From: Burkholderia seminalis DSM 23518 | Lineage (GTDB): Bacteria; Pseudomonadota; Gammaproteobacteria; Burkholderiales; Burkholderiaceae | Length of the DNA: 64,000 bases | Assembly (NCBI RefSeq): GCF_902832885.1 | Contig: NZ_CADFDK010000010.1 | Span: 62,001-126,000 of the forward strand | Direction of reading: 5' to 3' | Part shown: positions 1 to 64,000 of the stretch, in pieces | Layout: every line of letters begins with the position of its first letter | Numbering within the stretch: position 1 is the stretch's first letter | Made by a program: the position numbers and the translations under genes | The notes under the pieces: model-generated | What the model saw: the letters and a program-made list of their open reading frames with translations, nothing else | What the model was told of the DNA's origin: nothing | Database searches by the model: none

Positions 1-429
1 ACGCCGCCGAAGCTGAAGATCAAGACGGACGACTTCCGCGCGGGCGGGATGGACGCGACGGTCAAGGTCGATCAGGGCATGGAAGCGCTCGATGCGTCGT
101 TCTCTATGTCGACGATGGAATACGAAGTGCTGCGCTTCTTCGGTCTGGTGGATCAGGGGGCGTTCAACGCCGTTTTCCGCGCGGTCTTCATGGATCGCAG
201 CGGGAAGACGAAGAACGTCGCCGTGTATCTGCGCGGCATGCTCCACGAAGTCGATCCGGGCGACTGGAAGCCGGGCGACAAGTACGAGGCGAAATTCTCG
301 GTGTCGTGCGACTACTACAAGCTGGAGATCGCCGGAGCGATCGTGCACGAGATCGATGTCTTCGCGTCCAAGCGCGTGATCAACGGCGTCGATCAGCTCG
401 CCGAAGTTCGCAAGGGTCTCGGCATGTAA
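1..429 (+). CDS. Phage major tail tube protein (FII-like), 5' partial
   Basis: Structural protein that polymerises into the inner tube of a contractile phage tail. The frame is open from base 1. The residues before the ATG at 49 (PPKLKIKTDDFRAGGM) align with the P2 FII stretch PKL...YRGGGM, so the gene begins left of the window and the ATG at 49 is internal. The C-terminal half ends with VINGVDQLAEVRKGLGM, as in P2 FII (KVNGVDRLEQHRRNIGL). About 142 residues are visible of the usual 170. A strong hairpin terminator follows at 483-511. The sheath gene FI is expected just upstream. Confidence 0.9.
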   Translation, partial: TPPKLKIKTDDFRAGGMDATVKVDQGMEALDASFSMSTMEYEVLRFFGLVDQGAFNAVFRAVFMDRSGKTKNVAVYLRGMLHEVDPGDWKPGDKYEAKFSVSCDYYKLEIAGAIVHEIDVFASKRVINGVDQLAEVRKGLGM

Positions 430-482
430 TTGCCACGTCGACGTCACTCGACGGACACGCGTCAATGCTACTTTGTTTAATC

Positions 483-511
483 AATGGCGGGCCGACGGCT
501 CGCCATTTTTT
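483..511 (+). terminator. Intrinsic terminator/attenuator between FII and E
   Basis: Arms AATGGCGGGC and GCTCGCCATT pair over 10 bp with one G-U, around a 5-nt loop, and run into a stretch of T. It lies inside the tail operon between the tube gene and E, so it probably lowers expression of downstream tail genes relative to the abundant tube protein. Confidence 0.8.
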
Positions 512-527
512 CATTTCAGGAATCGCA

Positions 528-830
528 ATGGAAAAGGTCACGGTCCCGCTCGCTTATCCGATCAAACTCAATGGTGTCGAGTGCGACAAATTCACGATGC
601 GCCGGCCGAAGGTGCGCGACATGCGTGGTGCGCAGAAGCTCGCGCCGAACGACGCCGAGCAACAGGAGCTGATCCTGTTCGCGAATCTCGCCGACGTCTC
701 GCCCGACGACATCGAAGACATGGACATGGCTGATTACGAGCGCGTGCAGGACGCGTACTACTCCTTTCGATCCGTACGCGAAGCTGGACCGAAAGACGCT
801 CAAGGCGCTGGCGAAGCGGCTGGTGCGTGA
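528..830 (+). CDS. Phage tail assembly chaperone, gpE-like
   Basis: Small protein (100 aa) that in P2-like phages coats the tape measure during tail assembly together with a frameshifted longer form. The ATG at 528 starts the domain (MEKVTVPLAYPIKLNGVECDK) and fits the tail-assembly E family; upstream in-frame codons overlap the terminator at 483-511 and were rejected. The last 20 residues after the frameshift site (TCC TTT CGA at 762-770) look like an unselected tail. Position between FII and T matches P2 E. Function is taken from family and order; the frameshift is described separately. Confidence 0.85.
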   Translation: MEKVTVPLAYPIKLNGVECDKFTMRRPKVRDMRGAQKLAPNDAEQQELILFANLADVSPDDIEDMDMADYERVQDAYYSFRSVREAGPKDAQGAGEAAGA

Positions 831-900
831 ATGCGGCATGTCGCCGACGTCGATCGACGAGATGACGGTCGACGACATGCTCTGGTGGTTGACGGATTGA
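769..900 (+). CDS. gpE' extension, probably made by +1 frameshift from gpE
   Basis: In the +1 frame relative to gpE an open stretch runs from 769 to the TGA at 898-900 and encodes DPYAKLDRKTLKALAKRLVR followed by a tail ending MTVDDMLWWLTD. That tail resembles the short P2 GpE/E' family, which has a conserved (L/M)xWR-like end. A slip on TTT to TTC at 765-768 in the context TCC TTT CGA would fuse residues 1-80 of gpE to these 43 codons, giving 123 aa. An internal ATG at 838 in this frame has no convincing ribosome binding site. Frameshifting is an inference; the alternative is separate translation from 838. Confidence 0.7.
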   Translation, partial: DPYAKLDRKTLKALAKRLVRECGMSPTSIDEMTVDDMLWWLTD

Positions 901-910
901 GGGGGCCGGG

Positions 911-3361
911 ATGGCGAAAGACTTAGCGCTTGGCATCGTGATCGGCGGGGCCGTCTCGGCAACGTTCGGGAAGGCGATCACCGACACTTCGTCGAAGATC
1001 GACGCGATGAAGAAGCGGGCGAACGACTCGCGGCTCTGGCAGCGCCAGATCGGCGAGACGATGCGCCTGCAGGACGAGTTCCGCCGGTTGCATTCGGCGG
1101 GCGACAGCGCGGCGGACGGCATTCGCCGCAAGCTCGACAGCAATCTGAAATCGCTGCGAGACGCTGGCATCGAGGTCGGCCGGCTCGATCGGGCGTATGC
1201 GCAGCTCGGGCGAACCGCTCGCGGGCTGGATCTGAAGGTGGCCGGCCGCGAGCGGTTGGCAGCCGGGCAAGAGGCCGGTCGCGGCGTGATCGGCGATGCG
1301 ATGAAGCTGACGGCGGCCGTCGCGGTGCCGGCGACGATCTCGGCGAACTATCAGGCGATCATCCGCGACATCGCGATCAAGGCCGGCATCGCGCGCACGC
1401 AGGAAGAAGCCGCGATGGGGGCGCGGATCAGGCGTGACGCCGGGGCGAACGGTATCGGCCGCAACGAGCTGGCCGACGCCGTCAACCAGATGGTCGCGGG
1501 CGGCATGGATCTGGATCGCGCGCTCAACTTCGCGCCGCTGGTTGCGAAGTTCTCGATCGGCCAAGGGGCGACAACTGTCGAGACCGCGAAGATGATCCAA
1601 GCGCTGCAGCAGAACGCGGAGATCGTCGACCCGAAGCAGATGTCGAAGGCGCTGGAATCGATCGCGTATCTCGGCAAGGAAGGGTCGTTCGAGTCCGTCG
1701 ACATGGCGCGGTGGTTCCCGGTGCTGCTCGCCGAAATGAAGAAGATCGGCATCACCGGGCAGGACTCGGTGACGCAGCTCGGGGCGATGCTCCAGGTGCA
1801 GATGAAGACGGCCGGCAGTTCGGACGAAGCCGCGAACAACCTGAAGAACTGGTTTTCGAAGATTGGCTCGGGCGAAACCGAGCGCAACTATGCGAAGGCC
1901 GGCGTCGACTATCAGGCAAAGATGCGCGAGGCGATCGGCAAGGGCTGGTCGACGCTGGAAGCGTCGTTCGTGCTCGCTCGCGCGTACATCGAGCGTGTCG
2001 ACCCGGCCAAGGCGAAGCAGCTCGCGGCTGCGGCGAAGCAGTTCAATTCGGAGATGGACCCCGCCAAGCGACAGACGCAGATGGCCGCGTTCGCCGAGAC
2101 GATGAAGACCGGCGACCTGTTCAACGACATGCAGGTCAAGGCGGCGCTGACGGCGTACATGCAGAACGCCGAGCTGTATTCGAACCTGAAGCGCAACGCG
2201 CAGCAGGCGAGCGGCGAGATCCAGAAGGATCTGGAAGCGCGTCGGGAGACGTCCAAACAGATCTGGAGCGAGGTTGGGCAGCGGTGGGACGACGCGATGC
2301 GCAGCATTGGCGACGCGTTGCGTCCGATCACGGATCGCGTCGGCGAGGCGGCGAAGGGGGCCGGCAGCGGTATCCAGTCCGCAGCAGACAGCGCCCCGAA
2401 GGCGACTGCCGCTGTCGTCGGCATTGCCGGCACGGTGCTGGCGGTGCGCGGAGCAAAGGCACTTTGGAGCATCGGTCGCGGCATGTTCGATATCGCGCGC
2501 GGGACCTTGCTGGCGCGTGGTGGTCGAGGGGCTGCGGGGCGTGCAGGTGGTGCAGGTGCTGCGGGCGGTGCTGTCGGGCGCGCGCTGGACGCGATCGGCG
2601 GGGCTGCGAGCGCGGCTGGGGGCGTGCAGCGCGTGTTTGTCGTGAACATGCCCGGCGGTGGCGTCGGAGGTGGTGGCCTTGGCGATCTGATGGGCGGTGG
2701 GCGTGCCGGTCGAGCCGCACGTCGTGCGGCAGCTCGGGCGGGGCGGCTCGGGAGGATCGGGCGGGTCGTCAACGCGGGGCGTGCGCTCTTCGGTCGGGTT
2801 GCGCCGTGGGCTGGGAAGCTGGCCGTCGCGGGGACCGTCCTGAAGTTCGGCCTTGCGGCTCGCGAAGCGTATGCCGTCGCGTCGAGCACTGATACGAACG
2901 AGCGGAAGGCGAGCCGCTTCGCCGGCATCGCCGGCAGTCTCGCGGGTGGCGTGATCGGCGCGAAGGTCGGGGCGACGATTGGTGCGCTCGGCGGGCCAAT
3001 CGGGTCTGCGGTCGTCGGCGTGATTGGCGGGGCTCTCGGGACGTTCGTCGGCGACAAGGCATTGAGCGCCATCGCGAGCAAGTTTCTGAGCAGGAAACCG
3101 GACGAGGTGCCCGCGAACGCCGAAGCGGTTGCCAAGGCAGCGAAGGCTGCTGAGAGTCCGGCGGCAGATAGCCGCTTCGGGCCGCGTATCGATCAGAAGA
3201 ACACGTTCGCGCCGGTCTTCCACGTGAAGATCGAAGCGAGCGATGCCGACATGACGAACAAGTTCCTCGCGCAGGTCAGTCCGCTGCTGACGCGGGCGCT
3301 GGACGAGCATCAACGCAAGGCGAACAGTCGAACGGCAATGTTCGACGCGCCGCATATGTAA
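911..3361 (+). CDS. Phage tail tape measure protein, gpT-like
   Basis: Scaffold that sets tail tube length and is ejected with the DNA. The 816-aa product is about the size of P2 gpT (815 aa), so tail length should be similar. The N-terminal third is alpha-helical and basic with a TP901-type tape measure core (residues about 130-400). The middle is Ala/Gly-rich with hydrophobic segments (about 490-580 and 635-725), usual for the part that contacts the host membrane. The ATG at 911 has a GGGGG stretch upstream as a weak ribosome binding site and lies 10 nt after the gpE' stop, as expected for a chaperone-tape measure pair. Confidence 0.92.
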   Translation: MAKDLALGIVIGGAVSATFGKAITDTSSKIDAMKKRANDSRLWQRQIGETMRLQDEFRRLHSAGDSAADGIRRKLDSNLKSLRDAGIEVGRLDRAYAQLGRTARGLDLKVAGRERLAAGQEAGRGVIGDAMKLTAAVAVPATISANYQAIIRDIAIKAGIARTQEEAAMGARIRRDAGANGIGRNELADAVNQMVAGGMDLDRALNFAPLVAKFSIGQGATTVETAKMIQALQQNAEIVDPKQMSKALESIAYLGKEGSFESVDMARWFPVLLAEMKKIGITGQDSVTQLGAMLQVQMKTAGSSDEAANNLKNWFSKIGSGETERNYAKAGVDYQAKMREAIGKGWSTLEASFVLARAYIERVDPAKAKQLAAAAKQFNSEMDPAKRQTQMAAFAETMKTGDLFNDMQVKAALTAYMQNAELYSNLKRNAQQASGEIQKDLEARRETSKQIWSEVGQRWDDAMRSIGDALRPITDRVGEAAKGAGSGIQSAADSAPKATAAVVGIAGTVLAVRGAKALWSIGRGMFDIARGTLLARGGRGAAGRAGGAGAAGGAVGRALDAIGGAASAAGGVQRVFVVNMPGGGVGGGGLGDLMGGGRAGRAARRAAARAGRLGRIGRVVNAGRALFGRVAPWAGKLAVAGTVLKFGLAAREAYAVASSTDTNERKASRFAGIAGSLAGGVIGAKVGATIGALGGPIGSAVVGVIGGALGTFVGDKALSAIASKFLSRKPDEVPANAEAVAKAAKAAESPAADSRFGPRIDQKNTFAPVFHVKIEASDADMTNKFLAQVSPLLTRALDEHQRKANSRTAMFDAPHM

Positions 3362-3371
3362 GGGAGGCGCT

Positions 3372-4250
3372 ATGGATGTGATCCGCCAGATCACGGGGGC
3401 CGCGACGCAGGCGGGAATCGCGACTGAGCGCGTGCGCCAGATGGTTCGCATATTCGACCGGAACCGTGCGGCCAGCATGGCGACAGTCGACGTGCTGCAG
3501 CGTCTCGCGACCGGCAATCTCAGCAGCGCGGCCGAGCTGCTGACGGGCGCGACGAGCGCGCTGTCGGTGGCGTCGGATTTGTTTCCGCAGGTCGGCGCGG
3601 TCATGCGCAGCTTCAATGCGACGCAGGCGTCGATCGGCTCGATTCTGAAGGCCGTCGACGGATCGAATTTCCCCCTTGTGCGGGCTGCCGCTGACAGCGT
3701 GAAGTCTGCATTGGGTGGGGCATGGAATCAGTTCAACGCGGCGGTTGGCCTGAAGGACTCGGCGGTGATGGATGTGATCAAGTCGACGGGCATCGGGTCG
3801 ATGCTGTCGGGTCTGGTCGACGGGGCGTCGTCGAGCACGCCGCACCTGATGACGATGACGACGGATGCAGGCGACGCCTTCCACTTCAACCTGTCGACGG
3901 CTGCTCACGACAAGTTGCGGCGGGCGACGCGGTATCGAGTCGCGTCTCAGGAGCGCCTGAATCGTCAGGAGGCGCTGCAGCCGGTCAGTGAAGGGGGCGA
4001 GACGATCACGCTGTCGGGCGTCGTGTTTCCGTCACTCGGTGCCGGCACGAAGCAGATCAGCCGGCTGCGTGCGATCGGCGGCCGGATGAAGCCCGTGCAG
4101 CTCACGACGGGCGACGGCGAAGTGCTCGGCCGCTGGCTGTTGCAGGCGATCGAGGAGGAACAGGACGCGCTGCTCGCGGACGGCATGCCGCGCAAACAAA
4201 CATTCTCGGTGGAGTTCGGCCGCTATGGCGAAGACTTTAAGAACGTCTGA
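3372..4250 (+). CDS. Phage tail completion protein, gpU-like, with N-terminal extension
   Basis: The C-terminal half (about residues 185-285) carries the P2 gpU signature: GETITLSGVVFP, a Gly-rich stretch, LRAIGGRMKPVQL, a glycine-rich linker, then LLADGMPRKQTFSVEFGRYG, comparable to P2 FFADGTPRKIDFTLSLTRV. gpU caps the tail tube. P2 gpU is about 159 aa; this one is 292 aa because of an extra 150-180 residue helical region with no family I recognise. It starts 10 nt after gpT and overlaps gpX by 26 nt. Confidence 0.85.
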   Translation: MDVIRQITGAATQAGIATERVRQMVRIFDRNRAASMATVDVLQRLATGNLSSAAELLTGATSALSVASDLFPQVGAVMRSFNATQASIGSILKAVDGSNFPLVRAAADSVKSALGGAWNQFNAAVGLKDSAVMDVIKSTGIGSMLSGLVDGASSSTPHLMTMTTDAGDAFHFNLSTAAHDKLRRATRYRVASQERLNRQEALQPVSEGGETITLSGVVFPSLGAGTKQISRLRAIGGRMKPVQLTTGDGEVLGRWLLQAIEEEQDALLADGMPRKQTFSVEFGRYGEDFKNV

Positions 4251-4431
4251 CGGCGACGTGCTCGACACGCTCTGCTATCGGTACTACGGAACGCTGCAGG
4301 GCACCGTCGAGGCCGTCTACGACGCGAATCCGGGGCTGGCGAATCAACGGCAGCCGTTTGCGTCTGGTGTCGAGATCGTGATGCCGGATCTCGATGCGCC
4401 GCGCGTCGAGTCGGTCCAGCTCTGGACTTAG
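4225..4431 (+). CDS. Phage tail protein X (LysM-like)
   Basis: A 68-aa protein of the P2 gpX family. It has the LysM-like pattern: DGDVLDTLCYRYYG, then VEAVYDANPGLA, then LPxG-like FASGVEIVMPDL. It is a small baseplate or tail-completion component and always sits just before D. The start overlaps the end of gpU, so translation is probably coupled. Confidence 0.9.
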   Translation: MAKTLRTSDGDVLDTLCYRYYGTLQGTVEAVYDANPGLANQRQPFASGVEIVMPDLDAPRVESVQLWT

Positions 4432-4440
4432 CGAGGGGCG

Positions 4441-5490
4441 ATGGAAGCGATTTTTCAGGTGGTCGCAAACGGCTCGGACGTGACGAAGGTGATTCAGGAC
4501 CGCGTGCTGGAGATCCGGGCGATCGACAAACCCGGTCTAGACGCCGACGAGTGCACGATCACGCTCGACGATCGTGACGGCCGCATCGAATTCCCGCCGA
4601 AGGGCGCGACGTTGAAGGTGTCGATCGGATGGGACGGTATGGGGCTGTCGATGCTCGGCGAGTACGCCGTCGACGAGGTCGGATTGCGCGGGCCGCCGGC
4701 CAGTGTCGTGATCCGGGGGAAGCCCGCGAACATGCGCGCGACGTCGAAGACGCAGCGATACGGGAGCTGGTCGAACGCGAAGCTGGCCGACATCGTCGGA
4801 GACGTCGCGCGTCGTAACAAGTGGTCGGCCGCGTGCGACGTCGACGTCGTCGTGCCGCGCATCGACCAGTTCGGCGAGAGCGATCTGCACTTCATCACGC
4901 GCGTGGCTCGGCAGTACGGTGCGACGGCGACGGTCAAGGCCGGCAAGCTGATCGTCCTGCCGCGCGGCGGCGGCAAGAGCGCGAGCGGCAAGCCGCTGCC
5001 GATCGTCACGCTCACGCCGGGCGACCTGCTCGATTACGACATCAATTTCCCGGATCGCGCGAGCTTCGCGGCCGTGCGCACGAAGGTGCATGACCGCAAG
5101 ACGGGGAAGAAGATCGACCTGACGATCCCGAATCCGGACGCCCCGCCAGGTGCGTCCGCGGTGCATACCGAGCGTCACGCATTTGCCAGTCCAGAAGCCG
5201 CGAAAGCGGGGGCAACATCGCGAATGGCGACGCTCAACCGACACACGTCGACGAGCCGGCTGACGATGCGCGGCCGCGCCGATCTGTCGGCCGAGAAGAC
5301 GATCGCGCTGCAGGGATTCAAGAAGGGCGTGGACGGCGAGTTTCTGATCGAGTCGGTCGAACACACATTCGCGTCACGCGGGTGGATCACGGTCGTCACA
5401 TTGAATGGAGGGAACAAGGGGAAAGCGAAGGTCGGACACGGGAAGAAGAAGGGCAAGAAGATCGATCTGGTGGTGCCGGCGCCGAAGTAA
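4441..5490 (+). CDS. Phage late control / baseplate hub protein D
   Basis: A 349-aa gpD family protein, which forms the baseplate hub at the tube tip (structurally like VgrG/gp27). Early on it shows VTKVIQDRVLEIRAIDKPGL and a DECTITLDDRDGRIEFPPKG motif typical of the family, then SDLHFITRVARQYGATATVKAGKLI in the second half. The C-terminus is Lys-rich (GKKKGKKIDLVVPAPK). The ATG at 4441 follows a GAGGGG ribosome binding site. The tail operon ends with a terminator 22 nt later. Confidence 0.92.
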   Translation: MEAIFQVVANGSDVTKVIQDRVLEIRAIDKPGLDADECTITLDDRDGRIEFPPKGATLKVSIGWDGMGLSMLGEYAVDEVGLRGPPASVVIRGKPANMRATSKTQRYGSWSNAKLADIVGDVARRNKWSAACDVDVVVPRIDQFGESDLHFITRVARQYGATATVKAGKLIVLPRGGGKSASGKPLPIVTLTPGDLLDYDINFPDRASFAAVRTKVHDRKTGKKIDLTIPNPDAPPGASAVHTERHAFASPEAAKAGATSRMATLNRHTSTSRLTMRGRADLSAEKTIALQGFKKGVDGEFLIESVEHTFASRGWITVVTLNGGNKGKAKVGHGKKKGKKIDLVVPAPK

Positions 5491-5511
5491 CGCCGCGCAC
5501 TGTTATTTGAA

Positions 5512-5547
5512 GGCCGCTCACGGGCAACCGGAGCGGCCTTTCTTTTT
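5512..5547 (+). terminator. Intrinsic terminator after gene D
   Basis: GGCCGCTC and GAGCGGCC form an 8-bp stem with an 11-nt loop, followed by TTTCTTTTT. It separates the tail operon from the lysis operon. Confidence 0.85.
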
Positions 5548-5565
5548 ATCGGGCAAGGGGAACCG

Positions 5566-5850
5566 ATGCAAGACCATGAAAAGACGATTCTGGAGCTGAT
5601 CATCATGGGCGGTTTGATTGGCATCGCGAAGGTGTTGGTGGGCAACGAACATTTGACGCTCCGGCTCGTTGCCGGCCGTGCCGTGTTGGGGTCGGCGACG
5701 TCGATGGTGGCCGGGCTTGCGCTGCTGCAGATCCCGGATCTGCCGCCGATCGCGCTGCTCGGGCTCGGTAGTGCGCTCGGCATTGTCGGGTCGCAGTACC
5801 TCGAAGTGCTGCTGCGGCGGCACGCGAAGCGTGTGTTTGGGGAGAAGTAA
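5566..5850 (+). CDS. Putative phage holin
   Basis: A 94-aa protein with three predicted membrane segments (about residues 9-25, 34-55 and 61-80) and a short basic C-terminus (RRHAKRVFGEK), the layout of a three-segment holin. It would form the inner-membrane lesion that releases the endolysin. It has an AAGGGG ribosome binding site and is followed 2 nt later by the endolysin gene. No residue-level family match is claimed; the call rests on topology and place in the lysis cassette. Confidence 0.8.
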   Translation: MQDHEKTILELIIMGGLIGIAKVLVGNEHLTLRLVAGRAVLGSATSMVAGLALLQIPDLPPIALLGLGSALGIVGSQYLEVLLRRHAKRVFGEK

Positions 5851-5852
5851 CG

Positions 5853-6347
5853 ATGGCGCGAATCAGTGTTGCCGCCGCAGGCGGAAAGAACCGTGTGGCG
5901 TTTCTCGACACGGTCGCGGTGAGCGAGATCGGCGCGGCGTTGCTGGCGAAGTCGGACGACGGCTACAACGTGCTGGTCGGTTCGACCGCGTCGCGTCCGC
6001 TGCTGTTCTCCAGCTACGTGTCACATCCGAATGTGCTCAACCGGCAGATCCGTGTGCCGTCGACGGCGGCTGGCCGCTATCAGATCCTGACGCGCTGGTG
6101 GCGGATCTATCAAGCGCAGATGAAGCTGCCCGACTTCGGGCCGGTGTCGCAGGACCGGTACGCGTTGCAGCAACTGCGCGAGCACGGCGCATTGCCGTTG
6201 ATCGACGCGGGACGGTTTCGTGAAGCCATCGCCAAGGTGTCGAACGTATGGGCCAGTTTGCCGGGGGCCGGCTACGGCCAGCATGAGAACGACATCGAGC
6301 ATTTGCTGGCCGCGTATCGCGCGGCCGGCGGGGAGGTGGTCGCATGA
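5853..6347 (+). CDS. Endolysin, lambda R-like lytic transglycosylase
   Basis: A 164-aa protein that follows lambda gpR closely: AFLDTVAVSEIG (catalytic Glu25, equal to lambda Glu19), YNVLVGS, AAGRYQILTRWWRIYQAQ, SQDRYALQQLREHGALPLID, and VWASLPGAGYGQHE. It cleaves peptidoglycan glycan strands to 1,6-anhydro-muramic ends. There is no signal peptide or SAR segment, so it depends on a holin to reach the periplasm. It overlaps Rz by 4 nt (ATGA). Confidence 0.93.
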   Translation: MARISVAAAGGKNRVAFLDTVAVSEIGAALLAKSDDGYNVLVGSTASRPLLFSSYVSHPNVLNRQIRVPSTAAGRYQILTRWWRIYQAQMKLPDFGPVSQDRYALQQLREHGALPLIDAGRFREAIAKVSNVWASLPGAGYGQHENDIEHLLAAYRAAGGEVVA

Positions 6348-6838
6348 CATGGATCGATCCGCGTATCTGGCTGCTCGTCGTTGCCGGCGTCGTTGCCGGC
6401 TCGGCCTGCGGTTACTTCAAGGGACACCGTGACGCTGATCAATCCGCGAAGGTCGCGGATCAGGCGAGGCAGATCGATGACCTTCGGAACGAACGAAACG
6501 AGATTCGCCGCCGGCTGGCGGCACAAGAGGGGATCGCAACCGATGCTGCAAAGAAACGTGATCAGGCGGTCGCTGATGCCGCTACTGCCGATGCTGCTGC
6601 TGACGGCCTGCGCAAGCAGGTCGCAGTGCTCGTTGCCGACGTCCGGCGTGCCAGCGCTTCGGCCGGAAGCCCGGCAGCCGGCGACGCCCTCGATCTGCTT
6701 GCCGACGTGTTCGGCCGGGCTGACGAGCGCGCGGGAGAGCTGGCGAAGATCGCTGACGAGCGGGGCATCGCCGGCCAGCAGTGCGAGCGCAGTTATGACG
6801 CGTTGATCGGCGACGCGCAATCCAATCTGCCGCAGTAG
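6344..6838 (+). CDS. i-spanin Rz
   Basis: Inner-membrane spanin subunit (164 aa): a single N-terminal membrane anchor (about residues 9-25) followed by a long charged coiled-coil periplasmic region (residues 30-130). Rz and Rz1 together bridge and fuse the inner and outer membranes at the last step of lysis. Identified by topology, by place right after the endolysin, and by an embedded lipoprotein gene (Rz1) in the +1 frame. The start is coupled to the endolysin stop. Confidence 0.88.
   Translation: MTWIDPRIWLLVVAGVVAGSACGYFKGHRDADQSAKVADQARQIDDLRNERNEIRRRLAAQEGIATDAAKKRDQAVADAATADAAADGLRKQVAVLVADVRRASASAGSPAAGDALDLLADVFGRADERAGELAKIADERGIAGQQCERSYDALIGDAQSNLPQ
6543..6806 (+). CDS. o-spanin Rz1, lipoprotein embedded in Rz
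   Basis: An 87-aa frame wholly inside Rz, starting at the ATG at 6543. It has a basic N-terminus (MLQRNVIRRS), a hydrophobic core and the lipobox LTAC with the lipidated Cys at residue 23, then a Pro/Ser-rich mature part. This is the standard embedded Rz1 arrangement. Longer upstream in-frame starts would place the lipobox in the middle of the protein and were rejected. Confidence 0.88.
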   Translation: MLQRNVIRRSLMPLLPMLLLTACASRSQCSLPTSGVPALRPEARQPATPSICLPTCSAGLTSARESWRRSLTSGASPASSASAVMTR

Positions 6839-6875
6839 CGCGACGATCGAGGCCGAGCGGTCTCGAAAGAAACAG

Positions 6876-6916
6876 GGCGACCGGGGGAATGTTCGCGCAT
6901 TTACCCGGTCGCCTTT
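6876..6916 (+). terminator. Intrinsic terminator after lysis cassette
   Basis: GGCGACCGGG and CCCGGTCGCC form a perfect 10-bp stem followed by TTT. It ends the lysis operon before the methylase gene. Confidence 0.75.
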
Positions 6917-7005
6917 CCACTGTCTGAGCCAGTGAATCAGCCAAGGCCCTGTTTACCTACGTAGGCGGGCCGGATTCTACACCAAGTTTAAAAACGGCTT
7001 TCACA

Positions 7006-7794
7006 ATGGCAAATCCCATCATTCCTTGGATCGGCGGTAAGCGCCGTCTCGCAGATCACCTCATCCCGCGTTTCCCGGCGCACGACTGCTATGTCGAAGT
7101 ATTCGCGGGCGGGGCTGCACTGTATTTTCTGCGGCCGCCGGCCAAGGTCGAAGTCATCAACGACGTGAACGGTGAGCTGGTCAACCTATATCGCGTCGTA
7201 CAGCATCACCTGGAGGAGTTCGTGCGTCAGTTCAAATGGGCGTTGACGAGCCGGCAGGTATTCGAGTGGCTGAAGCACACGGTCCCGGAAACGCTCACCG
7301 ATATCCAGCGTGCTGCGCGGTTTTACTACCTGCAGAAAAGTTGCTTTGGGGCGAAGCTCGAAGGTCAGACATTCGGCACGGCGACAACTGCGCCGCCCGG
7401 TCTGAACCTGCTGCGTATTGAGGAGGAACTGTCTGCAGCCCACCTACGGCTTGCGAACGCGTTCATCGAGCGGCTGGATTGGGCTGCTTGCATTGATCGA
7501 TACGATCGCCCGCATACGCTGTTCTACTTGGACCCACCGTATTACGAGACGGAAGGGTACGGCGTGGCGTTTCCGTTCGGCGAGTACGAGAAAATGGCGC
7601 ACCGCCTGCGGTCGATCAAGGGGCGCGCGATCGTGAGCCTCAATGACCATCCCGACATTCGGCGCGTGTTCGACGGCTTCCACATCGAGACCGTGCCGAT
7701 TCAATACACGGTTGGCGGTGGGAGGGGCGTCGAGCGAAACGAGCTGATCATTTTCAGTTGGGACGACGCGGCGCAGCCGGTCGGTCTGTTCTAG
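7006..7794 (+). CDS. Phage DNA adenine methylase (D12 class N6-MTase)
   Basis: A 262-aa Dam-like methyltransferase. It has PWIGGKRRL (residues 7-15), the SAM-binding FAGGAAL (33-39), the INDVNGELVNLY motif, and the catalytic DPPY (176-179). Phage enzymes of this class usually methylate GATC and protect phage DNA from restriction or alter gene control; the target here cannot be read from sequence. It stands alone between two terminators (6876-6916 and 7830-7853), so it has its own promoter, not identified. A 10-bp palindrome CCTACGTAGG lies 41 nt upstream. Confidence 0.92.
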   Translation: MANPIIPWIGGKRRLADHLIPRFPAHDCYVEVFAGGAALYFLRPPAKVEVINDVNGELVNLYRVVQHHLEEFVRQFKWALTSRQVFEWLKHTVPETLTDIQRAARFYYLQKSCFGAKLEGQTFGTATTAPPGLNLLRIEEELSAAHLRLANAFIERLDWAACIDRYDRPHTLFYLDPPYYETEGYGVAFPFGEYEKMAHRLRSIKGRAIVSLNDHPDIRRVFDGFHIETVPIQYTVGGGRGVERNELIIFSWDDAAQPVGLF

Positions 7795-7829
7795 CGGACG
7801 GCTCGGCCGCAGGTCCGTTCCGATGGCGT

Positions 7830-7853
7830 ACCCCGCAATTCTGCGGGGTTGTT
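7830..7853 (+). terminator. Intrinsic terminator after methylase
   Basis: ACCCCGCA and TGCGGGGT pair as an 8-bp stem with a 4-nt loop, followed by TGTTT. The next 110 nt are AT-richer and lead into the PAAR cassette. Confidence 0.75.
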
Positions 7854-7967
7854 TGGCGGTAGGCGCATTGGCTAAATGTCACATTTGGTCAAGTCGCCTT
7901 CCGACGCTCGACAACCGCCTGTTGCTCGGGTAATAGTCGGATCATTAGAAACCGAGAGGGCCTGCGT

Positions 7968-8399
7968 GTGAAGCGGAACTATCTCCGTGTCGGAGATCAT
8001 TCGACCAGCGGCGGGGTGGTCGTCGACAGCATTCCGACTATGAGTTGCCAAGGGGTTGGGCTTACCTACGTTGGAGCCAAAGTAACTTGTCCGGCGTGCA
8101 AGCGTGTCGGCGTCATCGTTGCAGAGGGGCCGCGTTGGCCGGGCAATTTGATGGGGCACCAAGCTGCGCTGGAAGGCGATAAGGTCGCATGCGGGTGCAG
8201 TCCGCTCCCGACCATGATCGCATCGCAGTCTGAGATGTTTCAGTCCTTCGAGTCGGATGCACTCGTCAAAATGGGTTTCTCTGCGACAGGAGGTCCGGTC
8301 GCGCTGGAACTCGCTGCCCCAAAGCCATCAGAGGGATTCTGTCTCTCGTGCATGGTTGCTGCTGCCAGGAACGCGGCTGCGATGATCGTTCGCGGGTGA
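7968..8399 (+). CDS. PAAR-domain protein (T6SS spike tip)
   Basis: A 143-aa protein, GTG start at 7968. It shows the PAAR pattern: VGDHSTSGGVVV near the N-terminus, CPACKRVGVIVAEG, then a GHQAALEGDKVACGC metal-binding stretch ending in LPTMIAS. PAAR proteins cap the VgrG spike and carry effectors bound to the tip. It is the first gene of a tight five-gene cassette (next gene 6 nt downstream) whose order matches the Pseudomonas aeruginosa PAAR4-TecT-co-TecT-TseT-TsiT locus (PA3904-PA3908). It has an extra C-terminal tail of about 50 residues with no domain I recognise. Confidence 0.85.
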   Translation: MKRNYLRVGDHSTSGGVVVDSIPTMSCQGVGLTYVGAKVTCPACKRVGVIVAEGPRWPGNLMGHQAALEGDKVACGCSPLPTMIASQSEMFQSFESDALVKMGFSATGGPVALELAAPKPSEGFCLSCMVAAARNAAAMIVRG

Positions 8400-8405
8400 G
8401 CAGCG

Positions 8406-8903
8406 ATGGGCATTCAAGATATCTATTCGGCGGTGCAGGAGCGGGCGAGCCTTCCGGTTCGTCTGTTTGCGCTTGTGGATGGTCTGTTGTATTCCGAGCT
8501 GGTCGGTTCCGAGCCGCGCAGGGTGCGTGATTCGGCAATGGCGTTGCTTGATGCAACACCGGACGCCTCGCTCGCGGATGCCGGCCCTTGGCTATTCGAC
8601 TTCGCGGCTGTCGACGGTGATTGCCGGCGCGCGCTCGGGCAGTTGGCGCAGAGCGAATATGGGGTGAACTGGATCATCAGCGCCTATGGACCGAGCCAGC
8701 TTGCGGCCGAGCTTCGGGAGAGATTGGACGGTACGCTGCCGGACGGTCGATCGGTAATGCTTCGCTACTATGACGCGCGCGTGATGCGCCATTTCGCGCC
8801 GGCACTCAGTTCAACCGAGTTGACGATGTTCTTTTCCCCGACGTTCGATTGGCTGTTAGAAATCGACGGACAGCTCTTCAGGGCGCACCCCTATGCCGCT
8901 TAA
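8406..8903 (+). CDS. DUF4123 effector adaptor (Tec/Tap-like)
   Basis: A 165-aa protein matching DUF4123 in layout: LFALVDGLLY near the N-terminus, then WLFDF, a central helical part with WIISAYGPSQLAAELRE, and the typical RYYDARVMRHFAPALS ending in a Phe/Trp-rich stretch. DUF4123 proteins load a specific effector onto PAAR or VgrG. Lies 6 nt after the PAAR gene and overlaps the next gene by 11 nt. TecT of P. aeruginosa is the likely functional counterpart, by gene order. Confidence 0.85.
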   Translation: MGIQDIYSAVQERASLPVRLFALVDGLLYSELVGSEPRRVRDSAMALLDATPDASLADAGPWLFDFAAVDGDCRRALGQLAQSEYGVNWIISAYGPSQLAAELRERLDGTLPDGRSVMLRYYDARVMRHFAPALSSTELTMFFSPTFDWLLEIDGQLFRAHPYAA

Positions 8904-9363
8904 TCTCACCCCGGCGCACCTGTCGGCACTCGCTGAAGGTGAAGCGCGCAATTTCGTCGATGGCGTGCGGCGCGATCTGATCAAAGCCGATCCCACCCTG
9001 GGACAGGATATCGACCTTCACCATCGTCTATGGGATGCGTATCGAGCAGCGCGGACGCTCGGCATCCAACAAAGCGATCACCTCGTCCAGTTCCTTAAAA
9101 TCGAGGCGTATTCGCCGAGCTTCTACGACAAGCCTGCGACATGGGCTTGGCTGACGAAGCCCGGTCGCGACGCTGACGAGCGTTTCCAAGTCTACGTCCA
9201 AGAGATCACTTGGCGATCACAACATCCCGATAGCTTGAAAGGAGTCCCGCATGGCGGCACCGTTAATCCCCCTAGTGACAGCCGCAGCGGCGGAAGCGGG
9301 GCCGGCATTGTCGGCTATTGGAAGCGTATTACTGGGGGGCGCGGCAGTAGCGGGGATAGGTAG
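8893..9363 (+). CDS. Putative effector co-adaptor (co-TecT position)
   Basis: A 156-aa protein without a named domain. Residues 1-120 are mostly helical (LTPAHLSALAEGEARNFVDG; RLWDAYRAARTLGIQQSDHL). The last 38 residues are Gly/Ser-rich low complexity and overlap the toxin gene by 113 nt in another frame. It occupies the co-TecT position in the PA3904-PA3908-like order, which suggests a co-chaperone for loading the toxin. This is inference from order, not from sequence similarity. Confidence 0.6.
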   Translation: MPLNLTPAHLSALAEGEARNFVDGVRRDLIKADPTLGQDIDLHHRLWDAYRAARTLGIQQSDHLVQFLKIEAYSPSFYDKPATWAWLTKPGRDADERFQVYVQEITWRSQHPDSLKGVPHGGTVNPPSDSRSGGSGAGIVGYWKRITGGRGSSGDR

Positions 9364-9862
9364 CCTTCGGGGTGACGTTAGCAAGATGGACGAGCAGACG
9401 AAGGCAAAAACGGAATCGCGGACAATGTCCGACTCCACTGCGCCCTGCAAGAAATGCCCGCCCGAACAGACCGGCAAACTTGTGCGTAGCCGACACGGCG
9501 CCAACTGGCCTGCGTATCGATATCAGGCGCGAGTAACCGGCTTCGCGTTCGATGCGGAGAGCTGCCTGTGGAGCGACGAGTGGGAGTGGCTTGGGATCGA
9601 TTTTGACGGATTCAAGCCACAAGAGTGTTTGCTGCAGGAAGCGAAGGGGAACTACGACCAGTTTCTTGATGGATCTATTCCGAAGTCCGAACAGTTCTTC
9701 AAGGGCTTTCGCCACATGCGCGATCAGGCGATCAAGCGTGCGTTGAGGGTCAAGGCGAACCCACCAACGCGGCTACGGTACTATTTCCAAGGACCGCTGA
9801 CCTATAAGCGAATGGCGGTATGGTTCAAGACCATGTCGATTGAGTCGGAGTATTTTCCGTAA
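9251..9862 (+). CDS. Tox-REase-5 nuclease toxin (TseT-like T6SS effector)
   Basis: A 203-aa toxin. The start at 9251 is fixed by a strong AAAGGAG site. Residues 4-38 are a hydrophobic Ala/Gly-rich segment, as in T6SS effectors that cross membranes. From residue 66 the Tox-REase-5 pattern appears: CKKCPP, AYRYQARVTGF, EWLGIDFDGFKPQECLLQEAK, and a Tyr/Phe-rich end RYYFQGPL. Catalytic candidates are Asp117/Asp119 and the ExK motif Glu130-Ala-Lys132. The family has a restriction-endonuclease-like fold and is expected to cut DNA. It is followed 12 nt later by its probable immunity gene. Confidence 0.85.
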   Translation: MAAPLIPLVTAAAAEAGPALSAIGSVLLGGAAVAGIGSLRGDVSKMDEQTKAKTESRTMSDSTAPCKKCPPEQTGKLVRSRHGANWPAYRYQARVTGFAFDAESCLWSDEWEWLGIDFDGFKPQECLLQEAKGNYDQFLDGSIPKSEQFFKGFRHMRDQAIKRALRVKANPPTRLRYYFQGPLTYKRMAVWFKTMSIESEYFP

Positions 9863-9874
9863 CTTCCTACCATC

Positions 9875-10591
9875 ATGAAAATTGATTCCTTCATCAAGGC
9901 CGGCGGGATCGAGGTGTTCGCATTCGCGCAAACACTTGCGAAGGTCGGCGCAATTGTTGATGTAATGGCGGCCGCGGCTCCGGATCTGGCGCGTCCGAAG
10001 TGGCGTATGCAGGGCGATACGCTCGAAGAGGCGCAGGCTGGCGAGGTGTATGCGGCCGATGGCCAGCCTAGTAGCGCGGCGGTAACGGCGCTGGAGAATG
10101 AATACCGAGGCGAGGAAACGTCGTCGCTCGGGATATGGGACGGTAGCACGGACGATTCCATTGGCGCATCGGTCGAGGTCTTCGCGTGCGGTGGGCACTT
10201 CCCTGACACGGTCTCGCTCGGCGCTCGCGGGGCGTTCATCGAGCACAAAGATACTGTGGCGAGTATTGTGGTCAAGACCGCACAGGAGTTTTTGCCGGCC
10301 GTGATCTCGGCCGCGCCGGACGGTTATTCGGAGAAGCAGGCGTTTCAGGATCGTCCCGGTGTCGGATGGATGATCTATCTGCCGGTGGAGCTGACCGTGC
10401 AACAGATCCCTGAAGCGCAGGAGATCATTCCCGTGTTGTCCGCAGATGGGAAGAGGCGGCTCGGGACGATCCTTGTCAGCATCAAGGATGAGGTGTTCTC
10501 GGCCGACAATGAGGAGCACCTGGCCGTGGCACACAATATCGAGGCGCGACTGATTTCGATGGATCTCCTCCCGCTTCTTGCCGAGATTTGA
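9875..10591 (+). CDS. Immunity protein, Imm52-like (TsiT position)
   Basis: A 238-aa acidic cytoplasmic protein, no signal peptide, lying 12 nt after the nuclease toxin. Imm52 proteins are the usual immediate neighbours of Tox-REase-5 toxins; this one fits in length, acidity and the pattern of a mixed alpha/beta fold (SLGIWDGSTDD, then PGVGWMIYLPVELTVQQIP, then GTILVSIKDEVFSADNEEHL). The family name is from memory of the pairing and needs a profile search. It would protect the lysogen from its own or a sister's toxin. It ends 30 nt before a convergent gene. Confidence 0.75.
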   Translation: MKIDSFIKAGGIEVFAFAQTLAKVGAIVDVMAAAAPDLARPKWRMQGDTLEEAQAGEVYAADGQPSSAAVTALENEYRGEETSSLGIWDGSTDDSIGASVEVFACGGHFPDTVSLGARGAFIEHKDTVASIVVKTAQEFLPAVISAAPDGYSEKQAFQDRPGVGWMIYLPVELTVQQIPEAQEIIPVLSADGKRRLGTILVSIKDEVFSADNEEHLAVAHNIEARLISMDLLPLLAEI

Positions 10592-10621
10592 ACGCTGCCG
10601 ATGCCGGTCGTAATGCCGGCT

Positions 10622-11248
10622 TCAGTCGAAGCGAGCGCTGTCGATCATTCGGCGAAGCTGGTCGAGCGCGAACGAATCCGGATAGCCGTTCTTCTTCAAC
10701 TCCAGCTCGGCCGCGCAGACCATTTTTTCCATGAGCCGCAGTGTTCGGCGGACATGCACAACTTCCAGCACGAAACGCTGTTCGAGCGTCGGCAGCTTGT
10801 TTTTCTTGAACGGGGTCGCGCTCCACGCGTCGCGTAGCTCGGCCCATGTCAGCCGCTGAAACTCCGGCAACTTGGTGGCCTTATCGGAACCGGGGTCCGG
10901 CTCGCCGGGCGTGTCGTACAGTCTGCGCTTCATCTCTTCGCGTGCCCGCCACTCGTCAGAGAACGGCGCGACCGGCGCACGTGGGTTGCCTATTCGGCCA
11001 GCCCGCGTAATCTCTTTGTCGATCTTGTTCGACAAGCGTCGCAGCGGGGCCGCGTATTTCAACGTGTCCGCTTGCTCCAGGTACGCGATCATGCGTTTGG
11101 CATCGTCCGTGAGCGAATCCATTTCCCTCAGCGTAATCCGCAGGTGCAGCACCTCCAGAATAAGGCGATGAACCTCGGCGTAGGTGCACGTGTTCCACCA
11201 TTTCGACAGCTCGTCGAAGCGCGGCGGACTAAATGGGGGCAATATCAT
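10622..11248 (-). CDS. Hypothetical phage protein under SOS control
   Basis: A 208-aa protein with no family I recognise. It is highly charged and helical, with repeated (E/D)xxHLR(I/R)TLRxM(D/E) segments near residues 35-50 and 170-185 (EVLHLRITLREMD and EVVHVRRTLRLME), which suggests an internal duplication. The ATG at 11248 was chosen because a LexA box lies 16-31 nt upstream; longer starts would run through it. Its position and SOS site recall the LexA-controlled antirepressor tum of coliphage 186, but there is no sequence evidence for that role. Confidence 0.7.
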   Translation of the reverse strand: MILPPFSPPRFDELSKWWNTCTYAEVHRLILEVLHLRITLREMDSLTDDAKRMIAYLEQADTLKYAAPLRRLSNKIDKEITRAGRIGNPRAPVAPFSDEWRAREEMKRRLYDTPGEPDPGSDKATKLPEFQRLTWAELRDAWSATPFKKNKLPTLEQRFVLEVVHVRRTLRLMEKMVCAAELELKKNGYPDSFALDQLRRMIDSARFD

Positions 11249-11263
11249 GATGCGGGGATAATA

Positions 11264-11279
11264 CTGTATGGATATACAG
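11264..11279. promoter_or_regulatory. LexA/SOS box between divergent genes
   Basis: CTGT-ATGGATAT-ACAG matches the proteobacterial LexA operator CTGT-N8-ACAG in full, with an AT-rich core. It lies 16 nt from the start of the minus gene at 11248 and 100 nt before the plus gene at 11379, so it probably controls both. Confidence 0.85.
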
Positions 11280-11378
11280 TTTATCTTGTGCCAAGATGGT
11301 GCCGTCAAGTCCCAAAAATAGGGATCGAGGAGCGGCGCAGTAAGATCTGAAGAGGGAGGCCACCGGACGGAGGGTGAT

Positions 11379-11720
11379 ATGTTGCGACCCATGACAGCCG
11401 TGCAATCGGCATTCGTCGACATGTGTATTGCAGATGCCAAATACCATATCCTAAGCCTCATGGAAGTCACGGTCATAGGGTACGAAGCGCGGTGCTGCAA
11501 CGATCTCGGAGGGAATATCGTCGTGGGGAAATATGGCTTCTGCGAGCATCAGGTGACGCTCGGCCGAGAATTGTTCCCCGACGCGCCGGGCCAGCCCGAA
11601 GGCTCCGGGTTCGATGAGGTCTATTACGACATCATTTGCACCGCGCTGGACGATTGGCTCAGCGGCCCCGTTATACCGCTGGAGCAGATTCAATCGCCTC
11701 CACCGCTGGGTTATGACTAG
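11379..11720 (+). CDS. Hypothetical protein, first gene of SOS unit
   Basis: A 113-aa protein of unknown function with a good GGAGG site before the ATG at 11379. It contains seven Cys/His pairs spread without a clear zinc motif (MCIADAKYH, RCCNDLGG, GFCEHQVTLG) and an acidic C-terminus. It is 39 nt upstream of the SRAP gene in the same direction, so the two are probably co-transcribed from the SOS-controlled promoter. Confidence 0.65.
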   Translation: MLRPMTAVQSAFVDMCIADAKYHILSLMEVTVIGYEARCCNDLGGNIVVGKYGFCEHQVTLGRELFPDAPGQPEGSGFDEVYYDIICTALDDWLSGPVIPLEQIQSPPPLGYD

Positions 11721-11759
11721 CCGAACACTGGCGTCTCGGACAACCAGAGGACGTGAACT

Positions 11760-12464
11760 GTGTGCACCAATTACGTCGCGCCGGGCGAAGATCCGGGCCT
11801 GAGCGAGCTGAAGATTGACAGCTTCCGTGACCTGTACCGGTGGACGCCATGGAAGCCTGAGATCTACCAAGACTACGACGCCCCGATCGTCGGATATGTC
11901 CACGGGCAGTTCAAGCCGTTGATTGCGGGCTTCGGCTTCGTGCCGCGTGCGATCCAGAAGGAGCGGATCGAAGCGGCAAAGGCGGCCGGCAAGAAGCCGG
12001 ACATCATGCGTACGCTGATGAACGTGCGTGATGACAACGTGGGGAAGTCGCGGCTATTCGCTCCAACATGGCGAGCCGGGGGCCGCTGCCTCATACCGGC
12101 CAAGTACGTCGTCGAGCCATCGTATCCAGACGCCTATCAAGGCAACGATGGCAAATGGGTGCTCGGGCCATGCGTGTGGCAGCGCATTGGCGTAATCGAT
12201 CGCCCGACGATGTGCGTCGCCGGCATTTGGCAAACGCTGCGTCGCCGGGACGGCACGGACGTTAATGCGATGGCGATGCTTACCGTTAACGCCGACGGCC
12301 ATCCGCTGATGTCGCGTATGCACAAGCCGGCTGACGAAAAGAGGTCGGTCGTGATCCTGCGACAGGACGACTGGGAAGAGTGGCTGACGACGCCGAACGT
12401 CGAAGCTGCACGTGCGATGCTACAGCTCTATCCGGCTCAAGAGATGGTTTCGATGCCAAAGTGA
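11760..12464 (+). CDS. SOS response-associated peptidase (SRAP/YedK/HMCES family)
   Basis: A 234-aa SRAP protein. Met1 is removed in this family to expose the catalytic Cys2 (MCTNY). It has the conserved RAGGRCLIPAKYVVEPSYPD segment (acid Glu) and the HPLMSRMHKPADEKRSVVIL segment (His) of YedK. SRAP proteins form a covalent thiazolidine link to abasic sites in single-stranded DNA and shield them. Phage copies near SOS boxes are common. It starts 39 nt after the preceding small gene. The start is GTG; the codon before it is a Cys codon, so Cys2 placement supports this start. Confidence 0.9.
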   Translation: MCTNYVAPGEDPGLSELKIDSFRDLYRWTPWKPEIYQDYDAPIVGYVHGQFKPLIAGFGFVPRAIQKERIEAAKAAGKKPDIMRTLMNVRDDNVGKSRLFAPTWRAGGRCLIPAKYVVEPSYPDAYQGNDGKWVLGPCVWQRIGVIDRPTMCVAGIWQTLRRRDGTDVNAMAMLTVNADGHPLMSRMHKPADEKRSVVILRQDDWEEWLTTPNVEAARAMLQLYPAQEMVSMPK

Positions 12465-12503
12465 CTTTGAGTCGAGGATCTTCAGCAGAAGTGACGACGC
12501 CGC

Positions 12504-13445
12504 TTAGCGCTTCTTCTCCGTGGCCGTTGCAAACGCAAGTGCGAATGTCGTCGAATTGCACTGCGTTGTTTCCATGACCTGAGCAGTTTCTGTCGCTGGC
12601 TTCTCATCGCCGCTGAGCAGAACGCTCGCGCCGTATTTGTTCACTGGGTCTGAGAGCACGATGCCGCCGTGGGTCTTGTCGTCCTTCCGGTAACGATATT
12701 CGATGTCTTTGAGTAACCCGCCAAGCTGAGTACGCGCGTCAAGCCAATGCTCAGATGTATGTGTCTTGATTGAGTAGTGCTTCGCACAGCACACTTCCGC
12801 AGCAATTGGAAACAGTACAGCCGACGTTAAGAGATCGGCCATTTGTAGACCTGCATGATTGTCGCTGTGCCCGAACAGAGGCAATTCGACAAGACGCGGG
12901 TATGGATCCCCCTTCAGTCGACGACGCTGCGTGAAGATGGAGTGCGCGACGTTGACGTTTGGACGATGCCCCCTGCTGTCGGCGACGATGAGGCCGGATT
13001 CCCGCTCTGTTTCGAGGAAGTGGTGAAAGTGACTTGCGATCGATTGAACACTCGCGGTGTATACGGCCTTGCCGTCAAGCGGTTGGCCGATCGGTTTAAC
13101 GTACACGCGAGCGACAAACTTCGCATTAACTTTGCCGAGAGCTTTCAGGCTATTGATTGCATAGCCCATAGCATGTCGCCGGTTGTTGCGTCCCGAATCC
13201 CGCATCATGTTGCGGATCGTTGATCCCTTGATCTCTGCAGCCATCCAATCGAATGCACGCGCATTAGCGGGCAGATTGTTGGGGAAATACTTCTTCTTCA
13301 GGGCGAGGAGTTCCCTCGTCAAGTCGTCAACTTGGTCCTTGTGGACAAACAGCCCGGCGATTGCAAAGATAGGGGTCGGTTGTGCGTCCGTTGCGCTCTG
13401 GATAGCGCCGAGGCAGCCCGACTCGTCGATGTAACAGATGTACAT
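12504..13445 (-). CDS. DUF3800 domain protein
   Basis: A 313-aa protein. The N-terminus [11 protein letters not shown] carries the DUF3800 hallmark DESG, and the C-terminal half has [21 protein letters not shown], the second conserved acidic motif. The family has an RNase H-like fold with predicted metal-dependent nuclease chemistry and is frequent in phage and defence islands. The start at 13445 puts the YxDESG motif at the N-terminus as is usual; an upstream Met was rejected. A perfect 11-bp hairpin lies 18 nt upstream. Expressed from the minus strand, possibly with the PIN gene upstream. Confidence 0.85.
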
Positions 13446-13462
13446 ATGCCCCGTATAAGCAA

Positions 13463-13488
13463 CTAGGGCCACCCGAAGGTGGCCCTAG
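13463..13488 (-). promoter_or_regulatory. UUCG hairpin in leader of DUF3800 gene
   Basis: CTAGGGCCACC and GGTGGCCCTAG pair perfectly over 11 bp. On the minus strand the loop is TTCG, the very stable UUCG type. There is no T-run, so it is either a weak terminator for read-through from the PIN gene or a leader structure 18 nt before the DUF3800 start codon. Confidence 0.6.
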
Positions 13489-13733
13489 GATTTGCCGCCG
13501 CAGGCTCTCGCCTCGAACGACACAAAAAGTTGTCGAGGTGAATTCTGCCACGATGGATCCACAGTGTGATTTATTTGTTCTATCAAAAAGATAATAACAA
13601 TATTGGGGGCACATCAAATCTCGTCGCCTGTGTGCTCACGGTGCCGATCGTGTTAGGGCTGGCTCCCCGGCTTGCAGCTCTACAGATTGGGCGGTCGCTG
13701 TGGGGCGGCCTGCATCCGCATTGAACGACGATG

Positions 13734-14765
13734 CTACGTATCCAGCATGTCCCATTCGTCCCCCAGAATCCATCGGAGTGCGGACAGCTTCCCGTTGATC
13801 ATGCCCCAATCGAAGTCGTTCCAGGGACCAAGGTTGTCAATGCCTACCTCGTCTTCCGTTCTTTTCGCAGCGGCGAGTGCACCTTCCCAAATAGTATCCA
13901 GTGTCTGGTCTGCTCGAAACGGGTTCCGGTTGTACTCCTTCTCTGAGACTAGGCGATGGTGTCCGGCTTCGATTTCATGGCGAAGGGAGCAGTGCCTGTT
14001 GTACCAAACCTGCCGGAACAATAGGTGCTCAGCTTCGAGGATCTCCGATAGGCGTCGAGCTTCTTGCGAGTAGTTGAATTCAAAGTCATGGTCGCCAAGC
14101 AGCTCCGGGCTGTGATCCTTCAGGAACTCGACCATCGAGATCCAGTAGGAAGACTTTGATGTTTCGAACAGGTACGTTAGGTCGGCGTGCGGCTTACGGA
14201 AGTCGCCGTCCACGTTGCTGAAGTCTTTCGTGTTATGAGTGATGAAGGCGCAAGGTGAGTCTGCGGCCGCTGTTGACGCGACGTCGAGGTACATTTCCAC
14301 GAGAATGGCGTCGCCCACGCTATTTTTTGCGCGGTGATAAGGCGCCTTCTTCGCGAGCGCTCGCTCGGTGACGCGTTGCTTAACGTCGTTGCTAGTCGGG
14401 CGAGCGGGGATGCGACGCAAGAGCTTGTCGATACGTTCGATCGATCCGCCGACTGCGTCACCATTCACACCGATTTTATGGTCGACCTCGTTCAGGCCGG
14501 CCAGCAGATCAGCTTTTTGAGCGTCGGCACCGAACTGGTTGATTGCCTGCCTGACCAAGCGGAAATGCGATTGCAGTCCGCGCCGCGCTTCGTCGACGAT
14601 GCGCGCCTTGTTGCGGTCAAATTCGTCGAGCACCTGCTGCGGTACGATCAGCTCTACCTCGCCGCTTTCCACCAACTCTTCAAGTGCGCTGACGACAGGC
14701 TGCTCTCGATGGTCCTTTGCAAGGTCGAGCCAGACGCAGGTGTCGACCAAAAGCCGCGTAGCCAT
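13734..14765 (-). CDS. PIN-like (DUF4935) protein
   Basis: A 343-aa protein with an N-terminal PIN-like domain: LLVDTCVWLDLAKD (first acid), LIVPQQVLDEFDRNK, then KNSVGDAILVEMYLD and FITHNTKDFSN (further acids), the order of DUF4935 endoribonuclease-like proteins. The C-terminal 130 residues are helical and unassigned. The start at 14765 places the first PIN strand at the N-terminus. Two GAATTC hexamers 2 bp apart lie at 14784-14797, 19 nt upstream, as a possible operator. No antitoxin-like partner is seen next to it. Likely a ribonuclease of phage defence or exclusion; the role is inferred. Confidence 0.8.
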   Translation of the reverse strand: MATRLLVDTCVWLDLAKDHREQPVVSALEELVESGEVELIVPQQVLDEFDRNKARIVDEARRGLQSHFRLVRQAINQFGADAQKADLLAGLNEVDHKIGVNGDAVGGSIERIDKLLRRIPARPTSNDVKQRVTERALAKKAPYHRAKNSVGDAILVEMYLDVASTAAADSPCAFITHNTKDFSNVDGDFRKPHADLTYLFETSKSSYWISMVEFLKDHSPELLGDHDFEFNYSQEARRLSEILEAEHLLFRQVWYNRHCSLRHEIEAGHHRLVSEKEYNRNPFRADQTLDTIWEGALAAAKRTEDEVGIDNLGPWNDFDWGMINGKLSALRWILGDEWDMLDT

Positions 14766-14940
14766 GTCGCGCCTCGTTTGTGGGAATTCGAGAATTCTAC
14801 GGCAGGGTGCATGAAGGACACGCGTCGTTGAACGATCATTGGGCGTGGGCACGCCTGCTACTTGGAGGCAGGGGGCGATTAAAAGAACAAGTGGAGTAAG
14901 TTTGCATCAAGGTCGCGGGACCGATGCTCACAAACACGAA

Positions 14941-14965
14941 AGCCCGCTACGAGCGGGCTTTTTTA
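14941..14965 (+). terminator. Intrinsic terminator near attR
   Basis: AGCCCGCT and AGCGGGCT pair over 8 bp around ACG and are followed by a run of T. No plus-strand gene precedes it, so it may block transcription across the prophage boundary. Confidence 0.75.
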
Positions 14966-14967
14966 TG

Positions 14968-14985
14968 TGCTACAAATTTGCTACA
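14968..14985. repeat. Two TGCTACA direct repeats, candidate integrase arm sites
   Basis: TGCTACA at 14968-14974 and again at 14979-14985, 11 bp apart (one helical turn), at the prophage edge. This spacing is typical of arm-type binding sites of tyrosine integrases. Confidence 0.5.
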
Positions 14986-15197
14986 GCAAGGGGTGGGAGC
15001 CTTGCTGGACAAGCCTTGCGCTTATCATTCCATCCCCTGAACTACGGGGAGAGCCATATCCAGTCGATCACGCGAAAAACGCGAACCGGACGGCGGTGTG
15101 GACAGCGCGCAGAGTATAGCAAACGCGCGGCGCGTCGGCGGCGCGGAATGCGTGCCGACGCGCGTATCGCGGAATCACCCGCGATCGGAACGAACCA

Positions 15198-15380
15198 TCA
15201 GAAATCGACGACCACGAAATCTTCCTTGCCCACGTCGCACAACGGGCAGCGCCAGTCGGCGGGAATGTCGGCGAAACGGGTGCCGGCCGCGATGCCCTCG
15301 TCGGGCAGCCCTTCGGCTTCGTTGTAGACCCACCCGCAAATCAGGCAGACCCAGCTCTGGTATTCGGTTACTTCGCTCAT
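15198..15380 (-). CDS. rubA: Rubredoxin
   Basis: A 60-aa iron protein that carries single electrons. Both metal-binding knuckles are present: CLICGW near the N-terminus and CPLCDV near the C-terminus, giving four Cys ligands, with the usual aromatic core (YQSWVC, GWVYNEAEG, WRCPLC). The start MSEVTEYQSW at 15380 gives the normal family length. First host gene after the prophage. Confidence 0.95.
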   Translation of the reverse strand: MSEVTEYQSWVCLICGWVYNEAEGLPDEGIAAGTRFADIPADWRCPLCDVGKEDFVVVDF

Positions 15381-15580
15381 GTGGTGCTCGGGAAAAATGG
15401 AAACTCGGTAATGCCGTCCGCACCCTGTCCAGCGGACGAAAGGCGCAATAGTACCGGAATTTCGCCGAACACCTAGGCAACGTCGTTTTAAACGTACGCA
15501 TCGCGAACAACGGGCATCATCGCGTGGCGCGGGCATGCAGTGTATGCTTCGTGGGCCTGTCAATCTGAAGGAGGAAAACG

Positions 15581-15985
15581 ATGCTCAACAGAAAGTGGAT
15601 CGCGGGTGTGGTGTGTGTCGCGGCGCTGGCCGTGTCGACGCTCGCGCGTGCCGAAGCGCGCGTGTTCTTCGTCGAGCCGCAGGACGGCGCGACGGTGTCG
15701 AGCCCCGTGCACGTGAAGTTCGGTCTCGACGGCATGGAGCTCAAGCCCGCCGGCGACATGACGCCGGATACCGGCCACCATCACCTGCTGATCGACGGCA
15801 AGCCGGTGCCGAAGGGCGACGTGATCCCGGCGAGCGACCATTCGCTGCATTTCGGCAAGGGCCAGACCGAAACCGACGTGAAGCTGGCACCCGGCAAGCA
15901 CACGCTGACGCTGCAGCTCGGCGACGGCGCCCACCGTTCGTACGGCCCCGAAATCAGCTCGACGATCACCGTCAACGTGAAGTAA
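15581..15985 (+). CDS. DUF4399 periplasmic protein
   Basis: A 134-aa exported protein with a signal peptide (about residues 1-24, cut after LARA). The mature part is a DUF4399 beta-sandwich: VFFVEPQDGATVSSPVHVKFGL, TGHHHLLIDG, LHFGKGQTE, KHTLTLQLGDGAH. The His-rich TGHHH motif hints at metal binding; the role is unknown. The AAGGAGG site before the ATG decides the start. The 266 nt that follow, up to uup, are GC-rich with no gene seen. Confidence 0.85.
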   Translation: MLNRKWIAGVVCVAALAVSTLARAEARVFFVEPQDGATVSSPVHVKFGLDGMELKPAGDMTPDTGHHHLLIDGKPVPKGDVIPASDHSLHFGKGQTETDVKLAPGKHTLTLQLGDGAHRSYGPEISSTITVNVK

Positions 15986-16251
15986 TCGCACGTCTCGCGC
16001 GGGCGCCCGGTGTGCCGCGCGCGGGATCGCCGATCGGCCGGCCACGGGCATCGGGCCGGCCTTCGCCCGTTCGTGCGGGCACGCAACCCGCACGGCGGTT
16101 TTCGGCCCGGATACCGGCCGCCAGCCACGCGTCGCACCGCGCCGGCGCGTTTCGCGTACCGGTTGCAATGCTCGTCCATCCAGCCATGCCGGTGCCGGCC
16201 TCCGCGCCCGGTACAATGGGCGCTTCCGATTCCTCTCTTCGCCGTCTCCCC

Positions 16252-18201
<1,950 letters not shown>

Positions 18202-18356
18202 CGCGTGCGGCGCGCGCCGATCCCGCGATTGGCGCGCCACGCGGAACCAGTAAAATACCGCGCGTTCAGGGCCGCGCAGCGCACGCCGCGCGCCCGCTTT
18301 CGGAGCAGTCCAAGCACACCGTTGTTTCGATTCGCTTTTTTACGGAACTCAACGTT

Positions 18357-18391
18357 TTGTCCACGATGTTATCCACACGAGGTGTGGACAA
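18357..18391. promoter_or_regulatory. Cluster of three DnaA-box-like sites before parE
   Basis: TTGTCCACG at 18357-18365, the perfect DnaA box TTATCCACA at 18369-18377, and on the other strand TTGTCCACA (18383-18391). The last two form an inverted repeat around GAG. They lie 31 to 65 nt upstream of the parE start. Confidence 0.7.
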
Positions 18392-18421
18392 CGTCCCGAT
18401 GAATGACGAAATTCAGCGCCT

Positions 18422-20404
18422 ATGTCAACGAAGAAACCCAGCGCGGCCTATAGCGAAGCATCGATCAAGGTGCTCAAGGGTCTCGAGCCGGTCAAGCAGC
18501 GGCCCGGCATGTACACCCGTACCGAGAATCCGCTGCACATCATCCAGGAAGTCATCGACAACGCGTCCGACGAGGCGCTCGGCGGCTACGGCAAGCAGAT
18601 CACGGTCACGCTGCACGCCGACCAGTCGGTCTCGGTCGAGGACGACGGCCGCGGCATCCCGTTCGGCATGCACCCCGAAGAGGGCGTCCCGGTCGTCGAG
18701 ATCGTGTTCACGCGTCTGCACGCAGGCGGCAAGTTCGACAAGGCCGCCGGCGGCGCCTATACGTTCTCGGGCGGCCTGCACGGCGTCGGCGTGTCGGTGA
18801 CGAACGCGCTCGCGACGCGCCTCGACGTGACGGTGTGGCGCGACGGCAAGATCGCCGAGCTCGGCTTTGCCGAAGGCGACGTCGTCAAGCCGCTCGCGAC
18901 GCAGGCCGCGGGCCGCGGCGAGAAGAAGTCCGGCACGCGCGTGCAGGTGTGGCCGAATCCGAAGTACTTCGATTCGCCGAACCTGCCGCTCGGCGAGCTG
19001 CAGCGCCTGCTGCGCTCGAAGGCCGTGCTGCTGCCGGGCGTCGAGGTCGTGCTCGTCAACGAGAAGACCGGCGAGCGCCAGGCGTGGAAGTATGAAGACG
19101 GCCTGCGCGGTTACCTGCTCGACGAAATGAACGGCAGCGAGCTGCTGATCCCGCTGTTCGAAGGCGAGCGGTTCGCCGATTCGCGTTCGGGCGACGATTC
19201 GTTCGCCGAAGGCGAGGGCGCATCGTGGGTCGTCGCCTGGAGCGAGGAAGGGTCGCTCGTGCGCGAGTCGTACGTGAACCTGATCCCGACGCCGGCCGGC
19301 GGCACGCACGAATCCGGCCTGCGCGATGGCCTGTACCAGGCCGTGAAGAGCTTCGTCGAGCTGCACAACCTGCAGCCGAAGGGCGTGAAGCTGCTCGCGG
19401 AAGACGTGTTCGCGCGCGTGTCGTTCGTGCTGTCCGCGAAGGTGCTCGATCCGCAGTTCCAGGGGCAGATCAAGGAGCGCCTGAACAGCCGCGACGCGGT
19501 GAAGCTCGTGTCGTCGTTCTCGCGCCCGGCGCTTGAACTGTGGCTGAACCAGCACGTCGAGCACGGCAAGAAGCTCGCCGAGCTCGTGATCAAGCAGGCG
19601 CAGGCGCGCACGCGGGCGGGCCAGAAGGTCGAGAAGCGCAAGAGCTCGGGCGTCGCGGTGCTGCCCGGCAAGCTGACCGACTGCGAAACCGAGGACATCG
19701 CGCGCAACGAACTGTTCCTCGTCGAGGGCGACTCGGCGGGCGGCTCCGCGAAGATGGGCCGCGACAAGGAATACCAGGCGATCCTGCCGTTGCGCGGCAA
19801 GGTGCTGAACACATGGGAAACCGAGCGCGACCGCCTGTTCGCGAACAACGAGGTGCACGACATCTCGGTGGCGATCGGCGTCGATCCGCACAGCCCCGAC
19901 GACACCGTCGACCTGTCGAACCTGCGTTACGGCAAGATCTGCATCCTGTCGGACGCGGACGTCGACGGCTCGCACATCCAGGTGCTGCTGCTCACGCTGT
20001 TCTTCAAGCATTTCCCGCAGCTGATCGAGCGCGGCCACGTGTATGTCGCCCGTCCGCCGCTGTTCCGCGTCGATGCGCCCGCGCGCGGCAAGAAGCCCGC
20101 GCAGAAGCTCTACGCGCTCGACGACGGCGAACTCGAGGCGACGCTCGACAAGCTGCGCAAGGACGGCGTGCGCGAGACGCAGTGGAGCATCAGCCGCTTC
20201 AAGGGTCTCGGCGAAATGAGCGCCGAGCAGCTGTGGGACACGACGATGAACCCCGATACGCGCCGCCTGATGCCCGTGAAGCTCGGCGAGCTCGACTACG
20301 AGGCAACCGTCGCGCGCATGACGATGCTGATGGGCAAGGGCGAGGCAGCCGCGCGGCGCGGCTGGCTCGAGGAAAAGGGCAACGACGTCGAAGCGGACAT
20401 CTAA
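18422..20404 (+). CDS. parE: DNA topoisomerase IV subunit B
   Basis: The ATPase subunit of topoisomerase IV (660 aa), which unlinks sister chromosomes. N-terminal GHKL motifs: EVIDNASDEALGG, DDGRGIP and GGLHGVGVSVTNAL. The transducer domain follows, then the TOPRIM domain: EGDSAGGSAKMGR, PLRGKVLNTW and DADVDGSHI. It ends QRRGWLEEKG-like (ARRGWLEEKGND). Length and pattern fit ParE rather than GyrB: there is no GyrB-type insert. Followed 69 nt later by parC. DnaA-box-like sites upstream may couple its expression to initiation. Confidence 0.96.
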   Translation: MSTKKPSAAYSEASIKVLKGLEPVKQRPGMYTRTENPLHIIQEVIDNASDEALGGYGKQITVTLHADQSVSVEDDGRGIPFGMHPEEGVPVVEIVFTRLHAGGKFDKAAGGAYTFSGGLHGVGVSVTNALATRLDVTVWRDGKIAELGFAEGDVVKPLATQAAGRGEKKSGTRVQVWPNPKYFDSPNLPLGELQRLLRSKAVLLPGVEVVLVNEKTGERQAWKYEDGLRGYLLDEMNGSELLIPLFEGERFADSRSGDDSFAEGEGASWVVAWSEEGSLVRESYVNLIPTPAGGTHESGLRDGLYQAVKSFVELHNLQPKGVKLLAEDVFARVSFVLSAKVLDPQFQGQIKERLNSRDAVKLVSSFSRPALELWLNQHVEHGKKLAELVIKQAQARTRAGQKVEKRKSSGVAVLPGKLTDCETEDIARNELFLVEGDSAGGSAKMGRDKEYQAILPLRGKVLNTWETERDRLFANNEVHDISVAIGVDPHSPDDTVDLSNLRYGKICILSDADVDGSHIQVLLLTLFFKHFPQLIERGHVYVARPPLFRVDAPARGKKPAQKLYALDDGELEATLDKLRKDGVRETQWSISRFKGLGEMSAEQLWDTTMNPDTRRLMPVKLGELDYEATVARMTMLMGKGEAAARRGWLEEKGNDVEADI

Positions 20405-20419
20405 GCCACGCATCCGCGC

Positions 20420-20440
20420 GGCCGGGCATGACGCCCGGCC
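20420..20440 (+). repeat. Hairpin between parE and parC
   Basis: GGCCGGGC and GCCCGGCC form a perfect 8-bp stem with a 5-nt loop (ATGAC). No T-run follows, so it is not a standard terminator; it may stabilise or process the parE-parC mRNA. Confidence 0.45.
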
Positions 20441-20473
20441 CGGCCTCACGCCACTTACGAATACGGAATTCTG

Positions 20474-22795
20474 ATGGACGACAATACTTCCGATCTCTTC
20501 GCCGGGTCCGATGCACCGGACGCCGAAGCGCTGACGCTCGGCAACTACGCGGAGCAGGCGTATCTCAGCTACGCGGTCAGCGTCGTGAAGAGCCGCGCGC
20601 TGCCCGACGTGTGCGACGGCCAGAAGCCGGTGCAGCGCCGGATCCTGTTCGCGATGAACGAAATGGGTCTTGGGCCCGATGCGAAGCCGGTGAAGTCGGC
20701 GCGCGTGGTCGGCGACGTGCTCGGTAAATACCACCCGCACGGCGACCAGTCGGCGTACGACGCGCTCGTGCGTCTCGCGCAGGATTTCTCGCTGCGCTAC
20801 CCGCTGATCGACGGGCAAGGCAACTTCGGCTCGCGCGACGGCGACGGCGCGGCGGCGATGCGTTACACGGAAGCGCGCCTCACGCCGATCGCGAAGCTGC
20901 TGCTCGACGAGATCGACCAGGGCACGGTCGACTTCATGCCGAACTACGACGGCTCGTTCGAGGAACCGAAGACGCTGCCGAGCCGCATGCCGTTCGTGCT
21001 GCTGAACGGCGCGTCGGGCATCGCGGTCGGCCTCGCGACCGAAATCCCGTCGCACAACCTGCGCGAAGTCGCGGCCGCTGCGGTCGCATTGATCCGCAAT
21101 CCGAAGCTCACGCACGCGGAGCTGATGAACCTGATTCCGGGCCCGGATTTCCCGGGCGGCGGCCAGATCATCTCGAGCGACGCCGAAATCGCGGCGGCCT
21201 ATGAAACCGGCCGCGGCAGCCTGAAGGTGCGCGCGAAGTGGAAGATCGAGGATCTCGCGCGCGGCCAGTGGCAGCTCGTCGTGACCGAGCTGCCGCCGAG
21301 CACGTCGGGCCAGAAGGTGCTCGAGGAAATCGAGGAACTGACCAACCCGAAGCTCAAGCTCGGCAAGAAGACGCTGACGCCCGAGCAGCTCAACACGAAG
21401 AAGGCGATGCTCGACCTGCTCGACGCGGTGCGCGACGAGTCGGGCAAGGAAGCGGCGGTGCGGCTCGTGTTCGAGCCGAAGTCGCGCACGATCGACCAGA
21501 CGGAATTCGTGAACACGCTGCTCGCGTACACGAGCCTCGAGTCGAACGCGACGCTGAACCTCGTGATGATCGGCGCCGACGGCCGGCCGGGCCAGAAGGG
21601 CCTGCTGACGATCCTCGACGAGTGGGTGAAGTTCCGCCAGCTGACGATGACGCGCCGTTGCCGCCATCGTCTCGCGAAGGTCGACGACCGCATCCACATC
21701 CTCGAAGGGCGGATGATCGTCTTCCTGAACATCGACGAGGTGATCCGCATCATCCGCGAGTCGGACGAGCCGAAGGCCGCGCTGATGAGCGCGTTCGGCC
21801 TCAGCGAGCGGCAGGCGGAAGACATCCTCGAAATCCGGCTGCGTCAGCTCGCGCGGCTCGAGAAGATCAAGATCGAGAAGGAACTCGACGCGCTGCGCGA
21901 CGAGAAGGCGAAGCTCGAGGAACTGCTCGCGAACGAAAGCGCGATGAAGCGGCTGATGATCAAGGAGATCGAGGCCGACGCGAAACAGTACGGCGACGAT
22001 CGCCGCACGCTGATCCAGCAGGAAAAGCGCGCGACGTTCGAGGCGAAGGTGGTCGACGAGCCGGTGACGGTCGTCGTGTCGCAGAAGGGCTGGGTGCGCG
22101 CGCTGAAGGGCCACGGGCTCGACCCGGCCGCGTTCTCGTTCAAGGCGGGCGACAGCCTGTACGCGGCGTTCCAGTGCCGCACGCCGGATCGGCTGATCGC
22201 GTGGGGCAGCAGCGGCCGCGTGTACTCGGTCGACGTGTCGGTGCTGCCGGGCGGGCGCGGTGACGGCGTGCCCGTCACGTCGCTGATCGAGCTCGAATCG
22301 GGCTCGCACCTGATGCACTACTACGCGGCGTCGGCCGACCAGCAATTGCTGCTCGCGTCGAGCAACGGCTTCGGCTTCCTCGCGAAGGTCGGCGACATGG
22401 TGAGCCGCGTGAAGGCCGGCAAGGCGTTCATGACGATCGACGCCGGTGCGGTGCCGCTTGCACCGATGCCGGTCCTGCCGAACGCGACGCAGGTCGCATG
22501 CCTGTCGAGCGGCGGCCGCTTGCTCGTATTCGGGATGGACGAGATGAAGACGCTGTCCGGCGGCGGGCGCGGCGTGATCCTGATGGCGCTCGACGACAAG
22601 GAAACGCTCGTGCAGGCGCTGGCGATCGATCCGGCCGGCGTCGTGCTGATCGGTACCGGCCGCGGCGGCAAGGCGCAGGACGAGACGCTGTCGTACGCCG
22701 GGCTCGCGCCGCACATCGGCAAGCGCGCACGCAAGGGCCGCGCGCCGGAGACGAAGCTCAAGGTCGTCAACGAACTGCGCCCGCTGCTCGGCTGA
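20474..22795 (+). CDS. parC: DNA topoisomerase IV subunit A
   Basis: The cleavage subunit of topoisomerase IV (773 aa). The winged-helix/tower region has [16 protein letters not shown], the quinolone region [15 protein letters not shown] and the active-site Tyr131 in [12 protein letters not shown]. The C-terminal part is a beta-pinwheel with repeated GRG/G-K segments ([33 protein letters not shown]). The residue that corresponds to E. coli ParC Ser80 is Gln92 and that of Glu84 is Asp96. It ends in a strong terminator. Confidence 0.96.
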
Positions 22796-22823
22796 CGCCG
22801 GGCCCGGTTCGGCCGCGATCGAC

Positions 22824-22861
22824 AGGCCGCCCATCCGCTTCGGCGGGTGGGCGGCCTTTTG
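22824..22861 (+). terminator. Intrinsic terminator after parC
   Basis: AGGCCGCCCATCCGC and GCGGGTGGGCGGCCT pair over 15 bp around TTCG and run into TTTT. Confidence 0.9.
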
Positions 22862-23035
22862 TTTTGATGCGGCGATTCGGGTAAGCCACGTGTGGCGCTG
22901 TCACGCGGAACTTGCAAAATAATGTGAAATCGCGCCGGGGGTCTGAACCGGGACGCAATTGGCCGGTCGAACGTCGCTTGATGCCGCGCGCGACGCGGCC
23001 GTTCGCTGGTCCCCACTCATCACAGGATTGTCGCC

Positions 23036-23494
23036 ATGTCCCACGCTGTTGCCGTCGCGCTGTTTCTTCACCTGCTGGCCGTTGCCGTGTGGGTGGGCGG
23101 GATGGTTTTCGCGCACTTCTGCCTGCGCCCGGCGCTGTCCGACCTGTCGCCGCAGCTCCGGTTGCCGCTGATCGAAGGCGTGTTCGGCCGTTTCTTCAAT
23201 TGGGTGGCCGGTTCCGTGATCGTGATCCTGCTGTCCGGCGGCTTCCTGCTCGTGGAATTCGGCGGCGCGCACGCGACGTGGTCGCTGCACGCGATGGCCG
23301 GGCTCGGCGTCGTGATGATGCTGATCTTCGGCCATATCCGCTTCGCGCTGTTCCCGCGCATCCGCCGCGCGGTGCAGGCGCAGAACTGGCCGGACGGCGC
23401 GCGCGCGGTGAATGCCGTGCGCCTGCTCGTCGTCGTCAATCTCGTGCTCGGCGTCGTCACGATCGGCGCGGCCGTGCTGTCGCGCGGGTTCTGA
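23036..23494 (+). CDS. CopD-like integral membrane protein
   Basis: A 152-aa protein with four membrane segments (about residues 3-25, 52-74, 84-105, 127-149). LFLHLLAVAVWVGGMVF, HAMAGLGVVMMLIFGH and a conserved His pattern fit the CopD/DUF-type family of small membrane proteins, often annotated as copper resistance D-like. A metal role is not shown by the sequence. The 240 nt upstream hold the parC terminator and no other gene. Confidence 0.75.
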   Translation: MSHAVAVALFLHLLAVAVWVGGMVFAHFCLRPALSDLSPQLRLPLIEGVFGRFFNWVAGSVIVILLSGGFLLVEFGGAHATWSLHAMAGLGVVMMLIFGHIRFALFPRIRRAVQAQNWPDGARAVNAVRLLVVVNLVLGVVTIGAAVLSRGF

Positions 23495-23532
23495 TCGCTC
23501 GCCGCGGGCTGCCGGCCGGGTCGCTCGCGCCG

Positions 23533-24417
23533 CTACGCGGCCAGCATCGCATCGAGCAACCACGCGCCGGCCGGGCCGAGCGGCCGGTTGCGCGACCAGA
23601 CCGCATCCACGCGCACGCGGCGCGGCCAGCCGCGTGAGCGCAGCTCGCACAGGCGATCGCGCGCGAAGTGCTCGACCATCCAGCGCGGCAGTTCCGCCCA
23701 GCCGAACCCCAGTACGGCCATCTCCAGCAGCATCAGGTAGCTGGGCGCCAGCCAGTGCTGCGTGCCGACGACGATCCGGTCGTCAGTGCCGCGGCCTTCC
23801 GTTTTCACATAGGTATTGAGGCGCAGCTCGCGCACGTCGCGCAGCGCCGCGTGCGGCACCTCGGCGTCGCCGTATTCGGCGAGCGCATGCGTGCGCCCGA
23901 CGAACAGCCCGATCTCCGATTCCTCCGCCACCGTCGCAGCGCCGATATCGGCCGGGTAGGCCGCGCGCGCGGCCATCAGCCCGAGCTGCGCGCGGCCCTG
24001 CTGTATCAGGTCGAGCACGTCCTCGTGTTCGGCGATCTGGCATTCGAGCTCGAGCGCCGGAAAGCGCCGCTCGAGCGCCATCAGCGTTTCCTCGTAGCGT
24101 TTCGACTGGTACGTGTCGGACACGACGAGCGTCAGCCGCGCTTCCTCGCCGTGCGCGAGCCGCGCGGCCGTTCGGTCGATCGCCGCGCTGGCCTCGAGCG
24201 CGCGCTGCACCTGCGGCAACAGCGCGCGGCCGGCGTCGGTCAGGGTCGGCGCGCGCGTCGAGCGGTCGAACAGCTGCACGCCGAGATCGATTTCGAGGTT
24301 CGCGATGGCTTCCGAAATGGTCGACTGGCGTTTGCCGAGCTTGCGTGCGGCGGCCGTAAACGAGCCGAGCAGCGCGGCCTCGGCGAATGCGAGCAGGGCT
24401 TCGGGGGCGTGGTGCAT
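23533..24417 (-). CDS. LysR-family regulator, divergent from PACE efflux gene
   Basis: A 294-aa LysR protein. The N-terminal winged helix-turn-helix (residues 1-65) reads FAEAALLGSFTAAARKLGKRQSTISEAIANLE; the rest is the periplasmic-binding-like co-inducer domain. The start at 24417 (MHHAPEALLAF) gives a normal HTH; an upstream Met would overlap the operator at 24435-24462. Divergent from a PACE transporter gene 112 nt away, the arrangement of AceR-AceI, so it most likely controls that gene. The effector is unknown. Confidence 0.88.
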   Translation of the reverse strand: MHHAPEALLAFAEAALLGSFTAAARKLGKRQSTISEAIANLEIDLGVQLFDRSTRAPTLTDAGRALLPQVQRALEASAAIDRTAARLAHGEEARLTLVVSDTYQSKRYEETLMALERRFPALELECQIAEHEDVLDLIQQGRAQLGLMAARAAYPADIGAATVAEESEIGLFVGRTHALAEYGDAEVPHAALRDVRELRLNTYVKTEGRGTDDRIVVGTQHWLAPSYLMLLEMAVLGFGWAELPRWMVEHFARDRLCELRSRGWPRRVRVDAVWSRNRPLGPAGAWLLDAMLAA

Positions 24418-24434
24418 GCGGTGCTCCAGACTTC

Positions 24435-24462
24435 TTGTTATCGGCAAAACCGATGATAACAA
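24435..24462. promoter_or_regulatory. Nested palindromic operator for the LysR/PACE pair
   Basis: TTGTTATC and GATAACAA are perfect 8-bp arms 12 bp apart; inside them ATCGG-N5-CCGAT is a second palindrome. This fits the T-N11-A LysR box. It lies between the divergent genes, next to the LysR start. Confidence 0.75.
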
Positions 24463-24529
24463 ACTGGATTCAACCGGTATCGCCGATCAAAATGGCCGAC
24501 ATGCATGACGTAACGAATAGGAGGGCATC

Positions 24530-24976
24530 ATGAAACAGGTGAACAAAACGGTGACGGAACGGCTGCTGCACGCGCTGACGTTCGAGCTGGTCGCGATCGC
24601 GCTGTGCGCGCCGATCGGTGCATGGCTGCTGGACATGCCGGTGTCGCACGTCGGCGTGCTGACGGTGATGGTGTCGCTGATCGCGATGGCGTGGAACATG
24701 GCGTTCAACACGCTGTTCGACCGCTTCGAGCGTCGCGCGGGATTGAAGCGCACGCTCGGCATGCGGATCGCGCACGCGGTCATGTTCGAGCTCGGCCTCG
24801 TCGCGATGGTGGTGCCGGTGGCCGCGTGGTGGCTGAACGTGAGCCTCGTCGAGGCACTGCTGCTCGACCTCGGCATCGTGCTGTTCTTCCTGCCTTACAC
24901 GTTCTGCTTCAATCTCGCGTATGACGCGCTGCGGGCCCGCTGGATGGCTCGCCGGGTCGCGGTGCAGGCCGGTTGA
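24530..24976 (+). CDS. PACE-family efflux transporter (AceI-like)
   Basis: A 148-aa membrane protein of two repeated bacterial transmembrane pair domains. Each begins with a RxxHAxxFE motif (RLLHALTFE and RIAHAVMFE) and carries WN(M/L)xFNxxFD or its counterpart (WNMAFNTLFDRFE; CFNLAYDALR). PACE proteins export biocides such as chlorhexidine and natural polyamines by proton exchange. The AGGAGG-like site before the ATG fixes the start. Likely controlled by the divergent LysR protein. Confidence 0.9.
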   Translation: MKQVNKTVTERLLHALTFELVAIALCAPIGAWLLDMPVSHVGVLTVMVSLIAMAWNMAFNTLFDRFERRAGLKRTLGMRIAHAVMFELGLVAMVVPVAAWWLNVSLVEALLLDLGIVLFFLPYTFCFNLAYDALRARWMARRVAVQAG

Positions 24977-25027
24977 GGAGGGGCGGCGCGCCGGTGGCGG
25001 CCGGTGGAGCAGGGCTGCGGGGGCCTG

Positions 25028-26236
25028 TCAGTGCGAGGCGGCCCACAGCCACACGCCGCACGCCACGGCGACCGCGCCGTAGACGGCATAGACGGGCACC
25101 TTGAAGCGCGCGAAGCACAGCGTCGCGAAGGCGCCCGTCAGCCAGTAAACCGGGTCGGCCGGCTCGCGATGCAGGATCTTCGCGACGGCGACGACAAGAA
25201 AGCCCGTGGTCGCCGCGCGCAGCAGGCGCATGCCGTGCTCGAAGCGCGCGTGGCGCTTGAGCCGGGACAGGTGGTTCTGCGCAAACACGACGAGGCATCC
25301 CGACGGGATGAACAGCGCGGCCGTCGCGAGCAGCGCGCCGACCCAGCCGTCGGTCAGGTAGCCGAGAAACGGCACGACGTTCAGCAGCGGGCCCGGCGCC
25401 ACCGGCGACAGCGCGAACGCCAGCGTGAAGTCATGATCGGAGATGCCCGTCGCCGGCGACACGAACAGCGTCTTGAGCACCGGCAGCGCGGAAAAGCCGC
25501 CGCCGAACAGCGTCATGCCGGCGCCTGCGAGGCGCGGCCACAGTAGCTGCGCCTGGTAATCGCCTGGCAGCGGCACCGCGAACAGCGCGACGAGCACACC
25601 GAGCAGCACGAGCAGGTTGCGGTCGCGCTTCGACAGCGTGAATTCGACCGCGTCGCGCTGGGTCGGCCCCGTCAGCCAGCCCGCTGCAAACGCGGCGAAG
25701 AGAATCCCGACGAAAGCGGCGGGAGTATGCGCGAAAGCGAGCAGAATCGTCGACAGCGCGGCGATCGCCTGCTCGAGCCGCGTGCGCGCGAGCGCGCGCA
25801 GCTGCTTGACCCACGTGACGCCGATCAGCGCGGCGAGCACCATCCCGAAGTGATTGATCAGCATCGGCGCGGCCAGCGAGCGCACGAGCGGCGTCTGATA
25901 AAAGATCGCGAACAGCGTCATCAGGATCGAGAACGGCAGCACGCTCGCGATACCGGCAACCCAGGCGCCGGCGCGGCCGTGCAGCGTCTGGCCGACCTGC
26001 ACCGCCACGTTGCAGCCGACCGGGCCCGGCACGAGCCAGGCGAGCGCGACGAGATCGCCGAATACGTGCGGTTCGATGCGCTGCAGCCGTTCAACGTAGT
26101 GGCGTTCGAGCTGCGCCATCATCGAAAGCCCGCCCCACGAGAGCGCGGAAATACCGGCGACGACCTTGAACAAGGTCCATAGGGATGCCTGTGCCTCTTC
26201 GACACGAGCGGTCGCTTCGACTTCGACGGTAGTCAT
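25028..26236 (-). CDS. chrA: Chromate transporter, CHR family
   Basis: A 402-aa protein with two homologous halves of about six membrane segments each. The first half has LSWGGLSMMAQLERHYVE and LAWLVPGPVGCNVAVQVGQ, the second GMTLFGGGFSALPVLKTLFV and LAFALSPVAPGPLLNVVPFLG, which are the paired PGP-type signatures of the long-chain CHR family. Such proteins export chromate, or sulfate-like anions. The start at 26236 (MTTVEVEA) was preferred to a longer Met without a site. Substrate cannot be told from sequence. Confidence 0.85.
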   Translation of the reverse strand: MTTVEVEATARVEEAQASLWTLFKVVAGISALSWGGLSMMAQLERHYVERLQRIEPHVFGDLVALAWLVPGPVGCNVAVQVGQTLHGRAGAWVAGIASVLPFSILMTLFAIFYQTPLVRSLAAPMLINHFGMVLAALIGVTWVKQLRALARTRLEQAIAALSTILLAFAHTPAAFVGILFAAFAAGWLTGPTQRDAVEFTLSKRDRNLLVLLGVLVALFAVPLPGDYQAQLLWPRLAGAGMTLFGGGFSALPVLKTLFVSPATGISDHDFTLAFALSPVAPGPLLNVVPFLGYLTDGWVGALLATAALFIPSGCLVVFAQNHLSRLKRHARFEHGMRLLRAATTGFLVVAVAKILHREPADPVYWLTGAFATLCFARFKVPVYAVYGAVAVACGVWLWAASH

Positions 26237-26440
26237 GGTTGTGTGGTTGGCGCAGGGCCGGATCTCTCGCGTATGGCCATGCCGGCGGCCCGCCGACACG
26301 TAGGCCCTCCCGATTGTCCGCCGCGCATCGTGACACTGCCATGCGCGAAAACGCTAGTTAATGAACTAAACGATCGGATCGGGAAACGCAACAATTGCGG
26401 CGGTGCGCAACGCGCGCCGTGATAGCGGCGGTTTCGCCGC

Positions 26441-28780
26441 TCAGGCGCCCGTGCTGCCGGTCGCGCGATGGGCGATGACGTTCGGATGGTCGCCGCGCAC
26501 GCCGAAGCGCGCGATCAGGGCGGGAATCGCGTCGGCCGGCACCGGGCGCGAGAACAGGAAGCCCTGTGCCTCGATCTCGCCGAGCGCGGACAGCCAGGTG
26601 ATCTGCTCCTCGGTTTCCGTGCCTTCGACGACGACGGTCAGGCCGAGCGAGCGGGCGAGATGCACGATCGACGACACCATCACGCACACACTGCGATCGT
26701 TCGGGATTGCCTGCACGAACGAGCGGTCGACCTTCAGCGTGTCGACCGAGAAGCGGTGCAGGTACGACAGCGACGAATAGCCGGTGCCGAAATCGTCGAG
26801 CGCGATGCGGATGCCGAGCTTCTTCAGCGCGACGATCTTCTCGGACACGAGCTCCGGATATTCCATCATCGCGGTCTCGGTGATTTCGAGTTCGAGCCGG
26901 TTCGCGTCGATGCCGGTTTCCAGCAGCGTGCGCGAGATCGTCTCGATCAGGTCGCCGCGCCAGAACTGCACGGGCGAGATGTTGACCGCGAGCGTCAGCG
27001 TGTCGTGGCCCTCGTCGCGCCAGCGCGCGATCTGCTCGCACGCGGTGCGGATCACGAAGTCGCCGATCGGCACGATCAGGCCCGTCGATTCTGCGATCGA
27101 AATGAATTCGTTCGCCGAGATGATCCCGTGCTCGGGGTGATCCCAGCGCGCGAGCGCCTCGAAGCCGGTGATGTACCGGTGCGTGAGGTCGATCTTCGGC
27201 TGGTACGCGAGGAACAGCTGCCCCTCGGCGAGCGCGACGCGCAATTGCTGTTCCCAGCGCATCAGGTGATCGGCGCGGTGCGACAGGTGCGGCGCATAGA
27301 ACTGGTAGCAGTTCTTGCCGGCGTCCTTCGCGCTGTACATCGCGAGGTCGGCCTTCTTCAGCAGGTCGATCTCGCTTTCGTTCGCGACGGTGTGCAGCGC
27401 GATGCCGATGCTCGCATGCAGCACGAACGAACTGCCGCGCACGTCGAACGGCTCGCCGAACATCCGGATGATCGCTTCGGCGAGCCGCACCGCGCGCCGC
27501 TCGACGTCGTCGCCCTTCATCACGACGACGAACTCGTCGCCGCCGATGCGCGCGAGCGAGCCTTCGTCGCCGACCGCATCGGCCAGGCGCGACGCGGTCA
27601 TCTGCAGCACGATGTCGCCGGCGTTGTGGCCGAGCGTGTCGTTGACGGTCTTGAAGTTGTCGAGATCGATGAACAGCAGGCCGAGCCGCGACAGGCTCGC
27701 CGGCATCGACACGTCGTTGCGCAGCCCGCGCAGCGTCGCGTAGCGGTTCGCGAGGCCGGTGAGCAGGTCGTATTCGGCAAGCTGCGTCATCTCGCGCTCG
27801 CGGCCGAGCAGCTTGCCGATCAGGCCCGTCGCGACGCCGAAGAACGCGAGCATCGCGAGCGTGATGAAGCTCGTCATCAACAGGTAGACGTTGCGCGTGT
27901 GGTAGTAGTCCGCGAACTCTTCCGTCTGCGACAGCCCGACCATCACGGCGAGCGGATAGCCGTCGAGGTGGCGGTACGACACGATGCGCGTCACGCCGTC
28001 GATCGGGTCGATGATCGTGCCCGTCACGCGCTCGGCGATCGGGTAGACGCCCGATGCCGAAAACGCGCCGGGCGCGTTGTTCAGCGAACCCGTGCGCCGC
28101 GCGAGCACCGTACCCGTGTCGGACACCACCGCGATCACGCCTTCCTTGCCGATCGCCGCGTTGTTGTAGAAGTCGTTGGTGAAGTAGCTCGGGTCTTCCG
28201 ACACGACGACGATGCCCGCGAAGCTGCCGTCCGGGTTGTTCAGGCGCCGCGTCATCTGCAGCGTCCAGTGGCTCGACACGCGGCCGAGCACGGGTTTGCT
28301 GATGAACAGGCGGTCGTCGTTGTGCGCGAGGTGGACCTTGAAGTGCTCGCGGTCGGACAGGTTGATCGGCTGCGGATGAAGTTCGGCCGTGTTCGCGAAC
28401 AGGATGCCCTTCGCGTTGACCAGCGACACCTGGATCAGCGTATCGCTCGGCACGACGCCTTTTTCGACGGCGCTCGCGAGGTTGAAGTGCGCGGGGGACT
28501 TCTCGAATTCGAACTTGACGAAGCGGGTGATCTGGTCGACCTGGTGGATCGCCTTGACCGTATGCTGCTCGAGCGCGGAGGAGAGGATCGCGGCGGAGGC
28601 CGCCGCTTCCTTGTACGCGCTGTCCTTTTCCACCGACAGCCGCGCGATGATCACGGCCCACAGCAACGCGAGCGCCAGCATCCCGAGCAGCGGGATCGCA
28701 AATAGCGCCCGCCGGCGCGATTTGCGCGGCGTGCGCAGCGGCCGGTTCGGCGGCGTGTGGTTGGACCGGGCGGAGCTCAT
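26441..28780 (-). CDS. Cyclic-di-GMP GGDEF-EAL protein with dCACHE sensor
   Basis: A membrane protein of about 779 aa. A membrane segment lies near residues 20-45, then an extracytoplasmic dCACHE-like region to about 305, a second membrane segment, GGDEF domain with intact GGDEF and EAL domain with intact EALARW, DDFGTGYSS and EGTET-type motifs. The sequence before GGDEF lacks the RxxD inhibitory site. It could both make and break cyclic-di-GMP; the net activity is unknown. The start among three Met/TTG options (28780, 28813, 28876) is uncertain; 28780 was chosen. Confidence 0.88.
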   Translation of the reverse strand: MSSARSNHTPPNRPLRTPRKSRRRALFAIPLLGMLALALLWAVIIARLSVEKDSAYKEAAASAAILSSALEQHTVKAIHQVDQITRFVKFEFEKSPAHFNLASAVEKGVVPSDTLIQVSLVNAKGILFANTAELHPQPINLSDREHFKVHLAHNDDRLFISKPVLGRVSSHWTLQMTRRLNNPDGSFAGIVVVSEDPSYFTNDFYNNAAIGKEGVIAVVSDTGTVLARRTGSLNNAPGAFSASGVYPIAERVTGTIIDPIDGVTRIVSYRHLDGYPLAVMVGLSQTEEFADYYHTRNVYLLMTSFITLAMLAFFGVATGLIGKLLGREREMTQLAEYDLLTGLANRYATLRGLRNDVSMPASLSRLGLLFIDLDNFKTVNDTLGHNAGDIVLQMTASRLADAVGDEGSLARIGGDEFVVVMKGDDVERRAVRLAEAIIRMFGEPFDVRGSSFVLHASIGIALHTVANESEIDLLKKADLAMYSAKDAGKNCYQFYAPHLSHRADHLMRWEQQLRVALAEGQLFLAYQPKIDLTHRYITGFEALARWDHPEHGIISANEFISIAESTGLIVPIGDFVIRTACEQIARWRDEGHDTLTLAVNISPVQFWRGDLIETISRTLLETGIDANRLELEITETAMMEYPELVSEKIVALKKLGIRIALDDFGTGYSSLSYLHRFSVDTLKVDRSFVQAIPNDRSVCVMVSSIVHLARSLGLTVVVEGTETEEQITWLSALGEIEAQGFLFSRPVPADAIPALIARFGVRGDHPNVIAHRATGSTGA

Positions 28781-28996
28781 CGAAGCGGGTGGCGTCCTGC
28801 TCGCGTGCGCCATCCGTCCGGATGGCTGGCTTGGGTTGGGGTTATCCCGGCGTCTGTTCGTTCGCGGGATGCGCAACCATGGACAGACGTCCGAAACAAC
28901 GGATTAGGCCCGATATTACTGGCTGGAACGTTTTTGCGATAGTTGGGCGAAGCGTAGGGCGCCGAACGAGCCGGCGCCATCGCACATCGCGGAATG

Positions 28997-29881
28997 TCAG
29001 GCAGGCGACCGGAAGGTGCCGTCGACGACCGTCACGACGTCGCCGCCGATCCATGTCGTGCCGTCTTCGTCGTAGCGGACGGCGATACGGCCGTCGCGGC
29101 CGATCGCCGTGCCCTGGCGGGCCGTGTACGACGGGCCGGGGCGGCGATTCTGCCGCGTCAGCAGCCCGGCCAGCGCGGCGTTCGCGCTGCCGGTGACGGG
29201 ATCCTCGCCGGGGGTGCCGAACTGGCCGCCCGTCATCAGGCAGCGGATCTCGAACGTCGCGGGGCCGCCTTCGGCGTGCGGCGCGTAGGCGGCGAGGCCG
29301 TCCACGCCGTAGCGGCGGGTCAGCGCTTCCAGCGCGACCGGATCGGGCGACAGGCCGATGCACGCGTCGGCCGACTTCAGCCGCACGACCAGCCACGGCG
29401 CGCCGTTGTCGACCGCGCACGGCTCGGCATCGAGGTCGAGCGCGTCGCTGCGCAGCGCGGCGGCCAGCGCCGCGTAGTCCGAACGGTCGAGCGGCGTGAC
29501 GCGTGCCGGCGGCGCGGCGAACGCCCAGCCGCCGGCCTGCTCGCGCAGCGCGACCCGGCCGACCCCGCACTGCTGGATCAGCCGGCCCGGCGTGCGCGGC
29601 CGCGCACCGCTTTCCAGGAACGCATGCGCGGTGCCGAGCGTCGGGTGGCCGGCGAACGGCAATTCGCCGCCCGTCGTGAAGATCCGGACGCGGTAGTCGG
29701 CTTCCGGATCGGTCGGCGTGCAGAGGAACGTCGTTTCCGACAGGTTCGTCCAGCGGGCGATCTCGAGCATGGCGTCGTCGCCGAGCGAATCGGCGTCGAA
29801 CACCACGGCCAGCGGATTGCCCTTGAACGGCACCGACGAGAACACGTCGACCTGCTTGAAGCGGACGAGGCGGCCGGACAT
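28997..29881 (-). CDS. PhzF-family isomerase/epimerase
   Basis: A 294-aa PhzF-like protein: QVDVFSSVPFKGNPLAVVFDA, ETTFL, FTTGGELPFAGHPTLGTAH, and GEDPVTGSANAALAG, including the conserved catalytic Glu (ETTF) and the duplicated diaminopimelate-epimerase-like fold. The family covers isomerases such as PhzF; the substrate here is unknown. It is the last gene of a minus-strand unit aminotransferase-RidA-PhzF, 13 nt after RidA. Confidence 0.9.
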   Translation of the reverse strand: MSGRLVRFKQVDVFSSVPFKGNPLAVVFDADSLGDDAMLEIARWTNLSETTFLCTPTDPEADYRVRIFTTGGELPFAGHPTLGTAHAFLESGARPRTPGRLIQQCGVGRVALREQAGGWAFAAPPARVTPLDRSDYAALAAALRSDALDLDAEPCAVDNGAPWLVVRLKSADACIGLSPDPVALEALTRRYGVDGLAAYAPHAEGGPATFEIRCLMTGGQFGTPGEDPVTGSANAALAGLLTRQNRRPGPSYTARQGTAIGRDGRIAVRYDEDGTTWIGGDVVTVVDGTFRSPA

Positions 29882-29894
29882 CGTGCCGGGCCCG

Positions 29895-30353
29895 TTACGC
29901 GACTTCGGCGATCAGCTCGATCTCGACGCATGCGCCGAGCGGGATCTGCGCGACGCCGAAGGCCGAGCGGGCGTGCTTGCCGGCGTCGCCGAACACCTCG
30001 GCGATCAGCTCCGACGCGCCGTTCGTCACGACGTGCTGTTCCGTGAAGTCGAGCGTCGAGTTGACGAGGCTCATCAGCTTCACGATGCGCGTGACCTTGT
30101 TCAGGTCGCCGGTATGCGCGTGCAGCGTCGCGAGCAGGTCGATCGCGATCGCGCGCGCGGCCGCCTTGCCGTCTTCCGTCTGCAGGTCGGCGCCGAGCTT
30201 GCCGGCCCAGACCTTGCCGTCCTTCTTCGCGATGTGGCCCGACAGGTACACCGTGTTGCCGCTTTGCGCGCTCATCACGTAGGCGGCGGCCGGTGCGCCG
30301 GCGGTCGGGAGCTCGATGCCGAGCGACTTCAGCTTGTCGTAGACGTTAGCCAT
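29895..30353 (-). CDS. RidA-family enamine/imine deaminase
   Basis: A 152-aa YjgF/RidA protein with NTVYLSGHIAKKDGKVWAG, an internal Arg and the terminal GACVEIELIAEVA pattern. RidA proteins hydrolyse reactive enamines released by pyridoxal-phosphate enzymes. Lies 42 nt downstream of such an enzyme, which gives a coherent functional pair. Longer than the classic 130 aa, typical of the second RidA subfamily. Confidence 0.88.
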   Translation of the reverse strand: MANVYDKLKSLGIELPTAGAPAAAYVMSAQSGNTVYLSGHIAKKDGKVWAGKLGADLQTEDGKAAARAIAIDLLATLHAHTGDLNKVTRIVKLMSLVNSTLDFTEQHVVTNGASELIAEVFGDAGKHARSAFGVAQIPLGACVEIELIAEVA

Positions 30354-30395
30354 GTAATCGATTCCTCGTAGAGAGTCGTGACAGGAAAAAGGGGA

Positions 30396-31577
30396 TCAGA
30401 GGCGCTCGCGCAGCAGCTTGCCGAGGCGCGCGACGCCTTCCTCGATCTTCTCGGGCGGCACCGTCACGAACGACAGGCGCAGCGTGTTCTGCTGCGCGTC
30501 GTCCGCGAAGAACGGCGCGCCCGGCACGAAGGCGACGTGGTTGTCGACGGCCGCGGCGAGCAGCTTCATGCTGTCGATCTGCGCGGGCAGGTTCACCCAG
30601 ATGAACATCCCGCCTTCCGGGCGGTTCCACGTGACGCCTTCCGGCATGTGACGCGCCAGCGCGCCGAGCATCGCGTCGCACTGCGCGCTGTACAGCTCGC
30701 GGATCGTCGGGATGTGCTCGTCGAGGAAGCCGTCCTTGATCACTTCGTGCGCGATGCGCTGCGTGAGCGTCGGCGTGTGCAGATCGGTGGCCTGCTTGGC
30801 CTGCACGAGCTTGAAGTGGAGTTCCTCGGGCGCGATGATGTAGCCGATCCGCAGGCCCGGTGCGAGCACCTTCGAGAACGTGCCGAGGTGCACGACGTGG
30901 TCGGGCGCCATCGACAGCATCGTCGGCAGCGGTTCGCCGCGATAGTTCAGCGCGCCGTACGGATCGTCCTCCAGCACCGGGAACGGGCTCGACTGCGCGA
31001 ACGCGGCGAGCGCGCGGCGGCGCTCGACGGGCAGGCGGCGGCCGGTCGGGTTCTGGAAGTTCGGTTGCGCGTACAGCAGGCGCGCGCCTTGCGTGAGTTC
31101 GGGTGTCAGGCCTTCCGGCAGCAGGCCCTGTTCGTCGGTCGGCACCTGCACGTAGCGCGGCTCGTACAGCGAGAACGACTGCAGCGCGCCGAGGTAGGTC
31201 GGCGTTTCGACCAGGATCGGGCTGCCCGGATCGACGAGCGCCTTGCCGAGCAGGTCGAGCGCCTGCTGCGAGCCGGTCGTGATCAGCACCTGCGACACGC
31301 GCACGCTGTAGCGCTCGGCGATCCATTCGCGCAGCGGCAGGTAGCCTTCGGTCGCGCTGTACTGGAGCGCGGCGGCCGGCGCGTCGCGCAGCACGCGGTC
31401 GGCGGCGGCGCGCATGCGCTCGGCCGGGAACGTCGCGGGGGCGGGCAGGCCGCCGGCGAACGAGATGACCTCGGGGCGTTCCGTGACCTTCAGGATCTCG
31501 CGGATCGCAGAGCTCGTCAGCTTGCGGGCGCGTTCGGAAAGCTGCCAGTGCGGCGGATGCAGGTCGCTCGGATTCAT
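30396..31577 (-). CDS. PLP-dependent aminotransferase (fold type I, class I/II)
   Basis: A 393-aa enzyme: FAGGLPAPATFPAERMR, LQYSATEGYLPLREWIAERY, GSQQALDLLGKAL, PNFQNPTGRRLPVERR, YLGTFSKVLAPGLRIGY (the PLP-binding Lys is in SKVLAPG). It resembles the 2-aminoadipate / aromatic aminotransferase group that lacks the GntR domain. Head of a unit with RidA and PhzF. The product is inferred only at class level. Confidence 0.88.
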   Translation of the reverse strand: MNPSDLHPPHWQLSERARKLTSSAIREILKVTERPEVISFAGGLPAPATFPAERMRAAADRVLRDAPAAALQYSATEGYLPLREWIAERYSVRVSQVLITTGSQQALDLLGKALVDPGSPILVETPTYLGALQSFSLYEPRYVQVPTDEQGLLPEGLTPELTQGARLLYAQPNFQNPTGRRLPVERRRALAAFAQSSPFPVLEDDPYGALNYRGEPLPTMLSMAPDHVVHLGTFSKVLAPGLRIGYIIAPEELHFKLVQAKQATDLHTPTLTQRIAHEVIKDGFLDEHIPTIRELYSAQCDAMLGALARHMPEGVTWNRPEGGMFIWVNLPAQIDSMKLLAAAVDNHVAFVPGAPFFADDAQQNTLRLSFVTVPPEKIEEGVARLGKLLRERL

Positions 31578-31729
31578 AGTCTCCTCGTTCGGATATCGTG
31601 GTCAGTCAAGAAAGGTCGTTCGGGCGAATCGTTTCGACACCGCCGGGTGGGCAGGCGCGAGCGCGATCGAGCCTTCGCGGCCGGGTGGGCAAAACCGATC
31701 AGGCAAAACAAACATTATGGCGCACCTCA

Positions 31730-32638
31730 TCAACCGGCGCGAGCGGGACGCGGGGCCGTGGCCACTGCCGAGCGGCGCCCGAGCACCACGGTGGCGATCA
31801 CGGCCGCCGCGAACAGCCACGTCGACGGCGTGACGGTCTCGCCGAACAGCAGGGCGGAAAAGGCGATCGTGAAGAAAATCTGCAGCAGCTGCACCTGGCC
31901 GACACGTGCGGTGCCCCCCATCGCGAGCCCCGCATACCAGGCGAAAAAGCCGATGAATTGCGAAAAAAGGGTCACGTAACCGAACGCGAGCCACGTGCGC
32001 GGCGCGAGCGGGCCCGGATGCGCGGCATGCTGCATCCACGCGAGCCAGCCGACCGGCAGCACGAGGAACGGCGCCGACACGACGAGCGCCCAGCAGATCA
32101 CCTGCCAGCCGCCGATCTGGCGCGCGAGGCGCGCGCCTTCCGCGTAGCCGAGCGCGCCGATGCCGACCGCGACGAGCATCAGCGCGTCGCCGGCCTGCAG
32201 GGTGCCGCCGCCGTCGCGCAGCGCGAACGCGATCACGAGCGCGCTGCCCGCGACCGCGCTGGCCCAGAACGCCTTCGACGGCCGCTCGTGCGACAGCCAC
32301 GCCGCGTACAGCGCGACGAACAGCGGCTGCAGCCCGTTGACGACCGCGCCGTGCGACGCCGGCACCGATTTCATCGCCCACGCGGAGAACACCGGATACG
32401 CGATGATCACGCCGGCCGACGTGATCGCGAGACTTTTCAGTTGCGCGCGGGTCGGCAGCGCCTCGCGGCGCCACCACAGCAGCAGGCCGGCCGGCACGGC
32501 GGCGGCGAGCGCGCGGCCGAGCCCGTTGAGCAGCGGGTTGAGTTCGGACACGACGATTCGCGTCATCGGCAGCGTCAGGCTGAAGATCATCACGCCGATC
32601 AGGCCGAGCAGCATGCCCCGGGTTTCGCGCGAATTCAT
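31730..32638 (-). CDS. EamA/DMT-family transporter
   Basis: A 302-aa protein with ten predicted membrane segments in two EamA repeats (LLGLIGVMIFSLTLPMTRIV first; YVTLFSQFIGFFAWYAGLAM in the second). It exports small metabolites; the substrate is unknown. Its C-terminus is close to the aminotransferase operon but in the same direction with a 152-nt gap, so it is not clearly co-transcribed. Confidence 0.85.
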   Translation of the reverse strand: MNSRETRGMLLGLIGVMIFSLTLPMTRIVVSELNPLLNGLGRALAAAVPAGLLLWWRREALPTRAQLKSLAITSAGVIIAYPVFSAWAMKSVPASHGAVVNGLQPLFVALYAAWLSHERPSKAFWASAVAGSALVIAFALRDGGGTLQAGDALMLVAVGIGALGYAEGARLARQIGGWQVICWALVVSAPFLVLPVGWLAWMQHAAHPGPLAPRTWLAFGYVTLFSQFIGFFAWYAGLAMGGTARVGQVQLLQIFFTIAFSALLFGETVTPSTWLFAAAVIATVVLGRRSAVATAPRPARAG

Positions 32639-32691
32639 GTGGCGGTGTCTCCGTATTGCAGGTCGTTGTCGTCGGGAACGCGGCGGCGCGT

Positions 32692-33384
32692 TCAGCGCAG
32701 CGTACGTGCGCCTTGCGGCGTATCGAATTCGGCCACGAGCGCGGGCGGACCTTCACCCGCGTCGAGATCGAGCAGGTGGGCGGCACCGAGCCAGTCGAGC
32801 TGCTCGCGGATGACGTCGGCACGCGGGTGGGTGCCCTTGAGCGCCTTCAGCGCGACGCCGTTGCCCGGCAGCGACTCGGCCGGGTGGCGCGGGCTGTCCC
32901 ACTGGATCAGCGACGGCGCGAGCCCGTCGCCCGAGCCCTGCCAGGCGGGGAAGCTGCCGTCGTCGGGCACCGTGAGGCCCCAGCGCAGGTCGCCGCGGCT
33001 CATCGCGACCACGGGCGCGATGCGGGCCGGGTACTGGCTCTGCCACAGGGCAAGCTGGCGCGGGCGGTCGACGCGCGCGACCCAGTGCGCGAGGAACGGG
33101 CCCTGCGCGAGCCGTGCGTGCATCGCCGGATCGTCGAGGCCGAACAGCCGTGCGCGCGGCGGCTTCGCGCCGTCGTCCGCGGCAGGCGCGTCGAGGTCGA
33201 TCGCGATCACTTCGAGGTAGAGCCCGCCCCACGCGCCGAACAGCGCATTGTGGGTCCGCATCAGCGGGTGGCGGCCGCCGCCGGCCGGATCGATGCCGAG
33301 CGCGTCGGCGACATGGCGAACGCCTTCGTCGAGCGTGCGCGCGGCGATCACGAGATGGTCGAGTGTCAGGGAGCGGGCTGGCAT
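32692..33384 (-). CDS. VOC/glyoxalase-like protein
   Basis: A 230-aa protein with the N-terminal glyoxalase-like LDHLVIAARTLDEGVRHV and DALGIDPAGGGRHPLMRTHN, then LFGAWGGLYLEVIAID, and a second beta-alpha repeat. The start MPARSLTLDH at 33384 gives a normal domain; upstream in-frame Met residues lie in the divergent regulatory region. Function is unassigned. It lies 54 nt downstream of the EamA gene in the transcription direction of the minus strand, upstream of it in sequence order. Confidence 0.8.
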   Translation of the reverse strand: MPARSLTLDHLVIAARTLDEGVRHVADALGIDPAGGGRHPLMRTHNALFGAWGGLYLEVIAIDLDAPAADDGAKPPRARLFGLDDPAMHARLAQGPFLAHWVARVDRPRQLALWQSQYPARIAPVVAMSRGDLRWGLTVPDDGSFPAWQGSGDGLAPSLIQWDSPRHPAESLPGNGVALKALKGTHPRADVIREQLDWLGAAHLLDLDAGEGPPALVAEFDTPQGARTLR

Positions 33385-33555
33385 GAACGTCGGTCGGGAA
33401 GCGAAAGTGTCATGGTAGGCGGGCGAGGCGCCGGGCGGTAGCCGGCCTGGCCGGCGCACCGGCCGCGACGCGGGCCGGGCGGCGCGGCGCCAGTGCGGCG
33501 GGGCCGGAGCAACGGCCGCACACGCGCCATTCCGGTCAACTGTAATCGGCGTTAC

Positions 33556-33599
33556 CGGCACAGTAACGGTACAATCGGCGCGATAGCCTTCGGTACAGT
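33556..33599 (+). promoter_or_regulatory. Direct repeats upstream of MocR gene
   Basis: CGGCACAGT (33556-33564), CGGTACAAT (33567-33575) and CGGTACAGT (33591-33599) are three near-identical direct repeats just upstream of the MocR start. MocR-type regulators bind direct repeats, so this is a likely self-operator. Confidence 0.6.
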
Positions 33600-33613
33600 T
33601 GGAGCTGCCGCCC

Positions 33614-35074
33614 ATGTCCATCGTCCCACTCGCCCAGATTCCCGCGCCGCACGACACGGCCACGCTCACGCTCGTCGACCAGCTGGTCCAGTGGGCGCGG
33701 CGGCGCATCGACGAACGCGTGTTCCGTCCCGGCATGCGGATGCCGTCGATCCGCAAGCTCGCGCTCGACAAGAGCGTGTCGCGTTTCACCGTCGTCGAGG
33801 CGTACGAGCGCCTCGTCGCACAGGGCTACCTCGACTCGCGGCGCGGCTCGGGCTTCTACGTGCGCGAGCGCACGGGCGCCGGCCCGCAGCCGGCCGACGG
33901 CGTCGCGCGCGTGGCCGAGGCCGCGCCCGTGCACAACACGATCGACGTCGTCTGGCTGCTGCGCAACATGCTGCACACCGTCAGCCCGGAGAAGGGGCCG
34001 GGCCTCGGCTACCTGCCGGGCCGCTGGCTCGACGGCGAGCTGATCACCGGCGCGCTGCGCGCGCTGGGGCGCCAGTCGGGCGCGCAGATGCTCGGTTTCG
34101 GCACCGCGCAGGGCTTCCTGCCGCTGCGCCAGCAACTGCAGACGCGCCTCGCCGAAGTCGAGATCGGCGCGAAACCCGAGCAGATCGTGCTCGTCTCGGG
34201 GATCACGCAGGCGATCGACCTGATTTCGCGGATCTACATGCGGCCCGGCGACGCGGTGATCGTCGGCGATCCCGCGTGGTTCCAGATGTTCGGGCGCTTC
34301 GCGGCGCAGGGCGCGCAGCTCGTCGGGATGCCGTACACGCCCGACGGCCCCGATCTCGACGCGCTCGAAACGCTGGTGCAGATGTGGCGGCCGAAGATGC
34401 TCGTGATCAACTCGGTGCTGCAGAACCCGACCGGCACGTCGTTGTCGGCCGCGCAGGCGTTCCGGATCCTGAAGCTCGCGGAGGCGTACGATTTCCTCGT
34501 CGTCGAGGACGACGTGTACGGCGACCTGTGCCCGCCGAGTTATCCGGCCACGCGCCTCGCGAGCCTCGACCAGTTGAAGCGCGTGATCTACCTCGGCAGC
34601 TATTCGAAGACGCTCGCGGCGAACCTGCGGGTCGGTTACGTGGCGTGCGCGCCGGAGATCGCGAAGGCGGTCACCGACCAGAAAATGCTGGTCGGGATGA
34701 CGACGCCCGAGCTCAACGAGCGCGTGCTGTACAAGATCCTGACCGAAGGGCATTACCGGCGCCACGTCGAGCGGCTGCGCGCGCGGCTCGACGGCGTGCG
34801 CGACAAGACCGCGCGGATGCTCGAGCGCACCGGGCTCGGGCTGTTCACGATGCCGGCGGCCGGGATGTTCCTGTGGGCCGACACGGGCGTCGATTCGGAC
34901 GCGCTCGCGGCGGTCGCGCACGAGGCCGGCTTCCTGCTGACGCCGGGCAGCCTGTTCTCGCCGCAGCAGTCGCCGTCGACCTGGATGCGCTTCAATGTCG
35001 CGAACTGCGGCGATCCGGCGCTGCCGGGGCTGCTGGCCGGCTATATCGACTCGGCGGTGCGGCGCGCGTCGTGA
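33614..35074 (+). CDS. MocR/GntR-type PLP-dependent regulator
   Basis: A 486-aa regulator. An N-terminal winged helix (residues 15-80: RRRIDERVFRPGMRMPSIRKL, FTVVEAYERLVAQGYLDSRRGSG) is fused to an aminotransferase-like domain with LVSGITQAIDLI, NSVLQNPTGTSLS, YLGSYSKTLAANLRVGY (PLP Lys). MocR regulators sense PLP or its precursors and adducts and control nearby transporters and enzymes. The ATG at 33614 is preferred to a TTG at 33599. Divergent from the VOC gene, with repeat sites between them. Confidence 0.9.
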   Translation: MSIVPLAQIPAPHDTATLTLVDQLVQWARRRIDERVFRPGMRMPSIRKLALDKSVSRFTVVEAYERLVAQGYLDSRRGSGFYVRERTGAGPQPADGVARVAEAAPVHNTIDVVWLLRNMLHTVSPEKGPGLGYLPGRWLDGELITGALRALGRQSGAQMLGFGTAQGFLPLRQQLQTRLAEVEIGAKPEQIVLVSGITQAIDLISRIYMRPGDAVIVGDPAWFQMFGRFAAQGAQLVGMPYTPDGPDLDALETLVQMWRPKMLVINSVLQNPTGTSLSAAQAFRILKLAEAYDFLVVEDDVYGDLCPPSYPATRLASLDQLKRVIYLGSYSKTLAANLRVGYVACAPEIAKAVTDQKMLVGMTTPELNERVLYKILTEGHYRRHVERLRARLDGVRDKTARMLERTGLGLFTMPAAGMFLWADTGVDSDALAAVAHEAGFLLTPGSLFSPQQSPSTWMRFNVANCGDPALPGLLAGYIDSAVRRAS

Positions 35075-35089
35075 CGCGGCGCGTCGTGT

Positions 35090-35117
35090 CTTGAAATCGC
35101 GCGCGCCGTCCCCAGAT
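35090..35117 (+). promoter_or_regulatory. RpoH (sigma-32) promoter of htpG
   Basis: CTTGAAA at 35090-35096 and CCCCAGAT at 35110-35117, 13 bp apart, match the heat-shock promoter consensus CTTGAAA-N11-16-CCCCATNT with one change. It lies 111 nt before the htpG start. Confidence 0.85.
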
Positions 35118-35227
35118 ACGCGCGCAAACCGCTGGCGCCGGGCGGTCGTCCTCCACGGACTCGCGGGCATCGCGCCCCGGGCGCCTGCGCCACACCATCC
35201 CTGTTCAAGTAAGAGGAAACAGCATCC

Positions 35228-37126
35228 ATGGCACATGAAACGATGAGCTTTCAGGCAGAGGTCAAGCAACTCCTCCACCTGATGATCCATTCGCTCTACA
35301 GCAACAAGGAAATCTTCCTGCGCGAACTGGTGTCGAACGCGTCCGACGCGGTCGACAAGCTGCGTTTCGAAGCGCTCGCGGACAACGCGCTGTACGAGAA
35401 CGATCCGAACCTGCGCATCCGCATCGGCTACGACAAGGCCGCGCGCACCATCACGATCGACGACAACGGCATCGGCATGAGCCGCGACGAGGCGATCGCG
35501 AACCTCGGCACGATCGCGCGCTCGGGCACCAAGGAATTCTTCACGAAGCTGTCGGGCGACCAGCAGAAGGACGCGGCGCTGATCGGCCAGTTCGGCGTCG
35601 GTTTCTACTCGGGCTTCATCGTCGCGGACAAGATCACCGTCGAGACGCGCCGCGCCGGCCTGCCGGCGAACCAAGCCGTGCGCTGGGAAAGCGCGGGCGA
35701 GGGCGACTTCACGATCGACGCGATCGAGCGCGCGCAGCGCGGCACGACGATCACGCTGCACCTGCGCGAGGGCGAGGACGAGCTGCTGTCGTCGCACCGC
35801 CTGCGGTCGATCATCCAGAAGTACTCCGACCACATCGCGCTGCCGATCCTGATGCGCAAGGAAGAATGGGATCAGGAAAAGGGCGAGATGGTCCTGAAGG
35901 ACGAGGACGAGACCGTCAACCAGGCGAGCGCGTTGTGGACGCGTTCGAAGAGCGACGTCACCGACGAGCAGTACACGCAGTTCTACCAGCACATCGCGCA
36001 CGATCACCAGGATCCGCTCACCTGGACGCACAACCGCGTCGAGGGCCGCAGCGAATACACGCAACTGCTGTTCGTGCCGTCGCACGCGCCGTTCGACCTG
36101 TGGAACCGCGACTATCGCGGCGGCCTGAAGCTGTACGTGAAGCGCGTGTTCATCATGGACGACGCCGAGCAGCTGCTGCCGCAATACCTGCGTTTCGTGA
36201 AGGGCGTCGTCGATTCGGCCGACCTGCCGCTGAACGTGTCGCGCGAGATCCTGCAGGAAAGCCGCGACGTGAAGGCGATCCGCGAAGGCGTGACCAAGCG
36301 CGCGCTGTCGATGCTCGAGGAGCTCGCCAATGCGGAAGACGAAACCGGCAAGGAAAAGTACAAGACGTTCTGGGGCGCGTTCGGCCAGGTGCTGAAGGAA
36401 GGCCTCGGCGAGGATCACGCGAACCGCGAGCGCATCGCGAAGCTGCTGCGCTTCGCGTCGACGCACGGCGACACCGACGCTCAGGACGTGTCGCTCGCCG
36501 ACTACGTGTCGCGCATGAAGCCCGAGCAGAGCAAGATCTACTACGTGACCGCCGATACGTGGCAGGCCGCGAAGAACAGCCCGCACCTCGAAGTGTTCCG
36601 GAAGAAGGGCGTCGAGGTGCTGCTGCTGACCGATCGCGTCGACGAATGGATGCTGTCGTTCCTGCATGAATTCGACGGCAAGCCGCTCGCGAGCGTGGCC
36701 CGCGGCGATCTCGATCTCGGCGAGCTGAACGACGAGGAGAAGAAGGCGCAGGAGCAGGCGGGCGAAGCGATCAAGCCGGTCGTCGAGAAGATGAAGGAAG
36801 CGCTCGGCGACAAGGTGAAGGAAGTGCGCGTCACGTTCCGCCTGACCGATTCGCCGTCGTGCCTCGTCGCGGACGACAACGACATGAGCGGCTACCTGCA
36901 GCGGATGCTGAAGGCCGCAGGGCAGAACGCGCCGGCGATGCAGCCGATCCTCGAGATCAATCCCGAGCACGCGCTCGTGAAGCAGCTGAACGCCGACGGC
37001 GCCGATTTCGGCGACTGGTGCCATCTGCTGTTCGATCAGGCGCTGCTGGCCGAAGGCGGCATGCTCGACGATCCGGCGAGCTTCGTGAAGCGCACCAACG
37101 CGCTGCTGCTGTCGCGCGCCGCGTGA
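35228..37126 (+). CDS. htpG: Hsp90 chaperone HtpG
   Basis: A 632-aa Hsp90. N-terminal GHKL ATPase domain: [47 protein letters not shown]. The middle domain has [21 protein letters not shown] with the catalytic Arg; the C-terminal dimerisation region follows. It refolds or matures client proteins under stress. The RpoH promoter upstream explains heat control. The ubiC gene starts 9 nt after, or overlaps it if the GTG at 37123 is used. Confidence 0.97.
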
Positions 37127-37134
37127 ATCCGCGC

Positions 37135-37734
37135 ATGCGATTCGACGGCGGTCAGGCCGGCTGGCGCGAGACGCCGCGGCCGGGCTGCTCGCTCGACCAG
37201 CGCGACTGGCTGACGCGCGGCGGATCGTTGACGGCCCATCTCGCGCGGCTCGGCCGCGTGAGCGTGCGCGTGACGCGCGAGGCCGTCGACGGTCCGTGGT
37301 TCGACGAGCCGGACGCGCTTGCCTGTGCGCCGCGCGCGCCGATGTGGGTGCGCGAGGTGATCCTGTCGGTCGACGGCGTGCCGTACGTCGCCGCGCACAG
37401 CATCGCGCCGCTCGCGGCCAGCAAGGGCGTGTGGCAGGCGATGCGGCGGCTGCGCACGCGGCCGCTCGCGGAGCTGCTGTACAGCGATCCGCAGGTCGAG
37501 CGCTCGGCGCTCGTCAGCCGGCGCGTGATCGCCGGTCATCCGCTGTATGCGCTCGCGAGCCATGCGCTCGGCATCGGCGCGCGCGCGCCGCATGCGTTCG
37601 CGGCGCGGCGTTCGGTGTTTCAGCGTCACGGCAAGCCGCTGATGGTCACCGAGTGCATGCTGCCGGCGCTGTGGCGCCATCTCGCCGCGCACGGCGACGG
37701 GCCGCGCTCCGTCGGGCCGCGTGGGGACGCGTGA
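37135..37734 (+). CDS. ubiC: Chorismate pyruvate-lyase
   Basis: A 199-aa UbiC-like enzyme that converts chorismate to 4-hydroxybenzoate and pyruvate, the first step of ubiquinone synthesis. Fits: [53 protein letters not shown] and [21 protein letters not shown]. The ATG at 37135 was chosen; a GTG at 37123 that overlaps the htpG stop (GTGA) adds four residues. Overlaps the next gene by 1 nt (ATGA), so translation is coupled. Confidence 0.85.
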
Positions 37735-38210
37735 TGCTGCGGGGTTTTCCGCCGGTCGTCGCGCCGGATACGCACACGATGATCCTCGGGAGCTTTCCGG
37801 GCGAGGCGTCGCTCGATGCCGCGCAGTACTACGCGCATCCACGCAACCAGTTCTGGCGGCTGCTCGGCGCGGTGCTCGGCGAACCCGGGCTGCACGAACT
37901 CGCGTATGACGCACGGCTCGAACGCGTGCTTGCGCACGGCATCGGCGTCTGGGACGTGCTCGATGCCTGCCATCGACAAGGCAGTCTCGATTCGGCGATC
38001 CGGAATGCGAAGCCGAACGACTTTGCTTCGTTGCGCGAGCACGCGCCGTTGCTGAAGAAAGTCTGCTTCAACGGCAAGACGGCGGGGCGGTTTGCCGATG
38101 TAATCGGCGCGGCGGGTTATGAAACGCTCGTGTTGCCTTCGTCGAGTCCAGCGAACGCGACGTTGTCGTTCGAACAGAAACTGGTGCTCTGGCGTGCACT
38201 TCGCACCTGA
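37734..38210 (+). CDS. DNA-deoxyinosine glycosylase (hypoxanthine DNA glycosylase, UDG superfamily family 6)
   Basis: A 158-aa enzyme: MILGSFPGEASLDAAQYYAHPRNQFWRLLGAVL at the N-terminus, the conserved ACHRQGSLDSAIRNAKPND region, and LPSSSPANAT near the C-terminus, which match the family 6 motifs (GSFPG and SSPA). It removes deaminated adenine (hypoxanthine) from DNA. The start overlaps the ubiC stop. A diverged fragment of the same gene lies 1.8 kb downstream (39972-40305), with a two-gene insertion between. Confidence 0.85.
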   Translation: MLRGFPPVVAPDTHTMILGSFPGEASLDAAQYYAHPRNQFWRLLGAVLGEPGLHELAYDARLERVLAHGIGVWDVLDACHRQGSLDSAIRNAKPNDFASLREHAPLLKKVCFNGKTAGRFADVIGAAGYETLVLPSSSPANATLSFEQKLVLWRALRT

Positions 38211-38245
38211 GGCGCGGTGGAGGCCGGGTCGGTGAAGCAGCGCTA

Positions 38246-39049
38246 TCAGGCGGGCGGCGGCAGGTGCCTGACGCCCCTGGCCGCGGTGATGCGACCCTGT
38301 GCGGCGACGAGTGGGTCGTCGGTGGTCGCCACCAGCCACAGACGCGCGTGCTCTTCGATCCGGCGGTTGTGGTCCTTCAACGGGCCCATCGCGGCAGCGG
38401 CCTTCCAGACCACCGGGCCGATTCGGCTACTCCTGCCCGACGGCGCGCCCACCAGCAGGCAGTAAGGTCCCAGCGGAAGCGAGACGAACGGAAGTGCCGG
38501 ACTGGCGATCACGCGCCAGTCGATGAAGGGTGTATCGCTGATCAGCAGCGGCGTGGGCAAGCCGTAGAGCACACTGAAGTCGTACAGCGCCAGCTGCTCT
38601 CGCATGGCGACGTACGTTCGCCGGATGTCGTCGACGACCGCCGCGCGGATCTCGTCCTCGAACATGGGTTCCTGCGCGTAGCGGGCAAATGCCTGTCGAG
38701 CCTCCCATTGATACGCGCTGAACAGGCCGATTTCCACGCAGTCCTGCACCGCACGCTGAACCTCCGCTACGGAACCGGCTTCCCCTGGCGTTCCCAGTTG
38801 CGCGGCCCGCAAAAAGCGGGCAAGTCCTTCCTCGTAGATCGCGGGGCCCTCCGCGGATGCGTCGTCGTCAGTGTTCTTGCCCAGCGGCACGTAGATATAT
38901 TGCTCGGCAGCGAAATGCGATTTCTTGCCTGCATCGAACTTGATTTCGCCATCGACGCAGTCGAGATAGCGCGTCCCGATCCGGCCGTGCTCCCAAACCC
39001 AATTTTTCAGGAACGGACGGAGTGGATGCAGTCTGTCGTGATCGGCCAT
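38246..39049 (-). CDS. Uncharacterised protein, DUF4238-like in layout
   Basis: A 267-aa protein. The N-terminus (RPFLKNWVWEHGRIGTRYLDC; FAAEQYIYVPLGK) and the middle (FIDWRVIASPALPFVSLPLGPYCLLVG) recall DUF4238 proteins, but I cannot confirm this by eye. Lies 75 nt downstream of a ParA-like ATPase gene on the same strand, so the two may form one unit. The start at 39049 (MADHDRLH) was chosen over a Met 8 residues upstream. Possible partner or effector of the ATPase. Confidence 0.45.
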   Translation of the reverse strand: MADHDRLHPLRPFLKNWVWEHGRIGTRYLDCVDGEIKFDAGKKSHFAAEQYIYVPLGKNTDDDASAEGPAIYEEGLARFLRAAQLGTPGEAGSVAEVQRAVQDCVEIGLFSAYQWEARQAFARYAQEPMFEDEIRAAVVDDIRRTYVAMREQLALYDFSVLYGLPTPLLISDTPFIDWRVIASPALPFVSLPLGPYCLLVGAPSGRSSRIGPVVWKAAAAMGPLKDHNRRIEEHARLWLVATTDDPLVAAQGRITAARGVRHLPPPA

Positions 39050-39124
39050 CGCAACCTCCAAGTTTCCCCGCATGAGCCATTCCGGCCACTCGCCGCACCC
39101 GCCGCGCCGTCGCAGCGGCCCGCA

Positions 39125-39820
39125 CTACAAGGCGAGCGTGCCCAGCTCCTCGTAAGTACGATGCAGCCAGACCTTGACGCGCTGCCGCTCCAGCAAGCCG
39201 AGCCCCGTGGCGGCGCGGTCGGGATGATTGACCGCCGCCCAGAAGCTCGCGCTTTGACGATCGATCTTCTGCATCGTCGTATCGGGCAGGCGGCGCAGCG
39301 TAATCACGCTGGCGCCGAGGGCCTCGGCCCGCTCGCGTTCGCCGGACGCCTCCAGAATCTCGAAGCGATCGCCGCGAACTTCATTCAGTACCAGCGCCAG
39401 CTTGATTCGTCCACCGAATTCGTCGAGCCATTGCCGCAGCAGATCGACCGAATCGCGCCCGGTGTCCATCACGTGCCACCACGTCAACGTGAGGCCGTGT
39501 TCTGCGGCAAAATCGAGCACGTCCGAATCGTCGAGCCATCTTGCGAGCGACTGCCGCGTCTGGGCCGCGAGGTCGACCAGTATGCGCCGCTGCGGATCTT
39601 CGAGCGCCGATTCCATGACCGGATCGAGGCTGTCGTGCTGGTCGAGCACGGCAGGCGCGGCAAAATCGGCATAGAACCGCAGTAGCGCGCCGTGCGATCG
39701 GTCGGTATCGAAGCCCACGAAGGGCACGCTCCGATCGATGAAATACTGGGCCAGCACACGGGCGGCGAGCGATTTGCCGACGCCGCCTTTTTCCCCGCCG
39801 ATGAAGTGGATGTGACTCAT
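39125..39820 (-). CDS. ParA/MinD-like P-loop ATPase
   Basis: A 231-aa protein with the deviant Walker A GEKGGVGKS at residues 9-17, then VGFDTDRSHG (Walker A' region) and LVDLAAQTRQ (Walker B region). The C-terminal half is helical with Trp/Lys motifs (QRVKVWLHRTYEELG). No ParB or DNA-binding partner is next to it. Resembles ATPases of mobilisation or partition systems such as TraL/MobD by size and P-loop. Adjacent to the uncharacterised gene at 38246. Confidence 0.75.
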   Translation of the reverse strand: MSHIHFIGGEKGGVGKSLAARVLAQYFIDRSVPFVGFDTDRSHGALLRFYADFAAPAVLDQHDSLDPVMESALEDPQRRILVDLAAQTRQSLARWLDDSDVLDFAAEHGLTLTWWHVMDTGRDSVDLLRQWLDEFGGRIKLALVLNEVRGDRFEILEASGERERAEALGASVITLRRLPDTTMQKIDRQSASFWAAVNHPDRAATGLGLLERQRVKVWLHRTYEELGTLAL

Positions 39821-39971
39821 GAATGCGAAATCCCGTGTGATGGAGCAGGTATGGCCGGAACGGATGTTGGCAGGCTTCGATGACGTTACTGCGTACAGGT
39901 CACGTCGAAAGAGCATGCAGGTGCGACAGCAGCATGCTGTCTGACCGACGCCGATGTCAAACTGAACAAAA

Positions 39972-40305
39972 TGGCAACCCGTTCTGGCGGCTGCTCGGCG
40001 AGCCGATGCTGCATGCGCTGTCGTACGACGCGCGGCTCGTGTGCGTGCCTTCGCATGGCATCGGCATTCGGGACGTGCTCGATGCCTGCCATCGCCAGGG
40101 CAGTCTCGATTCGGCGATCCGGAAAGCAAGACCGAACGATTTCGATTCGTTGCGCGAGCATGCGCCGCGGCTGAAGCGCGTGTGCTTCAACGGCAAGATG
40201 GCGGGGCGCTTTGCCGACGTGATCGGCCAGGCCGGGTACGAGACGCTCGTGCTGCCTTCGTCGAGCCCGGCGAAGGCAATGCCGTCGTTCGAGCGGGAGC
40301 TGGAA
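39972..40305 (+). pseudogene. Truncated second copy of the DNA-deoxyinosine glycosylase
   Basis: Sequence here encodes NPFWRLLG..., DVLDACHRQGSLDSAIR, RVCFNGKMAGRFADVIGQAG and LPSSSPAKAMPSFEREL, parallel to residues 38-150 of the intact gene at 37734-38210. It lacks the first 37 residues including the catalytic GSFPG motif, has lost a 4-residue (12-nt) stretch after LLG, and runs out of frame at the end. By eye about 80 percent identical in DNA. No start codon in a sensible place. The 523-nt stretch 39821-40343 holds nothing else. Confidence 0.8.
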
Positions 40306-40343
40306 TTCCGGTGTCGACGGCCGATGCCGGTTCGGCACGATCG

Positions 40344-40598
40344 TCAATCGTCCTCGCCCCATCGCCACCGGGGCTTCTCGCCTTTGAGCCAGCACACCGC
40401 AATCAGCAGCGCGACCCACACCGCGATGCAAACGGCGTATGCAAGCGGCGAGCGTTGCGGCGGCACCCGCCACGCAGTCGCGATGATGCCGGCCGCGAAC
40501 AGCAGCAGCACGACCCAGCCCTGCCACGCGACCGGCAAACCCCATCCCCAGCCGTAGCGTTTCGCCGGAAACCAGATCTTCCTGTCGTTCGATGTCAT
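40344..40598 (-). CDS. Small two-segment membrane protein
   Basis: An 84-aa protein with two hydrophobic segments (about residues 26-44 and 54-72) between aromatic/basic ends (MTSNDRKIWFPAKRYGWGWG and KPRWRWGEDD). A GAAGGAGG site before the ATG at 40598 supports it. No function is known. Divergent from the spermidine-synthase-like gene. Confidence 0.7.
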   Translation of the reverse strand: MTSNDRKIWFPAKRYGWGWGLPVAWQGWVVLLLFAAGIIATAWRVPPQRSPLAYAVCIAVWVALLIAVCWLKGEKPRWRWGEDD

Positions 40599-40734
40599 GT
40601 GTCCTCCTTCGATCGGTGAAGGCAGCCTCGCGTCGACGGCATCCGGGATCGTGCACCGCGCGTCGCGGCCGCCATCACGCACCAATGCTATCCTCTCGTC
40701 CGCCAAAACCAGCATCACCCAGCGAGATTCAATC

Positions 40735-41652
40735 ATGACCCGACTGATCAAGCGCGCGTCCGCCGAGGCGCGTGCATTCAAGCAAGGCAAGCCGTCCTCG
40801 TACAACGGCTCCGAAAAGCTCCAGCCGCCGCGCGTGAAGTGTCGCCCGGACATCGACGAACACGACGACGTGCCGGTGCTCGAAGCGCCGCGCAAGCCGC
40901 GCTTCGCGCCCGTTACGTTCTCCGAAGAAGGCGGCGTGCGCTTCCTGCACTTCGGTACCGAATGGGTGCAGGGCGCGATGCGGATCTCGAAGCCGCTCGC
41001 CATCGAGCTCGAATACGCGCAGCAGATGATGGCATGGCTGCTGTTCCTCGAAACGCCCGAGCGGATCGTCCAGCTCGGGCTCGGCACCGGCGCGCTGACC
41101 AAGTTCTCGCACCGTTTCCTGCCGGACGCGAAGGTCGAGGCCGTCGAACTGAATCCGGCCGTGATCGTCGCCGCGCGCACGATGTTCGCGCTGCCGCCCG
41201 ACGACGCGCGCCTCGTCGTGCATGAAGCCGACGCGTGGGACTTCGTCAACGACCCGGCCAACCGCGGCACGACGGGCGCGATCCAGATCGACCTGTACGA
41301 CGCGACCGCGCGCGGCCCCGTGCTCGACAGCGTCGCGTTCTACCGCGCGGTGCGCGGCTGTCTCGCGGAGGCGGGCATCGCGACGATCAACCTGTTCGGC
41401 GATCATCCGAGCTTCGTGCGCAACATGAAGCACCTGAACGCGGCGTTCGATCATCGCGTGATCGCGCTGCCCGAAGTGCACGACGGCAACCGGATCGCGA
41501 TCGCGTTCTCGGGCCCGGCGCTCGACGTGCCGTTCGCGCAGCTCGACGCCCGCGCGAAGCTGATCGAGGACACGCTGAAGCTGCCCGCGCGCAAGTGGGT
41601 GAAAGCTTTGAAAGAAACGACCGGCGCACGCGACGCCTCGTTCGCGATCTGA
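40735..41652 (+). CDS. Spermidine synthase-like methyltransferase-fold protein
   Basis: A 305-aa protein with the Rossmann SAM-binding motif VQLGLGTGALTKF, then EAVELNPAVIVAAR, EADAWDFV and IQIDLYDATARGP, all typical of the SpeE-like spermidine/spermine synthase family. The N-terminal beta-barrel is also present (GVRFLHFGTEWVQGAMR). It may transfer aminopropyl groups or act on another substrate. The start at 40735 (MTRLIKRASAEARAF) fits the domain edge. Confidence 0.82.
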   Translation: MTRLIKRASAEARAFKQGKPSSYNGSEKLQPPRVKCRPDIDEHDDVPVLEAPRKPRFAPVTFSEEGGVRFLHFGTEWVQGAMRISKPLAIELEYAQQMMAWLLFLETPERIVQLGLGTGALTKFSHRFLPDAKVEAVELNPAVIVAARTMFALPPDDARLVVHEADAWDFVNDPANRGTTGAIQIDLYDATARGPVLDSVAFYRAVRGCLAEAGIATINLFGDHPSFVRNMKHLNAAFDHRVIALPEVHDGNRIAIAFSGPALDVPFAQLDARAKLIEDTLKLPARKWVKALKETTGARDASFAI

Positions 41653-41723
41653 CGCTTCACGCACCGGCGGCAGCCCGGTGCAACCATGCGACAAGGGGCG
41701 GATCACCTCGGGTTCGCCCCTGC

Positions 41724-41751
41724 TTGACCGCGTGCTCGCGGCTCCTATACT
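41724..41751 (+). promoter_or_regulatory. Sigma-70 promoter for DUF3311-mctP
   Basis: TTGACC (41724-41729), 16-bp spacer, TATACT (41746-41751). Near-consensus, 100 nt upstream of the DUF3311 gene. Confidence 0.75.
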
Positions 41752-41851
41752 GGCGCGAAGCCAGGGGAGCCGCAGCCTACCCGTTTCGCCGCTCCTCCCG
41801 GCGCCGTACCCGCTCAACAAGATCGATATCCGGGAAAGAAGAGGAGACGTC

Positions 41852-42094
41852 ATGGCTCACGATGCCGACGCCAACCGGGCCGCGAAGCGCTGGCTCTGGC
41901 TGCTGGTACTGCCGCTGATTGCGATGGTCTGGGTACCGTCGTACAGCAAGATCGAACCGCAGATGTTCGGTTTTCCGTTTTTCTACTGGTATCAGCTGCT
42001 TTGGGTCTTCATCAGCGCGGTGATCACCGCGTTCGTGTACTTCAAGACCAAGAACGCGTGGAAGGCGGGCGGCCCGCAGGGAGGTGCGCGATGA
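41852..42094 (+). CDS. DUF3311 small membrane protein
   Basis: An 80-aa protein with two membrane segments (about residues 13-31 and 41-62: LWLLVLPLIAMVWVPSY, QLLWVFISAVITAFVYF) and the DUF3311 pattern WVPSYSKIEPQMFGFPFFYWYQ. Such proteins sit directly upstream of sodium/solute symporters and are thought to be an accessory subunit. Its stop overlaps the next start (ATGA). Confidence 0.88.
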   Translation: MAHDADANRAAKRWLWLLVLPLIAMVWVPSYSKIEPQMFGFPFFYWYQLLWVFISAVITAFVYFKTKNAWKAGGPQGGAR

Positions 42095-43641
42095 ATCTCG
42101 GCGCAACCTTCGTCTTCGTCCTGCTGTTCATCGGCGTCACGATCATCGGTTTCCTGGCCGCGAACTGGCGGCGCGGCGATCTCGCCCATCTCGACGAATG
42201 GGGCCTCGGCGGACGCCGCTTCGGCACGATCGTCACGTGGTTCCTGCTCGGCGGCGACCTCTACACGGCCTACACGTTCGTCGCGGTGCCCGCGCTCGTG
42301 TTCGGCGCCGGCGCGATGGGCTTCTTCGCGCTGCCTTATACGATCCTGATCTATCCGTTCGCGTTCGTCGTGTTCCCGAAGCTGTGGAGCATCGCGAAGC
42401 GGCACGGCTACGTGACGTCCGCCGACTTCGTCAACGCGCGCTACGGCAGCCGGATGCTCGCGCTGGCGATCGCGGTGACGGGCATCGTCGCGACGATGCC
42501 GTACATCGCGCTGCAGCTCGTCGGCATCGAAGTGGTGATCGGCGCGCTCGGCTTCGACACGACCGGCTTCGTCGGCGACCTGCCGCTGATCATCGCGTTC
42601 GCGATCCTCGCCGCGTACACGTACACGTCGGGGCTGCGTGCCCCGGCCATGATCGCGATCGTGAAGGACATCCTGATCTACATCACGATCGCGGCGGCCG
42701 TCGTCGTGATCCCGGCGAAGCTCGGCGGCTTCGGGCACATCTTCGCGAGCGTGCCGCCGGCGAAGCTGCTGCTGAAGGCGCCCGATGCGGCGAGCCTGAA
42801 CGGCTACAGCGCGTACGCGACGCTCGCGATCGGCTCGGCGCTCGCGCTGTTCCTGTACCCGCACTCGGTCACGGCGATCCTGTCGTCGTCGTCGGGCAAC
42901 TCGATTCGCCGCAACATGGCGATGCTGCCCGCGTACTCGTTCGTGCTCGGCCTGCTCGCGCTGCTCGGCTACATGGCGCTCGCGTCGGGCGTGAAGGACA
43001 TGCCGCAGTACGCGCCGTACTTCAAGGCGTTCGGTCCGAACTTCGCGGTGCCCGCGCTGTTCCTCGAGTACTTCCCGTCGTGGTTCGTCGGTGTCGCGTT
43101 CGCGGCGATCGGCATCGGTGCGCTGGTGCCGGCGGCGATCATGTCGATCGCGGCCGCGAACCTGTACACGCGCAACATCCACCGCGAGTTCGTGAACCGC
43201 AACATGACGCACGAGCAGGAGACGCACGTCGCGAAGCTCGTGTCGCTGATCGTGAAGGTCGGCGCGGTCGCGTTCATCCTCGGGCTGCCGCTGACCTACG
43301 CGATCCAGCTGCAGCTGCTCGGCGGGATCTGGATCATCCAGACGCTGCCTGCGATCGTGCTCGGCCTGTACACGCGCATGCTCGACCATCGCGGTTTGCT
43401 GGCCGGCTGGGCGGCAGGCATCGTGTGCGGCACGTGGATGGCGATTTCGCTGAAGCTGGCCGGCTCGATCTTCACGATCCACCTGTTCGGCCTCGCGATT
43501 CCCGGCTACGCGGCCGTCTGGTCGCTGATCGTGAACCTGGTGGTGGCGGTGGCGGTGAGCGTGCTGGTGCGCGTGATGGGCATGGCGCACGCGGAAGACC
43601 GCACGCGGCCGGAGGACTATCTCGACGTCGTCGAGGGCTGA
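42091..43641 (+). CDS. mctP: Sodium:solute symporter, MctP-like monocarboxylate permease
   Basis: A 516-aa SSS-family protein with about thirteen membrane segments. It has WFLLGGDLYTAYTFVAVPAL and the SSS signature region around IGIGALVPAAIMSIAAANLYTRNI. Family members take up lactate, pyruvate and similar acids. Coupled with DUF3311 upstream, as in other MctP loci. Substrate is inferred from the family and this context. Confidence 0.82.
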   Translation: MNLGATFVFVLLFIGVTIIGFLAANWRRGDLAHLDEWGLGGRRFGTIVTWFLLGGDLYTAYTFVAVPALVFGAGAMGFFALPYTILIYPFAFVVFPKLWSIAKRHGYVTSADFVNARYGSRMLALAIAVTGIVATMPYIALQLVGIEVVIGALGFDTTGFVGDLPLIIAFAILAAYTYTSGLRAPAMIAIVKDILIYITIAAAVVVIPAKLGGFGHIFASVPPAKLLLKAPDAASLNGYSAYATLAIGSALALFLYPHSVTAILSSSSGNSIRRNMAMLPAYSFVLGLLALLGYMALASGVKDMPQYAPYFKAFGPNFAVPALFLEYFPSWFVGVAFAAIGIGALVPAAIMSIAAANLYTRNIHREFVNRNMTHEQETHVAKLVSLIVKVGAVAFILGLPLTYAIQLQLLGGIWIIQTLPAIVLGLYTRMLDHRGLLAGWAAGIVCGTWMAISLKLAGSIFTIHLFGLAIPGYAAVWSLIVNLVVAVAVSVLVRVMGMAHAEDRTRPEDYLDVVEG

Positions 43642-43689
43642 CGGCGGCGGCATGCGCGGCGGTGTGCCGCGCATGCGTCGCGCGGCAAC

Positions 43690-43721
43690 GAAAACGCCCG
43701 CCACCGCAACGTGGCGGGCGT
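43690..43721 (-). terminator. Terminator after the PhnB-like gene
   Basis: ACGCCCGCCAC and GTGGCGGGCGT form an 11-bp stem with a 6-nt loop; on the minus strand TTTCGTT follows. It also faces mctP and may act in both directions. Confidence 0.7.
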
Positions 43722-43731
43722 TCCTCTTGCA

Positions 43732-44187
43732 TCAGCCCTGCGCGTGTTTCGCGAGTGCCTCGCGTTGCGACAGGTCCTCGACGTTGACCATCCAGTGCAC
43801 GCCGAAACGATCCTTCGCCATCCCGAAGCCGAGCGCCCAGAACGTCTTGCCGAACGGCATCGTCACTTCGCCACCGTCGGCGAGCGCATTGAACAGCTTC
43901 TGCCCTTCGTCGACCGTCGCCGGGTTCAGCGACAGCGAATAACCGGCGTGCGCGGCGCCGGCCGGCTGGCTGCAGTCGCCGTCCGAGCACATGATCATCG
44001 AGTCGCCGATCGTGAAGCTCGCGTGCATCACCTTGTCGGCCATCTCCGGCGACATCGGGTGGTCGGGGTTCGGCGGCCCATCCTTGAAGTGCATCTTGAA
44101 CATCGTCTTCGCACCGAGCGCCTTTTCGTAGAACTGAAGGGCTTCGTCGGCGCGACCGTAGAACGTCAGGTACGGTTGGACTTGCAT
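43732..44187 (-). CDS. PhnB-like VOC family protein
   Basis: A 151-aa protein: YLTFYGRADEALQFYEKALGAK, ASFTIGDSMIMCSDG, GKTFWALGFGMAKDRFGVHWMVNVE. This is the PhnB/DUF1428-like glyoxalase fold with two beta-alpha-beta repeats. No metabolic role can be assigned. CAGGAGACA before the ATG at 44187 fixes the start. Confidence 0.87.
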   Translation of the reverse strand: MQVQPYLTFYGRADEALQFYEKALGAKTMFKMHFKDGPPNPDHPMSPEMADKVMHASFTIGDSMIMCSDGDCSQPAGAAHAGYSLSLNPATVDEGQKLFNALADGGEVTMPFGKTFWALGFGMAKDRFGVHWMVNVEDLSQREALAKHAQG

Positions 44188-44326
44188 CGTTGTCTCCTGT
44201 AATGGGCCGTGCCAGCGCGTCGGCGCGGGTTCGGCGTCGTGCAAGATTGACTGGGGAAGGGCGCATCGGGAGGCGGCCGCCGCACCCGTGACGTGGATTG
44301 TAGTGCGCGCGCTTGACGATGGAATG

Positions 44327-44364
44327 AAAAATAAAAACGGCCGCGAACATCCCGTTCGCGGCCG
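44327..44364 (-). terminator. Terminator after tal
   Basis: CGGCCGCGAAC and GTTCGCGGCCG pair perfectly over 11 bp with a 5-nt loop; on the minus strand TTTTTATTTTT follows. It lies 65 nt past the tal stop. Confidence 0.9.
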
Positions 44365-44428
44365 TGTGCGGCGTGCTTGCCGACGGCTGTTGCCCGTGTT
44401 GCTGACAGCCGCTGACGCGCGTGGCGGG

Positions 44429-45382
44429 TCAGCGCAGCGCGTCGATCAGCTTCTCGAGCTTCACCGCGTCGGCGGCGAATACGCGGATGCCCTCCGCGAG
44501 CTTCTCGGTCGCCATCGCTTCGTCGTTCAGCTGGAAGCGGAACGACGCCTCGTCGATCGCGACGCGCTCGGACGGCTTGTCCTGCAGCGATTCCGGCGAC
44601 AGCTTGCGCGCGACCGTCTCGTTGCTGTCCTGCAGCTTCTGCAGCAAATCGGGACTGATGGTCAGCAGGTCGCAGCCGGCGAGTTCGGTGATCTGGCTCG
44701 TGGTGCGGAAGCTCGCGCCCATCACTTCGGTCTTGTAGCCGAACGTCTTGTAGTACGTGTAGATGCGGCGCACCGACTGCACGCCCGGATCGTTCGCGCC
44801 GCCGTCCTTCTCTTCGTTCCATTCCGCGCCGGCCTGTTTCTTGTACCAGTCGTAGATGCGGCCGACGAACGGCGAGATCAGTTGCGCGCCGGCTTCCGCG
44901 CACGCGGCGGCCTGCACGAGCGAGAAAAGCAGGGTCATGTTGCACTTGATCCCTTCCTTCTGCAGCACCTCGGCCGCGCGGATGCCTTCCCACGTCGATG
45001 CGAGCTTGATCAGGATGCGGTCGCGGCCGATGCCGGCTGCTTCGTACAGCTTGATGAGCTCGCGGCCCTTGTCGATCGAGCGTTGCGTGTCGAACGACAG
45101 GCGCGCGTCGACTTCGGTCGACACACGGCCCGGGATCAGCTTCAGGATCTCGGTGCCGAAGGCGATCAGCAGGCGGTCGATGATGAAATCGGTGCTTTCG
45201 TTGCGGTGATCGCGGACGGTTTTCTCGAGGATCGGCTTGTACGCATCCTTCTGGACGGCCTTCAGGATCAGCGACGGGTTCGTGGTCGCGTCCTGCGGCT
45301 TGTATTGCGCAAGCTGCTGGAAGTCGCCCGTGTCGGCGACGACGGTCGTGTACTGCTTCAGCTGGTCGAGTGCGGTAGTCAT
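44429..45382 (-). CDS. tal: Transaldolase
   Basis: A 317-aa TalB-type enzyme of the pentose phosphate pathway. Motifs: [37 protein letters not shown] (Schiff-base Lys in IKLAST), [21 protein letters not shown] and [12 protein letters not shown]. The start [10 protein letters not shown] at 45382 gives the standard length. Single gene, ends in a strong terminator. Confidence 0.96.
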
Positions 45383-45551
45383 GGCGATTCGGAAGAAGGG
45401 CGCGGGGCGCCGGGTTCTCACGGGCCGCGCGAGCGCGGCGGCGAAGCGAAGCGGCGCGTGGCGCCGCTTCCGGATCCATCATTTTAGGCCCGATTCGTGT
45501 CGAGCACGTTTTGGCGTGCCCGAGGCACGCCGCGACAGGCCGTGAGCCGCG

Positions 45552-46763
45552 TCACGCGGGGCGCCGCGCGTTCAGGATCACCTGCGTGACGATCCCCGCG
45601 ACGAGCCCCCAGAACGCCGAGCCGATCGACAGCAGCGTGAGGCCCGACGCGGTGACCATGAACGTGACGAGCGCGGCCTCGCGCTGCTTCACGTCCTGCA
45701 TCGCGTTCGCGAGCCCGCTCATGATCGAGCCGAACAGCGCGAGCGCGGCGACCGATACCACGAGCGCCTTCGGCAGCGCCGCGAACAGCGCGGCGATCGT
45801 CGCGCCGAAGATGCCGGCGACCAGGTAGAACATGCCGCACCACACGGCGGCCGTGTAGCGCTTCGCGTGATCCTCGTGCGCTTCGGGGCCCGTACAGATC
45901 GCGGCCGTGATCGCCGCGAGGTTCACGCCGTGCGAGCCGAACGGCGCGAGCAGCAGCGACGCGAGGCCGGTCGTCGCGATCAGCGGCGACGACGGTGTCG
46001 GGTAGCCGTCCGCGCGCAGCACCGCGATGCCCGGCACGTTCTGCGACGCCATCGCGACGACGAACAGCGGAATGCCGATGCTGACGATCGACGCGATCGA
46101 GAGCGCGGGCATCGTGAACACCGGTTGCGCGAGCGCGATGTGGAAGCGGCTGAAGTCGAGCAGGCCGAGGCCGCCGGCCACCGCCGTGCCGACGATCAGC
46201 GTGGTCACGATCGCATAACGCGGCGCGAGCCGCTTGACGATCAGGTAGGTGAAGAACATCGCGAGCACGAGCGCGGTCTGGAACTGCGCGGCGCGAAAGA
46301 TCTCGATGCCGATCTCGAACAGGATGCCCGCGAGCAGCGCGGCGGCGATGCCGGCCGGAATCCGGCGCATCAGCGTGTCGAACAGGCCGCTCATGCCGAC
46401 GGCCGTCAGCAGCAGCGCGCACACGACGAACGCGCCGATCGCCTCGGCGTAGGGCACGCCGGGCAGCGACGCGATCAGCAGCGCGGCGCCGGGCGTCGAC
46501 CACGCGACGACGACGGGCGCGCGAAACCGCAGCGACAGGCCGATCGTCGTCAGCGCCATGCCGATCGACAGCGCCCAGATCCACGACGAGATCTGCGCAT
46601 CGGTGAGGTGGGCGGCGCGGCCGGCCTGGAACATCAGCACGAGCGAACTCGTGTAGCCGGTCATCATCGCGACGAAGCCGGCGACGAGTGCCGACACGGA
46701 CGTATCGGCGAAAAAGCGGCGGCCGCCGGCGCGGCTGGCGCTCGCGGTGGGCGAGGGATTCAT
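45552..46763 (-). CDS. BenE-family benzoate/H+ symporter
   Basis: A 403-aa membrane protein with about twelve hydrophobic segments and the BenE-like GFVAMMTGYTSSLVLMFQAG, WALSIGMALTTIGLSLRFR, AWSTPGAALLIASLPG and FGSHGVNLAAITAAICTGPEAH. The family imports benzoate and similar aromatic acids. No benzoate catabolic genes are nearby, so the substrate is uncertain. The next gene upstream (VWA) ends 58 nt away on the same strand. Confidence 0.85.
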   Translation of the reverse strand: MNPSPTASASRAGGRRFFADTSVSALVAGFVAMMTGYTSSLVLMFQAGRAAHLTDAQISSWIWALSIGMALTTIGLSLRFRAPVVVAWSTPGAALLIASLPGVPYAEAIGAFVVCALLLTAVGMSGLFDTLMRRIPAGIAAALLAGILFEIGIEIFRAAQFQTALVLAMFFTYLIVKRLAPRYAIVTTLIVGTAVAGGLGLLDFSRFHIALAQPVFTMPALSIASIVSIGIPLFVVAMASQNVPGIAVLRADGYPTPSSPLIATTGLASLLLAPFGSHGVNLAAITAAICTGPEAHEDHAKRYTAAVWCGMFYLVAGIFGATIAALFAALPKALVVSVAALALFGSIMSGLANAMQDVKQREAALVTFMVTASGLTLLSIGSAFWGLVAGIVTQVILNARRPA

Positions 46764-46821
46764 GCTATCTCCGGGGGAGGCCGCTCGGACGCGGCGCTTG
46801 TTTGGTGCGAGTGGGGTGGCG

Positions 46822-47997
46822 TTACTTGCTGAGTGCGCGCATCGCGGTTTCGAGGCCCGCGAGCGTGAGCGGATACATGCGATGGCCGAGCAGGTCGCGG
46901 ATCACCGCGACCGACTGCCGGTACTCCCATAGCCGCTCGGGCTCGGGGTTCAGCCATGCATGATGGGGGAACTGGTCGGCCAGCCGGCGCAGCCATACGG
47001 CGCCGGCCTCCGGGTTGTTGTATTCGACCGAGCCGCCGGGCTGCAGCACTTCGTACGGGCTCATCGTCGCGTCGCCGACGAAGATCAGCTTGTAGTCGGG
47101 CGTGAACTTGTGCAGCACGTCCCACGTCGCGGTGCGCTCCGAGTGGCGGCGGCGGTTGTTCTTCCACAGGTGGTCGTACACGCAGTTGTGGAAGTAGAAG
47201 AATTCGAGATGCTTGAATTCGGCCTTCGCGGCCGAGAACAGCTCTTCGGTGCGCTTGATGTGGTCGTCCATCGAGCCGCCGACGTCGAGCAGCATCAGCA
47301 CCTTCACGTTGTTGTGGCGCTCGGGCACCATCCGCAGGTCGAGCCAGCCCGCGTTCGCGGCCGTGCTGCGGATCGTGCCGGGCAGGTCGAGCTCTTCCGC
47401 CGCGCCTTCGCGCGCGAAGCGGCGCAGCCGCCGCAGCGCGACCTTGATGTTGCGCGTGCCGATCTCGACCGAATCGTCGTAGTCGCGATAGGCGCGTGCC
47501 TCCCACACCTTCACCGCGGTGCGGTTGCCGTTCGACGGGCCGCCGATACGCACGCCTTCGGGGTTGTAGCCGCCGTGCCCGAACGGCGACGTGCCGCCCG
47601 TGCCGATCCACTTGTTGCCGCCTTCGTGGCGTTCCTTCTGCTCGTCGAGCAGCGCCTTCAGCCGCTCCATCAGCTTGTCGAGCCCGCCCATCGCCTCGAT
47701 CTGCGCCTTTTCCTCCGGCGACAGCTCGCGCTCGAGGCGCTTCTCGAGCCAGTCGAGCGGAATGTCGAACGCCTCGGACGGCAGCGCGGACACGCCGTGG
47801 AAATACGCGCCGAACGCCTGGTCGAACTTGTCGAAATACTGCTCGTCCTTGACGAGCGTCATCCGCGCGAGGAAGTAGAACGCGTCGATCGACGGCGAGA
47901 TCAGCCCGGCCTTCAGCGATTCGAGCAGCGTCAGGTATTCCTTCACCGAGACGGGCAGCTTGGCTGCGCGCAGCGCGTAGAAGAAATTGAGCAGCAT
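46822..47997 (-). CDS. VWA (CoxE-like) domain protein
   Basis: A 391-aa protein. The C-terminal half is a von Willebrand A domain with a modified MIDAS motif LLDVGGSM (canonical DxSxS) and FVGDATMSPYEV. The N-terminal part is a helical region with PLDWLEKRLERELSPEEKAQIE. It is 25 nt downstream of a MoxR AAA+ gene on the same strand. VWA-MoxR pairs act as chaperone-like machines for metal cofactor or complex assembly; the client is not known. Confidence 0.87.
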   Translation of the reverse strand: MLLNFFYALRAAKLPVSVKEYLTLLESLKAGLISPSIDAFYFLARMTLVKDEQYFDKFDQAFGAYFHGVSALPSEAFDIPLDWLEKRLERELSPEEKAQIEAMGGLDKLMERLKALLDEQKERHEGGNKWIGTGGTSPFGHGGYNPEGVRIGGPSNGNRTAVKVWEARAYRDYDDSVEIGTRNIKVALRRLRRFAREGAAEELDLPGTIRSTAANAGWLDLRMVPERHNNVKVLMLLDVGGSMDDHIKRTEELFSAAKAEFKHLEFFYFHNCVYDHLWKNNRRRHSERTATWDVLHKFTPDYKLIFVGDATMSPYEVLQPGGSVEYNNPEAGAVWLRRLADQFPHHAWLNPEPERLWEYRQSVAVIRDLLGHRMYPLTLAGLETAMRALSK

Positions 47998-48022
47998 GGC
48001 CGGGCCTTCGCGGGTGAGTGGA

Positions 48023-48883
48023 TTACCGGTTGTGCCGGTTCATGTAGACGAGCCGTTCGAGCAGGCTCAGATCCTGCTCGTTCTTCAGCAGCGCGCCCGC
48101 GAGCGGCGGCACGATCTGCTTCGCGTCCGCGCCGCGCAGCGCGTCGGCCGGGATGTTCTCGGCGAGCAGCAGCTTGAGCCAGTCGAGCAGCTCGGACGTC
48201 GACGGCTTCTTCTTCAGGCCCGACACGCCGCGCAATTCGAAGAAACTCTCGAGCGCCGCGCGCAGCAGCTCCTCGCGGATGTCGGGAAAGTGCACCGCGA
48301 CGATCTTCTGCATCGTCGACGGGTCGGGAAACTGGATGTAGTGGAAGAAGCAGCGGCGCAGGAACGCGTCGGGCAGCTCCTTTTCGTTGTTCGACGTGAT
48401 GATCACGAGCGGGCGGTGCTTCGCGCGCACCGTCTCGCGCGTCTCGTACACGTGGAATTCCATCCGGTCGAGCTCGCGCAGCAGGTCGTTCGGGAATTCG
48501 ATGTCGGCCTTGTCGATCTCGTCGATCAGCAGCACGCTCGGATGCTCGGCGTCGAACGCCTGCCACAGCACGCCCTTCACGATGTAGTTCGAGATGTCCT
48601 TCACGCGCTCGTCGCCGAGCTGCGAATCGCGCAGCCGCGACACCGCGTCGTATTCGTACAGGCCCTGCTGCGCCTTGGTGGTCGACTTGATGTGCCACTG
48701 CAGCAGCGGCATGTCGAGCGCGGCGGCCACTTCCTCGGCGAGCATGGTCTTGCCGGTGCCGGGCTCGCCCTTGATCAGCAGCGGGCGTTGCAGCGTCAGC
48801 GCGGCATTGACCGCGAGCTTCAGATCGTCGGTGGCGACGTAGTGCGAGGACCCTTCGAAACGCATGGCGGCGCTCTTCTTCAT
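48023..48883 (-). CDS. MoxR-family AAA+ ATPase
   Basis: A protein of about 286 aa (280 from the ATG at 48865). Walker A GEPGTGKTM, Walker B SVLLIDEIDKAD, sensor motifs VIITSNNEKELPDAFLRRCFFHYIQFP. This is the standard MoxR layout with a C-terminal helical lid. Together with the VWA gene 25 nt after it, it forms a conserved two-gene unit. The start is between 48883 (MKKSAAMRF) and 48865; a TATACT box lies about 25 nt upstream. Confidence 0.92.
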   Translation of the reverse strand: MKKSAAMRFEGSSHYVATDDLKLAVNAALTLQRPLLIKGEPGTGKTMLAEEVAAALDMPLLQWHIKSTTKAQQGLYEYDAVSRLRDSQLGDERVKDISNYIVKGVLWQAFDAEHPSVLLIDEIDKADIEFPNDLLRELDRMEFHVYETRETVRAKHRPLVIITSNNEKELPDAFLRRCFFHYIQFPDPSTMQKIVAVHFPDIREELLRAALESFFELRGVSGLKKKPSTSELLDWLKLLLAENIPADALRGADAKQIVPPLAGALLKNEQDLSLLERLVYMNRHNR

Positions 48884-49109
48884 CGGGAAAAAAACCCAGT
48901 ATAAGTCAGAAGGGCTGTCCGGTTGGGCCGCGCCCGCGTATCGTTGCGGGGCTGTGGCGGGGCGAACGGGGGCGCCGTATGGACGCGTTCCCTGCCGACG
49001 CGGTACAATCTGGCCGTTTTTTTTGGCCTGCGTGGCGACCGACAAGCAAAACGGCGCGGGCCGTTGCCGCTTCGGCGCCAGTTTCCCCTCAAGCTAGGTT
49101 ACAAGAGCT

Positions 49110-49469
49110 ATGAACAAATTCGTCGGCAAACACGTCGTTGTCGCAGCGCTCGTGGCGCTCGCGGGCAGCGCGCAGGCGGCCGGTGTGGTCGGCAACCCGA
49201 AGGACGGGGCGAGCAAGGCCGCCATGTGTATCGGTTGCCACGGCATCCAGGACTACCGCGCGGCGTATCCGGAGGTCTACCGGGTGCCTGTCCTGGGCGG
49301 CCAGAACCAGCAATACCTCGAGAACGCGCTGAAGGCCTACCGCAAGAAGGATCGTCACTTCCCGTCGATGAATGCGATCGCCGGTTCGCTGACGGACCAG
49401 GACATCGCGGATCTGGCGGCCTACTACGCCGCCCAGAAGGCCGACACGAAGGACAATCCCTACAAGTAA
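49110..49469 (+). CDS. Periplasmic cytochrome c (single heme)
   Basis: A 119-aa exported protein: signal peptide about residues 1-24 (cut after AQAA), heme motif CIGCH, distal Met in FPSMNAIAGSLTD. Class I cytochrome like those that feed terminal oxidases. Followed 41 nt later by a second cytochrome of the same size; probably one unit. Confidence 0.92.
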   Translation: MNKFVGKHVVVAALVALAGSAQAAGVVGNPKDGASKAAMCIGCHGIQDYRAAYPEVYRVPVLGGQNQQYLENALKAYRKKDRHFPSMNAIAGSLTDQDIADLAAYYAAQKADTKDNPYK

Positions 49470-49509
49470 AGCGCGCGCCGCCGATCTTCCCGGCGGGACA
49501 GGAGCATTC

Positions 49510-49869
49510 ATGAACAACGCATTCAAGACGGCGGCGGTTGCACTGGCGGCCGGCCTCGCGATCGGTACCGCGCACGCAGCGGATATCTCGAAGGGCAAGG
49601 AACTGGTCGAGTCGCACAACTGCGCGGCCTGCCACGGCGCGCAGCTGAACAAGCCGATCAACGCCGAATATCCGCGCCTGGCCGGCCAGCACGCCGACTA
49701 CCTCGTGTGGTCGATGCGCCAGTACCAGATGGGGCTGACGAACCCGCTGCTCGGCCGCAACAACGCGATCATGCAGGCCCAGGTGCAGAACCTGTCGGTC
49801 AGCGACATGAAGGACATCGCGGCCTACATCGAGTCGCTGAAGGAAACCGACCTCGTGTTCAAGAAGTAA
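49510..49869 (+). CDS. Periplasmic cytochrome c (single heme), second copy
   Basis: A 119-aa exported protein: signal peptide about residues 1-24 (cut after AHAA), heme motif CAACH, Met in AIMQAQVQNLSVSD. Tandem with the previous gene; the two copies share length and layout but differ in sequence. CAGGAG before the ATG. Ends in a terminator. Confidence 0.92.
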   Translation: MNNAFKTAAVALAAGLAIGTAHAADISKGKELVESHNCAACHGAQLNKPINAEYPRLAGQHADYLVWSMRQYQMGLTNPLLGRNNAIMQAQVQNLSVSDMKDIAAYIESLKETDLVFKK

Positions 49870-49902
49870 GCGTGCCGGGCCTCGGCGGCCCGCGCAGCAA
49901 GC

Positions 49903-49930
49903 ATGCCCCGCTTCGGCGGGGTATTTTTTT
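49903..49930 (+). terminator. Intrinsic terminator after cytochrome pair
   Basis: ATGCCCCGC and GCGGGGTAT form a stem around TTCG followed by TTTTTTT. Confidence 0.9.
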
Positions 49931-49956
49931 GTCCGCGATCGGGCCGGTCCCGGCGC

Positions 49957-50391
49957 TCAGTCGCGGGACGCGCGGCGCAGGATGCGCTGCAGGTACGCGT
50001 CGGTATCGGGCGGCGTGTTCGTGCGCTGCGCTTCCCAGATCGTCTCGCCGAGGCATTCCATGATCGCGTGTTGCGCGTCGTGGGTCGAGTCGAGCTTCGC
50101 GGCCAGCTTGTCGTGCGCGGCGCGGATGCCGGGCGGCTGGTCGATCGACAACTGCTCGCTGATCGCGAGGTGCATCGACAGGTGCAGGAACGGGTTCGTC
50201 CGGCCTTCCTCGGGCGTGTAGTTGCGCGCGGCCGCGCCGTCGGCGTCGGCGAGTTCGTCGTGGTATTCGGGATGCTCGACGATCCAGTCGGCGGCCATCG
50301 CTTCCAGCGGCGTCAGGATCTCGCCCGCGCGCTGCTTGCGCCAGGTCTCGGTGAAAAAGCGACGCACGTCGTCGCGACTTGGATTGAACAT
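49957..50391 (-). CDS. DUF1841 protein
   Basis: A 144-aa protein matching DUF1841: MFNPSRDDVRRFFTETWRKQ, PLEAMAADWIVEHPEYH, NPFLHLSMHLAISEQLSIDQPPGI, and AQHAIMECLGETIWEAQR. Conserved in betaproteobacteria and gammaproteobacteria; helical, cytoplasmic, of unknown function. The start at 50391 gives the family's N-terminus. Convergent with the cytochrome pair. Confidence 0.9.
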   Translation of the reverse strand: MFNPSRDDVRRFFTETWRKQRAGEILTPLEAMAADWIVEHPEYHDELADADGAAARNYTPEEGRTNPFLHLSMHLAISEQLSIDQPPGIRAAHDKLAAKLDSTHDAQHAIMECLGETIWEAQRTNTPPDTDAYLQRILRRASRD

Positions 50392-50601
50392 GGTGGGGAA
50401 ACGTCGTGATTCGGGCGGCCTCATGCCGCGTCGGGCATTGTACGCCGGGTCGGCGGACGGCGCTGGCGGCGCGGCGGTGCCGCCAGCACCGGTCGCGGCT
50501 GCCCCGCGCGGCGCGGCGGGCAAGCGCGGGCTAGGCGGGCGGCCGCCGCGCCGCTACACTCCGACGGTTCCCGCCCCGGCGCCTCGCTCGCCCGTTTCAT
50601 C

Positions 50602-51531
50602 ATGACCGCCACCGCCCGCCCGTCGTCCGCCGCCCTGCAGGGCGCGCTTTATGTCGCGCTGTCCGCGGCCGCGTTCGGCGCGATGGCGATTTTCGGCCGC
50701 TACGCGTATGCGGCCGGTGTCGACGTGCTCGGGCTGCTGATCGTGCGCTTCGCGATCGGCGGCGCGGTGCTGGCCGCGATCGCGCGACATCGTCGCGTCG
50801 CCTGGCCGCGCGGACGCGCGCTCGTGCCGCTCGTCGCGATGGGCGCGCTCGGCTACGTCGGGCAGTCGTTCTGCTATTTCAGCGCGCTGCAGCACGCGCA
50901 GGCGAGCCTCGTCGCGCTGCTGCTGTACCTGTATCCGGCGTTCGTCACGCTGCTGGCCGCGTGGTGGCTGGGCGAGCGCCTGACGCGCGCGAAGGCCGTC
51001 GCGCTCGTGCTGTGCGTCGCGGGTTCCGCGCTGATGGTCGGCGGCGGGCATGGCGAGCCGCTCGGGATCGCGCTCGCGCTGGCGGCCGCGGTGATCTATT
51101 CGCTGTACATCGTCGGCGGCACGAAGGCGACGCGCGGCGTCGATCCGCTCGCGACGACGGCGATCATCTGCCTGTCGGCGACCGCCACGCTCGTGGTGAT
51201 CGCCGTCGTGCGGACCGCCGCGTTCAGCGCGCCACCGCGCTGGCCCGCGACGAGCGGCGGCTGGGCGGCGATGCTCGCGATCGCGCTGGTGTCGACGGTC
51301 GCGGCCATGCTCGCGTTCTTCTCCGGGCTCGAACGGCTCGGGGCCGCGCGGACGTCGATGCTGTCGACGCTCGAGCCGGTCGTGACGGTCGCGCTCGCGG
51401 CGCTGCTGTTCGGGGAAGCGTTGTCGCCGCTGCAGTGGGCGGGCGGCGTCGCGATTCTGGCGGCGGTGCTGGCGCTCGTGCGCGCAGGCGGCGCGGCCGC
51501 CGACGATGCGACCGCGACGTCGAACGCGTAG
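50602..51531 (+). CDS. EamA/DMT-family transporter
   Basis: A 309-aa protein with two EamA repeats and about ten membrane segments (LYVALSAAAFGAMAIFGRYA; second repeat SMLSTLEPVVTVALAALLFGEAL). Metabolite exporter of unknown substrate. Convergent with nth. The 210 nt between this gene and DUF1841 have no gene. Confidence 0.85.
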   Translation: MTATARPSSAALQGALYVALSAAAFGAMAIFGRYAYAAGVDVLGLLIVRFAIGGAVLAAIARHRRVAWPRGRALVPLVAMGALGYVGQSFCYFSALQHAQASLVALLLYLYPAFVTLLAAWWLGERLTRAKAVALVLCVAGSALMVGGGHGEPLGIALALAAAVIYSLYIVGGTKATRGVDPLATTAIICLSATATLVVIAVVRTAAFSAPPRWPATSGGWAAMLAIALVSTVAAMLAFFSGLERLGAARTSMLSTLEPVVTVALAALLFGEALSPLQWAGGVAILAAVLALVRAGGAAADDATATSNA

Positions 51532-51611
51532 TCGGGGAGGGGCGCGACGCGGGCGCCGCGTCGGCGCCTGCGGTGCCGGCCCGCATCGCGTGTCGCCGGC
51601 GGGCCTGACGC

Positions 51612-52256
51612 TTACTCGTTGGGCGGCGGCGTCTTCGGCCGGAATTCGCACAACGGCTCGATCGCGCAGTGCCAGCATTCGGGCTTGCGGGCCTTGCACA
51701 CATAGCGCCCGTGCAGGATCAGCCAGTGATGCGCGTCCTGCAGGAATTCCTTCGGCGTGAACTTCTCGAGTGCGGTCTCGACGGCCCGCACGTCCTTGCC
51801 CGGCGCGAGCCCCGTGCGGTTCGCGACGCGGAAGATGTGCGTGTCGACCGCGATCGTCGGCTGGCCGAACGCGGTGTTCAGCACGACGTTCGCGGTCTTG
51901 CGGCCGACGCCCGGCAAGCCTTCGAGCGCTTCGCGATCGGCCGGCACCTCACCGTCGTAGCGCTCGAGCAGGATCCGGCTCGTCGCGACCACGTTCTTCG
52001 CCTTGGTCCGGTACAGGCCGATCGTCTTGATGTACTCGGTGACGCCTTCCTCGCCAAGCGCGACGATTTGTCGCGGGGTGTTCGCGACCGGGAACATCTT
52101 CCGCATCGCCTTGTTGACCGACACGTCGGTCGCCTGCGCGGACAGCATCACGGCGATCAGCAACTCGAACGGCGTCGAGTATTCGAGTTCGGTGGTGGGA
52201 TGCGGATTGAGGCTCTGCAGCGTTTCGTAGATCGCGCGTCGTTTGCTGGCGTTCAT
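51612..52256 (-). CDS. nth: Endonuclease III
   Basis: A 214-aa DNA glycosylase/AP lyase for oxidised pyrimidines. Helix-hairpin-helix [15 protein letters not shown] with the catalytic Lys, [11 protein letters not shown] with the catalytic Asp, and the C-terminal 4Fe-4S ligand set C-x6-C-x2-C-x5-C ([17 protein letters not shown]). Its ATG overlaps the rsxB stop (ATGA), so the two are translationally coupled. Confidence 0.95.
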
Positions 52257-53158
52257 GGGGCGTTCTGGTCGGGCGGCGCGGATGGGCTGCCTGGGTCGTC
52301 ATTGCCTGCGTCGTTCGGTTGATCGTTGCCGCTTGCCGCCGCGGCGTCGGCGTCGGCGTCGCGCCGCGCCTGCTGTTCGGCGAGCCGTTTGCGGCGCGCC
52401 TCGGCCGCGTCGATCTGGGCCTGGACGGCTGCGCTCACGCCTTCGGTGTTCTTCGGCCCGGCGCCTTGCCCGGACAGTTCTTCCTTCTTCTTGCGCGCGC
52501 GTTCGAGCGCGGCGGCGATGATCGCGCGTTTCTTCGCTTCGGCGTCGTCGGCGGCCGGGGCGTCCGGCGGGGCCGCCGGGTGGGGGCCCGCGGCCGGCTT
52601 CGCGACACTGGCCGCGCGGCGGGCGGCGGCGCGGGCCTCGGCGGCTTCGCGTTCGCGGCGCTGGCGTGCGAGCCGCAGGTCGTGGCGTTCGCGCGCGGCG
52701 TCGGCCTGCTCCTGCGACCACGCATCCCAGCCGGTGCGCTCGCCCGTCACGGGCAGCATCGCGATGCAGTCGACCGGGCACGGCGGCACGCACAGATCGC
52801 AACCGGTGCACTGCGCTTCGATGATCGTGTGCATCTGCTTCGGCGCGCCGACGATCGCGTCGACCGGGCACGCCTGCATGCACAGCGTGCAACCGATGCA
52901 CAGGCTTTCGTCGATGAAGGCGACCGCGCGCGGATGTTCGCTGCCATTGACGGGATTCAGCGGAATCACCGGCTTGCCGAGCAGGCCCGCGAGGCGCGCG
53001 ATGCCTTCGGCGCCGCCGGGCGGGCACTGGTTGTAGTTCGCGTCGCCGGCGGCGATCGCCTCGGCGTACGGACGGCAGCCGTTATAGCCGCACTTCGTGC
53101 ATTGCGTCTGGGGCAGCAGATCTTCGATGCGATCCGCGAGGGTTTTGGAATCGGTCAC
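52253..53158 (-). CDS. rsxB: Electron transport ferredoxin RsxB/RnfB-like
   Basis: A 301-aa iron-sulfur protein, GTG start at 53158. Residues 10-50 form the RnfB-type 4Fe-4S domain ([26 protein letters not shown]); residues 80-135 hold two ferredoxin clusters ([28 protein letters not shown]). The last 150 residues are charged and Ala-rich. There is no N-terminal membrane anchor and no other rnf/rsx gene here, the stand-alone form seen in betaproteobacteria. Coupled to nth. Confidence 0.9.
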
Positions 53159-53410
53159 GGTGACAACGGGCGCAGCAGCGCCGAATGGCTCTCGGCCGTG
53201 CGGGGCGCGGCCGGAAAGGTTTGCCAAAGCTCGATTATCGCCGATTTCCCGCATTGCGCTGGACGCCGTCTGTGCGCATAATCGAACCGCTTTTTTGCAG
53301 GGGCTCAGCAGGAGGGCGGCCGCACGCGGCGCGCCCGTTCCAGGGCGGCCGGCGCCGAGGCGGTGGGGGTGCCGGTCCGGATCAAGCGGCTCACATAGCA
53401 AAACGCCACC

Positions 53411-54043
53411 ATGAATCAGCCAAAAATCAAAAGAGATCCTGAAGGTACGCGCCGCCGCATCTTGATGGCGGCCGCCGAAGAGTTCGCGAGTGGAGGGCTG
53501 TTCGGCGCACGCGTCGACCAGATTGCGCGCCGGGCCGAAACCAACGAGCGCATGCTCTATTACTACTTCGGCAGCAAGGAACAGCTGTTCACGGCCGTGC
53601 TCGAACACGCGTTCTCCGCGCTGACCGAGGCCGAGCGCGTGCTCGATCTCGACGGCGTCGCGCCGGTCGAAGCCGTCACGCGGCTCGCGCATTTCGTTTG
53701 GGACTACTACCGCGACCATCCGGAGCTGCTCAGGCTCATCAACAACGAGAACCTGCACGAAGCGCGCTACCTGCACAAGTCGACGCGGATCCGCGAGATG
53801 ATGTCGCCGATCGTCGCGAAGCTCGGCAACGTGCTGATGCGCGGCCAGAAGGCCGGGCTGTTCCGCGGCGACGTCGATCCGCTGCGCTTCTACGTGACGC
53901 TGTCGGGGCTCGGTTACTACATCGTGTCGAACCGCTTCACGCTCGCCGCGACGCTCGGTCGCGACTTCACCGATACCGACGAGCGCGCGGAGATGGTCCG
54001 GATGAACACCGAGGTGCTGCTCGCGTACCTGCTGCGGCGCTGA
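53411..54043 (+). CDS. TetR/AcrR-family regulator
   Basis: A 210-aa regulator. N-terminal helix-turn-helix [45 protein letters not shown]. The C-terminal domain resembles the TetR_C_33-type ([18 protein letters not shown]). Target genes are unknown. It is separate from its neighbours and faces the phaZ terminator. The 252 nt before it, up to rsxB, are GC-rich without a gene. Confidence 0.88.
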
Positions 54044-54071
54044 CGCGCCGGCGAGCGGGCGCCGCATGTAA

Positions 54072-54105
54072 AAACGCCGCCGTGCGCAGGCAACGGCGGC
54101 GTTTT
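54072..54105. terminator. Bidirectional terminator between TetR and phaZ genes
   Basis: AACGCCGCCGT and ACGGCGGCGTT pair over 11 bp with a 9-nt loop, with A-run before and T-run after, so it can serve both convergent genes. Confidence 0.9.
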
Positions 54106-54124
54106 TGCGTCGGAACGCAGCGCG

Positions 54125-55597
<1,473 letters not shown>

Positions 55598-55830
55598 GCA
55601 GACTACTCCCGCGTGGGGGACGGAGCGCAAGGGCGGCGTGGGGCGTCGCGGCGTGCCGTGTGGGTCAGCGGCCGGCCATATTGCAGTGCGGCCGGACAAT
55701 CGCGTCGATCATATCGGACAACGATGGGTGGTGCAATGCAACATTTCCCCGATTTTTCATCAAAATTTTGCGATTTGACGATCTCTGACCAAGCCGCCCG
55801 CGCCGCCGCCCGACACCCCGCCAACGTCCG

Positions 55831-57660
55831 TCAACGCCCGGTCGCCACGGCCGGCGCGGGCTGGCCGGCGGCCCGCGCCATCGCGTCCTCGTGGTGCATC
55901 AGGTTCATCGCGGTATGCACGAGCGCCACGTGCGAGAACGCCTGCGGGAAGTTGCCGACGAGCCGCCCGGCGACCGGGTCGTACTCCTCCGCGAGCAGCC
56001 CGAGGTCGTTCGACAGCGCGAGCAGCCGGCTGAACAGCCGGTGCGCGTCGTCGATCCGGCCGAGCAGCGCGTAGTTGTCGACCAGCCAGAAGCTGCACGC
56101 GAGAAACGTGCCTTCGCCGGGCGGCAGGCCGTCGTCGTACTCGGTCGTCCGGTAGCGCATCACGAGCCCGTCGTGCAGCAGTTCGCGCTCGATCGCCTCG
56201 ACCGTGCCGACGATGCGCGGGTCTTCCGGCGGCAGGAAACCGAGCAGCGGCATCAGCAGCACGCTCGCGTCGAGCTCGTCGCTGCCGTAGCTCTGCGCGA
56301 ACGCCTGTTTGCCCGCGTGCCAGGCGTTGGCGCAGACGTCGGCATGGATCCGCTCGCGCAGCGCGCGCCAGCGGTCGAGCGAGCCGGGCAGCCGGAACAT
56401 TTCCGCAGACTTGATCGCGCGGTCGAACGCGACCCATGCCATCACCTTCGAGAACGTGAAATGCAGGCGGCCGCCGCGCGTTTCCCAGATCCCTTCGTCG
56501 GGTTCCTGCCAGATCTTCTCGAGATGGTCGAGCAGCGCGCACTGCACGGACCAGACCGTGTCGTCGGCCTGCAGGCCGCCCACGCGCGCGAGGTGCAGCG
56601 CGGCCATCACCTCGCCGAACACGTCGAGCTGGAGCTGGTTCGCGGCGCCGTTGCCGACGCGGACCGGTTTCGAATCCTGGTAGCCGGGCAGCCAGTCGAG
56701 CTCCATTTCCGGCAGCCGGCGCTCGCCGGCGATCCCGTACATGATCTGGATCTGCTCGGGCGAGCCGGCCATCACGCGGCCGAGCCATGTGCGCCATGCG
56801 CGCGCCTCGTCGTAGTAGCCGCCGCGCATCAGCGCGAGCAGCGTGATCGTCGCGTCGCGCAGCCAGCAGTAGCGGTAGTCCCAGTTGCGGTTGCCGCCGA
56901 TCTTTTCGGGCAGCGACGTGGTCGGCGCCGCGACGATGCCGCCGGTCGGCTCGTACGCGAGCGCCTTCAGCGTGATCAGCGAGCGGCGCACGGCCGCCGC
57001 GTAGCGGCCCTGCACCTGGCAGCGGCCCGACCACTCGAGCCAGTAGTTCTCGGTTCGTGCGAGCATCGACAGCGGATCGCGCGCGGGCGGCAGCCGCATG
57101 TGCGAGGCCGCGTAGCTGAGCGAGAACGGCACGCGCTGGTCGGCGCCGACCGTGAATTCCGCGAGCGTATGGAGATTCTTGCCGGTGAGCGGCACCGGCG
57201 TGCGCAGCACGACGGTGTCGGGGCCCGCGATCGCCTTCATGCCGTCCTCGCGAGTCAGTTGCGTGACCCACGGGATCGAGAAACCGTAGTCGAAGCGCAA
57301 CACGAGCTCCATGCGCATCTTCATCGTGCCGTGACGGCCGACGACGATCCGCACGAGTTCGGACCAGCCGTTGCCGGGCGGCATGAAGTCGATCACGGTG
57401 ACGGCGCCGTCGGCGCTTTCGTAATCCGTTTCGAGAATCAGCGTGTCGCCGCGATAGCGGCGCGTGGTGTGCGTGACTGCGGCGTCGGCGGCAGGCGCAA
57501 GCAGCCAGCGGCCGTGCTCGGGGGTGCCGAGAAGTGCCGCGAAGCAGGCGCCCGAATCGAAGCGGGGCCAGCACAGCCAGTCGACGGAGCCGTCTTTCGA
57601 GATCAGCGCGGCCGTGTGGCCGTCGCCGACGAGGGCGTAGTCTTCGATCAGGGCAGGCAT
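55831..57660 (-). CDS. GH15 glycosidase (glucoamylase/trehalase-like)
   Basis: A 609-aa protein with an N-terminal beta-sandwich (IEDYALVGDGHTAALISKDGSVDWLCWPRFDS) and a GH15 (alpha/alpha)6 barrel: NRNWDYRYCWLRDATITLLALM, LDVFGEVMAALHLAR, EGIWETRGGRLHFTFSKVMAWVAFDRAI, and a second Glu region ECFL-like GTFLACSFWLVDNYAL. Could be a trehalase or an alpha-glucosidase; substrate not clear. ATG 57660 was preferred to an in-frame GTG at 57690. Confidence 0.9.
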   Translation of the reverse strand: MPALIEDYALVGDGHTAALISKDGSVDWLCWPRFDSGACFAALLGTPEHGRWLLAPAADAAVTHTTRRYRGDTLILETDYESADGAVTVIDFMPPGNGWSELVRIVVGRHGTMKMRMELVLRFDYGFSIPWVTQLTREDGMKAIAGPDTVVLRTPVPLTGKNLHTLAEFTVGADQRVPFSLSYAASHMRLPPARDPLSMLARTENYWLEWSGRCQVQGRYAAAVRRSLITLKALAYEPTGGIVAAPTTSLPEKIGGNRNWDYRYCWLRDATITLLALMRGGYYDEARAWRTWLGRVMAGSPEQIQIMYGIAGERRLPEMELDWLPGYQDSKPVRVGNGAANQLQLDVFGEVMAALHLARVGGLQADDTVWSVQCALLDHLEKIWQEPDEGIWETRGGRLHFTFSKVMAWVAFDRAIKSAEMFRLPGSLDRWRALRERIHADVCANAWHAGKQAFAQSYGSDELDASVLLMPLLGFLPPEDPRIVGTVEAIERELLHDGLVMRYRTTEYDDGLPPGEGTFLACSFWLVDNYALLGRIDDAHRLFSRLLALSNDLGLLAEEYDPVAGRLVGNFPQAFSHVALVHTAMNLMHHEDAMARAAGQPAPAVATGR

Positions 57661-57824
57661 GGGCAGGCGGTCCTTGGGTATCGAGTTCACAATGCGGACG
57701 GCGGCGGCCGGGCTTCACGCCCGGGCGTCGCGCCCCGTATACTCGGCCGGGCGGCGGAGCGCATGAACGGCCGGCGTTTCGTCCTATCTCAACACTTGAA
57801 GCGACTCGATGCAAGGAGGATTCA

Positions 57825-59075
57825 ATGCCCAACCGTTTACGCGAGCGTGACGCACACGCTTCGACACGAGGGTTCCCGCTTAGGCTCGCTCACTGGATGA
57901 AAGGTTTCGCGATCGTGCTTTCCCTGTCCGCGACCCATGCATTTGCGCAGCAATCGCCCGCACCGGCCGACGGCGTCTACAACCTGCTGGTCGGCACCTA
58001 CACGGGCGGCGGCAGCGACGGGATCTATGTTTACCGCTTCGATACTAAAAATGGCAGCGTTGCGCCCGTATCGTCGGCGAAGACCGTGAATCCGTCGTAT
58101 CTGTTGCCGAGCCGCGACGGTCGCACCGTCTACGCGGTCAACGAACTGCCCGGCGACGACGGGCCGGCGTCGCAGCGCGGGGGCGTCAGCGCGTTCCGCT
58201 TCGACGCGAAGACGGGCGCGCTGAGCTTCATCGACCGCGTGTCGTCGGAAGGGAACGATCCTTGCTATCTCGCGCTGTCGCCGGACGGCAAGTATCTCGT
58301 GACGGCCAACTACTCGGTCGCGAAGGATCCGGGCGGCAGCTTCGCGGTGTTTCCGCTGCGCGACGACGGTGCGCTCGGCGAGGCCGTGCTGGCCGTGCAC
58401 CACGAAGGCACCGGGCCCGTGAAGGGCCGTCAGGACGGCGCGCACGTGCATTCGACGGTGTTTTCGCCGGACGGCCGCTACCTGTTCGTGCAGGATCTCG
58501 GCGCGGACAAGATCTACGGCTACCGCTACACGGTGGACGGCAGCCGCGGGCTGATCAGCCCGACCGACACGCGCTACACGCCGGTGAAGGCCGGCTCGGG
58601 CCCGCGTCACATGGTGTTCGGCGCCGACGGCCGGTTCGCGTACGTGACGAGCGAGCTCAACGCGTCGGTCGAGGTGCTCGGTTATCACGACGGCAAGCTG
58701 ACGCCGGTCCAGACGGTGTCGATGACGGCGCCGGGCTTCAAGGGCAAGGTCGGCGGCGGCGCGATCCACCTGTCGCCGGACGGCCGCTTCCTGTACGCGA
58801 GCAACCGCGGCGACGCGAACGACCTCGTGATCTACTCGGTGAACCAGGCCGACGGCCGGCTCAAGCAGGTCGGCCGCCAGTCGAGCCTCGGCAAGACGCC
58901 GCGCGAGTTCCTGATCGATCCGACCGGCAAGTGGCTGATCGTCGGCAACCAGGACAGCGACACGTTCTACGTGTTCAGCCGCGATGTCGAAACGGGGCAG
59001 CTCGGCGCGAATCCGCAGAAGGTCGCGGTCGGCAAGCCGGTCGATTTCAAACTGGTGCCGGTGCAGTCGATGTAA
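57825..59075 (+). CDS. Lactonase-family seven-bladed beta-propeller protein
   Basis: A 416-aa protein with a signal peptide-like segment (residues 25-42) and a beta-propeller of the 6-phosphogluconolactonase/lactonase family: YVYRFDTKNGSVAPVS, NELPGDD, FSPDGRYLFVQDLGADKIYGYR, GSGPRHMVFGADGRFAYVTSELNASVEV and HLSPDGRFLYASNRG. The AAGGAGG site decides the start at 57825. Exported and possibly active on sugar lactones outside the cell. Ends in a terminator. Confidence 0.9.
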   Translation: MPNRLRERDAHASTRGFPLRLAHWMKGFAIVLSLSATHAFAQQSPAPADGVYNLLVGTYTGGGSDGIYVYRFDTKNGSVAPVSSAKTVNPSYLLPSRDGRTVYAVNELPGDDGPASQRGGVSAFRFDAKTGALSFIDRVSSEGNDPCYLALSPDGKYLVTANYSVAKDPGGSFAVFPLRDDGALGEAVLAVHHEGTGPVKGRQDGAHVHSTVFSPDGRYLFVQDLGADKIYGYRYTVDGSRGLISPTDTRYTPVKAGSGPRHMVFGADGRFAYVTSELNASVEVLGYHDGKLTPVQTVSMTAPGFKGKVGGGAIHLSPDGRFLYASNRGDANDLVIYSVNQADGRLKQVGRQSSLGKTPREFLIDPTGKWLIVGNQDSDTFYVFSRDVETGQLGANPQKVAVGKPVDFKLVPVQSM

Positions 59076-59090
59076 ATGCGGTAAATGAAA

Positions 59091-59121
59091 CGGGCGCTGC
59101 GGATGCAGCGCCCGTTTTTTT
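59091..59121 (+). terminator. Intrinsic terminator after lactonase gene
   Basis: CGGGCGCTGC and GCAGCGCCCG pair perfectly over 10 bp around GGAT and run into TTTTTTT. It separates the convergent ftsK gene. Confidence 0.92.
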
Positions 59122-59185
59122 CGGTGCGCCCGGTTTCCCGGTGCGCCCGTATCGGTCGACGGCGGCCGTTCGGCCGCCGCCGCGC

Positions 59186-62100
59186 TCAGTCGGCCGCGGC
59201 CGGCACCAGCACCTCGCGGCTGCCGTTGATGCCCATCGCCGACACGAGCCCGGCCGCTTCCATCTGCTCGACGAGGCGTGCCGCGCGGTTGTAGCCGATG
59301 CGCAACTGCCGCTGCACCGACGAGATCGACGCGCGCCGCGTGCGCACGACGAACGCGACGGCTTCGTCGTACAGCGGATCGGCTTCCGCGTCCGGCGCTT
59401 CGCCGAACAGGTCCTGCGTCGCGCCGTCGGCGGCCGGGCCGTCGAGGATGCCTTCCTCGTACTGCGGCTCGCCGAACTGCTTCAGATACTCAACGATCCG
59501 GTGCACTTCCTCGTCGGCGACGAACGCGCCGTGCACGCGCTGCGGATAACCGGTGCCCGGCGGCAGGAACAGCATGTCGCCCATCCCGAGCAGCGACTCC
59601 GCGCCCATCTGGTCGAGGATCGTGCGCGAGTCGATCTTCGACGACACCTGGAACGCGACGCGCGTCGGGATGTTCGCCTTGATCAGGCCCGTGATCACGT
59701 CGACGGACGGACGCTGCGTCGCGAGGATCAGGTGGATGCCGGCCGCGCGCGCCTTCTGCGCGAGGCGTGCGATCAGCTCCTCGATCTTCTTGCCGGCGAC
59801 CATCATCAGGTCGGCCAGCTCGTCGATGACGACGACGATCAGCGGCAGCTTCGACAGCGGCTCGGGATCCTCGGGCGTCAGCGAGAACGGGTTGCCGATC
59901 TTCTTCTCCTTCGCTTCCGCATCGCGGATCTTCTGGTTGAAACCCGCGAGGTTGCGCACGCCGACAGCCGACATCAGCCGGTAGCGCTTCTCCATTTCGC
60001 CGACGCACCAGTTCAGCGCGTTCGCCGCGAGCTTCATGTCGGTGACGACCGGCGCGAGCAGGTGCGGGATGCCTTCGTAGACGGACAGCTCCAGCATCTT
60101 CGGGTCGATCATGATGAGCCGTACGTCTTCCGGCGTCGCCTTGTACAGCAGCGACAGGATCATCGCGTTGATCGCGACCGACTTGCCCGAACCCGTCGTG
60201 CCGGCGACGAGCATGTGCGGCGCCTTCGCGAGATCCGTGACGACCGGGCGGCCCGTGATGTCCTTGCCCATCGCGATCGTCAGTTGCGATTGCGAATGCT
60301 GATACTCGCGCGACGCGAGGATTTCCGACAGGCGGATCATCTGGCGCTTCGCGTTCGGCAGCTCGAGGCCCATGCAGGTCTTGCCGGGAATCGTCTCGAC
60401 GACGCGGATCGACGTGAGGCCGAGGCCGCGCGACAGATCCTTCATCAGCCCGACGATCTGGCTGCCGCGCACGCCGAGCGCCGGCTCGATCTCGAAGCGC
60501 GTGATCACGGGGCCGGCCGAGGCGCCGACCACCGTCACCGGCACCTTGAATTCCTGCAGCCGCTGTTCGATCACCTGGGCCGTTTGCGCGAGATGTTCCT
60601 CGGTGATCGTTTCGACGTCGTCGGATGCGGGCTCGAGCAGGTCGAGCGTCGGCAGTTCGACGCTGAACGACGCGGGTGCGTGGAATTCGAACGCGTTCGG
60701 GCGCGGCTGGCGCACGGGGGCGTCGGGGGCTGCGGTGTCGGTTGCGGCCGGCTCGGCCGTCACGGCGGCGGTTGCGCCGGTCGGCGGGGCAACCGGGAGC
60801 GCCGGCGCAGCAACGATCGCTGCCGGCACTGACAGGCTTGCGCCCGGGAGCGGGGCGGCCGGTTGCGGCGCCGCGGACACGTCGTTCGGCACGGACCAGC
60901 TTGCCGGCGACGCGGCGGGGGCGGGCGCCGTCGTGAACGTCGTGGTGGCGGCCGGCGTGGCAGCGACCGACGGAGTCGGCGACGCGGCCGCTGCACCGAT
61001 GGAGGCGAGCGATCCGACCGCAGCGGAAGCGGCCGGCGGCACGGGAAGGCGGGTTGCCGGTTGCGCGGCGGTTGCGCCGAACGAGCCGGATCCGTCGATT
61101 GCCGTGCCGCTCGACGAGGTTGCCGTGCCGGCCTGGAGCGCCGGTGTCGGCACGGACGGTTGTGCCGCAAGCGGGGCGGACGTGAAACTCACGGGCGCCG
61201 GTGCCGCGGGCGCTTGCGCGGCCGAACCCGGCGCGCCGGTCGTCGACGGTGCCGCGGCGGGCGTGGCGGTTGTCTCGGGCATCGATGCGCGGCCGAACGC
61301 ACCGTAGCTCATGTCCGGGACACCGATCGGCGCTGCCGGCGCAACGGAGGCGCCGGTCGATGCCGATACGGCCGGTTGCGACGGCGAAACCGATGCCGTG
61401 CCGGTCATGCCGGCCGTCGATGGTGTCGCGGCGGGTATGGCGGCGACGGGCGCAACACCCGGAGCGGAGGCAGGTACCGGTGCGGTCGAACCGAGGGCCG
61501 TGCCGACGAACGGCGACGCAGCCGCGGCAGAAGCGGTCGGTGTCGCGGCAAACGGTTGAATCGTCGGCGATTCAGGCAATTCCGCGGAAGCCGCCGCAGG
61601 TGTCGTTGCGGGTTGCACCGGCGGCGCCCAATGCGTGACGGGCGTGCCGCCTTCAGCGATGGCCGACAGCGATGCACTACGCTCCGCCCCTGCCGGTTGG
61701 GCGGCCTCCGGAACGAGGTTCGATGCAGGGCGTGCCGACGTTGCCGTAATCGGCGTCGTTCCGGTCATGGCGCGTGCCGATGTCGCAGCGATCGACGAAG
61801 AGGGGAGCGCCGCGAACGGCGCGATGCCACCGGCGGGCTTCAGGTCGTCATGTGCGCCATCGACACCCGGTGGCAGGTAAGCCGATGCAGGGCGTTCGAT
61901 CGCCGGGGCGGCGGTATCGGAGAATGCTGCCGGATTGCGTGCGGGGGCTTCGTCGACCGCTGCTTCGTCAGCTTGTTGCGCGAAGGCGGCGTGGGCCGGC
62001 TCCGGTTGCGTTGCGTCTGCCGGTGATTCAGCGATCGGATGCGCGGGCGATGCTTCGAACGCGGAAACCGACGGGCGGCCGAGGTCCTCCCACGGCGCGA

Positions 62101-63640
62101 GATTGACCGGGGCGTCGAACGACGGCGCCGGCGGGATCCCATGTGCAGGTGCAGGTGCAGGTGCGTGTGCGGCGGGCGCAGCGTCGACGTGACGGATGTC
62201 ATCGTCGGTTTGATGCGACGACACGGCATCGTCGCTGCCGGCGCCCGTGTCAGCATTCGGCAGCGCGTGCGGTGCGGCGCCGTTGAGCGCCGGGGTGGCC
62301 CAATCGGCAATCGTCGCGGGGATGCCGGGCTCCGCCGGCATGAACGCATCCAGTACGATCGGCGCGCTGTCGTCGCGTGCGGGCGCGGCATCGTGCTGGA
62401 CCCGAGCACCAGTGTCACGGGCCGCGATACCGTGCGTTGCCGAAACGAATGCGTTCGACACGGCCGCCGCTGCCGGCGCGGCGACGCTGCCTGCTGTCGC
62501 AGCCATTCCAGCCGCGGCTGCGGCGGCCGTCGCGGCGTGCGTCGCATCGGTCGACTGTGCGCCGCCGAGTGTGGCCCATTGCGCGGTGCTGGCTTCGATC
62601 GAACGCAGCGTGTCGTGAACGCTCGGCGCCGGCGTGATCGGCGTCGCGGGTTTTTCAGTCCAGGCATAGAGCGGCGCGCGCGCCGGCGTCGACGGCACCG
62701 GACGGCGTCGCGTCGTGTCCGGCGACACGCCGGCTGCGGCCGTTCCCGCGACCGGGCGTGCCGGCGGACGCTGCGGTGGCGCGGCGGCCGGGCGCGGCGT
62801 GACCGTCGCACGCGGTGGCGTCTGTTTCAGCGCGGCGGTGGCCGGTCGCACGGCAGTCGGCCGCGGCCGGACGGGTTCGAATCCGACAGGAAGCGGGGCC
62901 GGATCGGGGCGCGGCACTTGCGAGTTGGCTGCCGCGCGCGCGAGGCTCGCGGTGCTGCCGGTCGTCGGCGGCGGCATCGCGCCGGCCGGAATCGGCGCGG
63001 CGGGCGCCACCGGCGTGCGCTGCGGCACGGTCGGCTTCAGCCAGCCCGACGGCGCGACGGGTTCCGTGTGCGGCCGCGGCGGCATCTTGCCGCGCGGCTT
63101 CGGCCGCGCCTGCGGATCGGGTTTCCACAGCGTCGGGCGTGAATACCGGCCGTTCTGGCGCGGCGCCATCGAGTTGACGGTATGCGCGGTGGTTGGCTGC
63201 ACGAGGTCGTCGTCGCGATGCAGCGCGCTGCGCGGCAGGTCGGCGATCCCGCGCGCGTCGTCGTCGCCGCCGTCGCGCGACAGCTTGACGCCGAACGACG
63301 TGTCGACCCACGCGGCGAACTGCCGCCAGCCGATGCCGGTCAGCCAGGGCAACCCGGCGAAGAACAGGACGACCATCGCGACCGGCGTGCCGATCGGACC
63401 GAGTACGTGTGCGAAGCCCGCCGAGAACGCATGGCCGAGCGCGTTCGTGTCGGGGCCCGACAGCGGGCTCGTCAGCGTGCAGCTCGCGACGAATACCGCG
63501 ACGAAGCCGAGCCACAGGCGGATCGAGCCGCGGCCGGCGAGCCCGCCGCCGCCGGGCAGCATCGCCTGCACGAGACGCCAGAAGAGAAGGAGGAACCAGA
63601 CGGCGGAGATGCCGAACCAGCCGAAGACTACCGTGTGCAT
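59186..63640 (-). CDS. ftsK: DNA translocase FtsK with very long linker
   Basis: A 1484-aa FtsK/SpoIIIE protein that pumps DNA through the closing septum. Membrane segments occur near residues 1-27, 40-58 and 70-107. The region from about 130 to 985 is Pro/Ala/Thr-rich and disordered. The motor at the C-terminus has [14 protein letters not shown] (Walker A), [15 protein letters not shown] (Walker B), [12 protein letters not shown] and the gamma domain ([29 protein letters not shown]) that reads DNA orientation. Start ATG at 63640. It is convergent with the lactonase gene. Confidence 0.95.
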
Positions 63641-63817
63641 GCTTTGAAACAGGAGTAGGGAGGGGCGCGCGAGGCGCGACCCGCCGAGTTTAACCGGCCG
63701 GCGAACAAGATTCCCGGGCGACGTGAATTCGGTTCACGCCGTGCGGCGCGTGCGGTCGGCACACGCGCGCGACACGCGACGCGAAGGCGGTCGGCCGGCC
63801 TTCGCGTGCGTGATGCA

Positions 63818-64000
63818 TCAAGGGCTCCGGTGCGTGAAAACGAGCGTTGCGCCGGCGCTGGTCACGATCTGCAATTGCTGCGGCTCGCGCATCTGCACGC
63901 CGGTCTTGTCGACGTGCGCAAGCGCGTCGAGGTACGCGCGCTCGAGCTGGCCGCCGAGCGAATTCGGGCAGGCCATCCGCGTGCCGGCGAGCGGCCCGAA
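63818..64000 (-). CDS. META-domain (HslJ-like) protein, C-terminal end
   Basis: The minus-strand frame is open from 64000 to the TGA at 63818-63820. It encodes 60 residues: GPLAGTRMACPNSLGGQLER, AYLDALAHVDKTGVQMREPQ, then IVTSAGATLVFTHRSP. This is the end of a META/HslJ domain (TRMACP and LxALAxV). The rest lies past the window edge. A GC-rich hairpin (CGCGAAGGC/GCCTTCGCG, about 63780-63808) lies just downstream. Confidence 0.75.
   Translation of the reverse strand, partial: FGPLAGTRMACPNSLGGQLERAYLDALAHVDKTGVQMREPQQLQIVTSAGATLVFTHRSP

What the first reader, a model, noticed from the sequence alone, without database searches (positions are those of the whole stretch)
762..770. Probable +1 ribosomal frameshift in the tail chaperone gene at TCC TTT CGA
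Gene E is open to 830, but the +1 frame from 769 to 900 encodes a tail resembling the P2 E' family. The only plausible link is a slip of tRNA-Phe from TTT to TTC before the slow CGA codon. The site reads TCC TTT CGA, the same layout as the influenza PA-X +1 site (UCC UUU CGU). P2 itself uses a -1 shift here, so a +1 site in this position would be a different solution to the same task.
Basis: partly seen in the sequence, partly recalled or inferred. Interest (0 to 1): 0.75.

Follow-up and report, generated by a model that had tools for sequence, protein, structure and literature searches.

The report
Conserved +1 frameshift in tail chaperone
A bacterial virus tail gene carries a very strongly conserved TTT-C site at which some ribosomes probably skip one base forward to make a longer assembly protein, and the same site recurs in many related prophages and in a pyocin-like locus, resembling a site best known from influenza A.

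Summary
Gene E (528-830, PF10109 tail chaperone) is followed in the +1 frame by a start-less tail E' (769-900); the join TCC TTT CGA lies at 762-770. All 60 loci at 56% identity or more from the first two searches have TTT CGA in register, and synonymous change switches from frame 0 to +1 exactly across 762-769. A later search added relatives at 58-65% identity with TTT CGC two codons earlier, and intermediates with both sites. Over 264 distinct loci with E' in +1, 263 carry an in-frame TTT followed by C at the end of the E domain; chance is about 3%. They include Burkholderia, Massilia-type and Pseudomonas prophages, Mu-like prophages and a record whose tail tube matches the R2-pyocin tube. 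Of 19 relatives with E' in -1, 18 lack TTT-C. I conclude: +1 slippage of tRNA-Phe from UUU to UUC. CGA is not essential: CGC, CGG, CGT, CAR and CTN also occur. The E'-P2 resemblance is weak by sequence. No experiment backs this. New variant of a known kind: phage tail genes are known to use -1, -2 or +1.

The parts
528..830 (+). Gene E, tail assembly chaperone (PF10109 Phage_TAC_7), frame 0, 100 aa
   Evidence: ORF; PF10109, E 4.5e-26, residues 5-80
762..770 (+). Shift site TCC TTT CGA (frame-0 codons)
   Evidence: TTT CGA invariant in 53 of 53 distinct sequences of the first set; TCC varies to TCT and TCG
765..768 (+). UUU_C, proposed P-site slip: tRNA-Phe from UUU (765-767) to UUC (766-768)
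   Evidence: in-frame TTT-C in 263 of 264 distinct loci with E' in +1; re-pairing inferred
769..900 (+). E', +1-frame tail (43 aa + stop) of the 123-aa E-E' fusion
   Evidence: synonymous change in the +1 frame begins here; hhalign to E' of -1 phages
673..768 (+). Upstream part of the +1 open frame; no ATG/GTG/TTG, so E' has no start of its own
   Evidence: sequence; no ORF of 30 aa or more listed in this frame here
1..429 (+). Tail tube FII (5' end lies before the window), gene upstream of E
   Evidence: PF04985, E 1.2e-43
911..3361 (+). Tape-measure protein, gene downstream of E/E'
   Evidence: phrog_794, E 1.8e-175; PF10145

Best explanation
E and E' are the two overlapping chaperone reading frames found before the tape-measure gene of tailed phages. 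Most ribosomes translate E alone (100 aa). A minority slip one base forward with peptidyl-tRNA-Phe in the P site: it leaves UUU (765-767) and re-pairs, better, with UUC (766-768) while the next codon, CGA, waits for its single wobble-reading tRNA-Arg(ICG). Decoding resumes at GAT 769 and yields the 123-aa E-E' fusion. E presumably coats the tape measure and E' presumably brings in the tube protein, as lambda G and GT do. Shown here: the sequence, conservation, frame switch, lack of a start for E', tRNA gene set. Inferred: the slip itself, its direction, its efficiency and the protein's role.
For: TTT CGA in register in 60 of 60 loci at 56% identity or more. Frame-0 substitutions are synonymous up to 762-764 and +1-frame ones from 769 on; over the 106 distinct sequences best matched by the window's E, the synonymous share of codon differences falls from 0.24 to 0.07 in frame 0 and rises from 0.09 to 0.26 in +1 across the site. 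178 distinct sequences have TTT CGN one or three codons after the conserved Tyr, four of them both (174, 4 more); the 13 others have E' in -1. 263 of 264 distinct loci with E' in +1 have in-frame TTT-C, 13 of 14 clusters at 50% identity throughout, against about 3.3% by chance. One tRNA-Phe(GAA); Arg tRNAs ACG x3, CCG, CCT, TCT and none TCG among 55 tRNA genes of the draft genome. Five fusions from three groups align without a gap across the join. Same layout as the PA-X site UCC_UUU_CGU, shown by mass spectrometry to shift +1 (PMC3498833).
Against: No protein or reporter data. Phe is encoded in both frames at the site, so part of the TTT-C and CGA invariance could be plain dual coding. In the Pseudomonas, pyocin-type and Massilia-type groups frame 0 stays constrained for several codons after TTT CGC; in the pyocin-type group the synonymous share over the next 14-15 codons is even higher in frame 0 (0.26) than in +1 (0.16), and the Pseudomonas C group has CTT or GTT before TGA, a second candidate +1 site. 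L263 has E' in +1 but CTT CGG, not TTT-C. No significant RNA structure close to the site (z -0.7 and -0.0; z -1.9, 6 of 200 shuffles as good, for 774-900), and no conserved Shine-Dalgarno-like stimulator was seen.
Confidence: 0.9

Rival explanations
1. A -2 slip, as reported for phage Mu, reaches the same frame and adds one residue (SFFDPY instead of SFDPY).
For: -2 in Mu is accepted (review PMC5009743, passages); Mu gp41 ends CGG GGG CGA, where GGG can re-pair two bases back (that this is the Mu site is recalled).
Against: At TCC TTT CGA a -2 slip would put tRNA-Phe on CCU (or CUU, CGU in the TCT and TCG variants), and the bases it would need vary freely: the codon before TTT is TCC, TCT, TCG, TAT, TAC, CGA, GCC, ACC and others. 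UUC, the +1 partner, is present in 263 of 264.
Confidence: 0.04
2. The +1 slip happens one codon earlier, tRNA-Ser from UCC to CCU (the antizyme-type site), giving the same peptide.
For: UCC_U is a known +1 site in antizyme (PMC3498833); TCC is the commonest preceding codon in the window's group (46 of 53).
Against: TCC is replaced by TCT or TCG in 7 of 53 sequences and by TAY, CGA or others in the other groups, while TTT-C stays.
Confidence: 0.03
3. E' is a separate gene with its own start (or a re-initiation product), and no frameshift occurs.
For: 146 of 263 loci have some ATG, GTG or TTG in the +1 frame upstream of the join.
Against: 117 of 263 have none, the window has none by reading, and the upstream part of the +1 frame is not under protein constraint.
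Confidence: 0.02
4. TTT CGA is conserved only because two overlapping frames both encode Phe there; the real slip lies elsewhere in 673-830.
For: Dual coding would fix 767 T and 768-770 C, G, A to a large degree; in the Pseudomonas C group the frame switch in substitutions lies at CTT/GTT TGA, eight codons after TTT CGC.
Against: In the window's group the switch of constraint falls on the site itself. In a Mu-like group of 20 the codons on either side vary while TTT is 20 of 20 and Arg is CGC 17, CGG 3. Tandem-site intermediates (L117, L118, L142, L143) and groups with one or the other copy fit a moving slip site.
Confidence: 0.06

Closest known systems
[quoted passage not shown] 2012 (PMC3498833)
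   Same: UCC_UUU_CG- layout, P-site UUU re-pairing to UUC, CGN in the A site, no evident RNA stimulator
   Different: Bacterial ribosome, phage tail gene, CGA not CGU; several groups here have CAR or CTN in the A site; no efficiency known here
Lambda G/GT and P2 E/E' -1 frameshift in tail chaperone genes
   Same: Gene position between tube and tape measure; overlapping second frame; presumed minority fusion; E' of -1 relatives homologous (hhalign 93.8%)
   Different: -1 on T TTT TTR or similar heptamers, versus +1 on UUU_C at the aligned Phe codon
Phage Mu gp41 -2 frameshift
   Same: Tail chaperone; same resulting frame; CGA as next codon in CGG GGG CGA
   Different: Needs a G run for two-base re-pairing, absent here
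Archaeal virus HSTV-2 tail chaperone (+1 called very likely in review PMC5009743)
   Same: +1 direction in a tail chaperone
   Different: Its site was not seen (papers not held)
FseA of rhizobial ICE (+1, shift site UUU, PMC5009743; PMC10359603)
   Same: Bacterial mobile element, +1 at a UUU codon
   Different: Transcription activator, not a tail gene; the following base was not seen in the passages read

Membership tests
PF10109 Phage_TAC_7 tail chaperone | Profile match above the curated cut-off | tested here: met
   91.1 bits against cut-off 25
Tail-chaperone frameshift pair (lambda G/GT type) | Overlapping frames between tail tube and tape-measure genes | tested here: met
   Tube 1-429, E/E' 528-900, tape measure 911-3361
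Tail-chaperone frameshift pair (lambda G/GT type) | Second frame has no start and is reached only by a shift | tested here: met
   No ATG/GTG/TTG in 673-768; 117 of 263 relatives likewise
Tail-chaperone frameshift pair (lambda G/GT type) | Fusion protein made as a minority product needed for tail assembly | not testable with these tools
   Needs protein or genetic data
UUU_CGN +1 shift class (PA-X-like) | UUU_C in frame with CGN in the A site, conserved | tested here: met
   53 of 53 distinct sequences of the window's group TTT CGA; 178 distinct sequences TTT CGN
UUU_CGN +1 shift class (PA-X-like) | +1 junction peptide proven | not testable with these tools
   No mass spectrometry
P2 E' family (PF06528) | Profile match of E' | tested here: not met
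   No PF06528 match at E 10; 9.5% against one P2-type E'
Mu-type -2 shift | Codon that re-pairs two bases upstream | tested here: not met
   UUU to CCU does not pair, and the needed upstream bases vary
-1 X_XXY_YYZ tail-chaperone site | E' in the -1 frame at a slippery heptamer | tested here: not met
   From the site the window's -1 frame stops after 32 codons and has no E'-like tail

The most novel reading that the evidence does not exclude
UUU_C +1 slippage is a widespread and old alternative to -1 slippage in contractile-tail chaperone genes, used by P2/Mu-like prophages of many proteobacteria and by R-type pyocins, with at least two changes of direction at one and the same Phe codon; it would bring the PA-X type of +1 site, so far described from eukaryotic viruses, into bacteria on a large scale.
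Probability: 0.75. Interest if true: 0.72.

Novelty: new variant of a known kind. Interest (0 to 1): 0.62.

Why it matters
In the phage records opened here that lack a frameshift note, E is annotated alone or E' is left out or called a separate hypothetical protein (for example); of the 14 records opened only Mica and Mano, both -1, annotate the fusion. A simple rule, in-frame TTT-C at the end of the PF10109 domain with a homologous tail in +1, would recover it in the +1 group. The family also gives many natural variants of a UUU_C +1 site in bacteria, with A-site and E-site codons exchanged by evolution, and a set in which the direction of slip differs between +1 and -1 at an aligned codon: a ready test set for how ribosomes choose direction. 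R-type pyocins are studied as antibacterials (general knowledge), so their full list of assembly proteins matters.

Tried and rejected
Downstream RNA structure as stimulator: not supported near the site. Shine-Dalgarno-like stimulator: CAGGA about 14 bases upstream is broken by CAA in 8 of 53 sequences, and the spacing is wrong for +1 (recalled). P2 E' membership of E': not supported. Transcriptional slippage: no run longer than TTT at the site, so not pursued. Tailocin reading of the locus: rejected for this copy, because the 20 kb upstream (L088) hold ORFs that look by eye like terminase, portal, protease, capsid and P2-type baseplate and sheath proteins; these were not searched against libraries. 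Structure of the fusion: not obtained. Solved-structure search with the fusion profile: only one chance-level hit, E 0.83. Literature: ten full-text searches (listings, with passages of some papers) showed no report of a +1 or TTT-C site in these genes; Xu et al. 2004 and Ramsay et al. 2015 were not looked up, and three papers looked up by id were not held.

Full report
What is there. Gene E (528-830) is a PF10109 tail chaperone (91 bits, cut-off 25) between the tail tube gene (1-429, PF04985) and the tape-measure gene (911-3361, phrog_794). In the +1 frame an open stretch runs from 673 to 900 with no ATG, GTG or TTG before the join, and from 769 it encodes a 43-residue tail, E', ending MLWWLTD. 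Reading TTTC (765-768) as one Phe gives a 123-residue fusion. The nine bases TCCTTTCGA by themselves are unremarkable: one hit in the window, 0.42 expected.

Closest relatives. A search of 65 genomes of the genus found the protein or a distant relative in 24; viral contigs gave 42 loci. Sixty of these loci, at 56% identity or more (the window's own copy included; several contigs repeat one phage), reduce to 53 distinct sequences. TTT is 53 of 53 and CGA 53 of 53, while the codon before is TCC 46, TCT 4, TCG 3, and the one before that varies too. Up to 762-764 differences are mostly synonymous in frame 0 and change the residue in +1; from 769 on the reverse holds (GAT/GAC, GCA/GCG/GCC and so on). 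For the 106 distinct sequences best matched by the window's E in the wider set, the synonymous share of codon differences is 0.24 upstream and 0.07 downstream in frame 0, and 0.09 upstream and 0.26 downstream in +1. In the window's group that places the change of frame at TTT CGA.

Wider family. With a profile of E and two single proteins, viral contigs (80 kept of 559; 21; 52) and named genomes (18 loci in Burkholderia, Trinickia, Massilia, Rugamonas, Pseudoduganella and Pseudomonas) gave more relatives. Not all close ones have TTT CGA: 14 distinct sequences at about 60-64% identity have TAC TTT CGC CTC ACA. Anchored on the conserved Tyr, 174 distinct sequences carry TTT CGN one codon (81), three codons (89) or both one and three codons (4) after it; the 13 without it are relatives with E' in -1. 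Four more (L256-L259) that the anchor pattern missed have TAT TTT CGT. The doubles (L117, L118, L142, L143: TAC TTT CGN TTT CGN) show how the site could move by two codons without a gap: five fusions from three groups align gap-free across the join. TTT among Phe codons elsewhere: 45 of 286 in E upstream of the site, 374 of 1669 in the tape-measure ORF, 106 of 409 in E of the widest set.

Mu-like and -1 relatives. Genome searches of order and class (16 of 399 and 7 of 369 genomes with a match), phage records (19 regions opened besides Mu) and a second profile (80 kept of 123; 3 more) brought in Mu-like chaperones. 369 loci were then classified by profile models of E' in both alternative frames. 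368 held an E match (L283 did not), 286 were distinct; three with E' scores of 8 bits or less (L360, L377, L282) were set aside. Of 264 with E' in +1, 263 have an in-frame TTT followed by C within 8 codons of the end of the E match; the exception, L263, has CTT CGG. Of 19 with E' in -1, one has it (Achromobacter phage Mano, GGT TTT CTC). Expected in a 16-codon stretch at the rate of the tape-measure ORFs: 3.3%. At 50% identity the 264 fall into 14 clusters, 13 of which carry the site throughout. Cautions: one of the three E' models was built from tails cut at TTT CGN sites; the other two were not, and L263 shows that loci without the site can be found. Loci are not independent, which is why the clusters are given.

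What follows TTT. The A-site codon is CGC 101, CGA 89, CAG 35, CAA 17, CTG 6, CGT 4, CGG 3, CTC 2, CAT 1, CTT 1 and four doubles. In a Mu-like group of 50 the Arg codon before TTT is CGA in 50 of 50. So UUU_C is the common core, and a CGN codon, often CGA, sits on one side or the other. In the draft host genome 55 tRNA genes include one tRNA-Phe(GAA) and Arg tRNAs with anticodons ACG (three), CCG, CCT and TCT, none with TCG (one of the 55 gave no clear anticodon and one was not called by ARAGORN), so CGA should be read by the inosine-bearing ACG tRNA (established knowledge). In three host ORFs of the window 0 of 141 Arg codons are CGA; in four tail genes 11 of 115. A slow CGA is plausible as a stimulator here but not needed across the family.

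The alternative at the same codon. All -1 relatives seen are at 48% identity or less to the window's E. E' of the +1 and -1 sets are related (hhalign probability 93.8, E 1.8e-7), as are +1 and Mu-like E' (96.8). A P2-like prophage on another contig of this genome has T TTT TTG and a PF06528 E' in -1. A tree of E from 56 representatives needs 3 changes between +1 and -1, at least 2 forced by well-supported branches, but 79 columns resolve it poorly.

R-type pyocin. The record OQ658366 (18.5 kb, called Pseudomonas phage sp.) has a tail tube that matches the solved R2-pyocin tube PA0623 over all 167 residues (E 2.4e-108), and its E has TAC TTT CGC with E' in +1. The 21 related contigs (6.9 to 57.6 kb) have the same TAC TTT CGC (21 of 21). 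I infer that R-type pyocins use this mechanism; PAO1 itself was not inspected.

Evidence that does not fit neatly. In the Pseudomonas, pyocin-type and Massilia-type groups frame 0 remains under constraint for several codons after TTT CGC; in the pyocin-type group the synonymous share just downstream is 0.26 in frame 0 and 0.16 in +1. The Pseudomonas C group ends frame 0 with CTT or GTT TGA (39 of 39; L256 has CTT TAA), the type of site used by release factor 2 genes. There the slip could lie at either place. In the window's group this ambiguity does not arise.

Mechanism and rivals. [quoted passage not shown] A -2 slip, a slip on UCC, a separate start for E' and a slip elsewhere are each contradicted by the variation listed above. 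No stimulatory structure stands out near the site (z -0.7, -0.0); z is -1.9 over 774-900, 6 of 200 shuffles as good.

What is known. A 2016 review (PMC5009743, passages read) states that tailed phages use -1, -2 (Mu) or +1 for the tail pair, naming the archaeal virus HSTV-2 for +1, and describes a bacterial ICE gene (FseA) with +1 at UUU. Firth et al. predicted a UUU_C class with CGN in eukaryotic viruses and left cellular use open. Papers on Burkholderia phages describe a -1 site (PMC3483164, passages), a GGGTTTT site (PMC7266877, passages) or report that none was found (KS10, PMC2628397, passages; KS10 was not checked here). Ten full-text searches showed no report of this site in these genes; the library lacks most subscription papers, so this is not proof of absence.

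Verdict.

Noticed in passing
L185, L209-L255 and others of group C (frame-0 end, about 24 bases after TTT CGC): A Pseudomonas group of E genes ends in CTT or GTT followed by TGA (39 of 39), the release-factor-2 type of +1 site, with E' in frame right after it; possibly a second slip site.
   Followed up: partly
L001 (G000 contig 8): The same genome has a P2-like prophage whose E gene carries T TTT TTG with a PF06528 E' in the -1 frame, so one host seems to serve both directions of slip.
   Followed up: yes
L074 (OQ658366): A record deposited as an 18.5 kb Pseudomonas phage carries a tail tube matching R2-pyocin PA0623 along its whole length and may be a pyocin locus or a close phage relative.
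   Followed up: partly
L336 1053-1487 (phage Mu gp41): The end of Mu gp41 reads CGG GGG CGA (its -2 site as I recall it), again with CGA as the next codon.
   Followed up: no
L086, L339, L340 and viral contigs among L341-L420: In one Mu-like group the codon before TTT is CGA in 50 of 50 distinct sequences, a rare Arg codon now on the 5' side of the slip codon.
   Followed up: partly
L263: The one locus with E' in +1 and no TTT-C has CTT CGG at the aligned place.
   Followed up: no
window 528-830: Bg_9562, a 111-aa antifungal prophage protein of B. gladioli, is placed in the tail chaperone superfamily (PMC9603447, passages); its authors left open whether two ORFs are used. Relation to this E was not tested.
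   Followed up: no
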